Below, in pieces: positions 1 through 64,000 of a stretch of 64,000 nucleotides of DNA. The position numbers and the translations under genes are program-made. Origin of the DNA: Myxococcales bacterium (GTDB lineage Bacteria; Myxococcota; Polyangia; Polyangiales; Polyangiaceae); NCBI GenBank assembly GCA_003151595.1, contig PLXW01000106.1, positions 15,738 through 79,737 on the forward strand, in the 5' to 3' direction. How positions within the stretch are numbered: the first letter of the stretch is position 1; each line of letters begins with the position of its first letter. Below the pieces are notes generated by a model. That model was not told where the DNA came from and did no database searches. It saw only the letters and a list, made by a program, of their open reading frames with translations.

Positions 1-889
1 CGCGCCCCGCCGCATCGACGCTGCCGACGATCGCCCGCCGCACTTCTTCCGCCAGGCGCTCGCCGAGCTGCTCCAGCGTGGGCTCGCCGAGCGTCACGCG
101 CATCGTGACCTCGTGCCGCTGCTCGACCGCTTCGTCGCACGCGCGCCGCAGCGCTTCGGGCGTGATCGGCTTCTGCAGCGTGCGCGCGACGCCGAGCGCC
201 ACGAACTTCGCCGCGCTGCTCGGCTCGCGAAACGCTCCCACGACCACGATCGGCATCGGCTCGGTCATCGGATCGTCGAGGAGCGCTTCCACGAGCTCCT
301 CGGAGTCCGCGACGTCGCCGTCGATCACGATCACGTCCGGCGCGACCTTTCGCGCGAGGCCGATCGCGGCCTGCGCGTCTTCGGTCCGCTCGCACTCGTA
401 CGGCGGCGCGCCGGGCACGATCTCCGGATCGGGCAGCGCCTCTCCGAGCATGGCGCTTCCGACGAGGACCGCGGTTCGCGCGGGCGGCCCTTCTTCGGGC
501 GGATCGCTCTTCGGCTTCGTGTCTTCGCGACGCGGCCCGTCGCCCCAGGCCAGCGCGGGCAGATCGTCGAGCACGTTGGCGACCACCTGGAGGTCGTCGA
601 GGCTCGCGTTTCCGGCCGCTGCCGCCCGTTCGAGCGCGGCGTCGGCGAGGACGATCGCCTTGCACATCGCCTCGAAGCCGAGGAGGCGCGCGCTCGCGCC
701 CAGCGCGTGCAGGCGTCGCCGCAGCTCTTCGCGCGGGGCTTTTTCGTTGGGCGTTCCGCGTTCGGACGAGGTGGTCGCGAGCACGCTGCGTGCCCCCTCC
801 ACCTTGCGGCCGAGCGACCCGACGAATTCGGCGCGTGCTCCACCGAGCCTCGCGGGTTGGTTCGATTCTCCCGGCTTGTCGCTCTTCAT
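1..889 (-). CDS. Response-regulator-like protein (partial, C-terminus beyond the window)
   Basis: Read from the ATG at 889, which has a GGGAG ribosome site just upstream; the frame stays open to the window edge, so at least 296 residues are present. Residues 50-95 form a charged helical segment somewhat like a helical transfer-domain module, but no phospho-His is obvious. After a D/P/E linker, residues 138-255 read as a receiver-like domain: TAVLVGS strand, VIVIDGDV with candidate phospho-acceptor D190, PIVVVGAF strand, and K240 in LQKPIT. The usual acidic pair of the first loop is not clear, so the receiver may be degenerate. The gene is divergent from the neighbouring acetyltransferase. The output function is unknown because the C-terminus is missing. 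Confidence 0.72.
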   Translation of the reverse strand, partial: MKSDKPGESNQPARLGGARAEFVGSLGRKVEGARSVLATTSSERGTPNEKAPREELRRRLHALGASARLLGFEAMCKAIVLADAALERAAAAGNASLDDLQVVANVLDDLPALAWGDGPRREDTKPKSDPPEEGPPARTAVLVGSAMLGEALPDPEIVPGAPPYECERTEDAQAAIGLARKVAPDVIVIDGDVADSEELVEALLDDPMTEPMPIVVVGAFREPSSAAKFVALGVARTLQKPITPEALRRACDEAVEQRHEVTMRVTLGEPTLEQLGERLAEEVRRAIVGSVDAAGR

Positions 890-962
890 GCTCCCATCCC
901 CAACGTGACCCGCTAGCACGCGTTCGCCGCAACCGGCTAGTTTCCGGGGAGGAGCCTACCCC

Positions 963-2267
963 TTGATCGACTCGAACGAGAGCGCGCTGACCTTCCGCAC
1001 CGCCCACGCCGCGGACCTCGATCGCCTCGTCGAGATTCACACGAGCGCGTTTCCCGACCCGCGCGGGCACTCCGAGCGGCGCCGGAACTTCGTGGCCAAT
1101 CCGCTGGGACCCCTCGATGCGCTGTGGGTCGCGGTCGATGGGGGCGAGATCGTGGCGCACGCGTTCCTGTTCGCGCTCCGGAAGTGGCTGGCCGGATCAG
1201 CGATCGACGTGGCCGCGATCGCGAGCGTCGGGGTCGCGCCCGAAGCGCGCGGTCGCGGCGTGGCGACGCAGCTCCTGGCACATCTCCACGCGAAGGCCGA
1301 CGCGAAGAAGGCCAGCGTCACGATGCTCTACGCCTTTCGCCAGGGCTTCTACGCGCACCACGGCTATGCGCCAGTCACGCCCAGCCGCCTGCTTCGCGTG
1401 CATCCTGCATCGATTCCGTCGGCGTGGCGAAGGGAGCCGGGGGTCGCGCTTCGTGCCGCGCGCAACGGCGATCGCGCGGCCATCGTGGACACGTACACGC
1501 GCGCCGCGCATCGATCGCACGGGTGGCTCCTCCGGCCCGAAGCGCTGTGGGATCGCGCGTTCGCCGATGAGCGGCGCACATGGACGCTGGCCTCGCGCGG
1601 CAAGCGGATCGTGGGGTACGCGGCGTGGTCGCTGGTGCAGGCGGAGTCGCACGCCGAGACGCGCATGGTGGTGCACGAGGTCGCCGCGGACGACGACGCG
1701 GCGAGGCGCGCGCTCTTCGGCGCGATCGGCGCGCAGCGCGATCAGGTTAGCGAAGTGGAAGTGGACGTCGATGCGCGCGATCCGATCGATCGCGCGCTGG
1801 TCGACGCCGATCGCGAGCGCTTCGGAACGAAGGCGTTGGAGCATGCGATCGGAGAGATCGCCGCGGGGCCGATGGTGAGGCTCGTCGATGTGGCGAGGGC
1901 GATCGGCGCGCGGAAGTATCCGGAGGACGGCGCAATCGACGTCGCCATCGACGGCGCGTCCGCGCTCGGCGCAGGGACCCCACGCTCTGACGGCGCAGCC
2001 GGCAGCGAGCGTGGGCCGCGGTCCACACCAGACTTACGGCCCGCGTTGAAAGTGACGATCTCGCGCGGACGCGCGAAGGTCTCCGTCGCCGAGCGTTCAC
2101 GTGCGCCGCTGGTGATCGGCAGAGCCGCGCTCGGCGCCGTCATGTTCGGCGGGATCGCAGCGAGCGATGCGGCGCGCCTCGGGTGGGCACACGGTGAAGC
2201 CTCGACCCTCGCACGCGCCGACACGCTCTTCGCGACCGCGCCGTTCTTCGCGCTCGATTCGTACTGA
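963..2267 (+). CDS. Eis-like GNAT N-acetyltransferase
   Basis: A 434-residue acetyltransferase expected to transfer acetyl from acetyl-CoA to an amine substrate. The N-terminal GNAT core shows SVGVAPEARGRGVATQLL at about residues 88-105 (the acetyl-CoA pyrophosphate loop) and FYAHHGYAPV near 129, as in the Eis/enhanced-intracellular-survival group. A second degenerate GNAT half follows, then a C-terminal SCP2-like region. About 400 residues with three parts is normal for Eis-type enzymes. The start is TTG, supported by a strong GGGGAGGAG sequence 8-10 bases upstream. A low-complexity segment around residues 335-355 lies between the second and third domains. The substrate cannot be told from sequence; aminoglycoside acetylation is known for some family members only. 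Confidence 0.85.
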   Translation: MIDSNESALTFRTAHAADLDRLVEIHTSAFPDPRGHSERRRNFVANPLGPLDALWVAVDGGEIVAHAFLFALRKWLAGSAIDVAAIASVGVAPEARGRGVATQLLAHLHAKADAKKASVTMLYAFRQGFYAHHGYAPVTPSRLLRVHPASIPSAWRREPGVALRAARNGDRAAIVDTYTRAAHRSHGWLLRPEALWDRAFADERRTWTLASRGKRIVGYAAWSLVQAESHAETRMVVHEVAADDDAARRALFGAIGAQRDQVSEVEVDVDARDPIDRALVDADRERFGTKALEHAIGEIAAGPMVRLVDVARAIGARKYPEDGAIDVAIDGASALGAGTPRSDGAAGSERGPRSTPDLRPALKVTISRGRAKVSVAERSRAPLVIGRAALGAVMFGGIAASDAARLGWAHGEASTLARADTLFATAPFFALDSY

Positions 2268-2313
2268 ACCGCGGACCGCGCCACGCCCGCGCGTGCTATC
2301 TCGCCTTCGCGAA

Positions 2314-3102
2314 ATGCCGACTGTCCCGCCCGAAAGCGCGCCGCCTCCGCCGCCGCTGACCGTCCGCGCGGGGAGTCTCCTCGGCGCCGGGACCGTGGCC
2401 GCGGCGCTGGCGTCGGCGCCGAGCGCGCTGCGGGTCGCCTCGGAGTCGCACGGCGCGGCGGTGGCGTGGATCGCGATCGCCGCGTGCCTGACTTTGCCGG
2501 CGTCGATCGCGATCGCGCTGCTCCGGAGCGCGCGCGAAGGGGTGCGTTCGTTCGCGGGCCAGGACATGGCGCTCGCCGGGTGGAGCGTCGCCTCGTGGGC
2601 GATCACGTCGTTCCTGGCGTTGACCGCGCTCGGCGCGTTGCTCCGCGCGACGACGCATCACCACGGGCTCGCGGGAGTGACGTTCGCGATGGTGGGCCTG
2701 GCGGTCGTCTTCGGGCTCGGGCTCGTCGTGCGTCGCGTGGCGGCGATCGCCCGCGACTCCGATCCGTTCACACGCGCCGCCGTCCTCGGCGCGTCGCTGG
2801 TCGCGCTCATCGTCGCGCTCCTCGTCGTCGCGCTTCGCGTCGCGCGCGCGTCGGACGGCGCGACGCTCAACGCCGCCACCGGCGACATGTTCGTCGATGT
2901 CCTCGCTTTCGCCATCGCCGTCGGCATCTTCTCGCGCCCCGAGCTGGCGCGCGCGTCGTGGCTGGCTCGCGCCGGAATCCCGCTCGCGCTCGGCGTCGTG
3001 GCGCTCGGCCTGGCGCTGCTGGCGCGCGATCCTTCGCTCGCGGCGGGAATTCGCGCCCATGCTCCGCTGCTTTCGCCGCTGGCAGCGCTCGCCGCCAATT
3101 GA
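2314..3102 (+). CDS. Polytopic membrane protein of unknown function
   Basis: A 262-residue protein beginning at an ATG 47 bases after the acetyltransferase gene. A short proline-rich N-terminus (PPESAPPPPPLTVRAG) is followed by about seven hydrophobic segments rich in Ala, Val and Leu, separated by short Arg-containing loops. The C-terminus ends within a hydrophobic stretch. I recognise no catalytic or transport motif. A two-histidine patch (TTHHHG, mid-protein) lies near the end of a loop. It sits between an acetyltransferase and a Bax-inhibitor-1 gene on the same strand. The call as an integral membrane protein is secure; nothing more specific is supported. Confidence 0.7.
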   Translation: MPTVPPESAPPPPPLTVRAGSLLGAGTVAAALASAPSALRVASESHGAAVAWIAIAACLTLPASIAIALLRSAREGVRSFAGQDMALAGWSVASWAITSFLALTALGALLRATTHHHGLAGVTFAMVGLAVVFGLGLVVRRVAAIARDSDPFTRAAVLGASLVALIVALLVVALRVARASDGATLNAATGDMFVDVLAFAIAVGIFSRPELARASWLARAGIPLALGVVALGLALLARDPSLAAGIRAHAPLLSPLAALAAN

Positions 3103-3153
3103 CTCGCCCGGTCACATCCTTATGTTGCCGAGCAGGAACCCTCGAGAGCCCTC

Positions 3154-3909
3154 ATGCAGAACTATCGCCCCGTAAATGACGCGCCGTTCGCCATCCGCGC
3201 CCCCGCGTCCGTCCTCCCGTTCGTGCGTCGCGTCTACGCGCTTCTGACGGCCGGGATTGGCTTTGCCATCGCCGGCGCGATGATCGCGCTCTACGCCGGC
3301 ACGCCCGTCGCCACGGCGGTCGGTCGCGGCGAGACGCTCACGGTTCCGCCCGTCGTCGCCTTCGAGCTGCAGCACGGCATCATCATGGTGCTCGTGTTCT
3401 TCGGCGCGTTCTTCGCGGCCTCGTCGGCGCGCAGCATTCGCGGCCTGAACGTGGCGGCGCTGTTCGGGTACACGTTCATCACCGGCCTCTTCGTGGCGCC
3501 GTCGGTTTTCATCGCGCAGATGCTGGCGTCGTCGGGCGCGACGATCGACGCATCGCCCGTTCGCGACGCGTTCCTGCTGACGGGCGCCGCGTTCACCGGA
3601 CTCACGGCGTATTGCTTCATCACCAAGAAGGACTTCTCGTTCCTCGGCGCCGCGCTGAACACCGGCATCTGGGTCATCATCGGCGCGTCGCTCCTGGCGA
3701 TGTTCATGGGCTCGTCGGCCTTGAGCCTCGCTGTCGCGAGCGTGAGCGTGCTGCTCTTCTCCGGGTACATTCTCTTCGACACCTCGCGCATCCTTCGCGC
3801 GAACGAGAACGACGACGCGGTCGGCGCCGCGCTCCGCTTGTTCCTCGACGTGGTGAACCTGTTCCTCGCGCTCCTCCGGATCCTCTCGGCCGCGCGCCGC
3901 AGCAACTAG
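3154..3909 (+). CDS. Bax inhibitor-1 (YccA/YbhL) family membrane protein
   Basis: A 251-residue integral membrane protein of the BI-1/TMBIM family, whose bacterial members are pH-sensitive calcium-leak or FtsH-associated proteins. Seven hydrophobic segments are visible. The family-typical middle region appears as LNVAALFGYTFITGLF, FLLTGAAFTGLTAYCFIT and the C-terminal FSGYILFDTSRILR with the conserved Asp. The YILFDT motif just before the last helix is diagnostic. Length fits the family (about 220-260). The start ATG lies 51 bases after the preceding gene, and the following gene begins 5 bases after its stop. Physiological role here is not inferable from context. Confidence 0.9.
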   Translation: MQNYRPVNDAPFAIRAPASVLPFVRRVYALLTAGIGFAIAGAMIALYAGTPVATAVGRGETLTVPPVVAFELQHGIIMVLVFFGAFFAASSARSIRGLNVAALFGYTFITGLFVAPSVFIAQMLASSGATIDASPVRDAFLLTGAAFTGLTAYCFITKKDFSFLGAALNTGIWVIIGASLLAMFMGSSALSLAVASVSVLLFSGYILFDTSRILRANENDDAVGAALRLFLDVVNLFLALLRILSAARRSN

Positions 3910-3914
3910 GCGCG

Positions 3915-4817
3915 ATGCTGTTTCCTACGAGAGCGCACGTCGCGTGCGTGACTGCGCTCGCGATGACGGCGTCGTCGTTCGCGCACGCCGATCTGGTGAT
4001 CGCAACGTCGCCGGCGGCGAGCGCCTCGCCCGCGAGCCTCCCGCCGCCCCCCAGCCCTCCGCCACGCACGGGGATCGCGATCGTCGCGCGCCCCGGTGCG
4101 GAAGCGGCGGCGTGGGCGCTGGCGAAGGACGTGTACGCGCGGGACGCGCTGCGTCCGGTGGGGCTCGATGAAGCGCGGGCGCGCGTCCTCGTCGGCGATC
4201 CCGCGCCGGCCGATGCACCGCGCACGACGAAGGACCTGGCCGACGAGCGCGCCGCGATCCACGGTGACGACGGCGCCTCGCGCGCGCTGCTGACGACGAT
4301 CGCGTCGCAACTCAACGTTCGCGCGCTGGTCGTCGTCGAAGCGAGCGGCGCGGGCGAAGCGTCGGCGCGCGTCTTTCTCGTGGATTCGCAGACGTTCGAC
4401 GCTGCGCGCTATGCGCCCGATGCCGCAACGCTCCCCTCGCTGGTCGTTGACGCTGGCGCTCCCACGAGCGCGGCTGCAGCATCGGATGGAGGCATGACCG
4501 CTTCGTCCGACGCTGGCGCGCCTTCGCTCGCGCCTCTCTCCCCCCCGCCTCCGCTGCACTGGTCGGGCATGGTCGCGTCGCTCGAGCGCACGTTCGCGGC
4601 GCCGGTCGTCACGCCGGAGAGCGTGAGCGCGCCGGCGCTCGCCACCTCGGCGCTTCCGCCCGAAAAGGCCAAGCACGAAGGGTCGCACCCCTTCTACACG
4701 TCGCCGTGGTTCTGGGGCGCGGTCGGCGCCGCGGTGTTCGGCGGGACGGCCGTTTACTTCGCGACGCGCGACAACTCGACCTCGACGATCCATCTTGATC
4801 TGCAGGTACCCAAGTGA
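3915..4817 (+). CDS. Secreted, membrane-anchored protein of unknown function
   Basis: A 300-residue protein with an N-terminal signal sequence (MLFPTRAHVACVTALAMTAS then AHA cleavage-like site). A proline-rich linker follows, then an alpha/beta region beginning TGIAIVARPGAEAAAWALA and containing LNVRALVVVEASGAGEAS. A second Ala/Pro-rich linker leads to a single C-terminal transmembrane helix preceded by SHPFYTSPWFWGAVGAAVFG. The FYTSPWFW pre-helix motif is one I associate with myxobacterial envelope proteins of unknown role. Its stop overlaps the GTG start of the metallopeptidase gene (GTGA), so the two are probably translated together and may act as a pair in the periplasm. Confidence 0.72.
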   Translation: MLFPTRAHVACVTALAMTASSFAHADLVIATSPAASASPASLPPPPSPPPRTGIAIVARPGAEAAAWALAKDVYARDALRPVGLDEARARVLVGDPAPADAPRTTKDLADERAAIHGDDGASRALLTTIASQLNVRALVVVEASGAGEASARVFLVDSQTFDAARYAPDAATLPSLVVDAGAPTSAAAASDGGMTASSDAGAPSLAPLSPPPPLHWSGMVASLERTFAAPVVTPESVSAPALATSALPPEKAKHEGSHPFYTSPWFWGAVGAAVFGGTAVYFATRDNSTSTIHLDLQVPK

Positions 4818-6019
4818 CCGGCGGCGCCATCGGACCACGTCTCTCGCGTCTACTTCGGTGGGCGCGGCTCGTCGTGCTGGCGGTGTTCGCGGTCGCGTGG
4901 TCGGGCGCGGCGCTGGCGGATGGAAACGCGAACGGCGGCGCGAGCACGACGCTGCGATCGAGCGACACGGACATCGAGAAGTCGCCGCACGACGTGCCGA
5001 TCGTCATGCAGCCGTCGGGCATCGTCATCCCGCCGCTGCCGGATACCGATCAGGTGCGCGACCTCGGATGGATCCGCATCGCGTACCCGCCGGCGGCGCA
5101 CGAGCGCGTTCAACCGCTGCTCGACGACGCCGACGACGTGAAGGCGCAGCTCGCCGACGAGCTCGGCCAGCCGGTGCTCACGCGCCCGATCGAAGTCCGC
5201 ATCGCCCGCTCGCCGGAAGACATGGCCGACCTCGCGCCGAAGGACGTCGTGCCGGAGTACGCGTCGGCCGTGGCCATCCCGAGCCTGCGCCTCGTGATCC
5301 TCTCGATGCGCGCGCCTGTGAGCAACGAAGGGACCGACCTCGGCGAGCTGTTCCGCCACGAGCTGGCGCACGTCGCGCTCGACGACGCGATCGGCGGCAA
5401 GCACATCCCCTTCTGGTTCAACGAGGGGTACGCGGTGCACGCCTCGAACGAGCGCGCGATGGATCGCGCCGAGACGCTGTCGAACGCCTCGCTGTGGAAG
5501 ACGATCCTCCCGCTGTCGGAGCTCGATCGCAGCGCGCCGAACGATCGCTACGAAGTGAGCGTGGCCTACGCCGAGTCGGCCGACTTCCTCCGGTTCCTCT
5601 TGCGCAAGTCGGACCGCGGTCGTTTCGCGAGCCTCATCGAGCGCGCGCACAAGGGCGAGCCGTTCGATCGCGCGCTGGGCGACGCCTACGCCAGCGACCT
5701 CCGCAAGCTCGAGTACGAATGGCGCGAGGAGCTGGCGAAGCGCTACACGTTCTGGCCGGTCCTCCTCAGCGGCTCGGCGATCTGGGTGCTCGTCATCGGC
5801 GCGCTCGGCGTCGGGTACGTGCGCAAGAAGAAGCGCGACAAGATGGTGCTCGCGCGCTGGGAGCTCGAGGAGCGCGAAGAGGCCGAAGAGGTCGCGCGAC
5901 GTGTGGCGATCCGCGCCGCGATCCAGACCGACCCTCCGCCTCCCCAGGACGGCGTGCGTCCGATCGTGCCGAGCGTCCCGAAGGTGGAGCACGACGGCGA
6001 CTGGCACACCCTGCACTGA
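4814..6019 (+). CDS. Membrane-anchored gluzincin metallopeptidase (MA-like)
   Basis: A 401-residue zinc peptidase starting at a GTG that overlaps the previous stop. A signal peptide or anchor covers residues 15-36. The catalytic motif HELAH is at residues 182-186, preceded by ELFR and followed by VALDD; the third zinc ligand is probably E204 in FWFNEGYA, 18 residues after the motif, the spacing expected of a gluzincin. A transmembrane helix (about 312-334) is followed by a basic and then acidic cytoplasmic tail (RKKKRDKMVLARWELEEREE). The catalytic domain is therefore predicted to face the periplasm. The coupled upstream protein could be a partner or substrate; this is inference. Confidence 0.85.
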   Translation: MTGGAIGPRLSRLLRWARLVVLAVFAVAWSGAALADGNANGGASTTLRSSDTDIEKSPHDVPIVMQPSGIVIPPLPDTDQVRDLGWIRIAYPPAAHERVQPLLDDADDVKAQLADELGQPVLTRPIEVRIARSPEDMADLAPKDVVPEYASAVAIPSLRLVILSMRAPVSNEGTDLGELFRHELAHVALDDAIGGKHIPFWFNEGYAVHASNERAMDRAETLSNASLWKTILPLSELDRSAPNDRYEVSVAYAESADFLRFLLRKSDRGRFASLIERAHKGEPFDRALGDAYASDLRKLEYEWREELAKRYTFWPVLLSGSAIWVLVIGALGVGYVRKKKRDKMVLARWELEEREEAEEVARRVAIRAAIQTDPPPPQDGVRPIVPSVPKVEHDGDWHTLH

Positions 6020-6029
6020 CGCCTCCGCG

Positions 6030-7196
6030 CTAGCGCGGGATGGCGAGCACCGTCGGGCAGCCCGCGACGATGCGGAGCGAGAGGGCCTTGCCCGAGAGCA
6101 CGTCGGTGCACGTCGTCCCCTCGAGCGTGACGGTCGATCCCGAGAGCGTCCATCCGTTCGTCGGATCCTCGGGGACGAGCGTTCCGTCGAGGTAGAGGTT
6201 CACGCGCGTCGGATCGGGCGGCGGTGCGCTCAACGCGAGCGTGCACGTCGCCGTGACCTGCGCCGCGATCGTCGAGAGCGTCGCGGTGAACGCCGCTTGG
6301 TCCGTGGAGGTGACCTCGTAGTAGTAGGGCGCGGTCGATCGCGCGGTCCCTCCGGCGAGCGCCATCTGATCGAGCACGCCGGTGTACGGCCCGCTCCCCG
6401 GCACGCCGACGACGTACGTGGGCACGCCCGCCGCCGCGATCGCGTACACCGCGGTGACCGCCGCCTGCGTATCGAGGCACTCCTCGGGATCGCCGTCGCA
6501 GCAGCTCACGCCGGCTTCGAGCGGGCACGCCCCTTCGAGGTTGGTCGTGCAGGCGCTCGCGTCGCAGGTCGTGGCGTCGTTGCAGTTCGGGCCGCCGTCG
6601 GTGGCGAGGATCACGTACGTCTTGCCGGGGAGCGCGGCGAGCGTCGACGTGAGCGCGTTCAGCGTGGACGCCGTGGGGGTGCCGCCGTTGGCGTCGAAGT
6701 TGGTCGCCGTGGTGAAGAGCTGGACGGCCGGACCGAACATCCCCGCCGGCGAGTCGCCCAGCGTGAGCGGCATGACCTGCTCGCCGACGCTGCATACGTC
6801 GACCGTCGGATTCGGAAACACGGCGGCGCCGAAGCGGGCGCGCGGGCCGAGCGCGGCGATCACACTGCCGATGACCTTTCGAATCGTGAGCCACTTGCCG
6901 TCGTCGTTCATGCTCCCGGAGCGATCGAGCACGAAGTAGATGTTCGGCGGGTCGGTGAGCAGATCGAGATCGAGGCAGCCGCACACGCTCCCGTTCAATC
7001 CCGCTTCGCACGACGGCGCGCCGGTGTCCTGGAAGAGCACGGGCGGCGCCCCTTCGACGAAGACGCCGCTGTCGTGCGGTGCTCCGCCGAACTCGCTGGT
7101 GTCGGTGGGGGGCCCCGAGACGCCGCACGCCACCACGATCGTGGCCACGAGAACCGCCGGGGCTACGAATCGCATTCGAGCGAAGTGAAGCCCCAT
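6030..7196 (-). CDS. VWA-domain lipoprotein
   Basis: A 388-residue lipoprotein with a von Willebrand factor A domain. The lipobox is VVAC with the lipidated Cys at residue 24 (or 17 if the second ATG, at 7175, is used; neither start has a clear ribosome site). A Cys-rich linker (SCEAGLNGSVCGC) leads into the VWA fold: NIYFVLDRSGSM at 86-96 contains the MIDAS DxSxS triad, and KTYVILATDGGPNC supplies the later conserved Asp. Extra cysteines in the VWA insertion suggest disulphides and extracytoplasmic location. It converges on the metallopeptidase gene with only 10 bases between stops. A ligand-binding or adhesion role is likely but unproven. Confidence 0.88.
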   Translation of the reverse strand: MGLHFARMRFVAPAVLVATIVVACGVSGPPTDTSEFGGAPHDSGVFVEGAPPVLFQDTGAPSCEAGLNGSVCGCLDLDLLTDPPNIYFVLDRSGSMNDDGKWLTIRKVIGSVIAALGPRARFGAAVFPNPTVDVCSVGEQVMPLTLGDSPAGMFGPAVQLFTTATNFDANGGTPTASTLNALTSTLAALPGKTYVILATDGGPNCNDATTCDASACTTNLEGACPLEAGVSCCDGDPEECLDTQAAVTAVYAIAAAGVPTYVVGVPGSGPYTGVLDQMALAGGTARSTAPYYYEVTSTDQAAFTATLSTIAAQVTATCTLALSAPPPDPTRVNLYLDGTLVPEDPTNGWTLSGSTVTLEGTTCTDVLSGKALSLRIVAGCPTVLAIPR

Positions 7197-7248
7197 AGGC
7201 CTAAAGTTAGCACGCGCCGCCGTTCCGAACGCCGGGCGGCGGGATGAG

Positions 7249-10200
7249 ATGCCGGGCGGAGTCGGTTACGCACATGGAACGCCATTGAACCGGTCGCAGC
7301 CACGAGAGACGAAGACGACCCGCCAGCGGATCGTCGTAGTTGCGCTGAGGGCGATCGCCGTCGCGCTGGTGGCGATCGTCTGCGGCGGGATTCCGGCGTC
7401 CGTCGGGTTGGTGCAGGTGGTGTTCGAGCGGAGCGCGCCGCCACTACCGAGCAGCGACATCGAAGCGCGCGACGCCGTGATCGACGCACACGCCCGCGAT
7501 GAGACCGGCGCGCCGATCGCGAACGCGCGCATCCGGGTGCTCGCGCTGCGCGACGAGGCCGACGGACGGCGCGCGTATGCGGCGGGCGAAGCGACGACGG
7601 GGCGAGACGGGCGGGCGCGCCTCGCACACCTGCCGCGCGGCGAAGCGTGGGTGACGGCGGACGCCGAGGGGCGGGCGCGCGGATCGAGCGCGGTGGTGCT
7701 GGAGAAGGGCGATCGCGCGATCGATCTTGTGCTCGCGGCGGGGCATCGACTCGACGTGGACGTGAAGGACGAGCGCGGCGTCGCGATCGCGGGGGCGGAG
7801 ATCGAGGCGGCCGAGGCGGACCCGTTGCCGATCGGTGCGCGCGCGGGAGCCGACGGGCTGGCGCACGTGACGAGGCTCGGCGCGCCGCCGTGGACGGTGA
7901 CGGCGCGGGCCAAGGGGTACGACGAGGTGACGACGCACGGCGCGCGCGAAGGCGAGCCGCTGCGCGTGGTGCTCCACCGGCTCGGCGCGATCGCCGTCCG
8001 CGTGGTCGACGACCGCGGCGACGGTGTCGCACGAGCGCGCGTGCAGATCGCGTCGCCATCGTTGTGGCCGGCGCGCGCGGCCGAATGCGACGCGAAGGGG
8101 AACGTGCGCATCGGCGGACTCCCCGCGGGGACGTACGCTTTGCGCGCGACGTCGGGCGATCGCGCGTCGGCGATCGAGCTGGGGACCGATCTCGCGCGCG
8201 GGCAAGAGACGAGCATGACGCTGCGGCTCGCGGCCAGCGAGACGGTGGGCGTGCGCGTGACGGGCGACGACGATGCGCCGGTCTTCGGCGCGCGCGTGAC
8301 CTTGGCCGAGTCGGGCGTGTCGCCGTTTCCGATCGAAGCCACGACCGATCGCGAAGGGCGCGCGCGTCTCGGCCCCATCGCGCGCGGCCCGGCGTCGATC
8401 GCGGTGCGCGCGGAGGCGTTCGTATCGCGCGAGCTGGCGGTCCCCGATCCGCTCACGGGCGAGGTCGCGATCGCGCTCGCGCACGCCGGCGCGATCGAGG
8501 GGCGTGTCGTCGATGCGCGCGGTTACCCGGTCGACGGCGCCACGATCGAGATCACCGGGACCGCGTTCGACGGCTCGCCGATCGACGACGACCCACGCCG
8601 CGCGCGCTTCACCGACGCGCAGTTCGCGAGCGCGCTCGCCGGCCCACGTCCGCTCGTCGCGGCCGGAGAGCTGGGCGTGATGCCCGGACCCGTCCCCGCG
8701 ATCCCCGCGGCCGGCGCGACGGTCGCCGGCGTGCCTCCGAGCGCTATCGCCGCCGATGAACCGTGGGTCACGCGCAACGACGGCACGTACCGCGCCTCTC
8801 CGGCGTCACCCGGTCGCGTGCGCGTGCTCGTGCATCATCCGCAATACGTCGACGCCATGAGCGACGCGGTGTCGCTCTCGCCGGGCGGCACGGTGAAGCT
8901 CGACGTCGTGATGCACGCCGGCGGCACTCTCGAAGGGCAGGTCGTCGACGCGAGCGGGCGCGGCGTTCAAGGCGCGCGCGTGGTGCTGGCGGCGGCGCAC
9001 GGCGCGATGGAGCGCGTGGCGCGAACGGCGAGCGACGGGTCGTTCGGCTTCGCGGCGGTGCCGAACGATCTCGTGCTCCTCGTGTCGCCCGACGACGAAG
9101 GATCCGCCGTCGAGCTCCGCGCGGAGGTCACCGTTCCCGAGGGGGGAAGGAAAACGATCACGCTGCAGCTCGGCCCTGCGCGCGGTCCTCTGCCGGTCCG
9201 CATCCGCGACGATCGCGGCTACCCGGTCGACGCCGCGCAGGTCTCGATCGTCTCGCTCGACGCGGCGAGCGCGCTCCGCGAGACGGCGTTCACCGATGCG
9301 CGCGGCGAGACGACGCTCCCTCGTGCCAAAGGGATCGCGCTGCGCGTCGAAGTGAGAGCCGACGGCCTCGCCCCTTCCGTCGTTCGCCTCGCGTCGTCGG
9401 CGACCCAGGTCGACGTCACGCTCGCGCGCGCGGAGAGCGCCGTCGGCGAAGTGCGCTCGACGCGCGGCGATCCGATCTCCGACGCCGAAGTGGTCCTCTA
9501 CACGGACCTCGGCGCACGCCACGCGCGAACGAACGTCGACGGCACGTTCACCATCGCCGATCTCCAGGCAGGCCACGCGCGCCTCGCGGTTCGGGCCAAC
9601 GGCTTCGCGCGACTCGATCGCGACGTGACGATCGCGGCGAACGCCGGCCGCAGACCCACGCCGATCGATCGCGTCGAGCTCGCTCTCGGCGGCGCGGTCG
9701 ACGGCGAGGTGCTCGACGCGCGCGGCGATCCCGTGGTCGGGGCGCGCGTCGCGGTCGACCTCGTCCCCACCTACCTCGCCGTCGGCACCACGCCCCCCGG
9801 CGTCGCCGTCACCGACGCGCGCGGCCGATTCCATCTGGTCGATCTCGCGGCCGGTACGTGTCCGCTCGAAGCCTTCGCCCCGGACATCGGTCGCGCGCGC
9901 CAGGACGTGCACGTCTTCGCCGGCGAGACCACGCGCGACACGCGCTTCGTCCTTCGCTCCGATCTCCCCGCGCCCGGTCACGCTTCGCACGAGCCCAACG
10001 CCGCGGGAGGCGTCGCCGTCACGCTCGGCGAGACGGGCGAGCCGCCCGAGGTGGTCATCGTCGCCGTCGCCGATGGGAGCGAAGCGGAGCGCGCGGGCCT
10101 CGCGCCCAGCGACGTCATCGTCTCGATCGAAGGGGCGAACGTGACCACGATGGAAGAAGCGCGCGCGAAGCTGAGCGGCCCGCTGGGCGACGACGTCTTG

Positions 10201-10266
10201 CTCGTCGTGCGCCGCGGCGATCACCAGGAGCCGCTCCGCGTTTCGCGTGAGCCCGTGCGCCGCTGA
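7249..10266 (+). CDS. Carboxypeptidase-regulatory-repeat protein with C-terminal PDZ domain
   Basis: A 1005-residue envelope protein. One N-terminal transmembrane segment (about 27-52) precedes roughly ten beta-sandwich repeats of the carboxypeptidase-regulatory/Cna-B type. Each shows the pattern G-x-V-x-D-x-x-G-x-P-V-x-G-A-x-V, for example GRVVDARGYPVDGATIEI and GEVLDARGDPVVGARVAV. Residues 915-1000 form a PDZ domain (EAERAGLAPSDVIVSIEG and the following helix). Such arrays are usually extracytoplasmic scaffolds; a PDZ at the end suggests it docks a C-terminal peptide or a protease. No protease domain is present. The divergent VWA lipoprotein is 52 bases away, so they may share a control region. 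Confidence 0.82.
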   Translation: MPGGVGYAHGTPLNRSQPRETKTTRQRIVVVALRAIAVALVAIVCGGIPASVGLVQVVFERSAPPLPSSDIEARDAVIDAHARDETGAPIANARIRVLALRDEADGRRAYAAGEATTGRDGRARLAHLPRGEAWVTADAEGRARGSSAVVLEKGDRAIDLVLAAGHRLDVDVKDERGVAIAGAEIEAAEADPLPIGARAGADGLAHVTRLGAPPWTVTARAKGYDEVTTHGAREGEPLRVVLHRLGAIAVRVVDDRGDGVARARVQIASPSLWPARAAECDAKGNVRIGGLPAGTYALRATSGDRASAIELGTDLARGQETSMTLRLAASETVGVRVTGDDDAPVFGARVTLAESGVSPFPIEATTDREGRARLGPIARGPASIAVRAEAFVSRELAVPDPLTGEVAIALAHAGAIEGRVVDARGYPVDGATIEITGTAFDGSPIDDDPRRARFTDAQFASALAGPRPLVAAGELGVMPGPVPAIPAAGATVAGVPPSAIAADEPWVTRNDGTYRASPASPGRVRVLVHHPQYVDAMSDAVSLSPGGTVKLDVVMHAGGTLEGQVVDASGRGVQGARVVLAAAHGAMERVARTASDGSFGFAAVPNDLVLLVSPDDEGSAVELRAEVTVPEGGRKTITLQLGPARGPLPVRIRDDRGYPVDAAQVSIVSLDAASALRETAFTDARGETTLPRAKGIALRVEVRADGLAPSVVRLASSATQVDVTLARAESAVGEVRSTRGDPISDAEVVLYTDLGARHARTNVDGTFTIADLQAGHARLAVRANGFARLDRDVTIAANAGRRPTPIDRVELALGGAVDGEVLDARGDPVVGARVAVDLVPTYLAVGTTPPGVAVTDARGRFHLVDLAAGTCPLEAFAPDIGRARQDVHVFAGETTRDTRFVLRSDLPAPGHASHEPNAAGGVAVTLGETGEPPEVVIVAVADGSEAERAGLAPSDVIVSIEGANVTTMEEARAKLSGPLGDDVLLVVRRGDHQEPLRVSREPVRR

Positions 10267-10269
10267 TCG

Positions 10270-10680
10270 TCAGCGCTCGCGCGTGAAGGTGATCGTCTTC
10301 CCGTCGACCACGCTCCAGCGCATCGTCTTGTCGTCGAGGAAGGTGAAGGTCTGCGCGTCGGTCGGCCCGTCTTTGTCGGTGACGATCGTGACCTGCGACT
10401 TGTCTTCCTTCACGACTTTGTACGTGCCGGTCTGCTTGTCGCGCGCCGTGATCACGGTGATGGCGTCGCCGTGCACGTCGATCTCCGTGTCGCTCACGAA
10501 GGAGCTGGCCGCAGACGCCGCTTCCGGCGCGACCCCTTCGGCGCTGCGCCCCTTCCATTTCCCTTCGAGCCGCCGGGAGCCCGAGCGGCACGCGCAGAGG
10601 CCCATCACGAAGAGGGCGAGCGCGGTCGCGGCGGCACGTCTCCGGCCAGGCCGGAGCGTGGTCCACACCAGACGCAGCAT
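10270..10680 (-). CDS. Small lipocalin-like lipoprotein
   Basis: A 136-residue lipoprotein when started at the ATG encoding MLRLVWTT; a longer in-frame start at 10725 would add 15 residues ahead of the signal sequence and seems less likely. The signal is Arg-rich then hydrophobic (ATALALFVMGLCAC), with lipobox LCAC. The mature part contains LEGKWKG near its N-terminus, then alternating beta strands such as AITVITARDKQTGTYKVV and TMRWSVVDGKTITFTRE, a pattern seen in small lipocalin-like/META-like envelope lipoproteins. It converges on the PDZ-protein gene with a 3-base gap. Function unknown. Confidence 0.7.
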   Translation of the reverse strand: MLRLVWTTLRPGRRRAAATALALFVMGLCACRSGSRRLEGKWKGRSAEGVAPEAASAASSFVSDTEIDVHGDAITVITARDKQTGTYKVVKEDKSQVTIVTDKDGPTDAQTFTFLDDKTMRWSVVDGKTITFTRER

Positions 10681-10737
10681 TGCCCAATCATACCTATCGC
10701 CGGTTGGCGTGCGGGCGCTTTTCACCCGAGCGTGTCG

Positions 10738-11193
10738 TCAGCCAAGCGTGTCACCGGGGGGAGCGATCTCGGCGAGACCGAACGTGGCCAGCGTGTCGCC
10801 CGAGAAGCGCTGGACCATGTGCCGGTCGTTCACGCACGCCAGGCGCGTGAACCCCTCGGCCAGGAGCTCGGGCTCTTCGCCCACGCGCTCCATCCGGTAC
10901 TCGAACCGCACCGACGCCGCGCGCAGCTCCACGAGATGCGTCTCGATGGCGATGATGTCGTCGAACTTCGCCGGCGCGCGATAACGAACGCTGGCCTCGA
11001 CGACCGGCAAGTGAATCCCGCGCGACGCCCAGTCGGCGTACGTAACGCCGCGCCGCCGCAGCCACTCCACGCGCCCGGCTTCGAAGTACGCCAGGTAGTT
11101 CGAGTGATGGACGATGCCCATCAGATCGGTTTCGCAGAACCGAACGCGGAGGCGCGAGCGCGTGAGGGCTCGCCCGGGATCGAGCGGGTGCAT
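10738..11193 (-). CDS. YbgC/4HBT-family acyl-CoA thioesterase
   Basis: A 151-residue hot-dog-fold thioesterase. The signature CETDLMGIVHHSNYLAYFE (residues 20-38) matches the 4HBT/YbgC catalytic region, where the Asp and the HxNY portion form the active site. Later strands (ASVRYRAPAKFDDIIAIET, AASVRFEYRM) follow the family pattern. YbgC-like enzymes hydrolyse acyl-CoAs in the cytoplasm, sometimes in phospholipid metabolism. I chose the ATG at 11193, which gives the usual family length; the frame is open further upstream but would overrun the divergent gene. No tol-pal genes are nearby, so a link to envelope maintenance is not supported by context. Confidence 0.88.
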   Translation of the reverse strand: MHPLDPGRALTRSRLRVRFCETDLMGIVHHSNYLAYFEAGRVEWLRRRGVTYADWASRGIHLPVVEASVRYRAPAKFDDIIAIETHLVELRAASVRFEYRMERVGEEPELLAEGFTRLACVNDRHMVQRFSGDTLATFGLAEIAPPGDTLG

Positions 11194-11218
11194 GGCCCAA
11201 CGTGCTAGCAGGCCTCGC

Positions 11219-11746
11219 GTGCTACGAACACCCGTGGCCGACACGAAGCGCAGGCTCCCGGTGCTGAAGGCGCCGGACGCGAACGAGGACGACAATCGTC
11301 CGCCGTGGCACTGGGTCGGCTTCGGCACGCTCCTGGTGTTCGGCGCGTGGCTGCCGCTGGCGTATGTGGCGACCGCGATCGAGTCGCGCATGCTGGCGCG
11401 GTTCGCCGGAGCCAGCTCGCCCGATGCCGTCGCCGATTCGATCCGCGAGGCCGCGCCGCACGACGTCGCGCGCTTGCGCTTCGCGATCCTGCTCTTGCTC
11501 GCGCTTCCGCTGGTGATCGGCGCGTTCGCCGGAGGGTTCGTCGTCGGACGCTGGAGCAAAGATGCAGGGACGCGCGAGGCCGCGCTGGCAGGCCTCGTGG
11601 CGGGGCTCGTGGCGTGCGGCCTCTCGTGGATCGACGCGGGGTTCTCGGCCGCGCCGCTTGCCGGGATCGCGCTCGCGGTTCCGATGGCGGCGCTCGGCGG
11701 ATGGTCGGGCGTGCGGAAGAGACGCGCGGCGGGCATCACGGCGTGA
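11219..11746 (+). CDS. Small membrane protein of unknown function
   Basis: About 175 residues from a GTG at 11219 (a second GTG at 11234 is equally possible; neither has a strong ribosome site). Four hydrophobic segments are visible: one beginning WVGFGTLLVFGAWLPLAY, one FAILLLLALPLVIGAFAGG, and two near the C-terminus (LAGLVAGLVACGLSWI and LAGIALAVPMAALGGW). The GG-V-GRWSKDAGTREAALAG arrangement between helices resembles small membrane proteins that pair two Gly-rich helical hairpins. The N-terminus is short, basic and cytoplasmic. It is divergent from the thioesterase and 28 bases ahead of miaE. No family name can be given. Confidence 0.6.
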   Translation: MLRTPVADTKRRLPVLKAPDANEDDNRPPWHWVGFGTLLVFGAWLPLAYVATAIESRMLARFAGASSPDAVADSIREAAPHDVARLRFAILLLLALPLVIGAFAGGFVVGRWSKDAGTREAALAGLVAGLVACGLSWIDAGFSAAPLAGIALAVPMAALGGWSGVRKRRAAGITA

Positions 11747-11774
11747 GCGGGCGGGCCGTGCTATTCCGCGGGCG

Positions 11775-12398
11775 ATGTTGGGGCTGAAGGTTGCGACCGA
11801 TGCCGCGTGGGCGACCGCCGCGATGGGCGAGCTCGATCGCGTGCTGGTCGATCACGCGCACTGCGAGATGAAGGCGGCGTCGAACGCGCTCTCGTTGATC
11901 ACGCGGCACCCCGAGAGCGCGATGCTCATTCGCGCGCTCACCGATCTGGCGCGCGAAGAGATCGAGCACTTCCAGCGCGTGCTGGGCGTGATGGAGGCGC
12001 GCGGCCTGGCGCTCGGCCCGCCCCCGGTCGACGACTACGCGGCCGCGCTCCGCCGCGCGGCGCAGGTCGACACGCGTGGACCGAAGCTGGGCCCGCTCGT
12101 CGATCGACTGCTCGTGGGCGCGCTCATCGAAGCGCGCTCGTGCGAGCGGTTCAAGCTGCTCGCGCAAGCCCTGGAGAATGCGGGCGAGCGCGAGGTAAGT
12201 GCATTTTACACGGAGCTCCTGGCGGCCGAGGCGCGCCACTACCGGAGCTTCGTCGAGCTCGCGGTGGAGGCGGCTGCGCCGTTCGCCGCGTCGCGCGACG
12301 ACGTACTGGCGCGGCTCGACGTCCTGGCCGACCGCGAGGCCGAGATCGTTCGCGGGCTCGCGCGCGGATCGCAATCGCGTGCGAGCATCCACGGCTGA
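11775..12398 (+). CDS. miaE: tRNA 2-methylthio-N6-isopentenyladenosine hydroxylase MiaE
   Basis: A 207-residue non-haem diiron enzyme of the ferritin-like fold that hydroxylates the isopentenyl group of ms2i6A37 in tRNA. The carboxylate/histidine ligand pattern is visible in order: VDHAHCEMKAAS, REEIEHFQRV, EARSCERFKLL and EARHYRSF, matching the MiaE arrangement of repeated ExxH-type helices. Length is normal. The ATG at 11775 was chosen because it starts just before the first helix; the longer open frame upstream lacks homology. It lies between a small membrane protein and a pair of unknown genes, so there is no sign of a tRNA-modification operon. Confidence 0.88.
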   Translation: MLGLKVATDAAWATAAMGELDRVLVDHAHCEMKAASNALSLITRHPESAMLIRALTDLAREEIEHFQRVLGVMEARGLALGPPPVDDYAAALRRAAQVDTRGPKLGPLVDRLLVGALIEARSCERFKLLAQALENAGEREVSAFYTELLAAEARHYRSFVELAVEAAAPFAASRDDVLARLDVLADREAEIVRGLARGSQSRASIHG

Positions 12399-12419
12399 CT
12401 CTCCGGATCACCGCACACC

Positions 12420-13793
12420 ATGACGCACGACCCGAGCGACCTCGCCTCTTTCGATCGCGACATCGCGCGCGCGTCCGGCGCGTGGCGCGCGTGGAAGAGC
12501 GACCTCGCGCTCGATCCCGCGGCGCGTGGAGACGAGGAGCCGCTCGAGCGGTGGCGGCACGTCGCGGGCAAATCGCTGTACGAGACGCTCGCGCACCTCA
12601 CGCCCAGCGCGGCCGACGTGCCGCATCGCGATGCGCTCCTTCGCGCCGTCTACGCGCTCATGCAGGCGCGGATCACGCAGTCGCTCGACGCCGAGATGGC
12701 GCGCGCGACGCACGAGAAGAGCGCGCACGCGATCGTGCCCGTGCCGCACCTGGCGAGCGTGCATGAGGCGTGGCACGGCGTGCTCGAAGGGGCGACGGAG
12801 CACGAGCGTCGCGCGTGGCTCGACGTGGCCGCGGAGCGCGGGCCCGCGCTGGCGTCGATCGCACGGCGGCGTGCGGAGCGTCGCGTGGAGGCCGCGTATC
12901 GCATGGGCTTCGCGAACGAGGACGCGCTCTTCGTCGTACCGCGCGAGGCGCTCGTGTCCGCGGCGCTGGCGCTCCTCGATCGCACGGACGACGTCGCCCG
13001 CGAAGCGCTTCGCGACGCGCGAAAGCGAGGCGCGTTCGGCGACGATCCTCCGCTGGCGGTCGACGCCATCGCGATCGCCGTCGCCCGCGACGCCCCGGAA
13101 GGTTGGCCCGCCCGTCTCACCGCGCAGTGGCTCGACGCGACCTTTGGCTTGTTCACGAAAGGTCTTCGCCTCGAGGCGCCGCGCATCCTGCCCCCCATCG
13201 GAGCGTCCACGTTCGCGCGCGCCTGCGCGTCGTTCGGCTCCGCGCTTCGGGTCGCGGGTGCATCGCCGTCGCTCCCCTTCACGCTCGCGCGCGATCCGCA
13301 GTTCACGGCCATGCATCGGTTCGCGTATGTCTTCGGCGCGCTCCCGGCGTCACCCGTCTTCCAGCGTCGCGTCCTCGGCAACGGCGCGCGCGTGGCCGAC
13401 GCTCAGGCGCGCGTCCTCGCGCGCACGGCGCTTTTCGAGGCGCGCCTCGAGGCCGTGCGCTTTCTCACGTCACGCGCGCCGTCGGTCGTCCCCTTCGACG
13501 ACCTCATGCATCGCCTCTTCGGCGCGGCGCTCCCGCGCGCGCTGGCCGGCGCATGGCCGCGCGCCTTCGACGATGCCCCCGCCCGCCTCGTCGCGCTCCT
13601 CACGGCGCCGGCGCTCGCGCGCGATCTCGTCGATCGCCACGACGAAGACTGGTTCGCCAACCCGCGCGCCGTCGTTCACGTTCGCGCGATCGCCTCGGGC
13701 CCGGCGCACGAAGACCCCTCGGCCGATCCCGCGGCCGATCTCGCGGCGACGATCGCCCCGCTCGCGCGCATCTTCGAAGAGGCGTGCGGATGA
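12420..13793 (+). CDS. Protein of unknown function, coupled to the downstream gene
   Basis: A 457-residue, Ala- and Arg-rich, mostly helical protein I do not recognise. It has no signal peptide or membrane helix. Visible landmarks: HLASVHEAWHGVLEGA near 118, a segment ending GMGFANEDAL-like (YRMGFANEDALF), a phenylalanine-rich middle with FARACASFGSALRVAG, and FTAMHRFAYVFGALP, where several His/Phe positions look conserved-like but match no catalytic motif known to me. It begins 21 bases after miaE and its stop overlaps the ATG of the next gene (ATGA). The coupling suggests a shared task with that protein. Confidence 0.65.
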   Translation: MTHDPSDLASFDRDIARASGAWRAWKSDLALDPAARGDEEPLERWRHVAGKSLYETLAHLTPSAADVPHRDALLRAVYALMQARITQSLDAEMARATHEKSAHAIVPVPHLASVHEAWHGVLEGATEHERRAWLDVAAERGPALASIARRRAERRVEAAYRMGFANEDALFVVPREALVSAALALLDRTDDVAREALRDARKRGAFGDDPPLAVDAIAIAVARDAPEGWPARLTAQWLDATFGLFTKGLRLEAPRILPPIGASTFARACASFGSALRVAGASPSLPFTLARDPQFTAMHRFAYVFGALPASPVFQRRVLGNGARVADAQARVLARTALFEARLEAVRFLTSRAPSVVPFDDLMHRLFGAALPRALAGAWPRAFDDAPARLVALLTAPALARDLVDRHDEDWFANPRAVVHVRAIASGPAHEDPSADPAADLAATIAPLARIFEEACG

Positions 13794-14545
13794 ACCGGCT
13801 GCTCGCGCTCGCCGTCGCGCTCGCGGCCGGAACCAACGCGATCAAGCCGGTCGCCTCCCCCATCCCGCTCCCGATGCTCCCCAGCGTCGCCCGCGCGAGG
13901 CTCGAGGTCGCGCACGATCACGTCGTCGTGATCGAGGACATCGATCTCCCGCGTGGCGGCTGGCAAGCGGGCGATCTCGACTTCTACGTCGCCTTCGGAG
14001 CGCCCGGCGCGCCCTCGGCGTTCGACGCGCGCCTCCTCGCGGTCCCCGACGGCGCGCTCGAGCCCACCCCGTCGGAGCCCGGCCAGCGCGTGATGTTCGA
14101 GCACGCGTCGCATCGCCCGCCCACCGCGCGCGAGCTGCTCGGCGCGTCGCAGATGGCGGGGGTCGTCGTTCACGTACCGGAAGCGTCGTTTCGTCGCGCC
14201 GTCGCGCGCGGAGGAATGGCCGTGCTCCGCCTCCGCTCGCTGCTCGCGCTCCCCGACGAGGACGCGCGCACCGGTCACGAGGTCGTGGTGCGGCTGGGCG
14301 CGTGGCAAGGGACGCCGCTCGCGCTGGGAAATGTGCAGGTTGCATCGATCGAAAAATCGCCACGAATCACCGGGGCCGCAGCGCACCTGTGCGGCGCGGA
14401 TGCCGACCCGTGGCCGCTCGCGGTCGCCGTCGTTCCGCGCCCGTGGCCACCACCCGCGCCGACCACACCTTCGCCGATCGCCCCCGTGCTCGCCGTCCGC
14501 CACACGACCGACGATCTCTGCGTCCGCTTCTGGACGTCAGACTGA
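13790..14545 (+). CDS. Secreted protein of unknown function
   Basis: A 251-residue protein starting at an ATG that overlaps the upstream TGA. The first 20 residues (MNRLLALAVALAAGTNAIKP) look like a short signal peptide, though its charged part is minimal. The remainder is beta-rich: ARLEVAHDHVVVIEDIDLP, DLDFYVAFGAPGAPSAFDA, GMAVLRLRSLLAL and EVVVRLGAWQGTPLALG. Two cysteines near the C-terminus (HLCGAD, DDLCVRFW) could form a disulphide outside the cytoplasm. No known domain was recognised. With its cytoplasmic-looking partner it forms a two-gene unit of unknown purpose. Confidence 0.62.
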   Translation: MNRLLALAVALAAGTNAIKPVASPIPLPMLPSVARARLEVAHDHVVVIEDIDLPRGGWQAGDLDFYVAFGAPGAPSAFDARLLAVPDGALEPTPSEPGQRVMFEHASHRPPTARELLGASQMAGVVVHVPEASFRRAVARGGMAVLRLRSLLALPDEDARTGHEVVVRLGAWQGTPLALGNVQVASIEKSPRITGAAAHLCGADADPWPLAVAVVPRPWPPPAPTTPSPIAPVLAVRHTTDDLCVRFWTSD

Positions 14546-14568
14546 GCGAACGCCGAAGCTCGAACAGA

Positions 14569-14586
14569 GGCGGGCCGGGACCCGCC
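14569..14586. terminator. Possible bidirectional terminator stem
   Basis: GGCGGG and CCCGCC pair across a six-base loop between two convergent genes. There is no T-tract on either side, so intrinsic termination is uncertain, but the position between stops is right. Confidence 0.35.
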
Positions 14587-14597
14587 GACCCACAAGA

Positions 14598-15593
14598 TCA
14601 AAACGCTTCGTTCGACGTGTCGACCGCGCCGCCGGCGCCTTCCGCATTGTAGAAAAACCGGAGGCTGATCCCGATGAGCGTCGACGGGTGCTCGCTCACC
14701 ACGTCTTGCCGCACGCTGGCCTCTACGCTCCACCGCGTGTCGACATAGCCGAGCCCGCCCGACACCGAGTGCGTGCGCGTCCCGTCATCGAAGCGATAGC
14801 CGAGCCGAAGCGGCACGTGCCCGCCGAGAAAGAGCTCGCCGCCAGCCATGTAGCGCCCGGCGATCGACTTGTACGTCGTGAAGTCGGCCATCGCGTCGGC
14901 CTCGAGCGAGAAGAGCTCCGACGTGAATCCCGCGCCGCCTTGAAGCGTCGTCGGCGCGAAGCCGACGCCGGGGTTCGTCAGGTTCTGACCGACCATCCCG
15001 ATGCGAAACCCGTCGGCCGGGATGAGGGTGGCGCCGAGGTTCACCGTGAGCGCGTTGAAGACGGGCCCGCCGGGAGATCCGTCCGAAACGAAGCTCGCGC
15101 CAAGCGGACCCGAGGTGATCCCCTGGTTCGCGCGGATGTAACGCACCACGCCGCCGACCGCGAGCCGGTCCCCCAGCGGATAGCCGAGCCCCAACCGCAC
15201 GTCGGTCCACGTTCGATGGATGCCGTCCGGGTCGAGCACGTTGAATGTCCCCGCCAGCCCGCCCGCGAGGCGACTGGTCGTCGAATCCACGACGCCGATT
15301 CCGTAGCTCTGCCGCCGCGCTTCGGGCGAAACGGCCGCGAGCCCTTCGAAGTGGTAGACGCGGGCCAGCGGGAGGTTCGCGGGGTTATTGTAGAGTGCAA
15401 CCGTCGAGGTCCCGATCGCGGTCTGCGCTCCGCCGAACGCCATCTCGCGCGGGCTCTGAATCTGCCCGAGGTCGTACCCTTGCTCGAGCGACGTGGACGA
15501 CGGGTCGGCGAACGCGACCTTCGCCGTACCCAGGATCGGGAGCAGGATCGCGAACGCGCCAAGACGCGAAATCGACTTCAAATTCCAGTGCAT
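14598..15593 (-). CDS. Outer-membrane beta-barrel protein (PorV/FadL-like)
   Basis: A 331-residue outer-membrane protein. Residues 1-29 are a signal peptide (LGAFAILLPILGTAKVAFA, cleavage after AFA). The mature N-terminus has the pattern AFGGAQTAIGTSTVALYNNP (start of FadL/PorV-like barrels: Gly-rich turn, then ALYxNPAxL). Amphipathic strands ending in alternating aromatic residues follow, down to LIGISLRFFYNAE near the end. Barrel proteins of this class serve as lipid/hydrophobe channels or secretion-system partners; which applies here is unclear. I used the ATG at 15593; the longer frame upstream reads into the gene-free region. No porin-secretion genes are nearby. Confidence 0.78.
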   Translation of the reverse strand: MHWNLKSISRLGAFAILLPILGTAKVAFADPSSTSLEQGYDLGQIQSPREMAFGGAQTAIGTSTVALYNNPANLPLARVYHFEGLAAVSPEARRQSYGIGVVDSTTSRLAGGLAGTFNVLDPDGIHRTWTDVRLGLGYPLGDRLAVGGVVRYIRANQGITSGPLGASFVSDGSPGGPVFNALTVNLGATLIPADGFRIGMVGQNLTNPGVGFAPTTLQGGAGFTSELFSLEADAMADFTTYKSIAGRYMAGGELFLGGHVPLRLGYRFDDGTRTHSVSGGLGYVDTRWSVEASVRQDVVSEHPSTLIGISLRFFYNAEGAGGAVDTSNEAF

Positions 15594-16233
15594 GACGCGA
15601 AGTTGACCTGCCACCGGCGTGGACCCTAACAGCGCGCGTGGGAGGGGAACAGTTTTCGGCGCGCGGGCGATGCTCACCCCCGCGAGCGGCCCGCTGCGCC
15701 TGATGCGTGACGGATGTGTGAGGCGGAAATGATCCGATGACGCCGGTTTGTGCCGAAAATGCTGCTGACCGCCGACTCTTGACAGCCCGATCGTGCCGAA
15801 AAAAAGGCAATCGCGCGTCAGGCGATTCCGGCTCTGGCTGGGCAACGATTCGATTGCGCAGTTGTGACGCGGGGTTGCTTCGAGGGGTGAGTTTCGGTGC
15901 GTAGACGGGGATGCACCTGAGGTCGAGTTTCGGATCGAGTACAATCAATAATCCAAAGCGCTCACGGCCACTTACTTGGGGTTGCACGATCGACGTAGAC
16001 GAGCGCGAACGCGCTTGATACCTCAACACCTCGCTTGAAGGAGACCGGTTGGGTCGTCCGGTCGTCGGTGGTCGTCGGGTCGGTTCGGCGTTGAGCAGGT
16101 CATGCGTGTGGTTGCATGCATGACGGGCTGGTGTCGGGACGGTTTGGCGCTCGGCACCGAGGGCCGGATCGCCGAGGTTCCCTCGAGCTTTCTTGAGTGG
16201 ACTGTCAGAGGGAACGTTGGGCCACGTGTGGGG

Positions 16234-16272
16234 GCCGACCGAGGGGGCCGACCGAGGGAGCCGACCGGGGGG
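16234..16272. repeat. Three tandem 13-bp repeats upstream of dnaA
   Basis: The unit GCCGACCGAGGGG occurs at 16234, 16247 and 16260; copy 2 differs at one base and copy 3 at one or two. They lie about 60 bases before the DnaA-box-like pair. Iterons next to dnaA can be origin or regulatory elements; no binding protein is identifiable. Confidence 0.75.
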
Positions 16273-16321
16273 ATGCAGAGGCGGCGGCGGGAGTAATTGG
16301 GGTGGGGGTTGAGGACAGGAA

Positions 16322-16342
16322 CTGTCCACAGCCTGTGGGAAA
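16322..16342. promoter_or_regulatory. Inverted pair of DnaA-box-like sites
   Basis: CTGTCCACA (16322-16330) and TGTGGGAAA (16334-16342, reverse complement TTTCCCACA) are separated by three bases. Each differs from TTATCCACA at two positions; the first is one base from TTGTCCACA, the form used in some high-GC bacteria. Lying about 300 bases before dnaA, they could mediate autoregulation or origin binding. Confidence 0.5.
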
Positions 16343-16624
16343 CTTGTGACTTACACGCGATCGCAACGCGGATCGTGGCTCTTTTGCTTTTGCTTCGACG
16401 GTTCGTACGGCGCCACCCGCGGTGGGCCGAAGCGGTGAACGAAGAAAGCGCGCTCTCCCGAGGAGAGCTCGCTCTCGCGTGAATCGATTCGGCCTTCTGC
16501 GGGTGCGTCGTCTCAACGCTTCGGCGTCGACGAATCCGTCAACTGTGAGCGCTCGTTGGTTTCTCAGCGAGCACCACGCGTCGCATGAATCCACTTTCGA
16601 AGTGAGTGGCCGGTGCAAGCGCGG

Positions 16625-18292
16625 ATGATGCGGATGACAAAAAATCGGAACGATGACGGCGTGACCGCGGCGGCTCCCCGTCGCGGCAAGCAGAAGACGC
16701 TTTCCACGAGCGCCGGCGCACCTGCGTCGTCGACTCTTGAAGCGCAACCTGCGATGGAGCCGTCGATGACCGTGGAACCGATCGTCGTATTCGAGGAAGC
16801 GATCGCGTTCACGCGCGAACGTTCGCCTGCGAGCTTCGATCAGTGGTTCTCGGGCGTGCAGTTCGATTCGCTCCTGGACGGCGTCCTCAGCCTGCGTGCG
16901 CGCGACGAGTTCGTGCGCGAGTGGGTCGATGATCACTTCATGCCGACGTTGAGCGACTCCATCCGCGCGAAGACGGGCTGGAGCGTGCAGGTGGCGTGGA
17001 CGATCGACGGATCGCTCACCAGCCCGATCGCCGATCAGCCGAGCTCCGCGCCGGTGCGTCCACGCGTCCTCACGCTGCGCCCCGAAGCGACGACGGGCGT
17101 GCATCTTCGTCAGAGCGCGCCGCCTCCGCCGCCGAGTCACTCCGAGCTCGCGCAAGAGCGCTCGTCCGGCGTTCACCCGGTGACGATTCCGCCGCCGGCT
17201 CCGGTCCCGGGAGCACACGCAGCAGCGAGCCCCGTCTCCGGCCCAGTCGCCGTGGCGCCGCCGCTCGAAGGGCTGAACCCGAAGTACACCTTCTCGAACT
17301 TCGTCGTCGGTCCGACGAACCAGCTCGCGCACGCGGCGTCGATCGCGGCCGCAGGTGGAGCCGGTCGTCGGCACAACCCGCTCTTCATCTGCGGAGGCAC
17401 GGGCCTCGGCAAGACGCACCTCGTTCACGCCGTCGCGCATCGCGTGCGGAGCGAGCGGCCCGGCGCACGCATCGTCTACATCTCGGCCGAGAAATTCGTG
17501 AACGAGTTCGTCCAGGCGCTGCAAGACCAGCGCATGAACGAGTTCCGCGCGCGCTACCGCGAGCGATGCGATCTCCTCATCATCGACGACATTCAGTTCC
17601 TCGCTTCGAAGACGCAGACGCAGGAAGAGTTCTTCCACGCCTTCAACGCGCTTCACCAGGCCGACAAGCAGATCATCGTCACCAGCGACAAGTACCCGCA
17701 GCAGCTGGAGCGGATGGAGGAGCGACTCATCTCCCGCTTCACCTGGGGGCTCGTCGCCGACATTCAGACGCCGGAGCTCGAGACGCGCGTCGCGATCCTT
17801 CGCAAGAAGGCGCAGACCGAGCACATCGAGATGGCGGACGACGTCGTTCTCTACCTCGCGCAGGCGATTCGTTCGAACGTGCGCGAGCTGGAAGGGACGC
17901 TCATTCGTCTCGCGGCCAAGTCGTCGCTCCTCGGCAAGACGATCGATCTCGAGTTCGCCAAGCAGGAGATCGCGTCGTCGGGCGTGGCGCGCGCGAGCGA
18001 GACCAGCGTCGAAGACATCCAGCGGGTCGTCTGCCACTACTTCAAGCTGCGCAGCACCGATCTGCTCTCGAAGGATCGGCACAAGAGCGTGGCCTTCGCG
18101 CGCCACGTGGCGATGTACCTCTGCAAGCAGCGTTTGAAGTGCAGCTTCCCCGAGCTCGGGCGCGCGTTCGGCAATCGCGATCACACGACCGTGATGAGCG
18201 CGGTGCGGAAGATCGACTCGCTTCGGAGCGACAGCGCGGAAGTGCGCGCCGATCTCGAAGCCATCGAGCGGAAGCTCGGCGCGGTCGAGTGA
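16625..18292 (+). CDS. dnaA: Chromosomal replication initiator DnaA
   Basis: The initiator ATPase that binds DnaA boxes and opens the origin. About 555 residues from the ATG at 16625; a GTG at 16613 and ATGs at 16628 and 16634 are also possible, with no ribosome site deciding. Domain I lies around 55-130 (FDQWFSGVQFDSLLDG), after an unusually long polar N-terminal extension. The linker (130-215) is Pro-rich. The AAA+ domain has Walker A GGTGLGKTH at about 257-265 and Walker B LLIIDDIQF at 317-325. Domain IV ends with the DnaA signature GRAFGNRDHTTVMSAVRK. Typical DnaA is about 450 residues, so the N-terminus and linker account for the excess. It stands alone, without rpmH, dnaN or recF nearby. 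Confidence 0.97.
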   Translation: MMRMTKNRNDDGVTAAAPRRGKQKTLSTSAGAPASSTLEAQPAMEPSMTVEPIVVFEEAIAFTRERSPASFDQWFSGVQFDSLLDGVLSLRARDEFVREWVDDHFMPTLSDSIRAKTGWSVQVAWTIDGSLTSPIADQPSSAPVRPRVLTLRPEATTGVHLRQSAPPPPPSHSELAQERSSGVHPVTIPPPAPVPGAHAAASPVSGPVAVAPPLEGLNPKYTFSNFVVGPTNQLAHAASIAAAGGAGRRHNPLFICGGTGLGKTHLVHAVAHRVRSERPGARIVYISAEKFVNEFVQALQDQRMNEFRARYRERCDLLIIDDIQFLASKTQTQEEFFHAFNALHQADKQIIVTSDKYPQQLERMEERLISRFTWGLVADIQTPELETRVAILRKKAQTEHIEMADDVVLYLAQAIRSNVRELEGTLIRLAAKSSLLGKTIDLEFAKQEIASSGVARASETSVEDIQRVVCHYFKLRSTDLLSKDRHKSVAFARHVAMYLCKQRLKCSFPELGRAFGNRDHTTVMSAVRKIDSLRSDSAEVRADLEAIERKLGAVE

Positions 18293-18353
18293 CTCCGTCC
18301 TAGCTAGCCCCTTCGTTTTCCGTGCGAACGCGATCGCGCGTACGCTCGACCTC

Positions 18354-20690
18354 GTGCGTTTTCGGATCGCGCGTTCTCGGATCGTGCGTCTCGCGATTCT
18401 CGTGATCGCAGCGATCGCGCTCGCGGGGTGCGGGGGTGCGGACGAGCGGATCCTCACGCTGCGCGATTGGACGTTCCTCGGGCCCGACGGCGCGACCGAA
18501 GCGCTGCACTTGCCGGCGCGGGTCGACCGCAGGCTCCCGAACGCGCCGACCGAGTATCGGATTCGCGCACACGTGGAGGTGCCGGACGATCTGCGCGGGC
18601 ATCGGCTGACGCTCGCCTTTCCGTTTCTTCATGCGCGGGCGACGCTGCGCGCGAACGGCGAAGAGATGGTGGGCCTCGCGCCGGAGATGCGCGAAGGGTT
18701 TCGCGGGACCGATCAGCCACGGTGGCGCATTCCGGCCGAGGTCACGCGCGCCGGTGCGGTCGATCTCGAGCTGACGATTTCGTACCGCCACCTCATGAAC
18801 GGGTGGCTGGATCTCCCGGCGCGCCTCAGCGACACCGACGACGGCGACGCGATGTTCACGTTCGTCTCCACGTTCGATCGCGCGCAAGGCGCGGGATGCC
18901 TGGCGACCGTGTCGCTCACGTCGCTCCTCTACGGGATCATCTTCGTCCTCGATCGCCGGCGGAAAGCGCACGGGTGGCTCACGCTTCAAGGGATCGCCGG
19001 CGGCGCGGGGTACGCGATCGCTTACGTGGGGATCTCGCAGCGCCTCTTCGGCGTGTACGAGAACTCGTTCGTGCCGGTGTTCTTGTGCCTCGGCGTGACG
19101 GCGAGCGTCGAGTTCACACATGCACAGTTCGGGCTCGCGCGGCCGTCGCGGTGGTGGTGGATCGCGTTCGGGGCGTGCGTCGTCCTGGCCGTCGCGTTCC
19201 CGAGCCCGTTCGTGGGGCCGCGGATCGTGCCGCCGTACTCGTGCGCGTTTCCCATGGTGAACGTCGCGTACCAGGTGCCGCTGGGGTGGCGTATCTGGCG
19301 CGAGAAGAAGTCGCTGGCGGCGATCGTGATCTCGCTCTCGTGGGCGTCCCTCGGAATCCTGGGGATGCCCGATCTGTTCGCGTGGGGTGGGCTCGGCGAG
19401 ATCGCGGGCGGCTTGCGCGGCGCGTGCGTGGGGCTGGCGATCGTGGCCTTCATGCAGGCGATCGTGCTGAGCGTGGAGCACATGAAGACGCTCGCGCGCG
19501 CCGACGAGCTGAACGAGTCGCTCTCGAATCGCGTCGAGGCGCTGCGCGCGAAGCACGAAGAGGTGTCGCGCTTGAACGACGAGCTGCGCCGGCAGATCGG
19601 CGCGCGGGCCGACGCGCTGGCGCTGGCCCTGGCGCAGGCGAGCGCGCCGCGGAACGACGGGCCGCGGCTGCTCGAGAACGGCGAGATCGTGGCCAAGCGG
19701 TACCGTGTGGAGCGCCCGGTCGGCGAAGGGGCGACGGGGAAGGTCTACGAAGTGACGCGTCTGACCGACGGCGCACGCCTGGCGCTGAAGCTGCTGGATC
19801 CTTCGTCCGACGGAATGGAGATGGCTCGCTTCGCCCGCGAGGCGCAGATCATCGCGCAGATCGATCACCCGAACGTGATTCGCATCGAGGACGTCGACAT
19901 CACGCACGAGGGGTTCTTCTATTTGATCGTCGAGTTCGTCGAGGGGCTCTCGTTGCGGCATCATTACGGGCGCGCGCGATCGCTTCTGTGGAACATCGAC
20001 GTGCTGGCGCAAGTGGCCGAGGGGCTCTCGGTGGTGCACGCGCGCGGGATCGTGCACCGCGACCTGAAGCCGGGGAACGTGCTGGTGACGAGCGCGCCCG
20101 ATCGCGACGCGAAGCCGCACGTGAAGCTTGCCGACTTCGGGATCTCGAGCGCCGGGCTCGATACGAAGATCCCGTCGCCGAAGTCGGAGCCGCCGCCCCG
20201 CTCGGAGCCGCCGTCGCGATCGGCGTCGCGAACCATGGCGGCGCGCCCCGAGGTGCGCGACATCGACGGAACGGTCACGGGTCAGACGAAGCCGACGATC
20301 ACCCAGAGCGATTCGCTCCTCACCCAGACCGGCGCGTGGATGGGGACACCGAAGTACATGGCCCCCGAGCTCGGCGGAGCGGCGAAGCACGCGCGCCCAG
20401 CGGCCGACATGTTCGCGTTCGGCGTGATGGCGTACGAGGTGCTCGTGGGGAAGGCTCCGTTCGTGGAGTCGCCGGCGATCACGCGCGTGCGCGGAGAGCC
20501 GTTCATGAAGCCACCGCGCATCTACGCGACGAACGGCGAGCTCGACGCGCAGGCCGCGGCGCTCTTCGACGCGTGTCTCGCCGAGTCGCCCGAAGCGCGA
20601 CCCGAAGCGCGGGTGGTCGCCGATGTGCTGAACGCTTACGCCGCCAAGCTGGCGCGCGGGGATCGGGGATCGCGCGCGTCGTTCGTCTAG
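18354..20690 (+). CDS. Membrane Ser/Thr kinase with lipobox, extracytoplasmic sensor and 7TM-type domain
   Basis: A 778-residue receptor kinase starting at GTG. Residues 1-26 give a signal with lipobox LAGC (C26). Residues 30-165 form an extracytoplasmic beta domain resembling the jelly-roll sensor of 7TMR-DISM proteins. About seven hydrophobic segments span 180-375, then a coiled coil at 378-425. The kinase domain (444-770) has the Gly loop GEGATGKV at 457-464, K479 in LALKL, HRDLKPGN at 568-575, DFG at 594-596 and APE at 670-672. About 60 residues of Ser/Pro/Thr-rich sequence are inserted in the activation loop. All catalytic residues are present. Its TAG stop abuts a palindromic repeat split by an IS element. 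The ligand and substrates are unknown. Confidence 0.85.
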   Translation: MRFRIARSRIVRLAILVIAAIALAGCGGADERILTLRDWTFLGPDGATEALHLPARVDRRLPNAPTEYRIRAHVEVPDDLRGHRLTLAFPFLHARATLRANGEEMVGLAPEMREGFRGTDQPRWRIPAEVTRAGAVDLELTISYRHLMNGWLDLPARLSDTDDGDAMFTFVSTFDRAQGAGCLATVSLTSLLYGIIFVLDRRRKAHGWLTLQGIAGGAGYAIAYVGISQRLFGVYENSFVPVFLCLGVTASVEFTHAQFGLARPSRWWWIAFGACVVLAVAFPSPFVGPRIVPPYSCAFPMVNVAYQVPLGWRIWREKKSLAAIVISLSWASLGILGMPDLFAWGGLGEIAGGLRGACVGLAIVAFMQAIVLSVEHMKTLARADELNESLSNRVEALRAKHEEVSRLNDELRRQIGARADALALALAQASAPRNDGPRLLENGEIVAKRYRVERPVGEGATGKVYEVTRLTDGARLALKLLDPSSDGMEMARFAREAQIIAQIDHPNVIRIEDVDITHEGFFYLIVEFVEGLSLRHHYGRARSLLWNIDVLAQVAEGLSVVHARGIVHRDLKPGNVLVTSAPDRDAKPHVKLADFGISSAGLDTKIPSPKSEPPPRSEPPSRSASRTMAARPEVRDIDGTVTGQTKPTITQSDSLLTQTGAWMGTPKYMAPELGGAAKHARPAADMFAFGVMAYEVLVGKAPFVESPAITRVRGEPFMKPPRIYATNGELDAQAAALFDACLAESPEARPEARVVADVLNAYAAKLARGDRGSRASFV

Positions 20691-20775
20691 AGCGCATTCC
20701 AGAACCGCGCGATCCCATCGCGCTGCCGTCGTCGGGGGTCGTCAACGTACAGAAGTACGTCTCCTCACCCGCTCC
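20689..20775 (+). repeat. Palindromic 3'-end element, copy A, left part
   Basis: Begins at the last two bases of the kinase TAG stop. The left arm AGAGCGCATTCCAGAACCG pairs with the right arm at 21970-21988. An inner hairpin ACGTAC-AGAA-GTACGT lies at 20738-20754 or so. The element is interrupted at TA by an IS630-family insertion and continues at 21951. Excising the IS restores a 127-base element matching copy B (22006-22132) in opposite orientation. Confidence 0.85.
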
Positions 20776-21890
20776 TAGTGTCCTGAGTCCGCGATAGCTC
20801 CGTGTCCGGCCTGCTGAAGAGTCCGAGCGCAGAAGCGGCTGACGCTGGCGATGATCTCGTCGGCGGTCTTGTGCCATTCGAAGGGCTTCGGGGCGTCGTT
20901 CGTTGCCGCGATGTATGCCTCGATCGCCTCTTCGAGCTCGCCGGTGTTGAGGTGCGTTCCTCGCCGGAGCGCGTCGTCGGTGAGCGCCGCAAACCAGCGC
21001 TCGACGAGGTTGATCCAAGACGAGTAGGTCGGCGTGAAGTGGATCTTGAAGCGTGGATGACGTCGCATCCACCGACGCACTTGCGGCGTGTTGTGGATCG
21101 AGGAGTTGTCGACCACGAGATGGACGTCGAGTCCGTCAGGCGCTTCGCCATCAACTCGCTTCAGAAAGCGGAGAAACTCGGCCCCGCGTTTCTTCGGGTA
21201 ACACTCGCCGATCACCTTTCCGGTTGCGACATCGAGTGCCGCGAAGAGATTCGTCGTGCCGTGGCGCTTGTACGTCGCGGTCACGCGCTCGGCTTGGCCG
21301 AAGACGAGCGGCAGCACCGGCTGGGTGCGATTCAGCGCCTGAATTTGCGACTTCTCGTCGAGACAGAGGACGACGGCGTGGTCCGGCGGATTCATGTAGA
21401 GGCCGACGATGTCGCGCACCTTCTCGATGAAGAAGTCGTCGTTGCTCAGCGTGAAAGTGCGGCGTCGATGCGGCTTGAGCTGAAATGCTCGCCAGATCCG
21501 CGAGACCGACGATTGGCTGACACCGCAGGTACGCGAGAGTTTTCGCGTACTCCAATGCGTGCAACCTCTCGGCGTCGCATCGAGGGTGAGGCGGATGATT
21601 TCTTCGACGCGCTCGTCGGAGAGCTTTCGGTGAACGTTGGGCTTGGGCAGATCGCTGAGACCCGCGAGGCGCCCTTCGACGAAGCGACGACGCCACTTCC
21701 CGACCGTGTCAGCGTCGACCCGGAGTTGCTTCGCGATCTCGTAGTGCAGCTCGCCGCGCGCGCACCGGAGCACGATCTGCGCGCGCACTGAGAGCGCATG
21801 CGAAACCGCTCGGCCACGCGCATAGCGCTCGAGCGTCTCTCGCTCGTCGGACGTGAGGTGAACCGCGGGAACCCTACGTTTTGTGCTCAT
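20775..21890 (-). CDS. IS630-family transposase
   Basis: A 371-residue DDE transposase with one uninterrupted frame. An N-terminal helix-turn-helix region (ERYARGRAVSHALSVRAQIV, then HYEIAKQLRVDADTVGKWRR) and a second winged-helix part (THWSTRKLSRTCGVSQSSVS) precede the catalytic core. Core motifs are VVLCLDEKSQIQAL (first Asp), VHLVVDNSSIHN (second Asp) and TPTYSSWINLVERWF (Glu). The frame ends GGA CAC TAG: the stop codon uses the TA target duplication plus one host base. The gene looks intact and may be active. GC content is visibly lower than in its neighbours, consistent with acquisition. Confidence 0.95.
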   Translation of the reverse strand: MSTKRRVPAVHLTSDERETLERYARGRAVSHALSVRAQIVLRCARGELHYEIAKQLRVDADTVGKWRRRFVEGRLAGLSDLPKPNVHRKLSDERVEEIIRLTLDATPRGCTHWSTRKLSRTCGVSQSSVSRIWRAFQLKPHRRRTFTLSNDDFFIEKVRDIVGLYMNPPDHAVVLCLDEKSQIQALNRTQPVLPLVFGQAERVTATYKRHGTTNLFAALDVATGKVIGECYPKKRGAEFLRFLKRVDGEAPDGLDVHLVVDNSSIHNTPQVRRWMRRHPRFKIHFTPTYSSWINLVERWFAALTDDALRRGTHLNTGELEEAIEAYIAATNDAPKPFEWHKTADEIIASVSRFCARTLQQAGHGAIADSGH

Positions 21891-21948
21891 CCCTGATGGA
21901 CGAACGACGGCCGGATGGATTCACCGACGAATCATGGACTCAGGACAC
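20778..21948 (-). mobile_element. IS630-family insertion sequence, complete
   Basis: A 1171-bp element with perfect 13-bp terminal inverted repeats GTGTCCTGAGTCC. Both ends are flanked by TA (20776-20777 and 21949-21950), the target duplication typical of IS630/Tc1-like transposition. One transposase gene fills nearly the whole element. It has inserted into a palindromic element at the 3' end of the kinase gene, not into a coding region. Confidence 0.95.
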
Positions 21949-21950
21949 TA

Positions 21951-21988
21951 GGCATCGCTCGGTCTCGCACGGTTCTGGAACGCGCTCT
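21951..21988 (+). repeat. Palindromic 3'-end element, copy A, right part
   Basis: Continuation of copy A after the IS630 insertion. GGCATCGCT matches copy B exactly in reverse complement, and the arm CGGTTCTGGAACGCGCTCT pairs with the left arm at 20689-20707 with one mismatch. Confidence 0.85.
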
Positions 21989-22005
21989 CCGCGTTCGCCC
22001 CGTGG

Positions 22006-22130
22006 AGAACTCGTTCCACAATCGGTCGAGAGCAAGCGATGCCCAGGAGGGATGAGGAGACGTACTTCCTGTACGTTGACGATTCCCGACGCCGGCAGCG
22101 CGCAGCTATCGGCCGGTTGTGGAATGAGTT

Positions 22131-22132
<2 letters not shown>
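22006..22132 (-). repeat. Palindromic 3'-end element, copy B
   Basis: A 127-base intact copy, in inverted orientation to copy A and starting at the TAG stop of cysS exactly as copy A starts at the TAG stop of the kinase gene. Its outer arms (AGAACTCATTCCACAACCGG with CCGATTGTGGAACGAGTTCT) pair with each other; an inner hairpin ACGTAC-TTCCT-GTACGT lies at the centre. Several arm positions differ from copy A on both sides so that pairing is kept. The central strand also reads as an open peptide (TYFLYVDDS), which I regard as incidental. Confidence 0.85.
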
Positions 22133-23651
<1,519 letters not shown>

Positions 23652-23717
23652 GGTAGGGGCGGTATAGCGTCGCGGGCCGGAAACGTCACGCGGGGGGCTA
23701 TGATAAGAAGGGCAGTG

Positions 23718-24257
23718 ATGAACCGCCTGCGTGTCGCGCTCTACGCGTCCGCTCTCCTCGGAGCCGCGCTCGGGACGGCGTGCGGTGCGAGCGGCGCGCG
23801 GCTGGAGAGCGGCGTCTATCGCGACGGCGAAGTCGCGTTTCACATCGGGGGAGTGCCCTCCGAGTGGCGCCCGGTGCAGGTCGATCGGGCGACCCTGGCG
23901 TACCGCGACGAGGGGCGCCGCGCGTCGATCCTCCTCGACGCCCGCTGCCATCAGAAAGACGACGACGTCCCGCTCGTCGCGCTCACCGATCACCTGATGA
24001 TGGGGACGACCGAGCGCGCCATCGACTCGCAAGAGACCATCCCCTTCGACGGCCGCGAGGCGATGCACACGCGCCTCCGCGCCAAGCTCGACGGCGTGCC
24101 GATGGACTACGACGTCTACGTCTACAAGAAGGACGGCTGCATCTACGACTTCGTCTACGTCGCCGAGCCGACCGGCAAGGACGCGAGCGGCGCCGGCGCT
24201 CCGGCGTTCGAACGGTTCGTCTCGTCGTTCCACGCGCTCGCCGGTTCGTCGCCGTGA
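23718..24257 (+). CDS. Small lipoprotein, first gene of a coupled operon
   Basis: A 179-residue lipoprotein from the ATG at 23718, preceded by AAGGG. Signal MNRLRVALYASALLGAAL leads to lipobox GTAC. The mature part is mixed alpha/beta: VAFHIGGVPSEWRPVQV, RRASILLDARCHQKDDDVP and DYDVYVYKKDGCIYDFVYV, with a Cys pair that could be oxidised. The layout of a beta sandwich followed by AFERFVSSFHAL near the C-terminus is common in small periplasmic lipoproteins of unknown role. Its TGA overlaps the GTG of the MlaE-type permease, so a role alongside lipid transport is plausible but not shown. Confidence 0.75.
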   Translation: MNRLRVALYASALLGAALGTACGASGARLESGVYRDGEVAFHIGGVPSEWRPVQVDRATLAYRDEGRRASILLDARCHQKDDDVPLVALTDHLMMGTTERAIDSQETIPFDGREAMHTRLRAKLDGVPMDYDVYVYKKDGCIYDFVYVAEPTGKDASGAGAPAFERFVSSFHALAGSSP

Positions 24258-25105
24258 CCGACTCCGATCGCCCGCGCGAATCCGCCCGGAGCTCGGCGAT
24301 TCCGTTGCCGCCGCCGACCGAGACGGTCTTCCAGCACTACAAACGGCGCACGCTCTCGCTCCTCGAGCACCTGGGCGAGGTAGTTCTGCTCACGCAGCGA
24401 ACGGCGCGGATGGCGTTCAAGCGGCCGCTCGAGGGCGTGGCGATCATTCACCAGCTCGATTCGCTCGGCGTCAAATCGCTGGGCATCGTGGCCACGACGT
24501 CGATCTTCATCGGGATGGTCATGACCATCCAGTTCGCGTTCGGGCTCAGTCGGTTCGGCGGCGTCGAGTACATCCCGCGCGTCGTCGTCCTGTCGTTCGC
24601 GCGCGAGCTGGCGCCGACGTTGACGGCCGTGATCGTGGGCGGGCGAATCGGGAGCGGCATGGCGGCCGAGGTGGGCGCGATGAACGTCACCGAGCAGGTC
24701 GATGCCATCCGCGCGCTCGGCGCCGACCCGGCGAAGAAGCTCGTGCTCCCGCGCGTCGTGGCGGCGATGACCGTGCTCCCGATCTTGAGCATCATCGCCC
24801 TCTGCTTGGGGACGCTCGGCGCCGTCGTGATCTGCGACGTGCAGTTCGACATCGCGCCGCAGTTCTTCATGCGCTCGTCGCTGGAGAGCGTGACGCTGAG
24901 CGATCTGTGGAGCGGCCTGGCGAAGACGCCGGTGTTCGGATTTCTGATCGCCATCATCGGCTGCCACTTCGGGCTCCGCACGACGGGTGGAACCGAAGGC
25001 GTCGGCACGAGCACGACGCGCACGGTGGTCGTCGTCTCGATCGCCATCCTGGTCGCGGACTTCTTGATGACGAAGCTGTTCATCGGCATCGGCGGCCCGT
25101 CGTGA
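24254..25105 (+). CDS. mlaE: MlaE-family ABC transporter permease
   Basis: A 283-residue inner-membrane permease of the MlaE/YrbE type, which moves phospholipids with an MlaF ATPase and an MCE protein. Family features: an amphipathic N-terminal helix region, SLGIVATTSIFIGMVMTIQF, then LAPTLTAVIVGGRIGSGMAA and EVGAMNVTEQVDAIRALG (the conserved EQ-IDAL segment that docks the ATPase), and a C-terminal helix around GLRTTGGTEGVGTSTT. Starts at GTG overlapping the previous stop (GTGA) and ends overlapping the next start (GTGA). No mlaF, mlaD or mlaC homologue is present in the window, so its partners must be elsewhere or different. Confidence 0.9.
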   Translation: MTDSDRPRESARSSAIPLPPPTETVFQHYKRRTLSLLEHLGEVVLLTQRTARMAFKRPLEGVAIIHQLDSLGVKSLGIVATTSIFIGMVMTIQFAFGLSRFGGVEYIPRVVVLSFARELAPTLTAVIVGGRIGSGMAAEVGAMNVTEQVDAIRALGADPAKKLVLPRVVAAMTVLPILSIIALCLGTLGAVVICDVQFDIAPQFFMRSSLESVTLSDLWSGLAKTPVFGFLIAIIGCHFGLRTTGGTEGVGTSTTRTVVVVSIAILVADFLMTKLFIGIGGPS

Positions 25106-25419
25106 AGAGCCGCATCGCGTCGCGCAGGCGCGCCGCGATCGCGCTCGTCCTGGCGTTGCCGGTGAGCGTGACGGCGATCGCGGTCGATGCCTCGATGCGA
25201 CGCGCAGCGCGAGGGCGCGAGCAGGCGCAGATCGACGCGGTGGCGCGGCTGGTGCCGTCGAACGATCTCGCGCTCTCCGGCGGCGCGCGGTGGCTCCGGT
25301 TTCCGTCGATGGAAGAGCCGGGCGCGGCGTTTCAAGACGGCCCCGCGCTCCCCGATCCGGATCCCGCGGGCGGTGCGATGGCGCCGCCGATCGCGGTATG
25401 GAGCGGCGCGGTTCGATGA
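25102..25419 (+). CDS. Small membrane-anchored protein in the permease operon
   Basis: A 105-residue protein starting at a GTG in a GTGA overlap. Residues 1-12 are very basic (VKSRIASRRRAAIA), followed by one hydrophobic helix (LVLALPVSVTAIAV) and a mostly extracytoplasmic region with RLVPSNDLALSGGARWLRFPS and a Pro/Asp-rich tail (DGPALPDPDPAGG). It matches no family I know. It lies between an MlaE permease and an FtsX-like permease with 4-base overlaps at both ends, which makes it a likely accessory subunit. It may have been overlooked in automatic annotation because of its size. Confidence 0.65.
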   Translation: MKSRIASRRRAAIALVLALPVSVTAIAVDASMRRAARGREQAQIDAVARLVPSNDLALSGGARWLRFPSMEEPGAAFQDGPALPDPDPAGGAMAPPIAVWSGAVR

Positions 25420-26594
25420 GCGCGCGGAGCACGGGTTCGCTGATGGGGTACGCGATGGGCGCGCTCGCGCGGCGTCGCGCCAAGTCGCTGGCGCTCGGCG
25501 GCGGGCTGGCGTTCGCCGTCGCGCTGGTGGCGGCGGTGTTGTTCCTGGCGTCGGCGCTCCGCGGAGAGGCGGATCGCGCGCGCCTGGCGATCCCCGACGT
25601 GCTCGTGCAGCGCCTCGTCGCCGGAAGGCCGGCCACGATCACGGTGGCCGAAGCGTCGCAGCTCACCGACATCGCGTCGGTGCGCGCGGTGCGCCCGCGC
25701 GTCTGGGGCTACGTGTTCATGCCCGATCTCCAGGGGAACGTGACCGTCGTGGGGGTGCCGAAGACGGTCCCTTCCTTGAACGAGGTGCACGGCGTGATCT
25801 CCGAAGGGCGCGATCGACGCCCGGGCGATCACGAGATGATCGCAGGCGCCGCGCTGGCGAAGTTCCTCGGGCTGCACGTGGGCGATTCGCTGGCGCTCCC
25901 GTCGTCGACGCCCACAGCTCCGCTCATGCTGGTGGGGACGTTCGCGTCGAGCGTCGAGGCGTACACGAACGACGTCGTGGCCTGCGACGAAGAGGACGCG
26001 CGCGCCGTGCTCGACGTGCCGGCGGGGGCCGCGACCGATCTCGCGATCGACGTGGTGAACCCGGCGGAGTCGCGCGTCGTCGCGCACACGGTGCTCGCAC
26101 GGTTGCCGGGGACGCGCGTGGTGGAGCGCGAGCTGCTCGGTCGCGTGTACGCGCTGGCGTACGGTCGCCGTGCGGGGTTGGTGCTGGCAGCGCTGGTGCC
26201 GGCATTTCTCGCGCTGCTCGTGCTGGCGTGGGATCGAGCGAGCGGGCTCGCGCCCGACGAGAAGAAAGAGATCGCGATCTTGAAGGCGGTCGGTTGGTCG
26301 AACGCCGACGTCTTGTGGGCCAAGCTCTACGAGTCGCTCCTGGTCGGCGCGTCCGCGACGGCGGCCGGGCTGGCGCTCGCGTACGCATGGGTGTTCGTGC
26401 TCGGCGCGCCGGGGCTGCGCGCGGCGATCGCGGGGTGGAGCGTGCTGTATCCGGAGGGGGCGCTCACACCAGAAGTCGATGTAGCGCAACTGTTGGCGAT
26501 CACGCTGGCCGTGCTCGGACCGTTCGTCGGGCTGAGCATCGTGCCGGCGTGGCGCGCAGCGTCGCTCGATCCCATGGAGTCGATGCGCGGTTAG
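25416..26594 (+). CDS. FtsX-like ABC transporter permease
   Basis: A 392-residue permease in the MacB/LolC/FtsX group. An N-terminal helix (LALGGGLAFAVALVAAVLFL) precedes a periplasmic domain of about 200 residues (VRAVRPRVWGYVFMPDLQGN, HEMIAGAALAKFLGLHVGD). Three C-terminal helices follow, with the family loop EKKEIAILKAVGWSNADVLW and the terminal IVPAWRAASLDPMESMRG (the RAA-x-DP-EA-R motif in slightly altered form). Starts at ATG overlapping the small gene (ATGA). No ATP-binding subunit is in this operon, which is unusual for this family. Confidence 0.88.
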   Translation: MSARSTGSLMGYAMGALARRRAKSLALGGGLAFAVALVAAVLFLASALRGEADRARLAIPDVLVQRLVAGRPATITVAEASQLTDIASVRAVRPRVWGYVFMPDLQGNVTVVGVPKTVPSLNEVHGVISEGRDRRPGDHEMIAGAALAKFLGLHVGDSLALPSSTPTAPLMLVGTFASSVEAYTNDVVACDEEDARAVLDVPAGAATDLAIDVVNPAESRVVAHTVLARLPGTRVVERELLGRVYALAYGRRAGLVLAALVPAFLALLVLAWDRASGLAPDEKKEIAILKAVGWSNADVLWAKLYESLLVGASATAAGLALAYAWVFVLGAPGLRAAIAGWSVLYPEGALTPEVDVAQLLAITLAVLGPFVGLSIVPAWRAASLDPMESMRG

Positions 26595-26613
26595 CGCGTT
26601 AGACTGAAGCACC

Positions 26614-27057
26614 ATGAAGCCCGAGCCGCAGGTCTTCACGCTCGAGGAAGCCAACGCCCTCGTGCCGCATCTGCGCGATCTCGTGGGCAAGCAGCTCGCG
26701 CGCCGCGCCGACATCGAAGATCGATTGAAGTCACTCGCAGAGACGACCGGCGAGATGCCGACCGAGATCACGCCACCCGAGGTGAGCGATCCGCCGCCGG
26801 TGCGCGCCATGAAGCGCGACCTCCTGGAGATGATCGGCGCCTACCAGGAGGCGTGGGGCGAGGTCGAGCGGATGGGCGCGGTGGTGAAAGATCCGCGCGT
26901 CGGGCTGGTCGATTTCTTCGGGCACGTCGACGGCAAGGCCGTGTGGCTGTGCTGGAAGTACGGCGAGGACGAGATCGCCCACTACCACGCGCTCGACGAA
27001 GGCTTCGGCGCGCGCAAGCGCATCGGCGTGTCGATCAAGCATCGACTCCTCAACTAG
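26614..27057 (+). CDS. DUF2203 family protein
   Basis: A 147-residue cytoplasmic protein. The N-terminus VFTLEEANALVPHLRDLVG and the C-terminal part GLVDFFGHVDGKAVWLCWKY then IAHYHALDEGFGARK are the two conserved halves of DUF2203. An acidic, flexible segment rich in Pro lies between them. The function of the family is not known; the invariant WLCW-GE-I-x-HWH-like end (here YGEDEIAHYH) might bind a metal. It follows the permease operon by 19 bases on the same strand and precedes folE by 33. Confidence 0.85.
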   Translation: MKPEPQVFTLEEANALVPHLRDLVGKQLARRADIEDRLKSLAETTGEMPTEITPPEVSDPPPVRAMKRDLLEMIGAYQEAWGEVERMGAVVKDPRVGLVDFFGHVDGKAVWLCWKYGEDEIAHYHALDEGFGARKRIGVSIKHRLLN

Positions 27058-27090
27058 ATCTCCTCCTCGGCACCCCTCTCCTCATCAAAG

Positions 27091-27684
27091 ATGACGACAC
27101 CGGATCGAAAAGCCGCGGCGCGCGCGATCGAAGATTTTCTGCGCGCGATCGGGCGCGATCCGGCGGCGGACGCGGAGCTCGCGGGGACGGGCGCGCGCGT
27201 GGCGGACGCGTACGTCGACGAGCTGTGCGAGGGCTACGCGGTCGACGTGGGGAAGCTGTTCGCCGAGAGCGCGATCGCCGGGTCGACCGATCTGGTCGTG
27301 GTGCGCGCGATCGCGATGACGACGATGTGCCCGCACCACTTGCTCCCGGCGAGCGGCGTCGCGCGCGTGGCGTTCGCGCCGAAGGGGAAGCTCGTGGGGA
27401 TCGGGACGATCGTGAAGCTCGTCGATGCGTTCGCGCATCGGCTCACTCTTCAAGAGACGATCGGCGACGAAGTGGCGGGGGCGATCGTGAAGCATCTGGG
27501 CGCGGCCTGGGCGGCGTGCCGTATCTCGATGACACACGCCTGCCTCGTGGTGCGCGGCGAGCGTCGACACGGCGCGCGCGTGGAGACCGTCGCCCTGGCC
27601 GGGGCGAGCGACGATGCGACGCGCGCGATCGCGTACCGAGCGCTCGGTGTCGGCGAAGCGACGAGCGCCGAGGTCGACGCTTGA
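27091..27684 (+). CDS. folE: GTP cyclohydrolase I
   Basis: A 197-residue enzyme that converts GTP to 7,8-dihydroneopterin triphosphate, the first step toward tetrahydrofolate and related pterins. The zinc ligands are visible: TMCPHHLLPASG gives Cys and His, and HACLVVRGERRHG gives the second Cys. RVAFAPKGKLVGIGTIVKL and FAHRLTLQETIGDEVA correspond to the tunnelling-fold core. Length is near the family norm. Its TGA overlaps a TTG that starts a short-chain dehydrogenase (TTGA), so the two genes are probably co-translated, and that dehydrogenase may act on a pterin. Confidence 0.95.
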   Translation: MTTPDRKAAARAIEDFLRAIGRDPAADAELAGTGARVADAYVDELCEGYAVDVGKLFAESAIAGSTDLVVVRAIAMTTMCPHHLLPASGVARVAFAPKGKLVGIGTIVKLVDAFAHRLTLQETIGDEVAGAIVKHLGAAWAACRISMTHACLVVRGERRHGARVETVALAGASDDATRAIAYRALGVGEATSAEVDA

Positions 27685-28367
27685 GCGACGTCGCGGTGGT
27701 CACGGGGGCGGGGCGCGGCGTCGGGCGCGCGGTGGCGCTGCGCCTGGCGGATCGCGGGTGCGATCTCGCGCTGCTGGCGCGGACGGTCCCGGAGCTCGAA
27801 GAGGTGGCCGCCGAGATCGTCGCGCGAGGCCGGCGCGCCGTCGCGCTTCGATGCGACGTGGCCAACGCAGGCGAGGTGGCGCACGCCGTGGGGCGCGCCC
27901 AGAGCGAGCTCGGCGTGGCGCGCGTCGTCGTGAGCAACGCCGGCATCGTGCGCCGCGCGCTCGTGGTCGACACGAAGGAAGAGGACTGGGACCGCGTTCT
28001 CGACGTGAACCTCAAAGGGGCGTTCCTGGTCGCGCGCGCGTGGCTTCCGCAGATGATCCACGCCAAGCGCGGGCGCTTCGTCGCCGTGGGGAGCATCTCG
28101 TCGACCTTGGGCACCGCCTCGCAGAGCGCTTACTGCGCGGCGAAGTGGGGGGTCGTCGGCTTCGTGAAGTCGCTGGCCGAGGAGCTCCGCGGCGGCGGCG
28201 TTCAAGCGATGTGCGTGCTCCCCGGATCGATCGACACGGCGATGCTTCGCGGGAGCGGCTTCCCACCTCTCATGACGCCAGACGAGGTCGCCAACCTCGT
28301 CGCGTACGCCGCGCTCGATGCGCCCGACGCCATGAACGGCAGCGCGATCGAGATGTTCGGTCCATAG
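27681..28367 (+). CDS. Short-chain dehydrogenase/reductase
   Basis: A 228-residue classical SDR started at TTG overlapping the folE stop. The cofactor loop is VTGAGRGVGRAV (TGxxxGxG), followed by SNAGIV, then the catalytic Ser in VGSISSTLG and the Tyr-Lys pair in SAYCAAKWG. The C-terminal substrate region LPGSIDTAMLRGSGF is short. Cofactor preference is likely NADPH because Arg follows the glycine loop in a position often used for phosphate binding (LLARTVPEL), but this is inferred. Gene coupling to folE suggests a pteridine-reducing role, as in FolM-like enzymes, though the motif is the general SDR one rather than the TGxxxRxG of pteridine reductases. Confidence 0.85.
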   Translation: MSDVAVVTGAGRGVGRAVALRLADRGCDLALLARTVPELEEVAAEIVARGRRAVALRCDVANAGEVAHAVGRAQSELGVARVVVSNAGIVRRALVVDTKEEDWDRVLDVNLKGAFLVARAWLPQMIHAKRGRFVAVGSISSTLGTASQSAYCAAKWGVVGFVKSLAEELRGGGVQAMCVLPGSIDTAMLRGSGFPPLMTPDEVANLVAYAALDAPDAMNGSAIEMFGP

Positions 28368-28390
28368 ATGGCGAAGGCGAAAGACACGTG

Positions 28391-29056
28391 ATGGAGAACG
28401 ACGACCTCCCCTTCGGCGACATGGAGCGCGTGATCTCCGATCTGCCCATTTTCCCGCTCCCGAACGCGGTGCTGTTTCCGCGCGCGCTCTTCCCGCTCCA
28501 CATCTTCGAGCCGCGCTACCGCGCCATGCTCGCGCACTGCATGGCGACGAACCGAGCGATGGTCATCGCCCACGTGGCTGACGATCGCGACGTCGACGAG
28601 GAAGGTCGGCCGCGCTTCGCCGTGATCGCGGGGCTGGGGTTCGTGGTCGAGCACCGCGCACTGGCCGACGGTCGGGCGAACATCCTGGTGCAAGGGCGGG
28701 CGCGCGTGTCGCTCGAAGAGCTGGCGACGAGCGATCCGTTCCGGCACGTGCGCGCGACCATCCTCGACGACGTCCCCACGCCGGTTCACGAAGCCGATCG
28801 CATCGCGCTCGTCGCCGCGGCGACGTCGTTCGCAGGGGAGCTCCACAAGCACGCCGACTTCTCCTTCTCGCTCCCGAAAGGCGCGGGCGAAGGAACGATC
28901 GCCGATCTCTGCGCGCAGCACCTGATCTTCGATCCCAGCGTGCGCCAGGCGGTCCTGGAAGAGCGCGACGTCGCCGCGCGCGTTCGGCGCGTGACCGCCG
29001 AGCTCGCGATCCAGCAACGGGCGCTTCACCACGAAGCGGGGAGCGCGCTCAATTGA
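28391..29056 (+). CDS. LON peptidase N-terminal-domain protein
   Basis: A 221-residue protein made only of the Lon substrate-recognition (N) domain, without AAA+ or protease parts. Typical opening: LPIFPLPNAVLFPRALFPLH then IFEPRYRAMLAHCM. The C-terminal helical part (DLCAQHLIFDPSVRQAVLEE) is present. Stand-alone Lon-N proteins of this size are widespread and poorly understood. The ATG at 28391 was chosen; there is a 23-base gap after the SDR gene, and the stop overlaps the TTG of the Rieske gene (TTGA). Confidence 0.9.
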   Translation: MENDDLPFGDMERVISDLPIFPLPNAVLFPRALFPLHIFEPRYRAMLAHCMATNRAMVIAHVADDRDVDEEGRPRFAVIAGLGFVVEHRALADGRANILVQGRARVSLEELATSDPFRHVRATILDDVPTPVHEADRIALVAAATSFAGELHKHADFSFSLPKGAGEGTIADLCAQHLIFDPSVRQAVLEERDVAARVRRVTAELAIQQRALHHEAGSALN

Positions 29057-29391
29057 AGCTCGTCGGGCGCGTGCCGCGTGCGGCGCTGGAGGCGACGAAG
29101 CTCGTTCGCATGAAGTACCCGCCGTGGGACGTCATGGTCACGCTGGTCGATGGCGAGCCGCTCGCGGTCGAAGACGCCTGCAACCACGCCGGCGCGAGCC
29201 TCTCCGAAGGGGAGCTCGACGAGACCGGCAAGTGCATCGTCTGCCCGATGCACGCCTACGTCTTCGACCTCCGGAGCGGCAAGTGCATAGCCCCGGTCGG
29301 CCTTTGCGACGACCAGCGGACGTTCGTGGCCCGGGTCGAGGGGGACGACGTGGCCATCTACGATCCCGCGAACGTAGTCATCGTAAAATAA
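29053..29391 (+). CDS. Small Rieske [2Fe-2S] protein
   Basis: A 112-residue ferredoxin-like Rieske protein. Cluster ligands are in ACNHAGASL (CxH) and VCPMHAYVFDLRSG (CxxH), 18-20 residues apart as required. The size fits the NirD/BphF-type soluble Rieske class rather than a membrane bc1 subunit; it has no transmembrane helix. Starts at TTG overlapping the Lon-N stop. The electron donor or acceptor is not identifiable: no oxygenase is adjacent. Confidence 0.92.
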   Translation: MKLVGRVPRAALEATKLVRMKYPPWDVMVTLVDGEPLAVEDACNHAGASLSEGELDETGKCIVCPMHAYVFDLRSGKCIAPVGLCDDQRTFVARVEGDDVAIYDPANVVIVK

Positions 29392-29456
29392 CTGGCCTAT
29401 CGTTCGCGCCACGTGGGGTGGGGAGGGTTGTCCCGTGGCCCGCGTAGAAAGCGCCC

Positions 29457-31139
29457 ATGAGCACTCGTAAGACCTTCGTGCCGTCGCAAGTCCGCTCGCT
29501 GTCCCACCGCTCCGCGCTCGGCTTCGCCGGGTGCCTGCTGCTCGTCGGAAGCACAAGCGGCTGCAAGAAAGACCCGACCACGGCCAAGTGGGGGCTTCCG
29601 GTCGACGCGAAGCAGCTCCCCGGCACCACTGACGTGATCGAAGCCGAGGTCATCGACGGCACGCGCGAGACCGACCCGCACATTCGCACCCTCTACACGG
29701 GCGCCGAGCTGGGCGCGGAGATCTGCAAGGTGGGGGCGTCGGACCCGGCGCGACAGCTGGAGCTCATGGGATCGCTCGGATCGAGCAGCGCCAAGCAGTT
29801 CTTCAAGCCCTCGAACCTCGAGCAAGTGCAGTCGCTGATGGAGTGCGGAGCGCTCCTCACGACGAACCTCGATCAGCCGTTCCAGACCGCCATCGGGTTC
29901 AAGGACGAAACCGGCACGGCGCAGGGGATCGGGATCCTGAAGCTCAAGGTCGATGATCTCCCGCCGAAGTACGGCCTGACCAAGCACGCCTTCTCCGGCA
30001 TGGACGGGTTCTGTCGCACGAGCGATCCGAGCAAGCCCAACGCGCCGGCGATGGACTGCACGGCGACGTCGGAAGCGGCGCTCCACCAGGGGACGTCGTG
30101 GTTCCTCGGCAAGCGCGCCGGGGTCGAGAGCATCGCGCACACGATCGCCACGCCGAAGCCGGACCTCACCACGCAGGTCTCCGCGCTGAACGACGCCGCG
30201 GCCGCGATCGAGGGGCTCAGCTCGACGCGCATTCAGGCGCAGCTCACCACCGCCAAGCCGTTCCTTCAGGCGCCCTGCGAGTGGGGCGGGTTCCAGACGT
30301 CGGGGAGCCTCAGCACGTTCGTGAGCTCGTGCTTCCCGAGCGGCGACGACAAGGTCATCCAGGACATCGACGCCAAGCTTCGCGCGGCGGCCTTCGAGAT
30401 CGAGCCCGACGTGGTGAAGGCGGGCGCGGTGCATGGCAACATCGTGCTCATCGCGCGCGACGACGACGCCGCCAAGGAGATCGAGAAAGACGCGACCGAT
30501 CTGGCGACCGACTGGAAGTCGCAGATTCAGAACAACGAGGCCAAGCAGATCGCGCAGGCCAAGACGAACCCGGTCAGCCTTCGCCAGAAGAGCTGGGCCA
30601 TCATCGTCGACAACTTCCAGCGCGCGCTCGAGAACATCAAGGTCTCGCGCAGCGGTCGCGCGGTGAAGATGGCGTTCAACGAGAAGCTCGCCGACAGCGA
30701 CAAGAAGGATCTCGACGACGCGAACAAGGAGACGATGGACAAGCGCGCGGCCGTGGCCGACGTGCTCGACGCCATCCAGGCGCACAAGGCGCTGCCGGCC
30801 GATGCGCTGACGAAGGTCGTCGGCGGGCCGTGGGCGACGTATTTCATCCAGTCGGCGACGTTCGATCCGTCGGTGAAGGCGCCGATGACGCCGGCCGAGT
30901 GCACCGCGGCGAAGGCCTCGGTGAAGGGGATGAAAGCCAAGGACATGCCGAGCGGCGCGGGGCTCCTCTCCGAGCTGCAGAACATGAGCTGCAAGAACCC
31001 GCCGCAGCTCGTGGCGTCGGTTCACTCGTGCGTGGTCGCGGGCTTCCACTCCGCCGCCGAGCTCGCGAAGTGCGCGCCGCTCCCCGAGCCGCCGGAGAAC
31101 GAGTTCGGCGACAAGCCGGCGAAGAGCGCGGCGAAGTAA
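29457..31139 (+). CDS. Large lipoprotein of unknown function
   Basis: A 560-residue lipoprotein with a long n-region (MSTRKTFVPSQVRSLSHR) and lipobox STSGC. The mature protein is mostly helical with scattered cysteines (AEICKVGAS, MECGALLTT, PCEWGGF, SSCFPSGDD) in even spacing, suggesting several disulphides. Lys/Asp-rich helices such as NEKLADSDKKDLDDANKE occur in the second half. The tail SCKNPPQLVASVHSCVVAGF contains two more Cys. No domain was recognised; the style is typical of myxobacterial outer-membrane lipoproteins. The gene stands alone and is followed by a repeat-rich gap. Confidence 0.72.
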   Translation: MSTRKTFVPSQVRSLSHRSALGFAGCLLLVGSTSGCKKDPTTAKWGLPVDAKQLPGTTDVIEAEVIDGTRETDPHIRTLYTGAELGAEICKVGASDPARQLELMGSLGSSSAKQFFKPSNLEQVQSLMECGALLTTNLDQPFQTAIGFKDETGTAQGIGILKLKVDDLPPKYGLTKHAFSGMDGFCRTSDPSKPNAPAMDCTATSEAALHQGTSWFLGKRAGVESIAHTIATPKPDLTTQVSALNDAAAAIEGLSSTRIQAQLTTAKPFLQAPCEWGGFQTSGSLSTFVSSCFPSGDDKVIQDIDAKLRAAAFEIEPDVVKAGAVHGNIVLIARDDDAAKEIEKDATDLATDWKSQIQNNEAKQIAQAKTNPVSLRQKSWAIIVDNFQRALENIKVSRSGRAVKMAFNEKLADSDKKDLDDANKETMDKRAAVADVLDAIQAHKALPADALTKVVGGPWATYFIQSATFDPSVKAPMTPAECTAAKASVKGMKAKDMPSGAGLLSELQNMSCKNPPQLVASVHSCVVAGFHSAAELAKCAPLPEPPENEFGDKPAKSAAK

Positions 31140-31177
31140 GTCTCCGGCGACGCGAGCGAAGCGCCTGGCGGTTCACA

Positions 31178-31246
31178 GGCAACTACCAGGCAGCTTCCAT
31201 GCAGCTAGCAGGCAACTCCGGCAACTAACAGGCAGCTCACCGGCAA
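31178..31246. repeat. Seven iteron-like repeats with 11-bp spacing
   Basis: GGCAACT, GGCAGCT, TGCAGCT, GGCAACT, GGCAACT, GGCAGCT and a final GGCAA begin at 31178, 31189, 31200, 31211, 31220, 31231 and 31242: spacings of 11, 11, 11, 9, 11 and 11 bases. That phases the units on roughly the same face of the helix. They lie just 3' of a lipoprotein gene and before the 21-bp array. Confidence 0.7.
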
Positions 31247-31267
31247 TGCGTCGGTGCACGCGCCGCT

Positions 31268-31456
31268 GACACGGTGCACTCGCCCGAGGACACGGTGCAC
31301 TCGCCCGAGGACACGGTGCACTCGCCCGAGGACACGGTGCACTCGCCCGAGGACACGGTGCACGCGAGCGCGGACACGGTGTACTCGCCCGAGGACACGG
31401 TGTACTCGCCCGAGGACACGGCGCACGCGAGCGCGGACGCCTCGCCCTCGGCCGCG
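31268..31456. repeat. Nine tandem 21-bp repeats
   Basis: The unit GACACGGTGCACTCGCCCGAG begins at 31268, 31289, 31310 and 31331 without change; later units at 31352, 31373, 31394, 31415 and 31436 vary at several bases. Each early unit carries the palindrome GTGCAC. The array lies 9 bases beyond the fabI stop. A 21-base period keeps a 7-residue repeat (HSPEDTV on + strand) open, but no start or ribosome site supports translation. Confidence 0.9.
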
Positions 31457-31465
31457 GAACCGACG

Positions 31466-32353
31466 CTATTCGGGGTTCTTCCCCATCACGCTGTAACCCT
31501 TGTCGACGTAGACGGTGCTCCCCGTGATCCCGCTGGCCAGCGGGCTCGCGAGGAACGCCGCTACGTTGCCGACCTCGCTCGCTTCGAGCGGGACGGGGAG
31601 CGGCGAGTTCTTCGCGCAATACTCGACCATCGCGCCGATGATCCCGATCGCGCTCGCCGCGCGCGACGCGAACGGGCCGGCCGAGATCGTGTTCACGCGG
31701 AGACCCATCTTGCGCCCCGCTTCGAACGCGAGGACGCGCGTGTCGCTCTCCAGCGCGGCCTTCGCCGACGACATGCCGCCGCCGTAGCCGGGGATGACGC
31801 GCTCGCTGGCCATGTACGTGAGCGACAGGACCGAGCCTCCTTCGCGCATCATCGGGCCGAGGCGCTGGATCATCCCCACGAGCGAGTACGCGCTCACGCT
31901 CACCGCGGCGAGGTAGCCGGCGCGGCTCACTTCGAGCATCGGCTTTTTCACCTCGGGGCCGTTCGCGAGGGAGTGGACCAGGATGTCGAGCGGCTTCTCG
32001 CCGAAGTCGGCCACGAGCGACTTGGCGATCCCCTCGATCGTGAAATCGCCGCGCTCGGCGTAGCGCTTGTTCGTGCGGATGTCGTCGGGGACGTCGGCCA
32101 TCGTGTCGTAGGCGGCGTCGAGCGGGTACACCTTCTCGAACTCGAGCATCGCGCCGCTGGTGAGCTTGCGCGACTCGTCCATCTTGCCGCGACGGAGCAG
32201 CGTCTCGAAGATCCCCATCGCCGGCGGCCACGTGCCGACGCACACGCTGGCTCCCGCTTCGGCGAGCGCCTTGGCGATCGCGAACCCGAACCCGCCGTCG
32301 TCCGCCACGCCGGCGACCAGCGCGCGGCGACCCGTCAAATCGAGAGAGAGCAT
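31466..32353 (-). CDS. fabI: Enoyl-[acyl-carrier-protein] reductase FabI, plastid/chlamydial type
   Basis: A 295-residue NADH-type enoyl-ACP reductase, the last step of each fatty-acid elongation round. The cofactor motif is [20 protein letters not shown]. The catalytic region [20 protein letters not shown] matches the plant/chlamydial form, with Tyr and Lys spaced as in that group. A long insert (residues 50-115, with [19 protein letters not shown] and [20 protein letters not shown]) that bacterial FabI of the E. coli type lacks is also present and resembles plastid and Chlamydia enzymes. Length near 300 agrees. It converges on the lipoprotein gene across the repeat region. Resistance or sensitivity to triclosan cannot be judged. 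Confidence 0.93.
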
Positions 32354-32420
32354 CCCCGCGGTATCGCGCAGGTGGTCTCATTTTCCAAGGGGCCTCTGGG
32401 GCGCCGGTCGCCGAACGGCG

Positions 32421-32606
32421 TCAGCCTTCGACGCGGTCGCGGTTCACGCGGATTCGAGAGGCGCTCGAAGGCTCGTCGCGCGAGCTGGTCGGCGCGTCGT
32501 TGCGCGGTTCGACGATGGGCGGGGACGGAGTCTGCCCCTTCGAGGTCTTCTTCGACCTACCCAGTCCGAGTGACGCCAAGAGACGAATCGAGATGAACTG
32601 CGACAT
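32421..32606 (-). CDS. Small hypothetical protein
   Basis: A 61-residue reading frame with a good ribosome site (GGGGAG seven bases before its ATG), which is why it is listed. Sequence: a short hydrophobic beginning (MSQFISIRLLASLGLG) then a basic and Ser/Pro/Arg-rich remainder. It sits alone between fabI and the dioxygenase gene. No homologue is known to me. Expression would have to be shown. Confidence 0.45.
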   Translation of the reverse strand: MSQFISIRLLASLGLGRSKKTSKGQTPSPPIVEPRNDAPTSSRDEPSSASRIRVNRDRVEG

Positions 32607-32676
32607 GCGCGACTCCCCTAATGCGCCATGTAGTCAAAGAGAGCGCCGGCTGCACGTCGATTGAACAGGTGACAGG

Positions 32677-33519
32677 CTATCGACGCGTGAATACTCGATG
32701 AAATTCGCGCGGGGCCCGGCGCTTTCGGAGGCATCGGGTGGTGGCCGGCATGTAGCAGACGGAGAGAGCGCGGCGCGGGAGGCCCGTCGTGTTCACGCCC
32801 GAGCGGTGCCATGCGTAGTTGTGAATGAGGATCGCTTCGCCCGCGCGCGCGGGGAGCGGGACGATCGACTTCTCGATGTCGTCGCCGCGCTTGGCGAGGA
32901 TCTCTTTCGGGACGACGCCGCCGAGCGGAGTCGCGAGACCGGTGTGCGTGCCGGGGAGGATCTCGACGCAGCCGGCGTCGATCGGCGCGTCGTCGAGCGC
33001 GGTCCACACCTGGACCTCGGGATCGCGATCGAGCCCCCAGAACGCGCCGCCGTCTTGATGCCACGGCAAGTGGGTTCCGCCGCTCGCGGCCTTCGACATG
33101 ATGACGGCGCGGTAGAGAACGACGTCTCCTGCGATGCGTGCGCGGATGACGCGCTCGAGGATCGGGTTCTCGATCCACGCGAGGAAGACCGGGTCGCGCT
33201 CGACCTTCTCGATCTTGCGGTAGTTGAGCGACGGGCCCTCCCAGCCGCGGCCGTACACCAGCTCTTCGTAGCGGCCGGAGTCGGTGTCGAGCTGGTAGAA
33301 GAGGCCGTCGTACGTCACGCGGCCGAGCATGATGTCGTCGGAGCGCATGCGCATGGCCTCGAGCGCTTCGTCGCTGGCGATGCGACCGAGACGCGCGTAG
33401 CCGTCGCGCTGGAAGCGCGTCATGACGTCGTCGACGTCGATGGCGTGGGCGTCGTCGTGGAGCAGATTCATCGCCTGGTTCATCGCCTGGTTCATCGCCT
33501 GGTTCATCGCCTGGTTCAT
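32677..33519 (-). CDS. Phytanoyl-CoA dioxygenase (PhyH)-family oxygenase
   Basis: A 280-residue Fe(II)/2-oxoglutarate-type dioxygenase. The facial triad is probably His and Asp in THLPWHQDGGAFWGLD (HxD) and a later His in LIHNYAWHRSGVNTT; the RAL-x-V-CYMP segment (RRALSVCYMPAT) contains the 2-oxoglutarate-binding Arg. The gene starts within a 12-base repeat that gives five in-frame ATG codons (MNQA repeated four times, then MNLL); the first ATG overlaps the TGA of the upstream aldo/keto reductase (ATGA), so these are co-translated. Substrate unknown; the family oxidises diverse small molecules. Confidence 0.85.
   Translation of the reverse strand: MNQAMNQAMNQAMNQAMNLLHDDAHAIDVDDVMTRFQRDGYARLGRIASDEALEAMRMRSDDIMLGRVTYDGLFYQLDTDSGRYEELVYGRGWEGPSLNYRKIEKVERDPVFLAWIENPILERVIRARIAGDVVLYRAVIMSKAASGGTHLPWHQDGGAFWGLDRDPEVQVWTALDDAPIDAGCVEILPGTHTGLATPLGGVVPKEILAKRGDDIEKSIVPLPARAGEAILIHNYAWHRSGVNTTGLPRRALSVCYMPATTRCLRKRRAPREFHRVFTRR
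33469..33519. repeat. 12-bp tandem repeat spanning the start of the dioxygenase gene
   Basis: CATCGCCTGGTT begins at 33469, 33481, 33493 and 33505, with a final partial unit at 33517. On the coding strand each unit supplies an ATG, so copy-number change would not shift the frame but would alter the number of N-terminal MNQA units and potential start codons. Confidence 0.92.
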
Positions 33520-34472
33520 CTGGCGTACGTCGCGTCCGTCCCCTGGAACGCGATGGAGAGATCGTCGAGCTTCTTCTTCGCGGAGTCGCGGAGCGGGAGC
33601 TGGCAGGCGTCGATGCCGGCGTCGAGCTGGGCGACGCTCGCCGGGCCGAGGAGCACGGAGTCGACGCCTTTGCCTTGCGCGCAGAAGGCGTAGGCGAGGT
33701 CGACGAGCGTCATCGACTCTTCCTTGGCCACGGCGGACATCGCGTCGACGAAGTCGAACATGCGATCGCTCCAGTAGCGCCGCTGGTACATGCGGTTCCC
33801 GTCGAAGCGCGAGCCCTTCTCCGGCTCGGACGATCGCGCGTGTTTGCCGGTGAGAAGACCGCCGGCGAGCGGGTTGTAGATCGTCGTGTGAATCGGGTGA
33901 GTGCGGGTGAACGCGAACCACTCCACGTCGAGCTGGCGGATCATCGCGTTGTACATCTGCTGCGCGACGATCGGCTTCGCCATCCCGCGCGCGTCGGCGA
34001 GGTTCATGGCGTCGAGCACCTGCCACGAGGCGAAGTTCGACATGCCCCACGCACGCGCCTTGCCGGCGCGGAGGATCTCTTCGACGGCCGAGAGCGTCTC
34101 GGCGATCGGCACCGCGCGATCCGGCGCGTGCAGGTAGTAGACGTCGACGTGACCCGTGCCGAGACGCTCGAGACTCTCGTCGATGGCGCGAAGCACGCGC
34201 GCGGGCGAGAGCCCTTCCACCTTGCCGGCCGATCGCGCGAGGCCGACCTTCGTGGCGACGAGGCAACGATCGCGATCACGCGCGATGGCGCGCCCCACGA
34301 TCCGCTCCGATTCGCCGTCATTGTAAACGTTCGCCGTATCGAGCCACGTGACGCCGCGCTCGAAGGCGCGCGCGATGACGCGGACCGATTCGTCCTCCGG
34401 CGTTCGCTTGCCGAAATTCATGCAACCGACGGCGACCTTCGGCAGAGATTCGCGGGCGAGCGGGGTGACCAT
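33516..34472 (-). CDS. Aldo/keto reductase
   Basis: A 318-residue TIM-barrel NADPH-dependent oxidoreductase. Opening GCMNFGKRTPEDESVRV and WLDTANVYNDGESERIVGRA are characteristic, with the catalytic Asp and Tyr in DTANVY; the catalytic Lys is in LVATKVGL and the His in VYYLHAPD. AWGMSNFASWQV and NPLAGGLLTG mark the cofactor-binding side. I chose the ATG at 34472 (MVTPLARE); the upstream frame runs through the divergent phosphofructokinase gene. The stop overlaps the dioxygenase start, making a two-gene unit for small-molecule oxidation/reduction. Confidence 0.92.
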   Translation of the reverse strand: MVTPLARESLPKVAVGCMNFGKRTPEDESVRVIARAFERGVTWLDTANVYNDGESERIVGRAIARDRDRCLVATKVGLARSAGKVEGLSPARVLRAIDESLERLGTGHVDVYYLHAPDRAVPIAETLSAVEEILRAGKARAWGMSNFASWQVLDAMNLADARGMAKPIVAQQMYNAMIRQLDVEWFAFTRTHPIHTTIYNPLAGGLLTGKHARSSEPEKGSRFDGNRMYQRRYWSDRMFDFVDAMSAVAKEESMTLVDLAYAFCAQGKGVDSVLLGPASVAQLDAGIDACQLPLRDSAKKKLDDLSIAFQGTDATYAR

Positions 34473-34515
34473 CGCCCCGCGATCTAGCACCGATTCGTGC
34501 GACAATCCGCGCCGC

Positions 34516-35805
34516 ATGTCCGAACGAAGCAAGCTCGCGATCCTTTGCGCCGGTGGCCCCGCTCCCGGCATCAACAGCGTCATCGGCGCGGCCACGATCC
34601 GAGCGCGCCTCTCCGGCGTCGACGTCGTCGGCATCCAGGACGGCTTCCGCTGGATCATGGAGGGGGACGCATCGCACACGATGAATCTCTCCATCGCCGA
34701 CACCAGCCGCATCCATTTCCGCGGCGGCTCGCACCTCGGCATCGCGCGCGCGAATCCGACCAAGGATCAGAAGTCGCTCGATCTCACGCTGGCCACGCTC
34801 GAGCGGCTCGGCGTCGACAAGCTCATCACCATCGGCGGCGACGACACGGCGTACAGCGCCTACAAGCTCGCGACCGCGTCGCACGGCACCCTGCGCGTGG
34901 TGCACGTGCCGAAGACGATCGACAACGATCTCGACCTCCCGCACGACATCTGCACGTTCGGCTACCAGACCGCGCGCGCCATCGGCGTCCAGATCGTCCA
35001 CAACTTGATGGTCGACGCGAAGACGACCGCGCGCTGGTACTTCGTCATCGCCATGGGGCGAAAGGCCGGGCACCTCGCGCTCGGCATCGGCAAGGCCGCC
35101 GGCGCCACGGTCACGCTCATCCCCGAGGAGTTCCATGGCGAGCAGGCCCGGCTCAAGACGATCGTCGACACGCTGGTCGGCTCCGTGATCAAGCGCCTGG
35201 CGTACGGGCGGCAAGACGGCGTGGCCGTGCTCGCCGAAGGGCTGGTCGAGATTCTCCCCGAGAGCGATTTGAAGGAGCTCGCGGTCGTGGAGCGCGACGC
35301 GCACGATCACATCCGGATCGCCGAGATCAATTTCGGCGACATCATCAAGCACGCGGTCCAGAAGCGCCTCGCCGAGTTCAACATCAAGGCCACGCTCGTC
35401 CCGAAGAACATCGGCTACGAGGTCCGCTGCGCCGACCCGATCCCGTTCGACATGGAGTACACGCGCGACCTCGGCTACTGCGCCGCGCGGTACATCATCG
35501 AAGGGGGGACCGAAGCCTTGGTCTCGATCCAGGACGGCCGCTTCCGACCGATCCCGTTCCACGCGATCATGAACCCGGAGACCGGGCGGATGCGCGTGCG
35601 GATGGTCGACATCGAGAGCGATCGCTACAAGATCGCGCGGTCGTACATGCTGCGGCTGAAGAAGGAAGACTTCGAAGACCCGAAAGAGCTCGCGCGCCTG
35701 GCGAAGACGGCGGGGGTCACGCCCGAGGAGATGATCCGCCAGTTCCGCGGCCTCGTGCAGAGCGAGCCGGGCCCGATGAGCCTTCACCGGATCGCGACGC
35801 GCTGA
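34516..35805 (+). CDS. 6-phosphofructokinase, pyrophosphate-dependent type (probable)
   Basis: A 429-residue phosphofructokinase that phosphorylates fructose 6-phosphate. The N-terminus has LCAGGPAPGINSVIG. The phosphoryl-donor region reads TIGGDDTAYSAYKLA: an Asp replaces the Gly of the ATP-enzyme motif GGDGS, a feature of PPi-dependent enzymes. VPKTIDNDLDLP (catalytic Asp and the lysine associated with PPi use) and AMGRKAGHLAL follow. The C-terminal tail of about 70 residues (EDFEDPKELARLAKTAGVT) is longer than in E. coli PfkA. Donor specificity is inferred from these residues and was not tested. It is divergent from the reductase gene and converges on the DUF4388 gene. Confidence 0.9.
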   Translation: MSERSKLAILCAGGPAPGINSVIGAATIRARLSGVDVVGIQDGFRWIMEGDASHTMNLSIADTSRIHFRGGSHLGIARANPTKDQKSLDLTLATLERLGVDKLITIGGDDTAYSAYKLATASHGTLRVVHVPKTIDNDLDLPHDICTFGYQTARAIGVQIVHNLMVDAKTTARWYFVIAMGRKAGHLALGIGKAAGATVTLIPEEFHGEQARLKTIVDTLVGSVIKRLAYGRQDGVAVLAEGLVEILPESDLKELAVVERDAHDHIRIAEINFGDIIKHAVQKRLAEFNIKATLVPKNIGYEVRCADPIPFDMEYTRDLGYCAARYIIEGGTEALVSIQDGRFRPIPFHAIMNPETGRMRVRMVDIESDRYKIARSYMLRLKKEDFEDPKELARLAKTAGVTPEEMIRQFRGLVQSEPGPMSLHRIATR

Positions 35806-35811
35806 GCGCTC

Positions 35812-37674
35812 CTATTTCTTGAACAGCTTCCCGAAAATCCCCGCCTCTTTCGGCGGGGGCGGGGGCGGGCGCGTCGACCCCGTACCGGTGCTCGGCGCGC
35901 GCCGGCTGGACGGGGTGCGATCGAGGCGGTCGTCGGTCATGGCCGGCGGCGGGATCGAGCCGCGGCTCTTTCGCATTTCGAAGAGGCGGACTTCGCGGAC
36001 GGCGTCGAGGTTGCGCGGGTTCAGGTCGGCGGCGGTGCGGAAGTCGCGCACGGAGGCGTGCAGATTGTTCAGGCGCTTGTAGAGCATGCCGCGGTAGAAG
36101 TGCGCGCGCTCGAGGCGAGGATTGCCGGCGATGGCGCGGTCGAGCATCTCGATCCTCTGCATCGTCGCTTCCGGCGATTGGTTCTCGAGCTTCATCGCCT
36201 CGAGCCAGGCCAGGAGCGCCAGGTACTCGGTCGGAACCGAATCGCCCTCGTGCGCCTTTCGGCAGAAGACCTCGGCCTCTTTGAGATCGTTCCGACGAAG
36301 GTAGAACTCCGCCTTCTGGAAGTTCGTCGCCGCTTCGAGAACGGTCTGCACCTGCTCTTGCTCGTCGGGCGTTGCGCCGCCGTCCTTCAAGAGGTGCATG
36401 TACTCGCCGCGCCGCTTCGGATCGCACAGCGTCTGCTGCGCTTCGCTCAGGTGCGCGAACACCGTGGCGCACGAGTCGCGTACCTCGGAGATCGCCTTGG
36501 GTACGCGATCGGGGTGCCAGACTTTCGCCAGCGCGAAGAACGCCGCCTGCACCTGCTCGACGGTAGCCTCCGTCGAGACGCCGAGCATCTTGAAGTAGTC
36601 CTCGCTCTTGATCGCGACGGCGCGGGCCTGGATCTCCGTCTTTCGCTTCGCGAGCTCGGGGGTCACGATGCGGCCGGAGCTGAGTCGCTGCGGCGCGGCC
36701 GCGACGCGCGGAGCGCTCACCGGTTTGTCGTTCCCCTTGGGATCGCTCCTCGGAGGGAGATCGATCTTCGGCACCGCGCCGGCCCTGGGCACCACGGGCT
36801 GCGGAGGGAACGGACTGCTGGCCGATCGCGGATCGGCGATGGCCGCGCGCTCTTCGACCGCCGCGCGCTGCGCGACCTGCGTCATCTGCACGCGGGCCAC
36901 GCGCTGTTGCGGCGCTTCGCTGATCGCGAGCAGCTCCACCTGTTTCGTGATGAGCAGGCAGTACGCGAGGAGCTGCGCGATCGACGCGCCGAGCAGCTTC
37001 GTGCCCACCAGCTCGTGAACGCGCATCGGCTGCGAGCGAAGGAGCTCGGCCGCCGCGCGCTCTTCCTTCGAGAACTCGAAGCGCTCGATCTGCGACGTCG
37101 GCACGAGACGCATCGCGCCCGTCCCTACGCGCGTGAGCGCGGCGTGCACGTGCTCCCACGGCGGCTGCGTGCGGATCGCCGACCACACGAGCGGCAGCGG
37201 ATCGAGCTGCACCTGATCGTCGCCGCCGTACGTGTGGAGCGCGTCGAAGCCGTCGTAGTAGGCGAACTTCGTATCGGCCGGCCAATCGAACAGGTGCTCG
37301 ACCTTGCGAAGCAGCTGCGCGCGGAGGCCGTCGGTCAGCTGGTCCTCGGTGATCTTCCCCATGGCGCGGAGGATCTGCCCGTGGAGCTTTCGCTCCTTGG
37401 CCATGGAGGCCAGCGACGCGTTCAGCGTGTTGTCGTCGATGTACCCGAGCTCGTGGAGCACGCTCCCCAGGTACGCGATGGGCTCGCTCGTGCGCCCCTT
37501 CGACGGCTGCCCTTCGAGCACCAGGATCGACGCCCACGGTCCGTCGGGATGCGTGACCTCGATCGTGCCCGTGAGCGATCGCTCGAGGACGTACACCAGG
37601 ACCTGGACGAGGGGCGTCTTCGAGAACGTCCCTTCAGCAGTCGCGGGCGGAAGATCGATGGGGACTTCGGGCAT
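35812..37674 (-). CDS. DUF4388 / J-domain / TPR protein
   Basis: A 620-residue regulatory protein. Residues about 10-130 form a DUF4388 (PATAN-like) domain: TPLVQVLVYVLERSLTG then IEVTHPDGPWASILVLEGQP. A long middle region follows, with LRSQPMRVHELVGTKLLGA and then a Pro/Ala-rich linker. A J domain (DYFKMLGVSTEATVEQVQ, with HPD in VWHPDRVP) recruits an Hsp70. TPR helices come next (AEFYLRRNDLKEAEVFCRKA, ERAHFYRGMLYKRLNNL). The tail is Ser/Pro-rich. The ATG at 37674 starts just before the DUF4388 region. Such proteins are frequent in myxobacteria, often linked to signalling; here it is divergent from a large kinase. Confidence 0.85.
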   Translation of the reverse strand: MPEVPIDLPPATAEGTFSKTPLVQVLVYVLERSLTGTIEVTHPDGPWASILVLEGQPSKGRTSEPIAYLGSVLHELGYIDDNTLNASLASMAKERKLHGQILRAMGKITEDQLTDGLRAQLLRKVEHLFDWPADTKFAYYDGFDALHTYGGDDQVQLDPLPLVWSAIRTQPPWEHVHAALTRVGTGAMRLVPTSQIERFEFSKEERAAAELLRSQPMRVHELVGTKLLGASIAQLLAYCLLITKQVELLAISEAPQQRVARVQMTQVAQRAAVEERAAIADPRSASSPFPPQPVVPRAGAVPKIDLPPRSDPKGNDKPVSAPRVAAAPQRLSSGRIVTPELAKRKTEIQARAVAIKSEDYFKMLGVSTEATVEQVQAAFFALAKVWHPDRVPKAISEVRDSCATVFAHLSEAQQTLCDPKRRGEYMHLLKDGGATPDEQEQVQTVLEAATNFQKAEFYLRRNDLKEAEVFCRKAHEGDSVPTEYLALLAWLEAMKLENQSPEATMQRIEMLDRAIAGNPRLERAHFYRGMLYKRLNNLHASVRDFRTAADLNPRNLDAVREVRLFEMRKSRGSIPPPAMTDDRLDRTPSSRRAPSTGTGSTRPPPPPPKEAGIFGKLFKK

Positions 37675-37809
37675 GGGAAAGGCGGGTGCGGGGTATCGAA
37701 TGTACACGCACGGTTGGGGTCGGGCGAGGGGCGCGGCCCACCAACAATGAGCTATCCTGGGCGCAGGGTTAAACCCCGCGGACCCCGCGGCGCGCAACCC
37801 GTTTAAACG

Positions 37810-42266
<4,457 letters not shown>

Positions 42267-42270
<4 letters not shown>

Positions 42271-43565
42271 CGATGACGATCGAGCAGCGCGCCAATCGCC
42301 GCATGGCGATGATTCTCTCGGGCGGCGGGGCCCGCGGCGCGTACGAAGTCGGCGTTCTCTCCTACGTCTTCGACGATCTCACGCGCGTGCGGGGTGGGCC
42401 TCCGCGCATCGACATCCTGAGCGGGACGAGCGTCGGCGCGATCAACGCCTGTTACGTGGCCGCGCACCTGGCCGATCCGGTCTTGGGGCTTCGGCGCCTC
42501 GTTCACCTGTGGGAGGAGCTCGAGCTGCGGACGGTGCTCGGGTTCGGGTTGAAGCAGGTGCTGTCGATCCCGCGCTTGCTCCTCGGCGGCAGCGGCACGG
42601 GCGCGGGGCTCTTCGACGTGACGCCGATGTCCGATCTCGTGCATCGCGAGATCTCGTGGCGCGCCGTGACGCGCGTCCTCCGGCGACGTCAGCTCCGCGC
42701 GCTCAGCATCTCGACCACCGAGGTCGCCACCGGGCGCACGGTCGTCTTCATGCAGACGTCGCCCGATCTCGTCATCCCCGCGACGGCGCCGCCGCGCACG
42801 CTGTTCCGCGCCGATCACATCGGCCCGCAGCACGCGCTCGCCAGCGCCGCGATCCCGCTCCTCTTCCCGCCGGTGAAGATCGGCACCGAGCTGTACCTCG
42901 ACGGCGGCCTCCGCCAGAACACGCCCATCTCGCCGGCGCTCCGGCTCGGCGCGACGCACATCTTCACGATCGGCAGCTCGCGCGAAGTGAAGGGGATGCG
43001 CGTCTTCGAAGGGAAGCCGAAGCAAAATCGGGCGCCCGGCGCGGCGTTCCTCCTCGGGAAGATCCTGAACGCGTTCCTGCTCGATCACGTCGACGTCGAC
43101 CTCGAGCTCCTCAATCGCTTGAACCGCGTCATCGAGGACGGTGGGCGCGCGTTCGGCGAAGGGTTCGTGCAGTCGATGAGCAAGGAGTCGCACAAGCGCG
43201 GCGCCCCCGCGTACCGCTTCGTGCACAACCTCACGGTGCGTCCCAGCGAAGACATCGGGCGGCTGGCGAGCGAGCACGTGAGCAAGGGGCGCTTCCGCGG
43301 CGATCCCATCGTCGCCAAGAAGCTCTTTCAGATGCTCGACCTCGGCGTCGGCGACGAGGCCGACCTCGCCAGCTATCTCCTCTTCGACGGCGCCTTCTGC
43401 AAGCAGCTGATCGAGATGGGGCGCGCCGACGCCAAGGCGCGCAAAGACGATCTGCTCGCGTTCTTCGGCGACCGCGCGGACGACGGCGGCACGCTGCTCG
43501 ACGGCGACGAGTACTCGGGCTCGTACAGCGGGCACTCGATCGCTGTGCCGAACATCGGGACCTAA
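42267..43565 (+). CDS. Patatin-like phospholipase
   Basis: A 432-residue lipid acyl hydrolase. The oxyanion hole GGGARGAYEVG is at 19-29, the nucleophile elbow GTSVG at 53-57 (S55), and the catalytic Asp in YLDGGLRQN at D212: a complete Ser-Asp dyad. About 200 extra residues follow the catalytic core (helical, with VDVDLELLNRLNRVIEDG), longer than in simple bacterial patatins. The ATG overlaps the TGA of the kinase gene, so production is probably tied to it. No signal peptide is evident, implying a cytoplasmic or peripheral-membrane enzyme. Kinase-controlled lipase activity is a reasonable guess. Confidence 0.92.
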
Positions 43566-43608
43566 CGCGCCGGAGAAGCCGAGACCAACTCGTGGTAACG
43601 AGTCGCGC

Positions 43609-44241
43609 GTGACGTCGATCGTTACCAAGCTGCGCGTGCTGCACCAAGAGCTCGACGCCTGCACCGCGTGCCCGAAGATGATCCGGCCCGTGGTGCACGG
43701 CGCGCCGGTGGCGTGCGGGATCTTGCTGGTGGGGCAAGCGCCTGGGCCACGCGAAGGGAGCTTCGGCCGGCCGTTCGCGTGGACCGCGGGGAAGACTCTG
43801 TTTCGCTGGTTCGAGGAAGCGCTCGGCGTGGGCGAAGAAGAGTTTCGCGCGAAGGTCTACATCGCCGCGGTCGCGCGCTGCTTTCCGGGGAAGGCGCCGG
43901 GGGGCGGCGACAGGCGGCCCGATCGCGACGAGATCGCGCAGTGCCTCACGTTCCTTCAGCGCGAGACGGCGATCTTGAAGCCGAAGCTCGTGCTGCCGGT
44001 GGGGACGCTGGCCATCGAGCAGGTGCTGGCCACGAAGGAGAAGCTCAACGATCTGATCGGCACCGTGCGGCGCGCGACGTACCACGGGATCGAGACCGAC
44101 GTGATCGCGCTACCGCATCCGAGCGGCGCGTCGCCGTGGCACAAGATGGAGCCGGGGAAGACGCTCTTGAATCGCGCGCTGGCGAAGATCGCCGCTCACC
44201 CGGAAGTGGTGCGGACGTTCGGCGCGCGCTCGAAGAGATAG
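43609..44241 (+). CDS. Iron-sulphur uracil-DNA glycosylase (family 4/5-like)
   Basis: A 210-residue DNA repair enzyme that excises uracil. The 4Fe-4S ligands are probably C18 and C21 (ACTACPKM), C91 (VARCFPGK) and C112 (IAQCLTFLQ). The active-site loop GQAPGPREGSFGRPFA corresponds to motif 1, and LPHPSGASPWH to the HPS motif. The start is GTG at 43609. Its 3' end overlaps that of the VOC gene on the other strand by 46 bases, which is unusual. Confidence 0.88.
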   Translation: MTSIVTKLRVLHQELDACTACPKMIRPVVHGAPVACGILLVGQAPGPREGSFGRPFAWTAGKTLFRWFEEALGVGEEEFRAKVYIAAVARCFPGKAPGGGDRRPDRDEIAQCLTFLQRETAILKPKLVLPVGTLAIEQVLATKEKLNDLIGTVRRATYHGIETDVIALPHPSGASPWHKMEPGKTLLNRALAKIAAHPEVVRTFGARSKR

Positions 44242-44594
44242 AGAACGTTGCCGTCGGGGTCGGCGAAGAAGGCCAGCTTCAGCGGGCCGTCTTCGCGAAT
44301 CGCGCCGTGGAAGGCGACGCCGCGGTTCGAGAGCACCTCGAACACCTCGGCGATGGGCTGGTTCAGCACGAGGCGAATCGACATCGACCCGCGCTCACTC
44401 AGCTCCTTCGTGTTCACGCGCCCGGTCGAAGGGTGGAGGCCGAGCACCACGCCGTCGCCGCCGTCGACCTCGGCGTACGCGGTCTCGTTCTCGCCTTCAC
44501 GCGCGCGCAGCTTGAAGCCGAGCGTCTCCACGTAGAACCGGACCGCGCGATCCAGATCCGAGACGATGAGGGTCGTGCTCCCTCCGGCGATCAC
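44196..44594 (-). CDS. VOC-fold (glyoxalase/bleomycin-resistance) protein
   Basis: A 132-residue vicinal-oxygen-chelate-fold protein: TTLIVSDLDRAVRFYVETLG at the start and LAFFADPDGNVLYLFE near the end are the two paired beta-alpha-beta halves. The usual metal-binding His at the beginning is replaced (STTLIVSD). So metal binding is doubtful and a ligand-binding role is possible. It starts at GTG overlapping the preceding small gene's TGA (GTGA) and its end runs 46 bases into the convergent glycosylase gene. Confidence 0.88.
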   Translation of the reverse strand: MIAGGSTTLIVSDLDRAVRFYVETLGFKLRAREGENETAYAEVDGGDGVVLGLHPSTGRVNTKELSERGSMSIRLVLNQPIAEVFEVLSNRGVAFHGAIREDGPLKLAFFADPDGNVLYLFERAPNVRTTSG

Positions 44595-44875
44595 GCGTGG
44601 CCGAGCTTCTTCGGTCCGTCTTCGAAGAGGACCTCGATGCGCTGGGTCTCGACGCCGATGACGACGCCCTTGCCGAACTTCGTGTGCAGGACGAGCTGGC
44701 CTTTCGTGTAGCGCGACGCCATCGAGTACATGACGTACGAGCCGTCTTCTTTTCCTTCGGTGGCCTCGGCCCAGGTCTTCTCGGCCACCTTGGGCTTGGC
44801 GAAGTACGACGACTCTTCCTCGCCTGCCGCACGACCACTGCCACCGGACTTTGCACGCGCGCGCTTCATCGACAT
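44591..44875 (-). CDS. Small protein with UvrD/PcrA-tail-like domain
   Basis: A 94-residue protein. The first half is charged and probably disordered (MSMKRARAKSGGSGRAAGEEE). The second half (YTKGQLVLHTKFGKGVVIGV then RIEVLFEDGPKKLGH) resembles the small Tudor/KOW-like domain at the C-terminus of UvrD/PcrA helicases, which binds RNA polymerase. As a stand-alone protein it might interact with RNA polymerase or DNA. It starts 61 bases from divergent ligA and its TGA overlaps the VOC gene start. Confidence 0.72.
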   Translation of the reverse strand: MSMKRARAKSGGSGRAAGEEESSYFAKPKVAEKTWAEATEGKEDGSYVMYSMASRYTKGQLVLHTKFGKGVVIGVETQRIEVLFEDGPKKLGHA

Positions 44876-44936
44876 GGGATGAGCGCCATTTACCTCATTT
44901 CCGGCCGTTCCGCGACTACGCTCGCGCGCGGCGCCG

Positions 44937-47039
44937 ATGACCCCCTCCCCCGCGCAACGACACGCCCGCCTCGTCCGCGAGATCGAGGCTCACAACTACC
45001 GCTACTACGTGCTCGACGATCCCGGCGTGACCGACGCCGAGTTCGATGCGCTGCTGCGCGAGTTACGCGCGCTCGAGGCCGCTCACCCCGAGCTGGTAAC
45101 GCCGCGATCGCCAACGCAAAGAGTGGCCGGTGAGCCGCGCGCCGGTGCCGTGAAGGTGAAGCACGCCGAGCGGATGTTCTCGCTCGACAACGCCTACAGC
45201 GAAGACGAGCTGAAGGAGTTCGTGCGGCGCGTGAACGACGGGCTACCGACCGGGGCCACACCGGTGTTCTGCGTGGAGCCGAAGCTCGACGGCGCGAGCG
45301 TCGAGGTCATCTACGACGACGGGCACCTCGTTCAGGCGAGCACGCGCGGCGACGGCGAGACGGGCGAGGACATCACGGCCAACGTGCGGACCATCCGCGG
45401 CGTGCCGCTGACCATCGCGCACAAGACGCGCGTGACGCTGCGGGGCGAGGTGCTCATCTTCAAGCGCGATCACGCGCGCCTGAACGAGGAGCGCGCGAAG
45501 GAAGGGCTGGAGCCGTTCGCGAATCCGCGGAACGCGGCGGCGGGCGCGGTGCGAATGCTCGACGCGCGCGAAGTGCGGAAGCGGCAGCTGCGCGCGCTCT
45601 TCTACCAGCTCGTCGAGGGGCCGCAGCTTCACAAGAGCCACTCCGAGTCGCTGCGGTGGATGGCGGCCGAAGGGATCCCGACGCATCGCCTGGAGACGAG
45701 CGCGACGTCGATCGAAGAGCTGGTGGCGGCGATCCACGCCATCGATCGCGCGCGCGAGTCGTACCCGTACGAGACCGACGGCGCGGTGGTGAAGGTCGAC
45801 GAGTACCGGCAGGAGGAGATCCTCGGGTTCACGTCGAAGTTTCCGAAGTGGGCCATCGCCTACAAGTTCGCGGCCGAGCGCGCGCGGACGATCGTGCGCG
45901 ACGTGATCGTGCAGGTCGGGCGCACGGGCGCGCTGACGCCGGTGGCGGTGCTCGACCCCGTGGAGCTCTCGCAGACGACCGTGTCGCGCGCGTCGCTCCA
46001 CAACGGCGACATGATCGCGCAGCTCGACGTGCGGATCGGCGACGCCGTGTTCATCCAGAAGGCGGGCGAGATCATCCCGCAGGTGATCGGCGTCGATCTC
46101 GCAAGCCGCACGAGCGACGCGCCGTCGCGCTTCGAGATGCCGAGCGTATGCCCGGTATGCGGGACGAAGGTGGCCTCGCGCCTCCGCGACGAGAGCGATC
46201 CCGAAGGCGGCAGCGAAGCGACGGTGCGCTGCCCAAACCGCGCGTGCCCGGCGCAGATCAAGGCGCAGATCTTCTACTTCGCGCGGCGCTTCGCGATGGA
46301 CGTCGATCACCTGGGGATCTCGCTGGTCGATCAGCTGGTGGACAAGGGCGTCGTGCGCGACGTGGCCGATCTCTACGACCTGACCGAAGACCAGGTCGCG
46401 GCGCTCGATCGCATGGGGGAGAAGAGCGCGAAGAACGTCGTCGCGTCGATCGCGGCCTCGACGGCGCGGACGCTCGATCGCGTGCTGTGCGGCCTGGGGA
46501 TTCCGCAGATCGGGCAAGTGGCGGCGAAGCAGCTGGCCGAAGCCGCGGGGACGCTGAACGCGATGCTGGCGTGGACGCCCGACGAGATGCGCGTGCACGT
46601 CGACGAGATCCGCGGCTTCGGTCCGAAGATGGTGGAGAGCGTGGTGGCGTTCTTCGCGGACGAAGCGTCGCACGCGCTGATGAAGAAGCTGCTCGATCGC
46701 GGCGTGGGCGTTCACGCCCAGCCGCGAGAAGCTCGCGTCACGGAGGGGCCGCTCGTCGGCAAGTCGTTCTGCGTGACCGGCGTGCTGTCGCGAAAGCGCG
46801 ACGACATTCACAACGAGCTGAAGGCTGCCGGCGCGCGCGTCGACGACGGCGTGAAGAAGGACACGACCTACCTCGTGGCCGGCGACAAGACCGGCAAGAC
46901 CAAACTCGACCAGGCGAAGAAGACCGGCACGCGCGTCATCACCGAGGCGCAGATGGAAGCGCTGCTCCGCGGCGAGACGCTCCCCGACGAGACGCTCCCC
47001 GACGAGACGCTCCCCGACGAGAACCCAGGGCAGGCTTGA
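44937..47039 (+). CDS. ligA: NAD-dependent DNA ligase
   Basis: A 700-residue ligase that seals nicks during replication and repair. Order of domains: Ia (HNYRYYVLDDPGVTDAEFD), adenylation with catalytic Lys in EPKLDGASVE (K116), OB fold (VGRTGALTPVAVLDPV), the four-Cys zinc finger (SVCPVCGTKV, RCPNRACPAQ), helix-hairpin-helix region and a BRCT domain near the end (VGKSFCVTGVLSRKRDDIHN). The last 25 residues hold three repeats of ETLPD, encoded by a 15-bp tandem repeat, an unusual tail. Starts at ATG 44937. Confidence 0.98.
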   Translation: MTPSPAQRHARLVREIEAHNYRYYVLDDPGVTDAEFDALLRELRALEAAHPELVTPRSPTQRVAGEPRAGAVKVKHAERMFSLDNAYSEDELKEFVRRVNDGLPTGATPVFCVEPKLDGASVEVIYDDGHLVQASTRGDGETGEDITANVRTIRGVPLTIAHKTRVTLRGEVLIFKRDHARLNEERAKEGLEPFANPRNAAAGAVRMLDAREVRKRQLRALFYQLVEGPQLHKSHSESLRWMAAEGIPTHRLETSATSIEELVAAIHAIDRARESYPYETDGAVVKVDEYRQEEILGFTSKFPKWAIAYKFAAERARTIVRDVIVQVGRTGALTPVAVLDPVELSQTTVSRASLHNGDMIAQLDVRIGDAVFIQKAGEIIPQVIGVDLASRTSDAPSRFEMPSVCPVCGTKVASRLRDESDPEGGSEATVRCPNRACPAQIKAQIFYFARRFAMDVDHLGISLVDQLVDKGVVRDVADLYDLTEDQVAALDRMGEKSAKNVVASIAASTARTLDRVLCGLGIPQIGQVAAKQLAEAAGTLNAMLAWTPDEMRVHVDEIRGFGPKMVESVVAFFADEASHALMKKLLDRGVGVHAQPREARVTEGPLVGKSFCVTGVLSRKRDDIHNELKAAGARVDDGVKKDTTYLVAGDKTGKTKLDQAKKTGTRVITEAQMEALLRGETLPDETLPDETLPDENPGQA
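46974..47018 (+). repeat. Three tandem 15-bp repeats at the ligA 3' end
   Basis: GAGACGCTCCCCGAC occurs at 46974, 46989 and 47004, coding for ETLPD three times near the C-terminus of the ligase. The period is a multiple of three, so frame is kept. Confidence 0.9.
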
Positions 47040-47059
47040 AAATACGCGCCGCGGGGCGC

Positions 47060-49009
47060 ATGGACACTGTCCCGATGCCGAGCCCGAAAGTCGAACCGAC
47101 CGCGGTCGTCGTGCCGTTCGGGGTGCCGAACGAACGGCGCGGTCTGGGGCTCGGACTGGCGGCGCTGGTGCACGGGTTCGCGCGGCTGCACGGCGAGAGC
47201 GTGGCGCTCGCGCAGATCTTCGGGAAGCGGCACGACGATCCCGACGCCGTGCCCGGGCCGGTGGAAGCGTTCATTCCGCCGAACGCCTGGCGCGATCTCG
47301 CGGGGCAAGGGAGCGCGCCGGCCGACGTGAAGATCGTGCTCACCGGATCGTTCGAGCCGCCCGACGGGAGCGGCGGGACGTTGAAGCTGGTCGCGTTCGA
47401 CGCCGGCAGCGGCACGATGCGATCGCAGGTCGATGTGCACCTCGACGGCGACCGCGCGGGCGAGGCGATCGTCGATGCTGTGCAGACGGTGTGCTCGGGG
47501 TTCGGCGGCGAGACGGGCGAGCTGAGCGCGCTGCGCGATCTGTCGTGGGACGCGATGGAGAGCGTGCTTCGCGCCGAGCGGTGCGCGCTTCACGATCCGA
47601 CGCGCGGCGGTCCGCACGATCGGCTCGCGGCGATGCTGCACCTGGGGCGCGCGATCGAGGAGGCGCCGCTGTCGCGCTATCCGGCCGGGAGGCTGGCGGT
47701 GATCGCGCTCGATACGGCGCTGGGGCCGGCGAGCGACAAGAAGATCGCCGAGGCGGCCGTGCGCGCGGTGATGCGCGCCGTGGCCGACGCGCCCGATCAG
47801 CCGGAGCTGCTCGAAGCGATGGGGGCGCTGCAAGTGCGGCTCGGTCTGTCGCTCGAAGCGGAAGCGACGGCGCTGGCGGGGATCGCGCGCGATGCGTCGC
47901 GTCCGCGCCTGTACGTGGTGCTCTCGGAGGCGCGTCGCGCGCGGGGCGACGTCGAAGGGGCGAAGCGCGCGGTGCAGGAAGGGGTCGCGCGCGCGCCGAA
48001 GGATTCGTACCTGGGGGTGGAGCTGGGGACAGTGCTGTCGCTGACGGGCGATGTGTCCGGCGCCGAGCGCGCGTGGCTCGACGTGCTCTCGCGCGAGCCG
48101 CTGTACCCGTCGGCGTACACCAGCCTGGCTACGCTGGCCTCGAAGCGTGGCGACGCGATGATGGCGCAGATGCTGGTCGATCAGGCCCTCGCCGGAAAGC
48201 ACCCGCACCCCGAGGTGCTTCGCTGCGCGCTTCGCCTGGGGTTCGCGGCCGAGCCCGAAGGGGTGGCGCGCGGCGCGCGGATTGCGACGCTCGCGCGCGC
48301 TCTCCTGGCGCGGACGCCGGAGGACGCGGGTGCTGTGCTCGCGCTGGCGCAGTCGCTGGCGCAAACCGGCGACGTGAAGGAAGCGATCGCGAGCTACGCG
48401 CGCGTGGAGTCGATGGCGCCGCGCACGATGGTCGCCGGCGAGGCGCAGCGAGCGCGGTTCGCGCTGAAGGAGCCGATGGCGTCGCAGGAGGTCGACTCGA
48501 TCCTGCGCGCGGCGACCGCGGAAGGGACCGATCCGCGCGCTCTGGACGCGCTGTCGGTTCGCGCGCGACGGTTGGCGATGGAGCACGCGACGTGGATCGC
48601 GTGGCATGCGTTCGGTGTGGTCGAGCGACGGCGCGGCGCGTGGGCCGCGGCGCGCGAGGCGCTGGTGAGCGCGCTGGCCGCGAGCGAAGGGTGCTCGGTG
48701 GTGCACGTGGATCTCGCGCGCACGTACGTGAAGCTCGGCGATGCCGCGTCCGCCGTGCGCCACGCGGAGCGCGCGGTGGCGATCGAGGGCGAGACGCCGC
48801 GCGTGCTGGGCGCGCTGGGCGAAGCGCGGATCGCTGCGGGGGCGCGCGCGGAGGGGGAAGCGCTGGTGGCGCGGGCGATCGCGCTGGCGCCGGACGATCC
48901 CGAGCTGAGGGCGATCGAGGGGACGTCGCGAAGGCCGTCGAAGGCGCCGGGGATCGTGGCGAAGGCGCGAGAGGCGATCGCGAAGATCAAGTCCACCCTG
49001 TCATCCTGA
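47060..49009 (+). CDS. TPR-repeat protein of unknown function
   Basis: A 649-residue protein, started at ATG 47060; a TTG overlapping the ligA stop (47036) is an alternative. The N-terminal 180 residues are a mixed alpha/beta domain (VVPFGVPNERRGLGLGLAAL, VKIVLTGSFEPPDGSGGTLK). The rest is a helical array with TPR character, for example SVEGAKRAVQEG-like GDVEGAKRAVQEGVARAPKD and RTYVKLGDAASAVRHAERAV. No signal or membrane helix was noted. The last codons and stop lie inside a dispersed repeat, so the extreme C-terminus may be repeat-derived. Confidence 0.75.
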   Translation: MDTVPMPSPKVEPTAVVVPFGVPNERRGLGLGLAALVHGFARLHGESVALAQIFGKRHDDPDAVPGPVEAFIPPNAWRDLAGQGSAPADVKIVLTGSFEPPDGSGGTLKLVAFDAGSGTMRSQVDVHLDGDRAGEAIVDAVQTVCSGFGGETGELSALRDLSWDAMESVLRAERCALHDPTRGGPHDRLAAMLHLGRAIEEAPLSRYPAGRLAVIALDTALGPASDKKIAEAAVRAVMRAVADAPDQPELLEAMGALQVRLGLSLEAEATALAGIARDASRPRLYVVLSEARRARGDVEGAKRAVQEGVARAPKDSYLGVELGTVLSLTGDVSGAERAWLDVLSREPLYPSAYTSLATLASKRGDAMMAQMLVDQALAGKHPHPEVLRCALRLGFAAEPEGVARGARIATLARALLARTPEDAGAVLALAQSLAQTGDVKEAIASYARVESMAPRTMVAGEAQRARFALKEPMASQEVDSILRAATAEGTDPRALDALSVRARRLAMEHATWIAWHAFGVVERRRGAWAAAREALVSALAASEGCSVVHVDLARTYVKLGDAASAVRHAERAVAIEGETPRVLGALGEARIAAGARAEGEALVARAIALAPDDPELRAIEGTSRRPSKAPGIVAKAREAIAKIKSTLSS

Positions 49010-49073
49010 GAAGCGCAGCGACGAAGGATCTCAGCGGGGCCCGTTGAGATTCCTCGCTGCGCTCGGAATGACA
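48999..49073. repeat. REP-like palindromic element
   Basis: TGTCATCCTGAG at the left and CTCGGAATGACA at the right pair, with internal matches (GGATCTCA to TGAGATTCC). The sequence family TCATCCTGAG...GGAATGACA recurs widely in bacterial intergenic regions. It includes the final codons and TGA of the TPR gene and lies between convergent genes, so it may act as a terminator. Confidence 0.8.
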
Positions 49074-49091
49074 GTGGGGGGCGGCGGAGCG

Positions 49092-49772
49092 TCAGCGCTC
49101 TCCGAAAATCGCCGTTCCCACCCGCACCATCGTCGCTCCGCACGCCACCGCGATCTCCAGATCGCCCGACATCCCCATCGACAGCTCCGGAAGCGCGCTC
49201 GCGCCGCCGTGGAGCGATCGCAGCGAGGCCAGCGTCGCGAAGGTCTTTCGCGCGGCCTCGGGATCTCCGAACGGCGGCATCGTCATGAGGCCGCGAAGCA
49301 CCAGCGAGCTCTCGGCGCGCACGGCGGCCATCACGTCGGCGATCTCGCTCCCCGTCGCGCCGTGCTTCTGCGCCTCGCCGCTCACGTTCACCTCGATGAG
49401 CACGGCCAGCGGCGGACGGGACACCGCGGCCACGCGCTTGCCGAGCTCGTGCGCGATCACCGCGGAGTCGACGGCGTGAACGACGTGCGCGTGCGCGGCG
49501 ACGACCTTCGCTTTGTTCGTCTGCACGTGGCCGATGAAGTGCCACTCGATGTCCGCGAGATCGGCCAGCGCCTCGCACTTCGCGGCGAGCTCCTGCGCGT
49601 AGCTCTCGCCGAACGCGCGCTGCCCGACGGCGTACGCCTCGCGGATCGCCTCGGGGCTCTTCTTCTTCGACACGGCGACGAGCGTCACTTCTTCCGGGCG
49701 CCGCCCGCACGCAAGCGCCGCGCGATCGATCCGCGCGCGAACGTCGTGCAGCGCGCGCGCGATCTCCGTCAC
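49092..49772 (-). CDS. YggS/PROSC-family PLP-binding protein
   Basis: A 226-residue PLP-homeostasis protein with an alanine-racemase-like barrel. The PLP lysine is K36 in LVAVSKKKSP, followed by FGESYAQEL, WHFIGHVQTNKAK, VLIEVNVSGEAQKHG and the phosphate-binding SMGMSGDLEIAVACGATMVR. I chose the GTG at 49772 because it overlaps the upstream stop (GTGA) and gives the normal N-terminus; an ATG at 49796 would overlap the methyltransferase gene by 28 bases. Confidence 0.92.
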   Translation of the reverse strand: MTEIARALHDVRARIDRAALACGRRPEEVTLVAVSKKKSPEAIREAYAVGQRAFGESYAQELAAKCEALADLADIEWHFIGHVQTNKAKVVAAHAHVVHAVDSAVIAHELGKRVAAVSRPPLAVLIEVNVSGEAQKHGATGSEIADVMAAVRAESSLVLRGLMTMPPFGDPEAARKTFATLASLRSLHGGASALPELSMGMSGDLEIAVACGATMVRVGTAIFGER

Positions 49773-50638
49773 TTCCGGCTTCCCTTCGCGTTCCATCCGC
49801 GTCGCGCGCGCGCGAACCAGACCATCACGTCGCTCGTGCGATCGAGCGGGCCGCCGTGGAAGTCCCCTTCGACCTTGTCGACCTCGAAGCCGTTGTAGTG
49901 GAGCAGCGCCTCCCACTCCTGCGGGAAGAACTGACGGTGCGCGAGCGGCGTCATCCAGGCGCGATCGGTCTTCTCGTTCTTGCCGCTCTTGCCGATCGGA
50001 TCGAACTCCATCGACACGAAGAGCACCTGGCGCGCGCGGTCGTAGTCGAAGTGCTCCACATAGCGAACGATGTCGCCCGTCGTCGGATGCCTGAAGCGCG
50101 GCGCTTTGTACGCGCGCGCCGGATCGCGCAGCAGATCCTGGAACATCGGCACCGAGAGATCGCACACGAACCTGCCGCCCGGCGCGAGGTGCGCGCGGAC
50201 ACGGGCGAGGAAGCGCTCGACGTCGTCGCGCGTGTAGAGATGGAGCGCGGCGTTGAACGGACACGTGACGAGCGGGAAGCGTTTGCCGATACGCTTGTTC
50301 CGCATGTCGCCATGGTGCGCCATCACCCGCTTGCGGACGTCGTCGGGCTCACGCGCCAGCCGCGCGCGAAGATCGGCGAGCATCGGGCGCGAGTGATCGA
50401 TCCCCACGACCGAGACGCCGTGCCGCGCGACCGGGAGCGCGATGCGCCCGTTGCCGATGCCGTACTCGAGCACCGCCCCGCTCTTCCCGGCCCTCCCGGC
50501 GTACTTCAAGGCGACATCGACGTAGAACTGAACGTCGTCGATCCGGTTGCGATAGAGGCTCGCGTAGTACGCGGCGTCGTCGTAGTGCGCGCGTGATCCC
50601 GCATCCAGCTCGCGATCGCTAGCGCGCGCCGGCTTCAT
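49769..50638 (-). CDS. Class I SAM-dependent methyltransferase
   Basis: A 289-residue methyltransferase. Motif I is AVLEYGIGNGRIALPVA, followed by GVSVVGIDHSRPML (acidic residue binding the SAM ribose). FPLVTCPFNAALHL and LAPGGRFVCDLSVP mark the later core strands. A C-terminal extension with VRYVEHFDYDRARQVLFVSM forms an extra beta region. Such enzymes act on small molecules more often than on macromolecules, but the substrate is unknown. It is translationally coupled to the PLP protein downstream and lies 35 bases after rpoZ. Confidence 0.85.
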   Translation of the reverse strand: MKPARASDRELDAGSRAHYDDAAYYASLYRNRIDDVQFYVDVALKYAGRAGKSGAVLEYGIGNGRIALPVARHGVSVVGIDHSRPMLADLRARLAREPDDVRKRVMAHHGDMRNKRIGKRFPLVTCPFNAALHLYTRDDVERFLARVRAHLAPGGRFVCDLSVPMFQDLLRDPARAYKAPRFRHPTTGDIVRYVEHFDYDRARQVLFVSMEFDPIGKSGKNEKTDRAWMTPLAHRQFFPQEWEALLHYNGFEVDKVEGDFHGGPLDRTSDVMVWFARARRGWNAKGSRK

Positions 50639-50673
50639 GCGTGCACTCCGTCATCCGAAGATGACGGCGCTCC

Positions 50674-50916
50674 TCAGGTCTTGCCGGCGGCGTGCTGAAC
50701 GGCGATCCACTCGACGACGGCGCCGTGGCTCGGGCGGTCGAAGTGAACCTTGCCGGCCGCGATTTCGCGGAGCGCGGTGACCGCGGGCTTGTTCTTGGAG
50801 TGAACGAGCGGGGTCGCCCCCTTCATGAGCTGACGGCAACGCTGGGCAGCGAGAACGACGAGAGCGAAACGGTTATCCTCGCGGTCGAGGCAATCTTCTA
50901 CGGTGACGCGGGCCAT
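50674..50916 (-). CDS. rpoZ: RNA polymerase omega subunit
   Basis: An 80-residue protein: [20 protein letters not shown] and [13 protein letters not shown] are the conserved opening of omega, which assists assembly of the beta' subunit. The C-terminal tail is short and ends [16 protein letters not shown]. Usual neighbours gmk, spoT or coaBC are absent; here it lies between two methyltransferase genes. Confidence 0.95.
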
Positions 50917-51033
50917 GCGGTGCTCCTTGAAGCGGGGTCGCGAACCTTAGTCGCGGGAGGCGCCTCTAGCAAGTCTGGGAGTTTCGGGGGCAAATCCCCG
51001 CCAAACTTCGGGCCGTCGCGATCACGGTCACGT

Positions 51034-51876
51034 TCACCAGGCCCGGGCCCGGGCCTGGATGAACGAATAGAAGAAGACGCTGTTCGGGTCGCGCGCCACC
51101 CGCTCGAGCTCGCGGGTCATCCCTTCCACGATCTCCTTCTCCACCTTGTTCGCGGCCAGGAGCGCAGGCGCTCCGGACAGGAGAAGCTCGGTCCAGTACG
51201 CCAGGAACTCGGCGCGCTCGCCCGGCGCGCGGTTGTCGAGGTGGAAGGTCTTCACGTCGGTGGTCACGTCGCGAAAGCCCACCGACTGGAGCAGGTTGCC
51301 GAGCTTGGCGCCGACGAACGGATCGCCGCCGACGCTGAGCTGGTGATCGTTGAACGCCATCCAGTAGCGGAGCGTGTCGGGGCTGTACGGATCGATGAAG
51401 AAGGTGGCGTTGAGCACTTCGTTGCACACGACGGGCGCGCCGGGCTGGAGCACGCGCCGCACTTCGGAGAGGACGCGCGCCGGGTCGCCCACGTGCTCCA
51501 GGATCCAGCAGAGGAACGCCGAGTCGAAGCTCTCCGGAGGGAGGTCGAGCTTGGTCGCGTCCATCTTCAAGATTTCGTAGCGCGGCTTTCCGTGCGCGTG
51601 CGCCCACGGCACCGTGGCCAGGTAGCGGCGCGCTTCGGCGATCTGCGCGTCGTTGATCTCGACGCCGGTGACGTGAATCTCCGGGAAGTGACGGAGCAGG
51701 ATCTCGGTCTGCGCGCCGACTCCCGCGCCCACTTCGAGCAGCCGGCGCCGCCGTCGAAACGGGAGGCGATCGTGCACCATCGGTTCGAGGAAGCGCGCCT
51801 GGCCGTGAAGGCGCTCGCGCTCTTCTTCGCTGTAGCCGTGAAGGTAGCCCGTGGGGCCGCTCGGAGATTGGGTCAT
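51034..51876 (-). CDS. SAM-dependent methyltransferase
   Basis: A 280-residue class I methyltransferase. Motif I is LLEVGAGVGAQTEILL; HVTGVEINDAQIAEARR is the ribose-binding strand, KMDATKLDLPPESFDSAFL motif II and LSEVRRVLQPGAPVVCNEVL motif III. The family resembles ubiquinone/menaquinone-type enzymes, but no quinone genes are close. I used the ATG at 51876; an upstream ATG at 51912 would add 12 residues. The last codons overlap a 22-base perfect palindrome. Confidence 0.87.
   Translation of the reverse strand: MTQSPSGPTGYLHGYSEEERERLHGQARFLEPMVHDRLPFRRRRRLLEVGAGVGAQTEILLRHFPEIHVTGVEINDAQIAEARRYLATVPWAHAHGKPRYEILKMDATKLDLPPESFDSAFLCWILEHVGDPARVLSEVRRVLQPGAPVVCNEVLNATFFIDPYSPDTLRYWMAFNDHQLSVGGDPFVGAKLGNLLQSVGFRDVTTDVKTFHLDNRAPGERAEFLAYWTELLLSGAPALLAANKVEKEIVEGMTRELERVARDPNSVFFYSFIQARARAW
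51037..51058. terminator. 22-base perfect palindrome at the methyltransferase stop
   Basis: CCAGGCCCGGG followed directly by its reverse complement, immediately before the TGA stop; it encodes the last seven residues (QARARAW). It could act as a terminator stem placed within the coding region, but there is no U-tract and the loop would be minimal. Confidence 0.35.
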
Positions 51877-51929
51877 CGCGCTCGAATCGATACCGCGAGT
51901 CCGAGCGCGCACGTTACGATTATCCGCTC

Positions 51930-54098
51930 ATGGCTTGGTGGCGTGAACCGTCCGCGTCTTCGTCTCCGAAAGGCGCGGGCGCGGTAGGCGCGCTCTATCT
52001 GTTCGCGATCAGCGCGCTCTTCGTGTCCGGGCCGCTCGTCAGCGCGGATGAGCCGGTCATGGGGACGGCGGCGGGCGTGATCGCCAACCTGGTGAGCGCG
52101 CGCTACGCCGATGAGGTCGCGCGGATCACCGTGCTGCTGACGGCAGCGACGCTCCTCGCGGGGGTCGCGCTTGGATTGACGGCCGGCGCGCTGATGGCGG
52201 CGCGCGATTGGACGCAGCGACGCGTGCCGAGCTCGCGGCTCGTGTCGGCGGGGACGTTGATCGCGTTGATCGCGTTCCTGCACGCGGCCTTCGTGGCGTG
52301 GTCGATGGCGCGGCATCCGGAGGCGTACGCAGCGAGCTTCTACGAAGCGAACGGGCGGCGGCGCGGCGTGGAGCTCGTCGTCACGGATTGGCTCACGCCG
52401 GATCTCATCGCGATCGGGAGCGCGACGGCGTGCGTGGTGTTCGTGCTCGGGTGGCCGACGCGATGGCGTGCGTCAGTTGGTCGACTCGCGGCGGCGGTGC
52501 GCGAGTCGTCGCGTGCGTGGCGCGTCGTGACGATCGCAGGCATCGCGATCGCGGCGCTCGTGTTGGCGGTGAAGCGCCTGCCTTCGACGTCCACGCCGCG
52601 CGATCCGGGGCGACTCAACGTGATCATCCTCGCCAGCGACGGCGTGCGGGCCGATCGGATTCGTCCGGAGATCGCGCCGCGACTGGCGGCGCTCGCGGCG
52701 GCGTCGACGCGCTTCGATCGCGCCTACGTCACCGTGCCGCGGACGTTCTCGTCGTGGGTCACGATCCTCACCGGGCGACACGCGCACCATCACGGCGTGC
52801 GATCGACGAGCGACGCCTGGGAGAGCCGCGCCAGGTCGTTCGACGCGCTCCCCGATCGCTTCGCGGCCGCGGGCTATCACACGGCCGTCGTGAGCGACTT
52901 CGCCGGAGACATCTTCGGGCGCATCCCGCTCGGGTTCGCGGACGTGCACGTGCCGCGCGACGACTTCCGGCAGATGCTCCAGAACCGGGGCTTCGCGCGC
53001 GATCCGATGCTGCTTCCGTTCCTGGATACGCCGCTGGGGCGCGCCGCGTTCCCGAGCCTCGAGGCGAACCAGACGCTGACCGATCCAACGCGCGTGGCGA
53101 ACGACGCGATTCGCGAGATCCGCGGCGCGCAGGGCGCCCCGTTCTTTCTGACGGTCTTCTTCTCGACGACGCACTTCCCGTACGCCGCCCCCTTCCCCTT
53201 CTATCGCCGCGCCGATCCCGCCTACCGAGGGGCGTTCAAGTACGGGCGACCGGTGGGGCTGTCGGCGGCGCCGGCGATGACGAGCGACGACATTCGCCAG
53301 GCGCGCGCGCTGTACGACGGCGCGGTGTCGAGCGTGGACGAGGCGATCGGATCGATCCTCGACGAGGTCGCGCGCGATCACCTCCGTGAGCGCACGCTGA
53401 TCGTCGTCACCTCGGATCACGGCGAGACGCTGTTCGAGCCGAGGCCCGAAGCGAAGGGGCTCTTCGGCGGTCACGGGGAGTATCTCTTCGGCGACGAAGG
53501 GACGCATGTCCCGCTGCTCGTGTTCGACCCGCGCGCGACCGCGCATCGCGAAGCGGCGGTCGTGAGCAGCGTCGACCTCGCGCCGACGCTCTACGATCTC
53601 GCGGGGGTGAAGGGGCCGGACGATCTCGACGGGCGCTCGCTGGCGCCGGCCGTGGCGGGCGCGCCGATCGGGTCGATGCCGGCGTTCGCGGAGACGGAGC
53701 TGTGGATCGCCGATCCATTTCTACCCGAGTCGCTGCGACTCCCCTGCCCTCCGGCGAGCGGTCTGCTCACGGTCGATGAAGCGCACGGCGATGAGATCGT
53801 GGTGAGGCCGGACCTCGTGAACCTGTCGCTGGTGGCGCGCCACCGCATGGTGCGCGACGCGCGATGGAAGCTGATCTACATGCCGACGCGCGCTGGGGCT
53901 CGGTACGCGCTCTTCGACACGGAGCACGATCCGAGCGAGACGCACGACGTGATCGGGAGCGAGCCGGAAGAGGGCGCGCGGCTGCAGGGGCTCTTGTGGC
54001 GCTGGATGCTCCAGGATCCGGCGATGACGAGAGAGCGCGGGTACCTTCTCCCGAAGATCGCGGCGACCGTGCCCGCGGCTGGCGGGGGAGCGCAGTGA
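51930..54098 (+). CDS. Membrane-anchored sulfatase-fold enzyme (Thr at nucleophile position)
   Basis: A 722-residue protein. Residues 18-215 hold four to five hydrophobic helices; the catalytic domain follows. Metal-binding Asp is in NVIILASDGVRADR (D237). Where sulfatases have CxPxR, this has RTFSSWVTILTG, with T272 at the nucleophile position, as in phosphoglycerol or phosphoethanolamine transferases. VVTSDHGETLFEP supplies the later Asp-His pair, and HGEYLFGDEGTHVPLL a further metal or substrate loop. Overall layout fits a transferase of the alkaline-phosphatase superfamily acting on envelope lipids. Substrate unknown. Its TGA overlaps the next start. Confidence 0.85.
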   Translation: MAWWREPSASSSPKGAGAVGALYLFAISALFVSGPLVSADEPVMGTAAGVIANLVSARYADEVARITVLLTAATLLAGVALGLTAGALMAARDWTQRRVPSSRLVSAGTLIALIAFLHAAFVAWSMARHPEAYAASFYEANGRRRGVELVVTDWLTPDLIAIGSATACVVFVLGWPTRWRASVGRLAAAVRESSRAWRVVTIAGIAIAALVLAVKRLPSTSTPRDPGRLNVIILASDGVRADRIRPEIAPRLAALAAASTRFDRAYVTVPRTFSSWVTILTGRHAHHHGVRSTSDAWESRARSFDALPDRFAAAGYHTAVVSDFAGDIFGRIPLGFADVHVPRDDFRQMLQNRGFARDPMLLPFLDTPLGRAAFPSLEANQTLTDPTRVANDAIREIRGAQGAPFFLTVFFSTTHFPYAAPFPFYRRADPAYRGAFKYGRPVGLSAAPAMTSDDIRQARALYDGAVSSVDEAIGSILDEVARDHLRERTLIVVTSDHGETLFEPRPEAKGLFGGHGEYLFGDEGTHVPLLVFDPRATAHREAAVVSSVDLAPTLYDLAGVKGPDDLDGRSLAPAVAGAPIGSMPAFAETELWIADPFLPESLRLPCPPASGLLTVDEAHGDEIVVRPDLVNLSLVARHRMVRDARWKLIYMPTRAGARYALFDTEHDPSETHDVIGSEPEEGARLQGLLWRWMLQDPAMTRERGYLLPKIAATVPAAGGGAQ

Positions 54099-54646
54099 TC
54101 GCGCTCCTCGCGCGGATCGTCGGCGCGACGATCTGCATCGTCGGCGGGGCGCTCATCTATCTGGAAGGGGGCGCCGCCGAGACGCCACCCGCGATACCGC
54201 GGACGCACGACGTGGCTCCGACGGCGAGCGCTCCACCGGCGCTCGGCATGCGCGCGGTTCGCTTCTTCTTCGGCGGCGGCGGGAGCGCGCGGAGCGTCGC
54301 CGGCGTGATCCACGGCGTGACGCTCGATCACGTGATCGCGCTCGGCATCCCGCGCAGCGATCTCGCCGCGAGCGACGACGGCGTTCGCTTCGCGTTCCGC
54401 TCGCCCCCCGCGGATCTGATCGGCTTCGCCGTCGTGCTGCCGCGCGGCCCGTTGCGATGGGACCTCACGCTCGACGGCGCGCCGTGGCCCACGGACTCCG
54501 TCTTCGCCGGCCCCTACGGGCTCTCGGCGCCCGACCTGGTGAGCGGCATCGATGCGTCGTGCGCGCACGACTTCGCGAGCGGCGCGGGGACGCCGTTCTT
54601 CTCGAAGGACCAGGTCGGGGTGTTCGTGATCTGTGAAGATCGCTAG
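54095..54646 (+). CDS. Secreted protein of unknown function
   Basis: A 183-residue protein starting at GTG within a GTGA overlap, preceded by GGGGGAG. A hydrophobic helix (VIALLARIVGATICIVGGAL) anchors or exports it. The mature part (MRAVRFFFGGGGSARSVAGV, RWDLTLDGAPWPTDSVFAGP) looks beta-rich and resembles no family I know. Two cysteines near the end (DASCAHDF, FVICEDR) could form a disulphide. Coupling to the sulfatase-fold gene suggests a shared envelope process. Confidence 0.68.
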   Translation: MIALLARIVGATICIVGGALIYLEGGAAETPPAIPRTHDVAPTASAPPALGMRAVRFFFGGGGSARSVAGVIHGVTLDHVIALGIPRSDLAASDDGVRFAFRSPPADLIGFAVVLPRGPLRWDLTLDGAPWPTDSVFAGPYGLSAPDLVSGIDASCAHDFASGAGTPFFSKDQVGVFVICEDR

Positions 54647-54662
54647 CTCGGAGAGGCGACGA

Positions 54663-56306
54663 CTACGGCGCCGGGAGCGTCCACAGCCCGGCGCTCGCGC
54701 CCGGCGTGTAGCTCCACGTGTAGACGATGAGCGTCTTGGCCGTGTTGAGCGTGAAGTTCGGATCGGCCTGCGTGACGAGGAGCGTCGGTGCGGCGGTTGT
54801 CGAGACGTCGACCGCCTTGAGGTCGGCCGCGTTCGTCGAGCCGCCGACGCCACCGAGCGTGTCGTTGAAGATGATCTTCGCCGCCGACGTGGCGACGTCG
54901 GTGAAGGCGTTCGTCGCGATCGCCGTCGGGGTCGTGCCGGTGACGGCGAGCGCGTTGAGCGTGCCGGCGCCGTTGCTTAGCCCCGTGAAGAAGAGGACGT
55001 GCGTCGAGTCGGCGGTGAACGGAGTGCCGTCGAGGCCCGCGGTCGTCGCCGACGAGAGCGTCAGCGGCGTGCCGGCGGTCGCGGCCGACGACATGTAGAG
55101 GTCGACGTTGCCGGTCTGTGGATCGGAGCTGAGGGCGCCGAGCGTCCACGCTTCGTCGGGCGAGAGCGCGAGCACGTCGGCGAACTTCCCGGCCGGCGCG
55201 AGCTCCACGGGACTCACGGGCGCGGTCGTCGCCGCGCGCTCGAGCGCTTGCGTATTCGTCGTGTAGAGGAAGTGCGAGCCGTCCTTGGTAAAGAGGCCGG
55301 GGCTGAACGTGATGGCGCCGATCTCGCCGTTGGCGTCGACCGGAAGGGCGGTGCCGCCGCCGATCGGATAGAGCGCCGTGCCCGTGAGGCCGTTGACGGC
55401 GACCTTGGTCGCGCCGTGGTCGACCGAGAAGACGGTCTGAACGGTCGACGCGATCGTCGCCTGCGTCCACGCCGTCGGTCCGGCGAAGGTGCTCACGACG
55501 CCGATGTACGGGTTCGTTCCGCCGTCGGCCTCGCCCGCGTCGGGGGCTCCGGCGTCGGTGACCTCGCAGTAGGCCGCGACCGCGTACGTGCCCGCCATGC
55601 CGAGCGCGGGGAAGCAGACGTTGCCCAGCTCGACGCTTCCGACGAGCGTCGTCTTGCCCGTACCGTCGGTGCCGGCGACCGCGATCGCCGCGGTCTGCGA
55701 CGTCTCGTTGAGGGCGTCGAGGAACACGACGTGGGCGCCGTCGGCGCTCACGAAGAAGTAGCCACCCTGGCTCACGAACGTGGAGGCGGAGAGCGCGACG
55801 GGCGCCGCGGCCGCAGACGTCCACACGGACACTGCGCCGACGCCGTTCTTGTCCGACGTCGTCGCGAGGAAGACGACCTTGCCGCTCACCTCGACGTCGT
55901 CGCCGGGGTCGACCGCGCCGAGCGAGATGGGCTTGCTCCCCGCGGCGAGCGAGAGCGCGTACGCCGTGTTCGCGGTGCCCGAGGAGTCGGTGTAGATGAC
56001 GAAGTCGTCGCTCGTCACGCCGTTGATGAAGAGCGCGTCGCCCGGCACGAGGAGGTTTCCGTGCGGGAGGATCGAGCCGTCGGGGAGCGGGGGATTGCCG
56101 GTGCCGGCGTCGTTCGACGCGCTGCCGTCGGTGCCCGGGTTCACGCCGCCGTCGTTGCCGGGGTTGTTGCCCGTGGCATCCGGGCCGCCGTCGTTGCCGG
56201 TGCCGGCGCCCGGCGTGCCGCCGTTGCTGCTGCTGCCGCAACCGATGAGCGTGAGCGTGGCGATCGCCGAAGCGACGGTGACCGAGACGAGGATCCTCTT
56301 CATCAT
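54663..56306 (-). CDS. Beta-propeller-like lipoprotein, paralogue 1
   Basis: A 547-residue lipoprotein: signal MMKRILVSVTVASAIATLTL, lipobox LIGC. A 50-residue G/N/D/P/A-rich linker (GNDGGPDATGNNPGNDGG) precedes a repetitive beta region: NGVTSDDFVIYTDSSGTANT, SLAAGSKPISLGAVDPGDDV and further blades with aspartate-containing turns. The pattern LxxxDxxxNGFTSDxxVVYT is shared with the lipoprotein at 60724-62256, so they are paralogues. Binding or sensor role is possible; no catalytic motif was seen. Two start ATGs adjoin at 56306 and 56303. Confidence 0.78.
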   Translation of the reverse strand: MMKRILVSVTVASAIATLTLIGCGSSSNGGTPGAGTGNDGGPDATGNNPGNDGGVNPGTDGSASNDAGTGNPPLPDGSILPHGNLLVPGDALFINGVTSDDFVIYTDSSGTANTAYALSLAAGSKPISLGAVDPGDDVEVSGKVVFLATTSDKNGVGAVSVWTSAAAAPVALSASTFVSQGGYFFVSADGAHVVFLDALNETSQTAAIAVAGTDGTGKTTLVGSVELGNVCFPALGMAGTYAVAAYCEVTDAGAPDAGEADGGTNPYIGVVSTFAGPTAWTQATIASTVQTVFSVDHGATKVAVNGLTGTALYPIGGGTALPVDANGEIGAITFSPGLFTKDGSHFLYTTNTQALERAATTAPVSPVELAPAGKFADVLALSPDEAWTLGALSSDPQTGNVDLYMSSAATAGTPLTLSSATTAGLDGTPFTADSTHVLFFTGLSNGAGTLNALAVTGTTPTAIATNAFTDVATSAAKIIFNDTLGGVGGSTNAADLKAVDVSTTAAPTLLVTQADPNFTLNTAKTLIVYTWSYTPGASAGLWTLPAP

Positions 56307-56428
56307 GGAGATCCCACGTAGTGGAGAGTCGGGCTCACGTCCAAGCGAACGACACGCGCGCGAAGTCACTTCTAGAGAGACTGCATTCATCTCGAAGGAG
56401 CGGTCGCGCTTCGGCCCGCAATCCCACC

Positions 56429-56577
56429 CGCGCGACGGAGCGACCAGAGCACTCGGGTATCGGATCGCGCGGGCGTACTACGAGAGTCACGCTGACAAGC
56501 CGGGCGCACTTCGCGCCATCCTCGACGTGAAAGACGCCGACGCCTTCGTCGCCGGGAGCGGCTACGCGCCGAAGTGA
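56429..56577 (+). pseudogene. C-terminal fragment of a probable DUF2268-type peptidase
   Basis: About 49 residues ending ALGYRIARAYYESHADKP then a short tail AFVAGSGYAPK are in frame and end in a proper stop. They resemble the last helix-turn region of DUF2268/YjaZ-like putative zinc peptidases (a GYRI-x-x-AYY-x-x-x-x-DK pattern). No catalytic HExxH portion lies upstream, and the sequence before it is unrelated, so it appears to be a remnant. Confidence in the family is moderate. Confidence 0.45.
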
Positions 56578-56584
56578 GCGTCGC

Positions 56585-57787
56585 TCACGGCTCGCGCGCG
56601 CAGCGGACGCCGTAGTAGTCGAGGCCGCCGGTCGGGCCGTTGGGCGTAGCGCTCCACGAGTTCATGTTGTCGACTCCGTCTTCGAACGAGCCGCCGAAGA
56701 CGACGCGGTAGTCCGTGCCGGCGTCGTACCCGAACGCGGCGCAGTCGTTACAGGGGACGGGATCGGTCGTGTAGTAGTCGAGCGTCCACTCCCACAGGTT
56801 GCCGGCGAGATCGGCGTGACCCCACTTGCCGTTTCCTTTGGGATAGAGACCGACGCGAGAGTCGCTGGCGTTGGTGCACGCGCCGCCGTCGACGCTGAGA
56901 TCGGACGAGGGCGTCCCCTCCCAGCAGCCGAAGTTGGCGTACGAGTGATCGAGCTGCGCCTGCGCGCTCGCCCCCGCGTCGGGCGCCGACCACGGATAGA
57001 AGCGCTGCTCGGAGCCGCCGGAGGCAGCGTATCCGCGCTCGGCCTTGGTGGGGAGTCGCCCGCCGTCCCACGCGCAGAACGCGAATGACAGGTAGTACCC
57101 GATGCAATTCGCGGCGACCGTCTCGCTCGTCGAGGCCGTGGTGGTCCAGGGGTGAACGTCGCCGCCGCACGTCGTGAGGAGCGTGAGGAGCGCATTGGTG
57201 TCGGCGGGGAGCCCCGAGTTCCAGGTGGGATCCCAACCGCTGCCCGCGATCTTGGGATTGGCCCCCGAGCCGGCGACGGGAGGGTTGGCCTGCGTGCCGA
57301 ATCCGGCGTTCACGAACGCGCGGTAGCGGCCGATGGTCGCCTCGTACTTGTCGAGGCGGAAGTCGGAGAGCGTCGCCGGATTGTCCGTGCTCGTGAGCGT
57401 GACGCCGTTGTTCTCGCGGAGGAACGTGCCGCCGGGGACGAAGATGCTGGCGCAGCAGTCGTCGTTCGCGTTCGGTCCGCAGCTGAGATCCGTGCCGGGC
57501 GACGCATCGAGGCCGGTGCAGCTCGTGGGAGGCGGGTAGGTCTTTCCGGCGTCGCTCGCGTCGGCGGCGTCGGTGGTGCTGGTGTCGTTCGCGGCGTCGC
57601 CGGGCGTGATGACGGAGGAGTCGTCGCCCGGGTTCGGACCGCCGTCGGTCGCCGGCGCGTTTCCGTCGAAGTCGCCGGCGTCGAACGACGGCGTCGGTGA
57701 ATCGGGCGAGCTCGTGCAGCTCGCGAGTGCGGCGGCAGAGAGCGCGGCGGACGAGACGAGCGTCGTGACGACCAGGCGAATGCTCAT
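56585..57787 (-). CDS. SUMF1-fold (formylglycine-enzyme-like) lipoprotein
   Basis: A 400-residue lipoprotein: signal with lipobox LASC, then an Asp/Ser/Pro-rich linker, then the SUMF1 fold: ASIFVPGGTFLRENN, RLDKYEATIGRYRAFVNAG, GRLPTKAERGYAASGG, GHADLAGNLWEWTLDYY and YRVVFGGSFEDGVDNM. The true formylglycine enzyme has an active-site cysteine pair in this last part; here only one Cys (GVRCAREP) is seen, so sulfatase-activating activity is unlikely. Many SUMF1 proteins instead bind ligands. RBS AGGGGG precedes the ATG at 57787. Confidence 0.87.
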   Translation of the reverse strand: MSIRLVVTTLVSSAALSAAALASCTSSPDSPTPSFDAGDFDGNAPATDGGPNPGDDSSVITPGDAANDTSTTDAADASDAGKTYPPPTSCTGLDASPGTDLSCGPNANDDCCASIFVPGGTFLRENNGVTLTSTDNPATLSDFRLDKYEATIGRYRAFVNAGFGTQANPPVAGSGANPKIAGSGWDPTWNSGLPADTNALLTLLTTCGGDVHPWTTTASTSETVAANCIGYYLSFAFCAWDGGRLPTKAERGYAASGGSEQRFYPWSAPDAGASAQAQLDHSYANFGCWEGTPSSDLSVDGGACTNASDSRVGLYPKGNGKWGHADLAGNLWEWTLDYYTTDPVPCNDCAAFGYDAGTDYRVVFGGSFEDGVDNMNSWSATPNGPTGGLDYYGVRCAREP

Positions 57788-57824
57788 GGAACCCCCTGGC
57801 GTGAGAGTACCGTATTCTGGGGTC

Positions 57825-58859
57825 ATGACGCGCGAAGCTCCGGTCGATCCTGCGGTGTTGGGCCTCATGCCGCTCGGCTTCCAGTGGGAGACGCTCGACC
57901 CCTTCCTCTTCTGCGTGCACCACGACGACGCCTACCCCGCGGGCAACGCCAGGCAGGGGCCGGCCGCTTCGCTCGCGGGGCGCGACCTCGGGCAGGACTT
58001 CGCCGGCAAGGACGGCTGGCGCATGTACCACGGCGAGATCGTGCCGGGCTTTCCGCAGCATCCGCATCGCGGGTTCGAGACCGTGACGATCGTGCGCGAG
58101 GGGTTCATCGATCACTCCGACTCGCTGGGCGCGACGGCGCGCTTCGGGCGCGGCGACACGCAGTGGCTGACGGCGGGCAAGGGGATCGTGCACTGCGAGA
58201 TGTTCCCGCTCCGCAACGGCGCGGCGCCGAACCCACTCGAGCTGTTCCAGATCTGGTTGAACCTGCCGGCCGCGAGCAAGCTCGTCGATCCGTACTTCTC
58301 CATGTTCTGGCGCGAGGAGACGCCGACCGTGATCGCGCGCGACGCCGACGGCCTGGAGACGCGCGTGCTCGTCGTGGCCGGAAAGCTCGGCGAGACGTCA
58401 GCGCCGCCGCCACCGCCGAACTCGTGGGCCGCGCGCCCCGAGGCCGACGTCGCCATCTGGTCGATCAAGATGCCGGCCGGCGCGCAGTGGACGCTCCCGG
58501 CGGCGAAGCCCGGCACGAACCGGATGCTCTATTTGTTCCGCGGCAATCAGGTGCACGTCGGCACGCAGGACGTGCGCGGCAAGGTGGGCGTTCACTTGCG
58601 ACCGGACGTGGCGCTGCCGCTCGTGGCGGGGATGGACGACGTGGAGATGTTGCTGCTGCAGGGGCGACCGATCGGCGAGCCGGTGGTGGCGCACGGACCG
58701 TTCGTGATGAACACGCGCGCCGAGATCCAGCAGGCGATCACCGACTACCAGCGGACGCGGTTCGGAGGGTGGCCGTGGCCGAGCGATGATCCCGTGCACG
58801 CGGCGACGGAGAACCGGTTCGCGCGGCACGCGGACGGACGCGAAGAGCGGCGCGACTAG
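57825..58859 (+). CDS. Pirin-family protein
   Basis: A 344-residue bicupin. FPQHPHRGFETVTIV provides the conserved His residues of the metal site; RFGRGDTQWLTAGKGIVHCE completes it with His and Glu. The C-terminal cupin (VHLRPDVALPLVAGMDDVEM then LLLQGRPIGEPVVAHGPFVM) is typical of pirin. Longer than the usual 290 residues, mainly at the N-terminus (GLMPLGFQWETLDPFLFC). Some pirins are quercetinases or regulators; which applies is unclear. The ATG is 37 bases from the divergent SUMF1 lipoprotein. Confidence 0.93.
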   Translation: MTREAPVDPAVLGLMPLGFQWETLDPFLFCVHHDDAYPAGNARQGPAASLAGRDLGQDFAGKDGWRMYHGEIVPGFPQHPHRGFETVTIVREGFIDHSDSLGATARFGRGDTQWLTAGKGIVHCEMFPLRNGAAPNPLELFQIWLNLPAASKLVDPYFSMFWREETPTVIARDADGLETRVLVVAGKLGETSAPPPPPNSWAARPEADVAIWSIKMPAGAQWTLPAAKPGTNRMLYLFRGNQVHVGTQDVRGKVGVHLRPDVALPLVAGMDDVEMLLLQGRPIGEPVVAHGPFVMNTRAEIQQAITDYQRTRFGGWPWPSDDPVHAATENRFARHADGREERRD

Positions 58860-58872
58860 ATCGCTTCGTCCG

Positions 58873-59322
58873 CTACTGCTCTTCGGTCTCGCTGTTCGCG
58901 CCGGTGAGGGCGGCGAGCATCGTCATCGCTTCCGCGGCGCTCATGCCGATGCCGATCGTTCCGTCCTTCGCGCTCACGTCGAGACCGGGGCGCATGCGAA
59001 CGCTCTCGATGCCGCACGTGCCGCGGCGACGGAGGCGCACGACCTTCACCACGACGTCGTTCTCTTTCCGCCCCTGCCGCCGAGCGGAGTGGGCGAGAGC
59101 GCGATCCGGGATCACGATCGCTTCGCGCTGACGCTCGGTCCATCCGTGACCCGTGCGCGCGATGTAGCCGCGCGAGCCCTTCAAGACGTAGCGCCCGTTG
59201 TTGCCGTCGAGGAGCTCGAGGACGTCGTTCGCCGTAGCGGCGCGGGCGACCCCGCGTTGCTTCACTTCGAGGAGAGGGGCGAAGGCTCGTGCGAAGTCGA
59301 CATCACTCGCGGGGTTGGGCAT
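58873..59322 (-). CDS. Hypothetical protein
   Basis: A 149-residue soluble protein with no known domain. The beginning (ASDVDFARAFAPLLEVKQRG) is helical; a central basic stretch (RRQGRKENDVVVKVVRLRRRG) and a short C-terminal helix (AEAMTMLAALTGANSE) follow. No ribosome site is obvious at its ATG. It converges on the pirin gene with a 13-base gap. Confidence 0.55.
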   Translation of the reverse strand: MPNPASDVDFARAFAPLLEVKQRGVARAATANDVLELLDGNNGRYVLKGSRGYIARTGHGWTERQREAIVIPDRALAHSARRQGRKENDVVVKVVRLRRRGTCGIESVRMRPGLDVSAKDGTIGIGMSAAEAMTMLAALTGANSETEEQ

Positions 59323-59474
59323 TCGAGTAGTGGAACGTCCATTGAGGCGCGTGGGAAGAGTCGCGCGCGTCGTCGTCGACGGGAGCGCGCTTGGCTCTCT
59401 GCGTCAGCACGCGAGCAGCGCGGCCGTTCCAAGGTAGGGGACGCGCGTACTCCCGGCGAAGAGCGGACTCGCGT

Positions 59475-59978
59475 CTACCCTCCGATGAACGCCTTCTCCA
59501 GCGCCTGGAGCACGTGATCGGCGACGACGTCGGCGTTCATCGCCTCCACGTCGTACTCGCCGCGCTTTCCGACGCTGCCGCCGGAGTTGATGATCGTCGT
59601 GGTCGACGAGACGACGATCTTTCGATCGCTGCGGTTCGCCGAGAACGTGACCTCGATGAAGCTCTTCTTCGTATCGGTCGTGCTCTCCGTGTACGGCTTG
59701 GGGACGATGTGGAGCGAGACCGCCGCCGAGGTGACGCCGCCCGCGGTGGTCGACGACTCGTCTTGCTCGGTGGCCTTGGCGTCGTGCCCACTCGCCTTCA
59801 GGACTTCCGCGAGATCGCGCAGCACCGGGAGGATAATGTCCTTCTTCAGGGCGGCGAAGCGCTCGGGGAACGCCGCCTTCGCCGCGCGAATCGCCGCGGC
59901 CACGCGCTCGGTCTCGGCCAGCTTCTCGTCGTAGGCGGCGAGAATTTGCTTCAGACGGTTCTTCGCTTCGTCCTTCAT
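59475..59978 (-). CDS. Hypothetical protein
   Basis: A 167-residue protein: an N-terminal helix (KDEAKNRLKQILAAYDEKLA) and heptad-like second helix, then a beta part with SFIEVTFSANRSDRKIVVSS. GGAG lies nine bases before the ATG, supporting expression. No homologue is known to me. The 152 bases to the previous gene contain nothing I can identify. Confidence 0.6.
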   Translation of the reverse strand: MKDEAKNRLKQILAAYDEKLAETERVAAAIRAAKAAFPERFAALKKDIILPVLRDLAEVLKASGHDAKATEQDESSTTAGGVTSAAVSLHIVPKPYTESTTDTKKSFIEVTFSANRSDRKIVVSSTTTIINSGGSVGKRGEYDVEAMNADVVADHVLQALEKAFIGG

Positions 59979-60076
59979 CGAGTGTCGAGCTCCGCGCGGG
60001 TGGGGGCGCTCAACTTAGGCCGTCCGCGGCCTCTCGGGTTGCACTGATTCGGTGGAGGCACGAGAGTCGGCCCGTG

Positions 60077-60598
60077 ATGCGCGCGATCTCTGGCGGAGCC
60101 ATCGGCGCGTGCGTCGGCGCGCTCGTACTGTCGGCGGGGTGCTCGCGGCGCGAGAACGCTTCGCCCGCGACGCAAGTCACCGACGCGTCCGGCCTCGCCG
60201 ATCTTTCGGTGCGCGTCCCCGGCGGGCTCTCGGTGGCGCGCGCGATCGACACGTTGTCGGTGACGGTGGATCCCGCGTCGTTCGGTGAGATGCAGGCGAA
60301 GGTGCGGGTGGGCGCGGTGGTCGGCGTGGAGACCGACGTCTTCGTGTTTCGTCAGGGGGACGATCGAGCGGTGCTCGAGCGGCGCGGCCTTGGACGCGGC
60401 GCGGACTTCGGCGTGAGCGCGAACACGTGGAGCACGGCGCGCGATGGAGTGCCCGCGCCGGGGACGAAGTACGTCGTCGAGGAGCAGCTGGTGCTCTTCG
60501 CGACGGACGTGGCGCCGGCGGCCGGAGCGACCTGGGATCCGCACGCGGGGAAGTTCGAGGCACTCTGGAGAGGGACGTTGAGGCAGGCGGAGGAGTGA
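60077..60598 (+). CDS. Lipoprotein of unknown function
   Basis: A 173-residue lipoprotein (ATG 60077; a GTG three bases earlier is possible). Signal RAISGGAIGACVGALVL then lipobox SAGC. The mature part looks beta-rich (LADLSVRVPGGLSVARAIDT, AVVGVETDVFVFRQGDDRAV). No domain recognised. It is followed by a 14-base perfect palindrome and faces a convergent lipoprotein gene. Confidence 0.68.
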   Translation: MRAISGGAIGACVGALVLSAGCSRRENASPATQVTDASGLADLSVRVPGGLSVARAIDTLSVTVDPASFGEMQAKVRVGAVVGVETDVFVFRQGDDRAVLERRGLGRGADFGVSANTWSTARDGVPAPGTKYVVEEQLVLFATDVAPAAGATWDPHAGKFEALWRGTLRQAEE

Positions 60599-60620
60599 TT
60601 GCGGCGGTCTACTGGGGCCG

Positions 60621-60634
60621 ACTCTCGCGAGAGT
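60621..60634. terminator. Palindrome between convergent genes
   Basis: ACTCTCGCGAGAGT is a perfect 14-base palindrome lying 22 bases beyond one stop and 89 before the opposing one. It could act as a weak bidirectional terminator or as a protein-binding site; no T-tract is present. Confidence 0.4.
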
Positions 60635-60723
60635 GCAGGATGTCGGCGCTCTCTCCTCCTTCCTCCCTTGGAAGGGCGGCGGGGTCGGAGCGGTGGGGTA
60701 CTACTACCCGAAGAGCTGAGCGA

Positions 60724-62256
60724 TCAGAGAATGGGTGCCAGATAGAGCGATGCGGAAGCGCCGCTACCGGTGACATACCCCACCATCGAAAAAGTGTCCG
60801 CCAGTACGGCGGACGACACGCCGGTGGCCAGCGTGGCCGGAGCGGACGCGCCGGAGGCGTCGTAGACACCGAGGACCTCGTTCGTCAGGAGAATGAATTT
60901 CGATCCGATCGCCGGCTGGGGGTAACCGACGGAGGGGGGAAGCTGAGTAGGCACGCCACCGGCCGATGGGATCACCGACACGCCGTTCGCACCATGCGCG
61001 AGGACGTAGCGCGAGTCGCGCGTGAACTTCAGATCCTGGAGGTAGCCGTTCCAGATTGGCCACGGGGGGAATGCCGCGGCCGTCGAGAGACCGTTCACCA
61101 TCGGCGCTCCGCCGTCGCCGATCGTCTGCATCAGAAGCCCCCCGCCGTTGGGTGACACGGCGCCCACGGCATCGCAGCCGCTGGCGAGGAGGGTCGTCTG
61201 CGTGCTCGGCGACGCGATCGCAAGGGTCACGAGCGCGCCCGCCGGGGTGCAGAAGAACGTGTGACTCCCTGTCGGGTCAAAGAGCCCGCCGGAGCCTGTA
61301 TTGGCTTGGGAGAAGAGCGAGGCGCCGGTCTTCGTGTCGTAGAGTTTCTCGGTGCCGGAGGAGGCATCCAGCACCCACACCGAGGTGCCTGTCGGGCTGC
61401 TCACTGCGTCGCCGGTCACGGAGAGCGTATGCGCGAACGTCGCGCCGTCGTACGCATCGGTGTAGTCGACCTTCGCGTTCGGTCCGGCGTCGGCGAGGCT
61501 CTTACTGTACTGGGTGAAGAGAGTTCCATTCGACCCGAACCACGTGGAGGGAAGGTCGCCGCCCGGATCGGTCATTTCCAGCAGGATCTGGGCCGCGCTG
61601 CCGTCGGTCGTGGAAACGAGGATCCCGGTCGGCTGCACGCTCGACGTGCTGGGGGCGACCGCGACGTAGGCGATCGAGTTCCCGTCGAGGCTCACGTCGA
61701 GCGACCGGCCGACTGACATCGCGTGCGGCGCGACCGGCTGATACCCGTGCGCCGCCGTCCAGACGGCCAGGCTACCAATCTGCGCGATTGCCGCGCTCGG
61801 ATTGAAGACGATGACGGCGCTGCTGCCGCGACGGAAAGAGAGCTCGTACGCGCTGTTGACGATGAGCTGCGCGGCACCCCCCGCGACCGACTTGGCGTAG
61901 ACCGAACCGTTCAGCGTGTAGACGACGTAGCCGTCGGAGGTGAAGCCGTTGAGCGTGACGTCGCCGGTGGCGATGAGGGTGCCGGACTGCGTGGGGCCCG
62001 CGTCGGCGTCGGTGTCGCCGTCGTTGGTCGACGGAGCGTCGGGAGACGCGTCGGCGGCGTCGGGGCCTGCGTCGGGTGTGGAGAGCGGGTTGGCATCAGG
62101 GGATGCGTCGCTCGCGTGCGAAGCGTCGAGCGCGGGCGCATCCGGGCCGGCGTCACCGATTGGCGCGGGGGTCACGTCGTCGTCACCGCTGCAGGCGGCG
62201 AGGGCCGCGAACGGGAGCGTGGAGAGCAAGGCAAGCAAAGTGAGGGGGCCGCGCAT
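60724..62256 (-). CDS. Beta-propeller-like lipoprotein, paralogue 2
   Basis: A 510-residue lipoprotein. Signal MRGPLTLLALLSTLPFAALA then lipobox LAAC. A long D/A/P/S-rich linker (DASHASDASPDANPLSTPDA) precedes the beta region: TLNGFTSDGYVVYTLNGSVY, HAMSVGRSLDVSLDGNSIAY and repeated GSGGLFDPTGSHTFFC-like turns. It resembles the lipoprotein at 54663-56306 in both linker style and the shared NGFTSD-VVYT segment. GGAGA precedes the start. Likely a surface beta-propeller; ligand unknown. Confidence 0.78.
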   Translation of the reverse strand: MRGPLTLLALLSTLPFAALAACSGDDDVTPAPIGDAGPDAPALDASHASDASPDANPLSTPDAGPDAADASPDAPSTNDGDTDADAGPTQSGTLIATGDVTLNGFTSDGYVVYTLNGSVYAKSVAGGAAQLIVNSAYELSFRRGSSAVIVFNPSAAIAQIGSLAVWTAAHGYQPVAPHAMSVGRSLDVSLDGNSIAYVAVAPSTSSVQPTGILVSTTDGSAAQILLEMTDPGGDLPSTWFGSNGTLFTQYSKSLADAGPNAKVDYTDAYDGATFAHTLSVTGDAVSSPTGTSVWVLDASSGTEKLYDTKTGASLFSQANTGSGGLFDPTGSHTFFCTPAGALVTLAIASPSTQTTLLASGCDAVGAVSPNGGGLLMQTIGDGGAPMVNGLSTAAAFPPWPIWNGYLQDLKFTRDSRYVLAHGANGVSVIPSAGGVPTQLPPSVGYPQPAIGSKFILLTNEVLGVYDASGASAPATLATGVSSAVLADTFSMVGYVTGSGASASLYLAPIL

Positions 62257-62393
62257 GACGATGTGATTCTCCGTGGGTCGCGAAGACCTTGGGAGTTAGA
62301 TGGCACGCGCGGGAAAAGCATCCAGTCGAAGGCTGACGCATGAACGGGTGACGGGACGACGGGAACCCGGCACGTCTGCGCGTGAGCCGCGAC

Positions 62394-63203
62394 TCAGCGC
62401 TTCGCGAAGAGCGCGTTGATCTCGGCGAACGAGATCGCGCCGTCCATCAGCGGCTCGGTGCGCCCTTCGCGAAGGAACGCGCCGGCGACGGAGGCTGCGC
62501 GGCCGAAGGCGATCTGGGCGATCGACGAGCCCACGCTGAGTCGGCGTACGCCGAGCGACGACAGCGCGGAGGCGGCGGGGAGCTTCGTCCACGCGAGGAC
62601 GTTGAGCGGCAATCCGATCGACGATGCGATCGCGCGGATGTCCGAGGCGTCCGTCGCCTTGGGGACGAAGAGGCCGTCGGCGCCGGCGTCCTTGTAGCGG
62701 CGCGCGCGCGCGAGCGTCTCGGTCACGCGCACCGGTTCGGGGACGAGTCCCTTCAAGTAGACGTCGGTCCGCGCGTTCACGAACAGGTCGACGCCGGCGC
62801 GCGCAGCGGCGCTCTTCACGCTGGCGATCTTGGCGGCGAGCAACTCGGGCGACGCGCTGCCGTCTTCCAGGTTGATCCCCACGGCGCCGACGCCGATGAG
62901 CGCCGCGATCGTCTCGCCGACGACGGCGGGATTTTCCGAGTAGCCCCCTTCGACGTCGATCGACAGCGGCACCTTGATGACGCGCACGATCGCGCGCACC
63001 GCGGAGACGAGGCACTCGACGGGGACGGCGTCTCCGTCGGGGTAGCCGTTCGACCACGCGAGGCCGGCGCTCGTGGTGGCGAGCGCGCGGGCGCCGAGAC
63101 TCTCGAAGAGGCGGGCGCTGCCGGCGTCCCAGCAGTTGGCGAGGAGGAGGAGATCGGGGCCGTCGTGGAGGCGGCGGAACGTGAGGGCGGCGTTCGCGGT
63201 CAT
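62394..63203 (-). CDS. Isocitrate lyase / PEP mutase family protein
   Basis: A 269-residue TIM-barrel enzyme of the ICL/PEPM group. LLLLANCWDAGSARLFESLG and ALATTSAGLAWSNGYPDGDA are typical openings. VPLSIDVEGGYSENPAVVG carries the metal-binding Asp and Glu, and GINLEDGSASPELLA a further conserved Glu/Asp. FVNARTDVYL supplies the catalytic-loop region. The cysteine of true isocitrate lyases (KKCGH) is absent, so this is more like carboxyvinyl-carboxyphosphonate mutase-type or oxaloacetate-decarboxylase-type enzymes. The substrate is unknown. Start ATG 63203 chosen. Confidence 0.88.
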   Translation of the reverse strand: MTANAALTFRRLHDGPDLLLLANCWDAGSARLFESLGARALATTSAGLAWSNGYPDGDAVPVECLVSAVRAIVRVIKVPLSIDVEGGYSENPAVVGETIAALIGVGAVGINLEDGSASPELLAAKIASVKSAAARAGVDLFVNARTDVYLKGLVPEPVRVTETLARARRYKDAGADGLFVPKATDASDIRAIASSIGLPLNVLAWTKLPAASALSSLGVRRLSVGSSIAQIAFGRAASVAGAFLREGRTEPLMDGAISFAEINALFAKR

Positions 63204-63288
63204 GCGGTCGGATCTAGCACCGAGGCGTAGCGAGCCGAAGAGCGCGCGTGAGCGTTTCTTGGCACGCCTCGCGCACACCGATCGGCGC

Positions 63289-63498
63289 ATGACTCAGCCC
63301 TACCCGCACACGCCGAACGATCCGGGACAGCACGTGCCTCCGCCGGTGCACAACCCGAATCTGCCGCAACGGATTCACGAGCCGATTCCGGTCGAGCCCA
63401 TCCATCCCGAATTGCCGGAGCCGCCGCGGCCCGCGCCCGAGCCTGTGATTCAGCCGTTCGGACCGAGATTGCTCGGCGCTTCGGAACCGCGAACGTGA
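63289..63498 (+). CDS. Small proline-rich protein
   Basis: A 69-residue protein dominated by Pro, His and Glu (PNDPGQHVPPPVHNPNLPQR, PVEPIHPELPEPPRPAPEP). No family recognised. It ends 19 bases before the Old Yellow Enzyme gene on the same strand. Coding potential is plausible from position and codon phase, but it could be non-coding. Confidence 0.5.
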   Translation: MTQPYPHTPNDPGQHVPPPVHNPNLPQRIHEPIPVEPIHPELPEPPRPAPEPVIQPFGPRLLGASEPRT

Positions 63499-63517
63499 TC
63501 GGAGCATCCGACTCCTC

Positions 63518-64000
63518 ATGCCCGGACTCCTGTTCACTCCGTATCGCCTCGGTCGCATCGAGCTCAAGAACCGCGCGGTCATGTCACCGATGACGCGCAG
63601 CCGCTCACCCGGCAGCGTGCCCGGCGAGCTCGTCGCGACGTACTACGCGCAGCGCGCGGCCGACGCGGGGCTGATCATCACGGAAGGGACGAGCCCGAGC
63701 CCGAACGGTCTCGGCTACCCGCGCATCCCGGGGCTCTTCAACGCCGAGCAAGCGCGCGGCTGGCGTGTCGTGACCGATGCTGTGCACGCGAAGGGCGGGC
63801 GCATCTTCGTGCAGCTGATGCACACGGGGCGCGTCGGGCACGAGAAGAACCTGCCGGCGGGTGGACGCGTGCTCGCGCCTTCGGCCATGGCGCTCCCCGA
63901 TCAGAAGATGTGGGTCGACGAGCTCGCCGCGCAGGTGCCGCTCACGCTGGCGACGGAGATGACCGAGGCGGACATCGAGCACGCGATCGAGGAGTACGTG
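63518..64000 (+). CDS. Old Yellow Enzyme family oxidoreductase (partial)
   Basis: The N-terminal 161 residues of an FMN-dependent ene-reductase; the gene runs off the window. LFTPYRLGRIELKNRAVMSP then MTRSRSPGSVPGELVATYYA is the conserved start of the OYE/NemA group, with the loop that contacts FMN. ADAGLIITEGTSPSPNGLGY and GRIFVQLMHTGRVGH (His and Gly near the active site) follow. Substrates are typically alpha,beta-unsaturated carbonyls or nitro compounds; which applies is not known. Confidence 0.93.
   Translation, partial: MPGLLFTPYRLGRIELKNRAVMSPMTRSRSPGSVPGELVATYYAQRAADAGLIITEGTSPSPNGLGYPRIPGLFNAEQARGWRVVTDAVHAKGGRIFVQLMHTGRVGHEKNLPAGGRVLAPSAMALPDQKMWVDELAAQVPLTLATEMTEADIEHAIEEYV

Follow-up and report, generated by a model that had tools for sequence, protein, structure and literature searches.

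Two palindromes that lie back to back between a kinase gene and cysS, copy A and copy B, are probably members of a family of non-autonomous palindromic mobile DNA elements which have a life style like that of MITEs or REP sequences and share a conserved folded apex. Both are located in the window, that is, the whole 64-kb stretch of DNA from a Myxococcales bacterium that was analysed, and its features are as follows.

18354..20690, plus strand: kinase gene ending at copy A (protein kinase domain, weak 7TMR-DISM match), stop codon TAG at 20688-20690
20689..20777, minus strand (element strand): gene-proximal part of copy A (3' arm, apex and most of the inner stem), ending with one TA of the IS630 target
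20742..20763, minus strand: conserved apex of copy A, 22 nt
20775..21890, minus strand: IS630 transposase ORF (DDE_3, HTH_32)
20778..21948, strand not given: IS630-type insertion inside copy A, with TA at 20776-20777 and 21949-21950
21951..21988, minus strand: distal part of copy A (5' arm on the element strand)
21989..22005, no strand: spacer of 17 bp between copies A and B
22006..22132, plus strand (element strand, antisense to cysS): copy B, complete hairpin, 127 nt
22057..22079, plus strand: conserved apex of copy B, 23 nt
22131..23750, minus strand: cysS ending at copy B, TAG at 22133-22131; upstream end approximate (longest ORF 22131-24233)

A sequence-only reading of this DNA had described two copies of about 127 bases in reverse orientation, each with an inner hairpin and beginning at the TAG of its gene, one of them being split by an IS630. 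Indeed, both copies are 127 nt long and, in like orientation, identical in 104 of 128 aligned columns. The insertion in copy A has inverted ends (GTGTCCTGAGTCC/GGACTCAGGACAC), TA on both sides and a DDE_3 transposase ORF, and the hairpin ends share two bases with the TAG of the kinase gene and of cysS, respectively. The mutually inverted copies lie amid convergent genes, and the folding strand of each is antisense to its own adjoining gene. A third copy was not found within the window, and no target duplication was seen at copy A or B.

Each copy folds into a single hairpin with an outer stem of 24 bp without mismatches. The folding energies of the element strand were -86.1 (A) and -78.5 kcal/mol (B), those of the complement strand -67.5 and -57.1 kcal/mol. 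For the region 21984-22135 the plus strand gave z = -8.15, with none of 200 shuffles folding equally well, and the minus strand z = -3.32. Within the 24 outer pairs, copies A and B differ in 6 positions of the 5' arm and 5 of the 3' arm. All 5 changed positions of the 3' arm pair with changed positions of the 5' arm and all pairs are kept, an overlap with a chance of 1.25e-4 as calculated with a joined copy A that was one base short, far from the outer arms. Over the whole fold, with copy A joined with the full TA, double compensating changes were found in 6 pairs and a single change in 1; these are the same six double changes as with the shorter join. The joined copy A without one TA base also entered the strand-fold, alignment, apex and G-T/A-C (66:18) counts and the 89-row table of stop placement. 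Both examples of matched arm changes that had been quoted before (AGAGCGC...GCGCTCT versus AGAACTC...GAGTTCT and the central G/C swap) were right.

The pattern of the conserved apex matched 89 stretches in many phyla, at least two of which (L002 and L014) look like chance; by our own estimate about 1 match is expected by chance. From the 90 matches in these stretches, L002, L014, L028, L062 and L068 were dropped, the remaining 85 were clustered to 53, and 49 of the 53 clusters were aligned together with the two window copies. Covariance model R1 was built from 14 of 17 rows and matched copy B at 22032-22103 on the plus strand (E 2.6e-7); model R2 comprised 83 matches (E of 2e-5 or less), for which 58 of 90 sources contributed. 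Covariance-model search revealed copies in 26 of 140, 19 of 192 and 64 of 148 genomes sampled from three phyla. The outcome by which the sequence-only reading was to be refuted, namely no further copies or copies with broken pairing, did not occur. Among up to 150 candidates scored per genome, there were at least 147 copies in G004 and at least 146 in G005 (G numbers are our handles for genomes). An element of ~130 nt with the same apex is present in Myxococcales, Desulfobacterales, Treponema, Clostridia, candidate-phyla bacteria and others, and in one genus group of Treponema copies were found in 5 of 7 genomes searched and were absent from 2. The earlier view that these are not "mere repeats" is not supported in that form: the element is a dispersed, patchy and apparently mobile repeat of many phyla. 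The Rfam search of the window gave no match at or above the gathering score. Six sub-threshold matches (E 0.14-8.9) were obtained for 20500-22400, of which mir-4018 (E 4.4) alone touches the copies, and in 18 loci Rfam matched rRNA, tRNA and TD-2 only, none of them on the element.

The consensus of one strand is a long rod in the order outer arms, conserved loop (C-AA-G / C-GCA-G), middle stem and terminal hairpin (GA-G[N]CGTAC-loop-GTACG[N]T-GA), with outer arms that are variable yet complementary. The apex was fixed by the search pattern and, therefore, its conservation is partly due to the selection of matches; the loop and arm features were not fixed by the pattern. The element strand folds better than the complement in 88 of 92 copies. 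In 83 copies, with rows fitted to the model and thus biased towards pairing, 90.1% of the pair cells were paired, compared to 61.6% after shuffling and 31.6-42.0% after sliding, and 896 double-change cells were counted versus 295 in shuffled rows; of five covariation measures, one (further pair types) was equalled in 42 of 500 shuffles. Mispairs in the outer arms were G-T rather than A-C by 66:18 (69 copies, scored on Watson-Crick pairs only). After collapsing by clade, again with rows fitted to the model, the ratio was 61:28 (p 6e-4); here the G-U closing pair, which is kept in 75 of 83 copies, was left out. It is thus supported that the compensatory changes reflect selection on the folded strand, as the sequence-only reading had argued, but the preserved strand is antisense to the upstream gene and the fold, therefore, does not belong to the 3' RNA of that gene itself.

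It is very improbable that the covariation arose through palindrome self-correction or whole-copy gene conversion and not through selection. Orthologous Treponema copies, which differ in both arms while their flanks are 92-95% identical, would fit such a process, as would the apical-deletion derivatives found in G117, which are typical of palindrome slippage, but self-correction would explain neither the excess of G-T over A-C on one strand nor loop bases that are the same in different phyla. A structured RNA, either antisense or small, that is made from the element strand and spread by ordinary duplication has in its favour the RNA-like G-U pairs, G-A mismatches and conserved internal loops as well as the TD-2 RNA that adjoins the element at several Treponema loci. 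It appears quite unlikely, since no promoter-like site of the sigma-70 type was found in 20500-22400, a promoter for the element strand would, between tandem genes, need to sit in the start of the next gene, the element has no Rfam match, and target duplications and such copy numbers are unusual for an RNA gene.

Usually, the folding strand has its 3' end directly at the stop codon of a gene encoded on the opposite strand. A distance of 49-72 nt between core centre and gene end was found for 74 of the 97 antisense gene ends and for 2 of the 49 sense ends; copies that lie within long ORFs (11) or at edges (6) were left out. In the neighbour and placement counts, ORFs were our own longest-first calls, not annotated genes, and one 89-row table of stop placement has window copy A twice. 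The copies in G004 are mostly not at evident stops, and in Treponema no clear replication-strand bias was seen by eye.

Such a tight position behind stops would also be expected of a host device for gene 3' ends, a bidirectional terminator or transcript-end structure that is multi-copy by happenstance and in which A-tract/T-tract arms are active and the hairpin stops or protects RNA. Convergent neighbours exceed divergent ones (17 vs 5 of 141), and in copies from DNA with less than 35% GC, T4 was found in the 3' arm of 63 and A4 in the 5' arm of 68 out of 73. However, the other arm of these low-GC copies has T4 almost as often (52/73), and few high-GC copies have it in the 3' arm (1/18). It is the antisense strand whose fold is preserved, which leaves the worse fold to the mRNA of the gene itself, and a scan for loops of 3-8 revealed no terminator-like site in 20500-22400. 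Further, 38 of 48 copies in Clostridia are located between tandem genes at a median of 95 nt from the next start, and an apex sequence common to several phyla is needless for an ordinary terminator. A terminator role is possible for the low-GC copies; as an account of the whole family it is unlikely.

Integron attC sites are close to stop codons, too, and resemble the element in geometry with a palindrome behind the stop. As far as they are described in PMC2727003, they also have in common with it a bottom strand that folds into a hairpin with unpaired internal bases. The element could, accordingly, be a recombination site whose antisense (bottom) strand folds when single-stranded and at which a recombinase joins or excises 3'-end-tagged genes. 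This we regard as improbable: in the same description attC keeps AAC/GTT outer boxes and varies at the tip, whereas the element has a conserved tip and variable ends, and its copies are dispersed and adjoin ordinary genes. Copy A ends with AGAGCGC...GCGCTCT and lacks such boxes; copy B happens to have AAC/GTT, and AAC/GTT boxes were seen in none of ten G001 copies inspected by eye.

In favour of a mobile family, near-identical units of ~175-185 bp were found in 5 of 6 regions of G161 and 6 of 6 regions of G117, which are mostly unrelated beyond the unit. In G004, 6-bp target duplications flank 6 of 10 scorable copies (out of 21) and none of 90 mismatched pairs; they were not found in the copies scanned from Clostridia G007, Treponema or G001. 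The core is absent within 200 nt of the stop in all 12 CysS relatives inspected, and the C-termini of all 12 end within 4 residues of the window CysS end. The near-identical dispersed copies, the duplications in G004 and the empty cysS sites indicate mobility. A filled/empty pair from Treponema was not a clean insertion. Against a mobile family, the outer ends are unrelated between genomes, which is odd for one transposon family, and simple transposition does not explain the placement at stop codons, behind which there could be a function; in G004, where the duplications were found, most copies are not at evident stops.

A search for a mobiliser or carrier revealed no pair framing a transposase among the 38 matches of G117 end-repeats or, for G004 end-repeats (121 matches), among the matches listed. 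RAYT/Y1 was rejected as universal mobiliser: among 24 genomes, PF01797 (Y1_Tnp) was found in 12 of the 22 carriers and in neither of the 2 non-carriers. The 10 carriers without it include all six Treponema carriers searched and Myxococcales G001. The same holds for large serine recombinases, which adjoin three Clostridia loci, two of these orthologous; PF07508 was found in 8 of 28 genomes, including one non-carrier, and was absent from the six Treponema carriers searched. A link of the element to DUF3800 genes, an idea that came from a chance-looking ETYF-YVD reading of the apex and from the name of the DUF3800 RNA motifs, was rejected: PF12686 was found in 8 of the 28 genomes, all 8 among the 26 carriers, and was absent, for example, from G002, G004, G005, G009 and G010. 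Other recurrent neighbours, named by eye, were housekeeping-type clusters or orthologous sites, and no neighbour gene tracks the hairpin family. The pattern was absent from viral contigs, but the reversed control also gave 0 and that absence has, therefore, little power. Matches in plasmid and phage records were short and weak or none, and none covered most of the query.

MITE families have ends in common with their transposon and a free interior. The hairpin family has terminal inverted repeats and a short length (127 nt in the window, ~175-185 bp for the units of G161 and G117), but it is the interior apex that is common across phyla, not the ends. With prokaryotic MITEs, for example Chunjie of Geobacter uraniireducens as described in PMC10969869, it shares a size of ~130-190 bp, inverted ends, many intergenic copies and, in G004, target duplications. 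With REP/REPIN sequences, as far as these are described in PMC3116915 and PMC2817692, the element has in common that it is short, palindromic and extragenic, shows compensatory changes and forms a hairpin in one strand; REPINs, however, have conserved ends, a variable middle and a RAYT nearby (PMC3116915), whereas the hairpin family is conserved in its apex and variable at its ends. MRSC-65-2, in the part of PMC11109978 considered, is a single long covarying stem in diverse phyla, often with dozens of copies per genome, judged to be selfish and for which a DNA form was considered possible. The hairpin family likewise has a covarying long stem, many copies and diverse phyla, but is set apart by description: a conserved UYCCGG repeat of MRSC-65-2 is not seen in the hairpin consensus, and stop-codon placement is not part of the MRSC-65-2 description. 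Compared by description only, the family could be one of the 250 mobile/repeat candidates in Table 1 of the same source. Rfam TD-2 RNA (RF03162) is also a multi-copy Treponema hairpin, but has a separate model, and its matches were beside, not on, the element in the loci scanned. Geobacter class-4 multicopy sites are described as a CCYTC repeat and are thus different. The sequence-only reading knew of no such element; we, too, found no published name and no Rfam entry for this apex family, but covarying, multi-copy palindromic repeats are a published kind as far as described in PMC11109978, PMC3116915 and PMC10969869.

If copies A and B belong to a non-autonomous mobile family, the element strand would fold while single, in replication, repair or as a transposition intermediate, and an enzyme supplied in trans may recognise the apex or the internal loops. 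New copies would go to AT-rich or 3'-end sites, where they do no harm, and the arms would change only pairwise, since a copy with unpaired arms stops moving or is lost. More tentatively, the hairpins might form a distinct mobile class in which one conserved folded apex, and not the ends, is recognised across phyla and which a novel machinery inserts directly behind stops with the folding strand antisense, a 3'-end-addressed single-strand element (DNA or reverse-transcribed RNA) unlike REP, MITE or attC. The fixed distance to the stop codon and the strand-specific fold bear on how small palindromic repeats reach gene 3' ends, and on whether they spread by folding as DNA or as RNA. A single enzyme that recognised the apex throughout these phyla would represent a novel and very widely used activity.

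Two hairpin-forming copies of the element were found in the window, with two convergent genes as neighbours. Positions are listed below, and the strand is the one whose fold is kept (element strand).

20689-20777 and 21951-21988, minus strand: copy A, interrupted by an IS630-type element
22006-22132, plus strand: copy B
20690: end of the kinase-domain gene
22131: end of cysS

With its flanks joined, copy A is 127 nt long, as is copy B, and the two are identical in 104 of 128 columns; TA stands at each side of the insertion. The copies are mutually inverted. In each, the folding strand runs antisense to the copy's own gene, and its 3' end shares two bases with the TAG stop, confirming the position given in the sequence-only reading. 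Among the outer 24 pairs, A and B differ at 6 positions in the 5' arm and 5 in the 3' arm; all five 3'-arm changes coincide with 5'-arm changes (chance overlap 1.25e-4) and no pair is lost. Counted over the entire fold, six pairs changed on both sides and one pair on a single side. Thus, the two structured copies, one split by an IS630, and the matching of changes between opposite arms were borne out. A third copy was not found in the 64-kb window by apex-pattern and model search.

Elsewhere, the pattern of the conserved terminal hairpin (apex) revealed 89 stretches in one scan of genome contigs, with about one chance match expected by our estimate; L002 and L014 look like such matches. The carriers were Clostridia, Treponema, Desulfobacterales, Saccharibacteria, Campbellbacteria, Nitrospirae, Myxococcales, Holophagae and others. 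By eye, most copies share a variable arm, a CAAGG-like motif, a stem, the apex, a stem, an AACGCAG-like motif and the complementary arm. From 14 of the 17 candidate rows a covariance model (R1) was built; with an E-value limit of 0.05, it gave 136 matches in 90 sources, part of them on reverse strands, and recovered copy B with E 2.6e-7. The original observation is therefore real, and wider than claimed. Loci L020, L055, L067 and L083 of a Campbellbacteria MAG carry two or three elements head to tail, repeating every ~125 bp; here, terminal hairpin changes were also paired (ACGTAC/GTACGT versus CCGTA/TACGG). At L142, close to the end of a contig of a Myxococcales MAG (G001), the palindrome reaches well past its normal arm length, which may be a fold-back artefact of assembly.

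RNAalifold predicted 19 pairs from 51 rows, 11 of them with double changes. In an alignment of 83 rows, whose fitting to the model somewhat favours pairing, 90.1% of cells were paired versus 61.6% in shuffled and 31.6-42.0% in slid alignments; 35 of 37 pairs had a double change, and double-change cells numbered 896 versus 295.3 in shuffles. None of 500 shuffles matched these measures; 42 of 500 attained the measure of further pair types. The element strand folded better than its complement in 88 of 92 matches. In the outer arms of 69 copies, scored for Watson-Crick pairs only, 66 G-T versus 18 A-C mismatches were counted, a ratio inflated by shared ancestry; collapsed by pair and by clades that we assigned, and without the G-U closing pair, which is nearly invariant (75 of 83 copies), the count was 61 versus 28 (p = 6e-4). 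Since G-T is tolerated in the folded strand and A-C is not, selection acts on the element strand. The proposed selection on a folded strand thus stands, but not as a fold of the adjoining gene's own mRNA: a benefit of that kind is disfavoured because the selected strand runs antisense to the gene whose stop codon it abuts.

Neither a sigma-70-like promoter nor a terminator-like site was found in window 20500-22400. Low-GC copies frequently had T- and A-tracts in either arm; in high-GC copies, such tracts were seldom present in the 3' arm. In several of 20 Treponema loci scanned, Rfam TD-2 matches closely adjoin the element, a composite 3'-end arrangement. TD-2 lies close on the element's 5' side on the opposite strand at L117, L169, L178, L183, L185 and L192, and on the same strand at L170.

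By our own ORF calls, 141 copies were tandem-antisense (66), tandem-sense (13), convergent (17), divergent (5), overlapping an ORF (39) or at an edge (1). The orientation bias was strong in Clostridia (tandem-antisense 38 versus tandem-sense 2) and absent in Treponema (12 versus 10) and the deltaproteobacterial/other group (7 versus 9). Gene ends lay 49-72 nt from the apex centre in 74 of 97 antisense versus 2 of 49 sense cases, and a peak at ~60-68 nt recurred in every clade group; among 89 rows in which an ORF of 90 codons or more ended in range, 38 had the stop 50-52 nt before the apex. All 12 cysS relatives inspected, of 30 retrieved (53-66% identity to the window cysS, G001 nearest), lacked the element core in the 200 nt next to the stop, and their C-termini fall within 0-4 residues of the window's; therefore, the element sits behind the native cysS stop. 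Thirteen viral contigs (L314-L326) also encode proteins resembling CysS, with 33-41% identity to that of the window. Placement at 3' ends is by itself not new, given that RepRanger reports 4,072 putative REPs in E. coli, 446 of them at most 15 nt from a stop codon (PMC12306157).

With no more than 150 candidates scored in each, 18 hit-bearing genomes had from 2 to at least 147 copies, and in the Treponema vincentii genus group 5 of 7 genomes had 36-70 copies and 2 had none. At E up to 1e-5, scoring 21-29 candidates per genome, the element was present in 26 of 140 sampled genomes from the phylum of G001, 19 of 192 from that of a Campbellbacteria MAG (G009) and 64 of 148 from that of a deltaproteobacterial MAG (G004). 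In G004, both ends were recognisable in 10 of 21 copies and flanking 6-mers were identical in 6 of these 10, versus 0 of 90 mismatched pairs; these copies lie mostly away from evident stops. Units of ~175-185 bp, 93-99% identical, were found in 5 of 6 regions of genome G161 and 6 of 6 of G117, with mostly unrelated sequence beyond. Counting against mobility, no target duplication was seen in copies from a Clostridia genome (G007), Treponema and G001, and one filled/empty pair in Treponema differs in its spacer too. In G117, there are also nested palindromes whose ends are the same but whose apex is deleted (e.g. L286, L295, L297, L299), an apical-deletion series. In G004 elements (L120-L139), the end-repeat unit at the 5' end is followed by another like it (GATGAACTCGTAAAAAGTCC then GACGGTTTCGTAAAAAGTTC), which allows for alternative pairings.

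As for mobilisers, Y1_Tnp was found in 12 of the 22 carriers searched and in neither of 2 non-carriers, and was absent from the six Treponema carriers and from G001. In window 22057-22079 and the family apex, one frame reads ETYF-YVD and resembles a DUF3800 N-terminus; 22-nt variants break the frame and there is no co-occurrence (DUF3800 in 8 of 28 genomes searched), so the link is probably chance. Neighbouring protein clusters were housekeeping-type genes or orthologous sites, except large serine recombinases (Resolvase, Recombinase, Zn-ribbon) adjoining the element at L032, L043 and L050 in Clostridia MAGs; L032 and L043 are orthologous sites, and the family occurs in 8 of 28 genomes, one a non-carrier. 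No transposase framed by G117- or G004-type ends was seen among the matches listed. Since none of the three families tracks the element and no framed transposase was seen, no mobiliser is named.

Rfam gave no match on the element in the window and 18 loci, and a full-text literature search, covering main texts and few subscription papers, yielded no matching description. The statement that no such element is known holds to that extent, but a nearest published kind exists, the 'mobile/repeat sequence candidate' class (PMC11109978). One member, MRSC-65-2, is described there as one covarying stem that has more than 20 000 representatives across diverse phyla and bears a UYCCGG repeat, which is not seen in the element; the two are set apart by description, not alignment. 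Behaviour is partly common with REPINs (PMC3116915), MITEs (PMC10969869) and attC (PMC2727003), but defining features of these systems were not seen, or were seen in some copies only.

In sum, while its placement behind stop codons is unexplained and its mechanism of movement is one that we infer, the element is, on balance, probably a palindromic mobile element that is non-autonomous and has a folded apex under selection on one strand.
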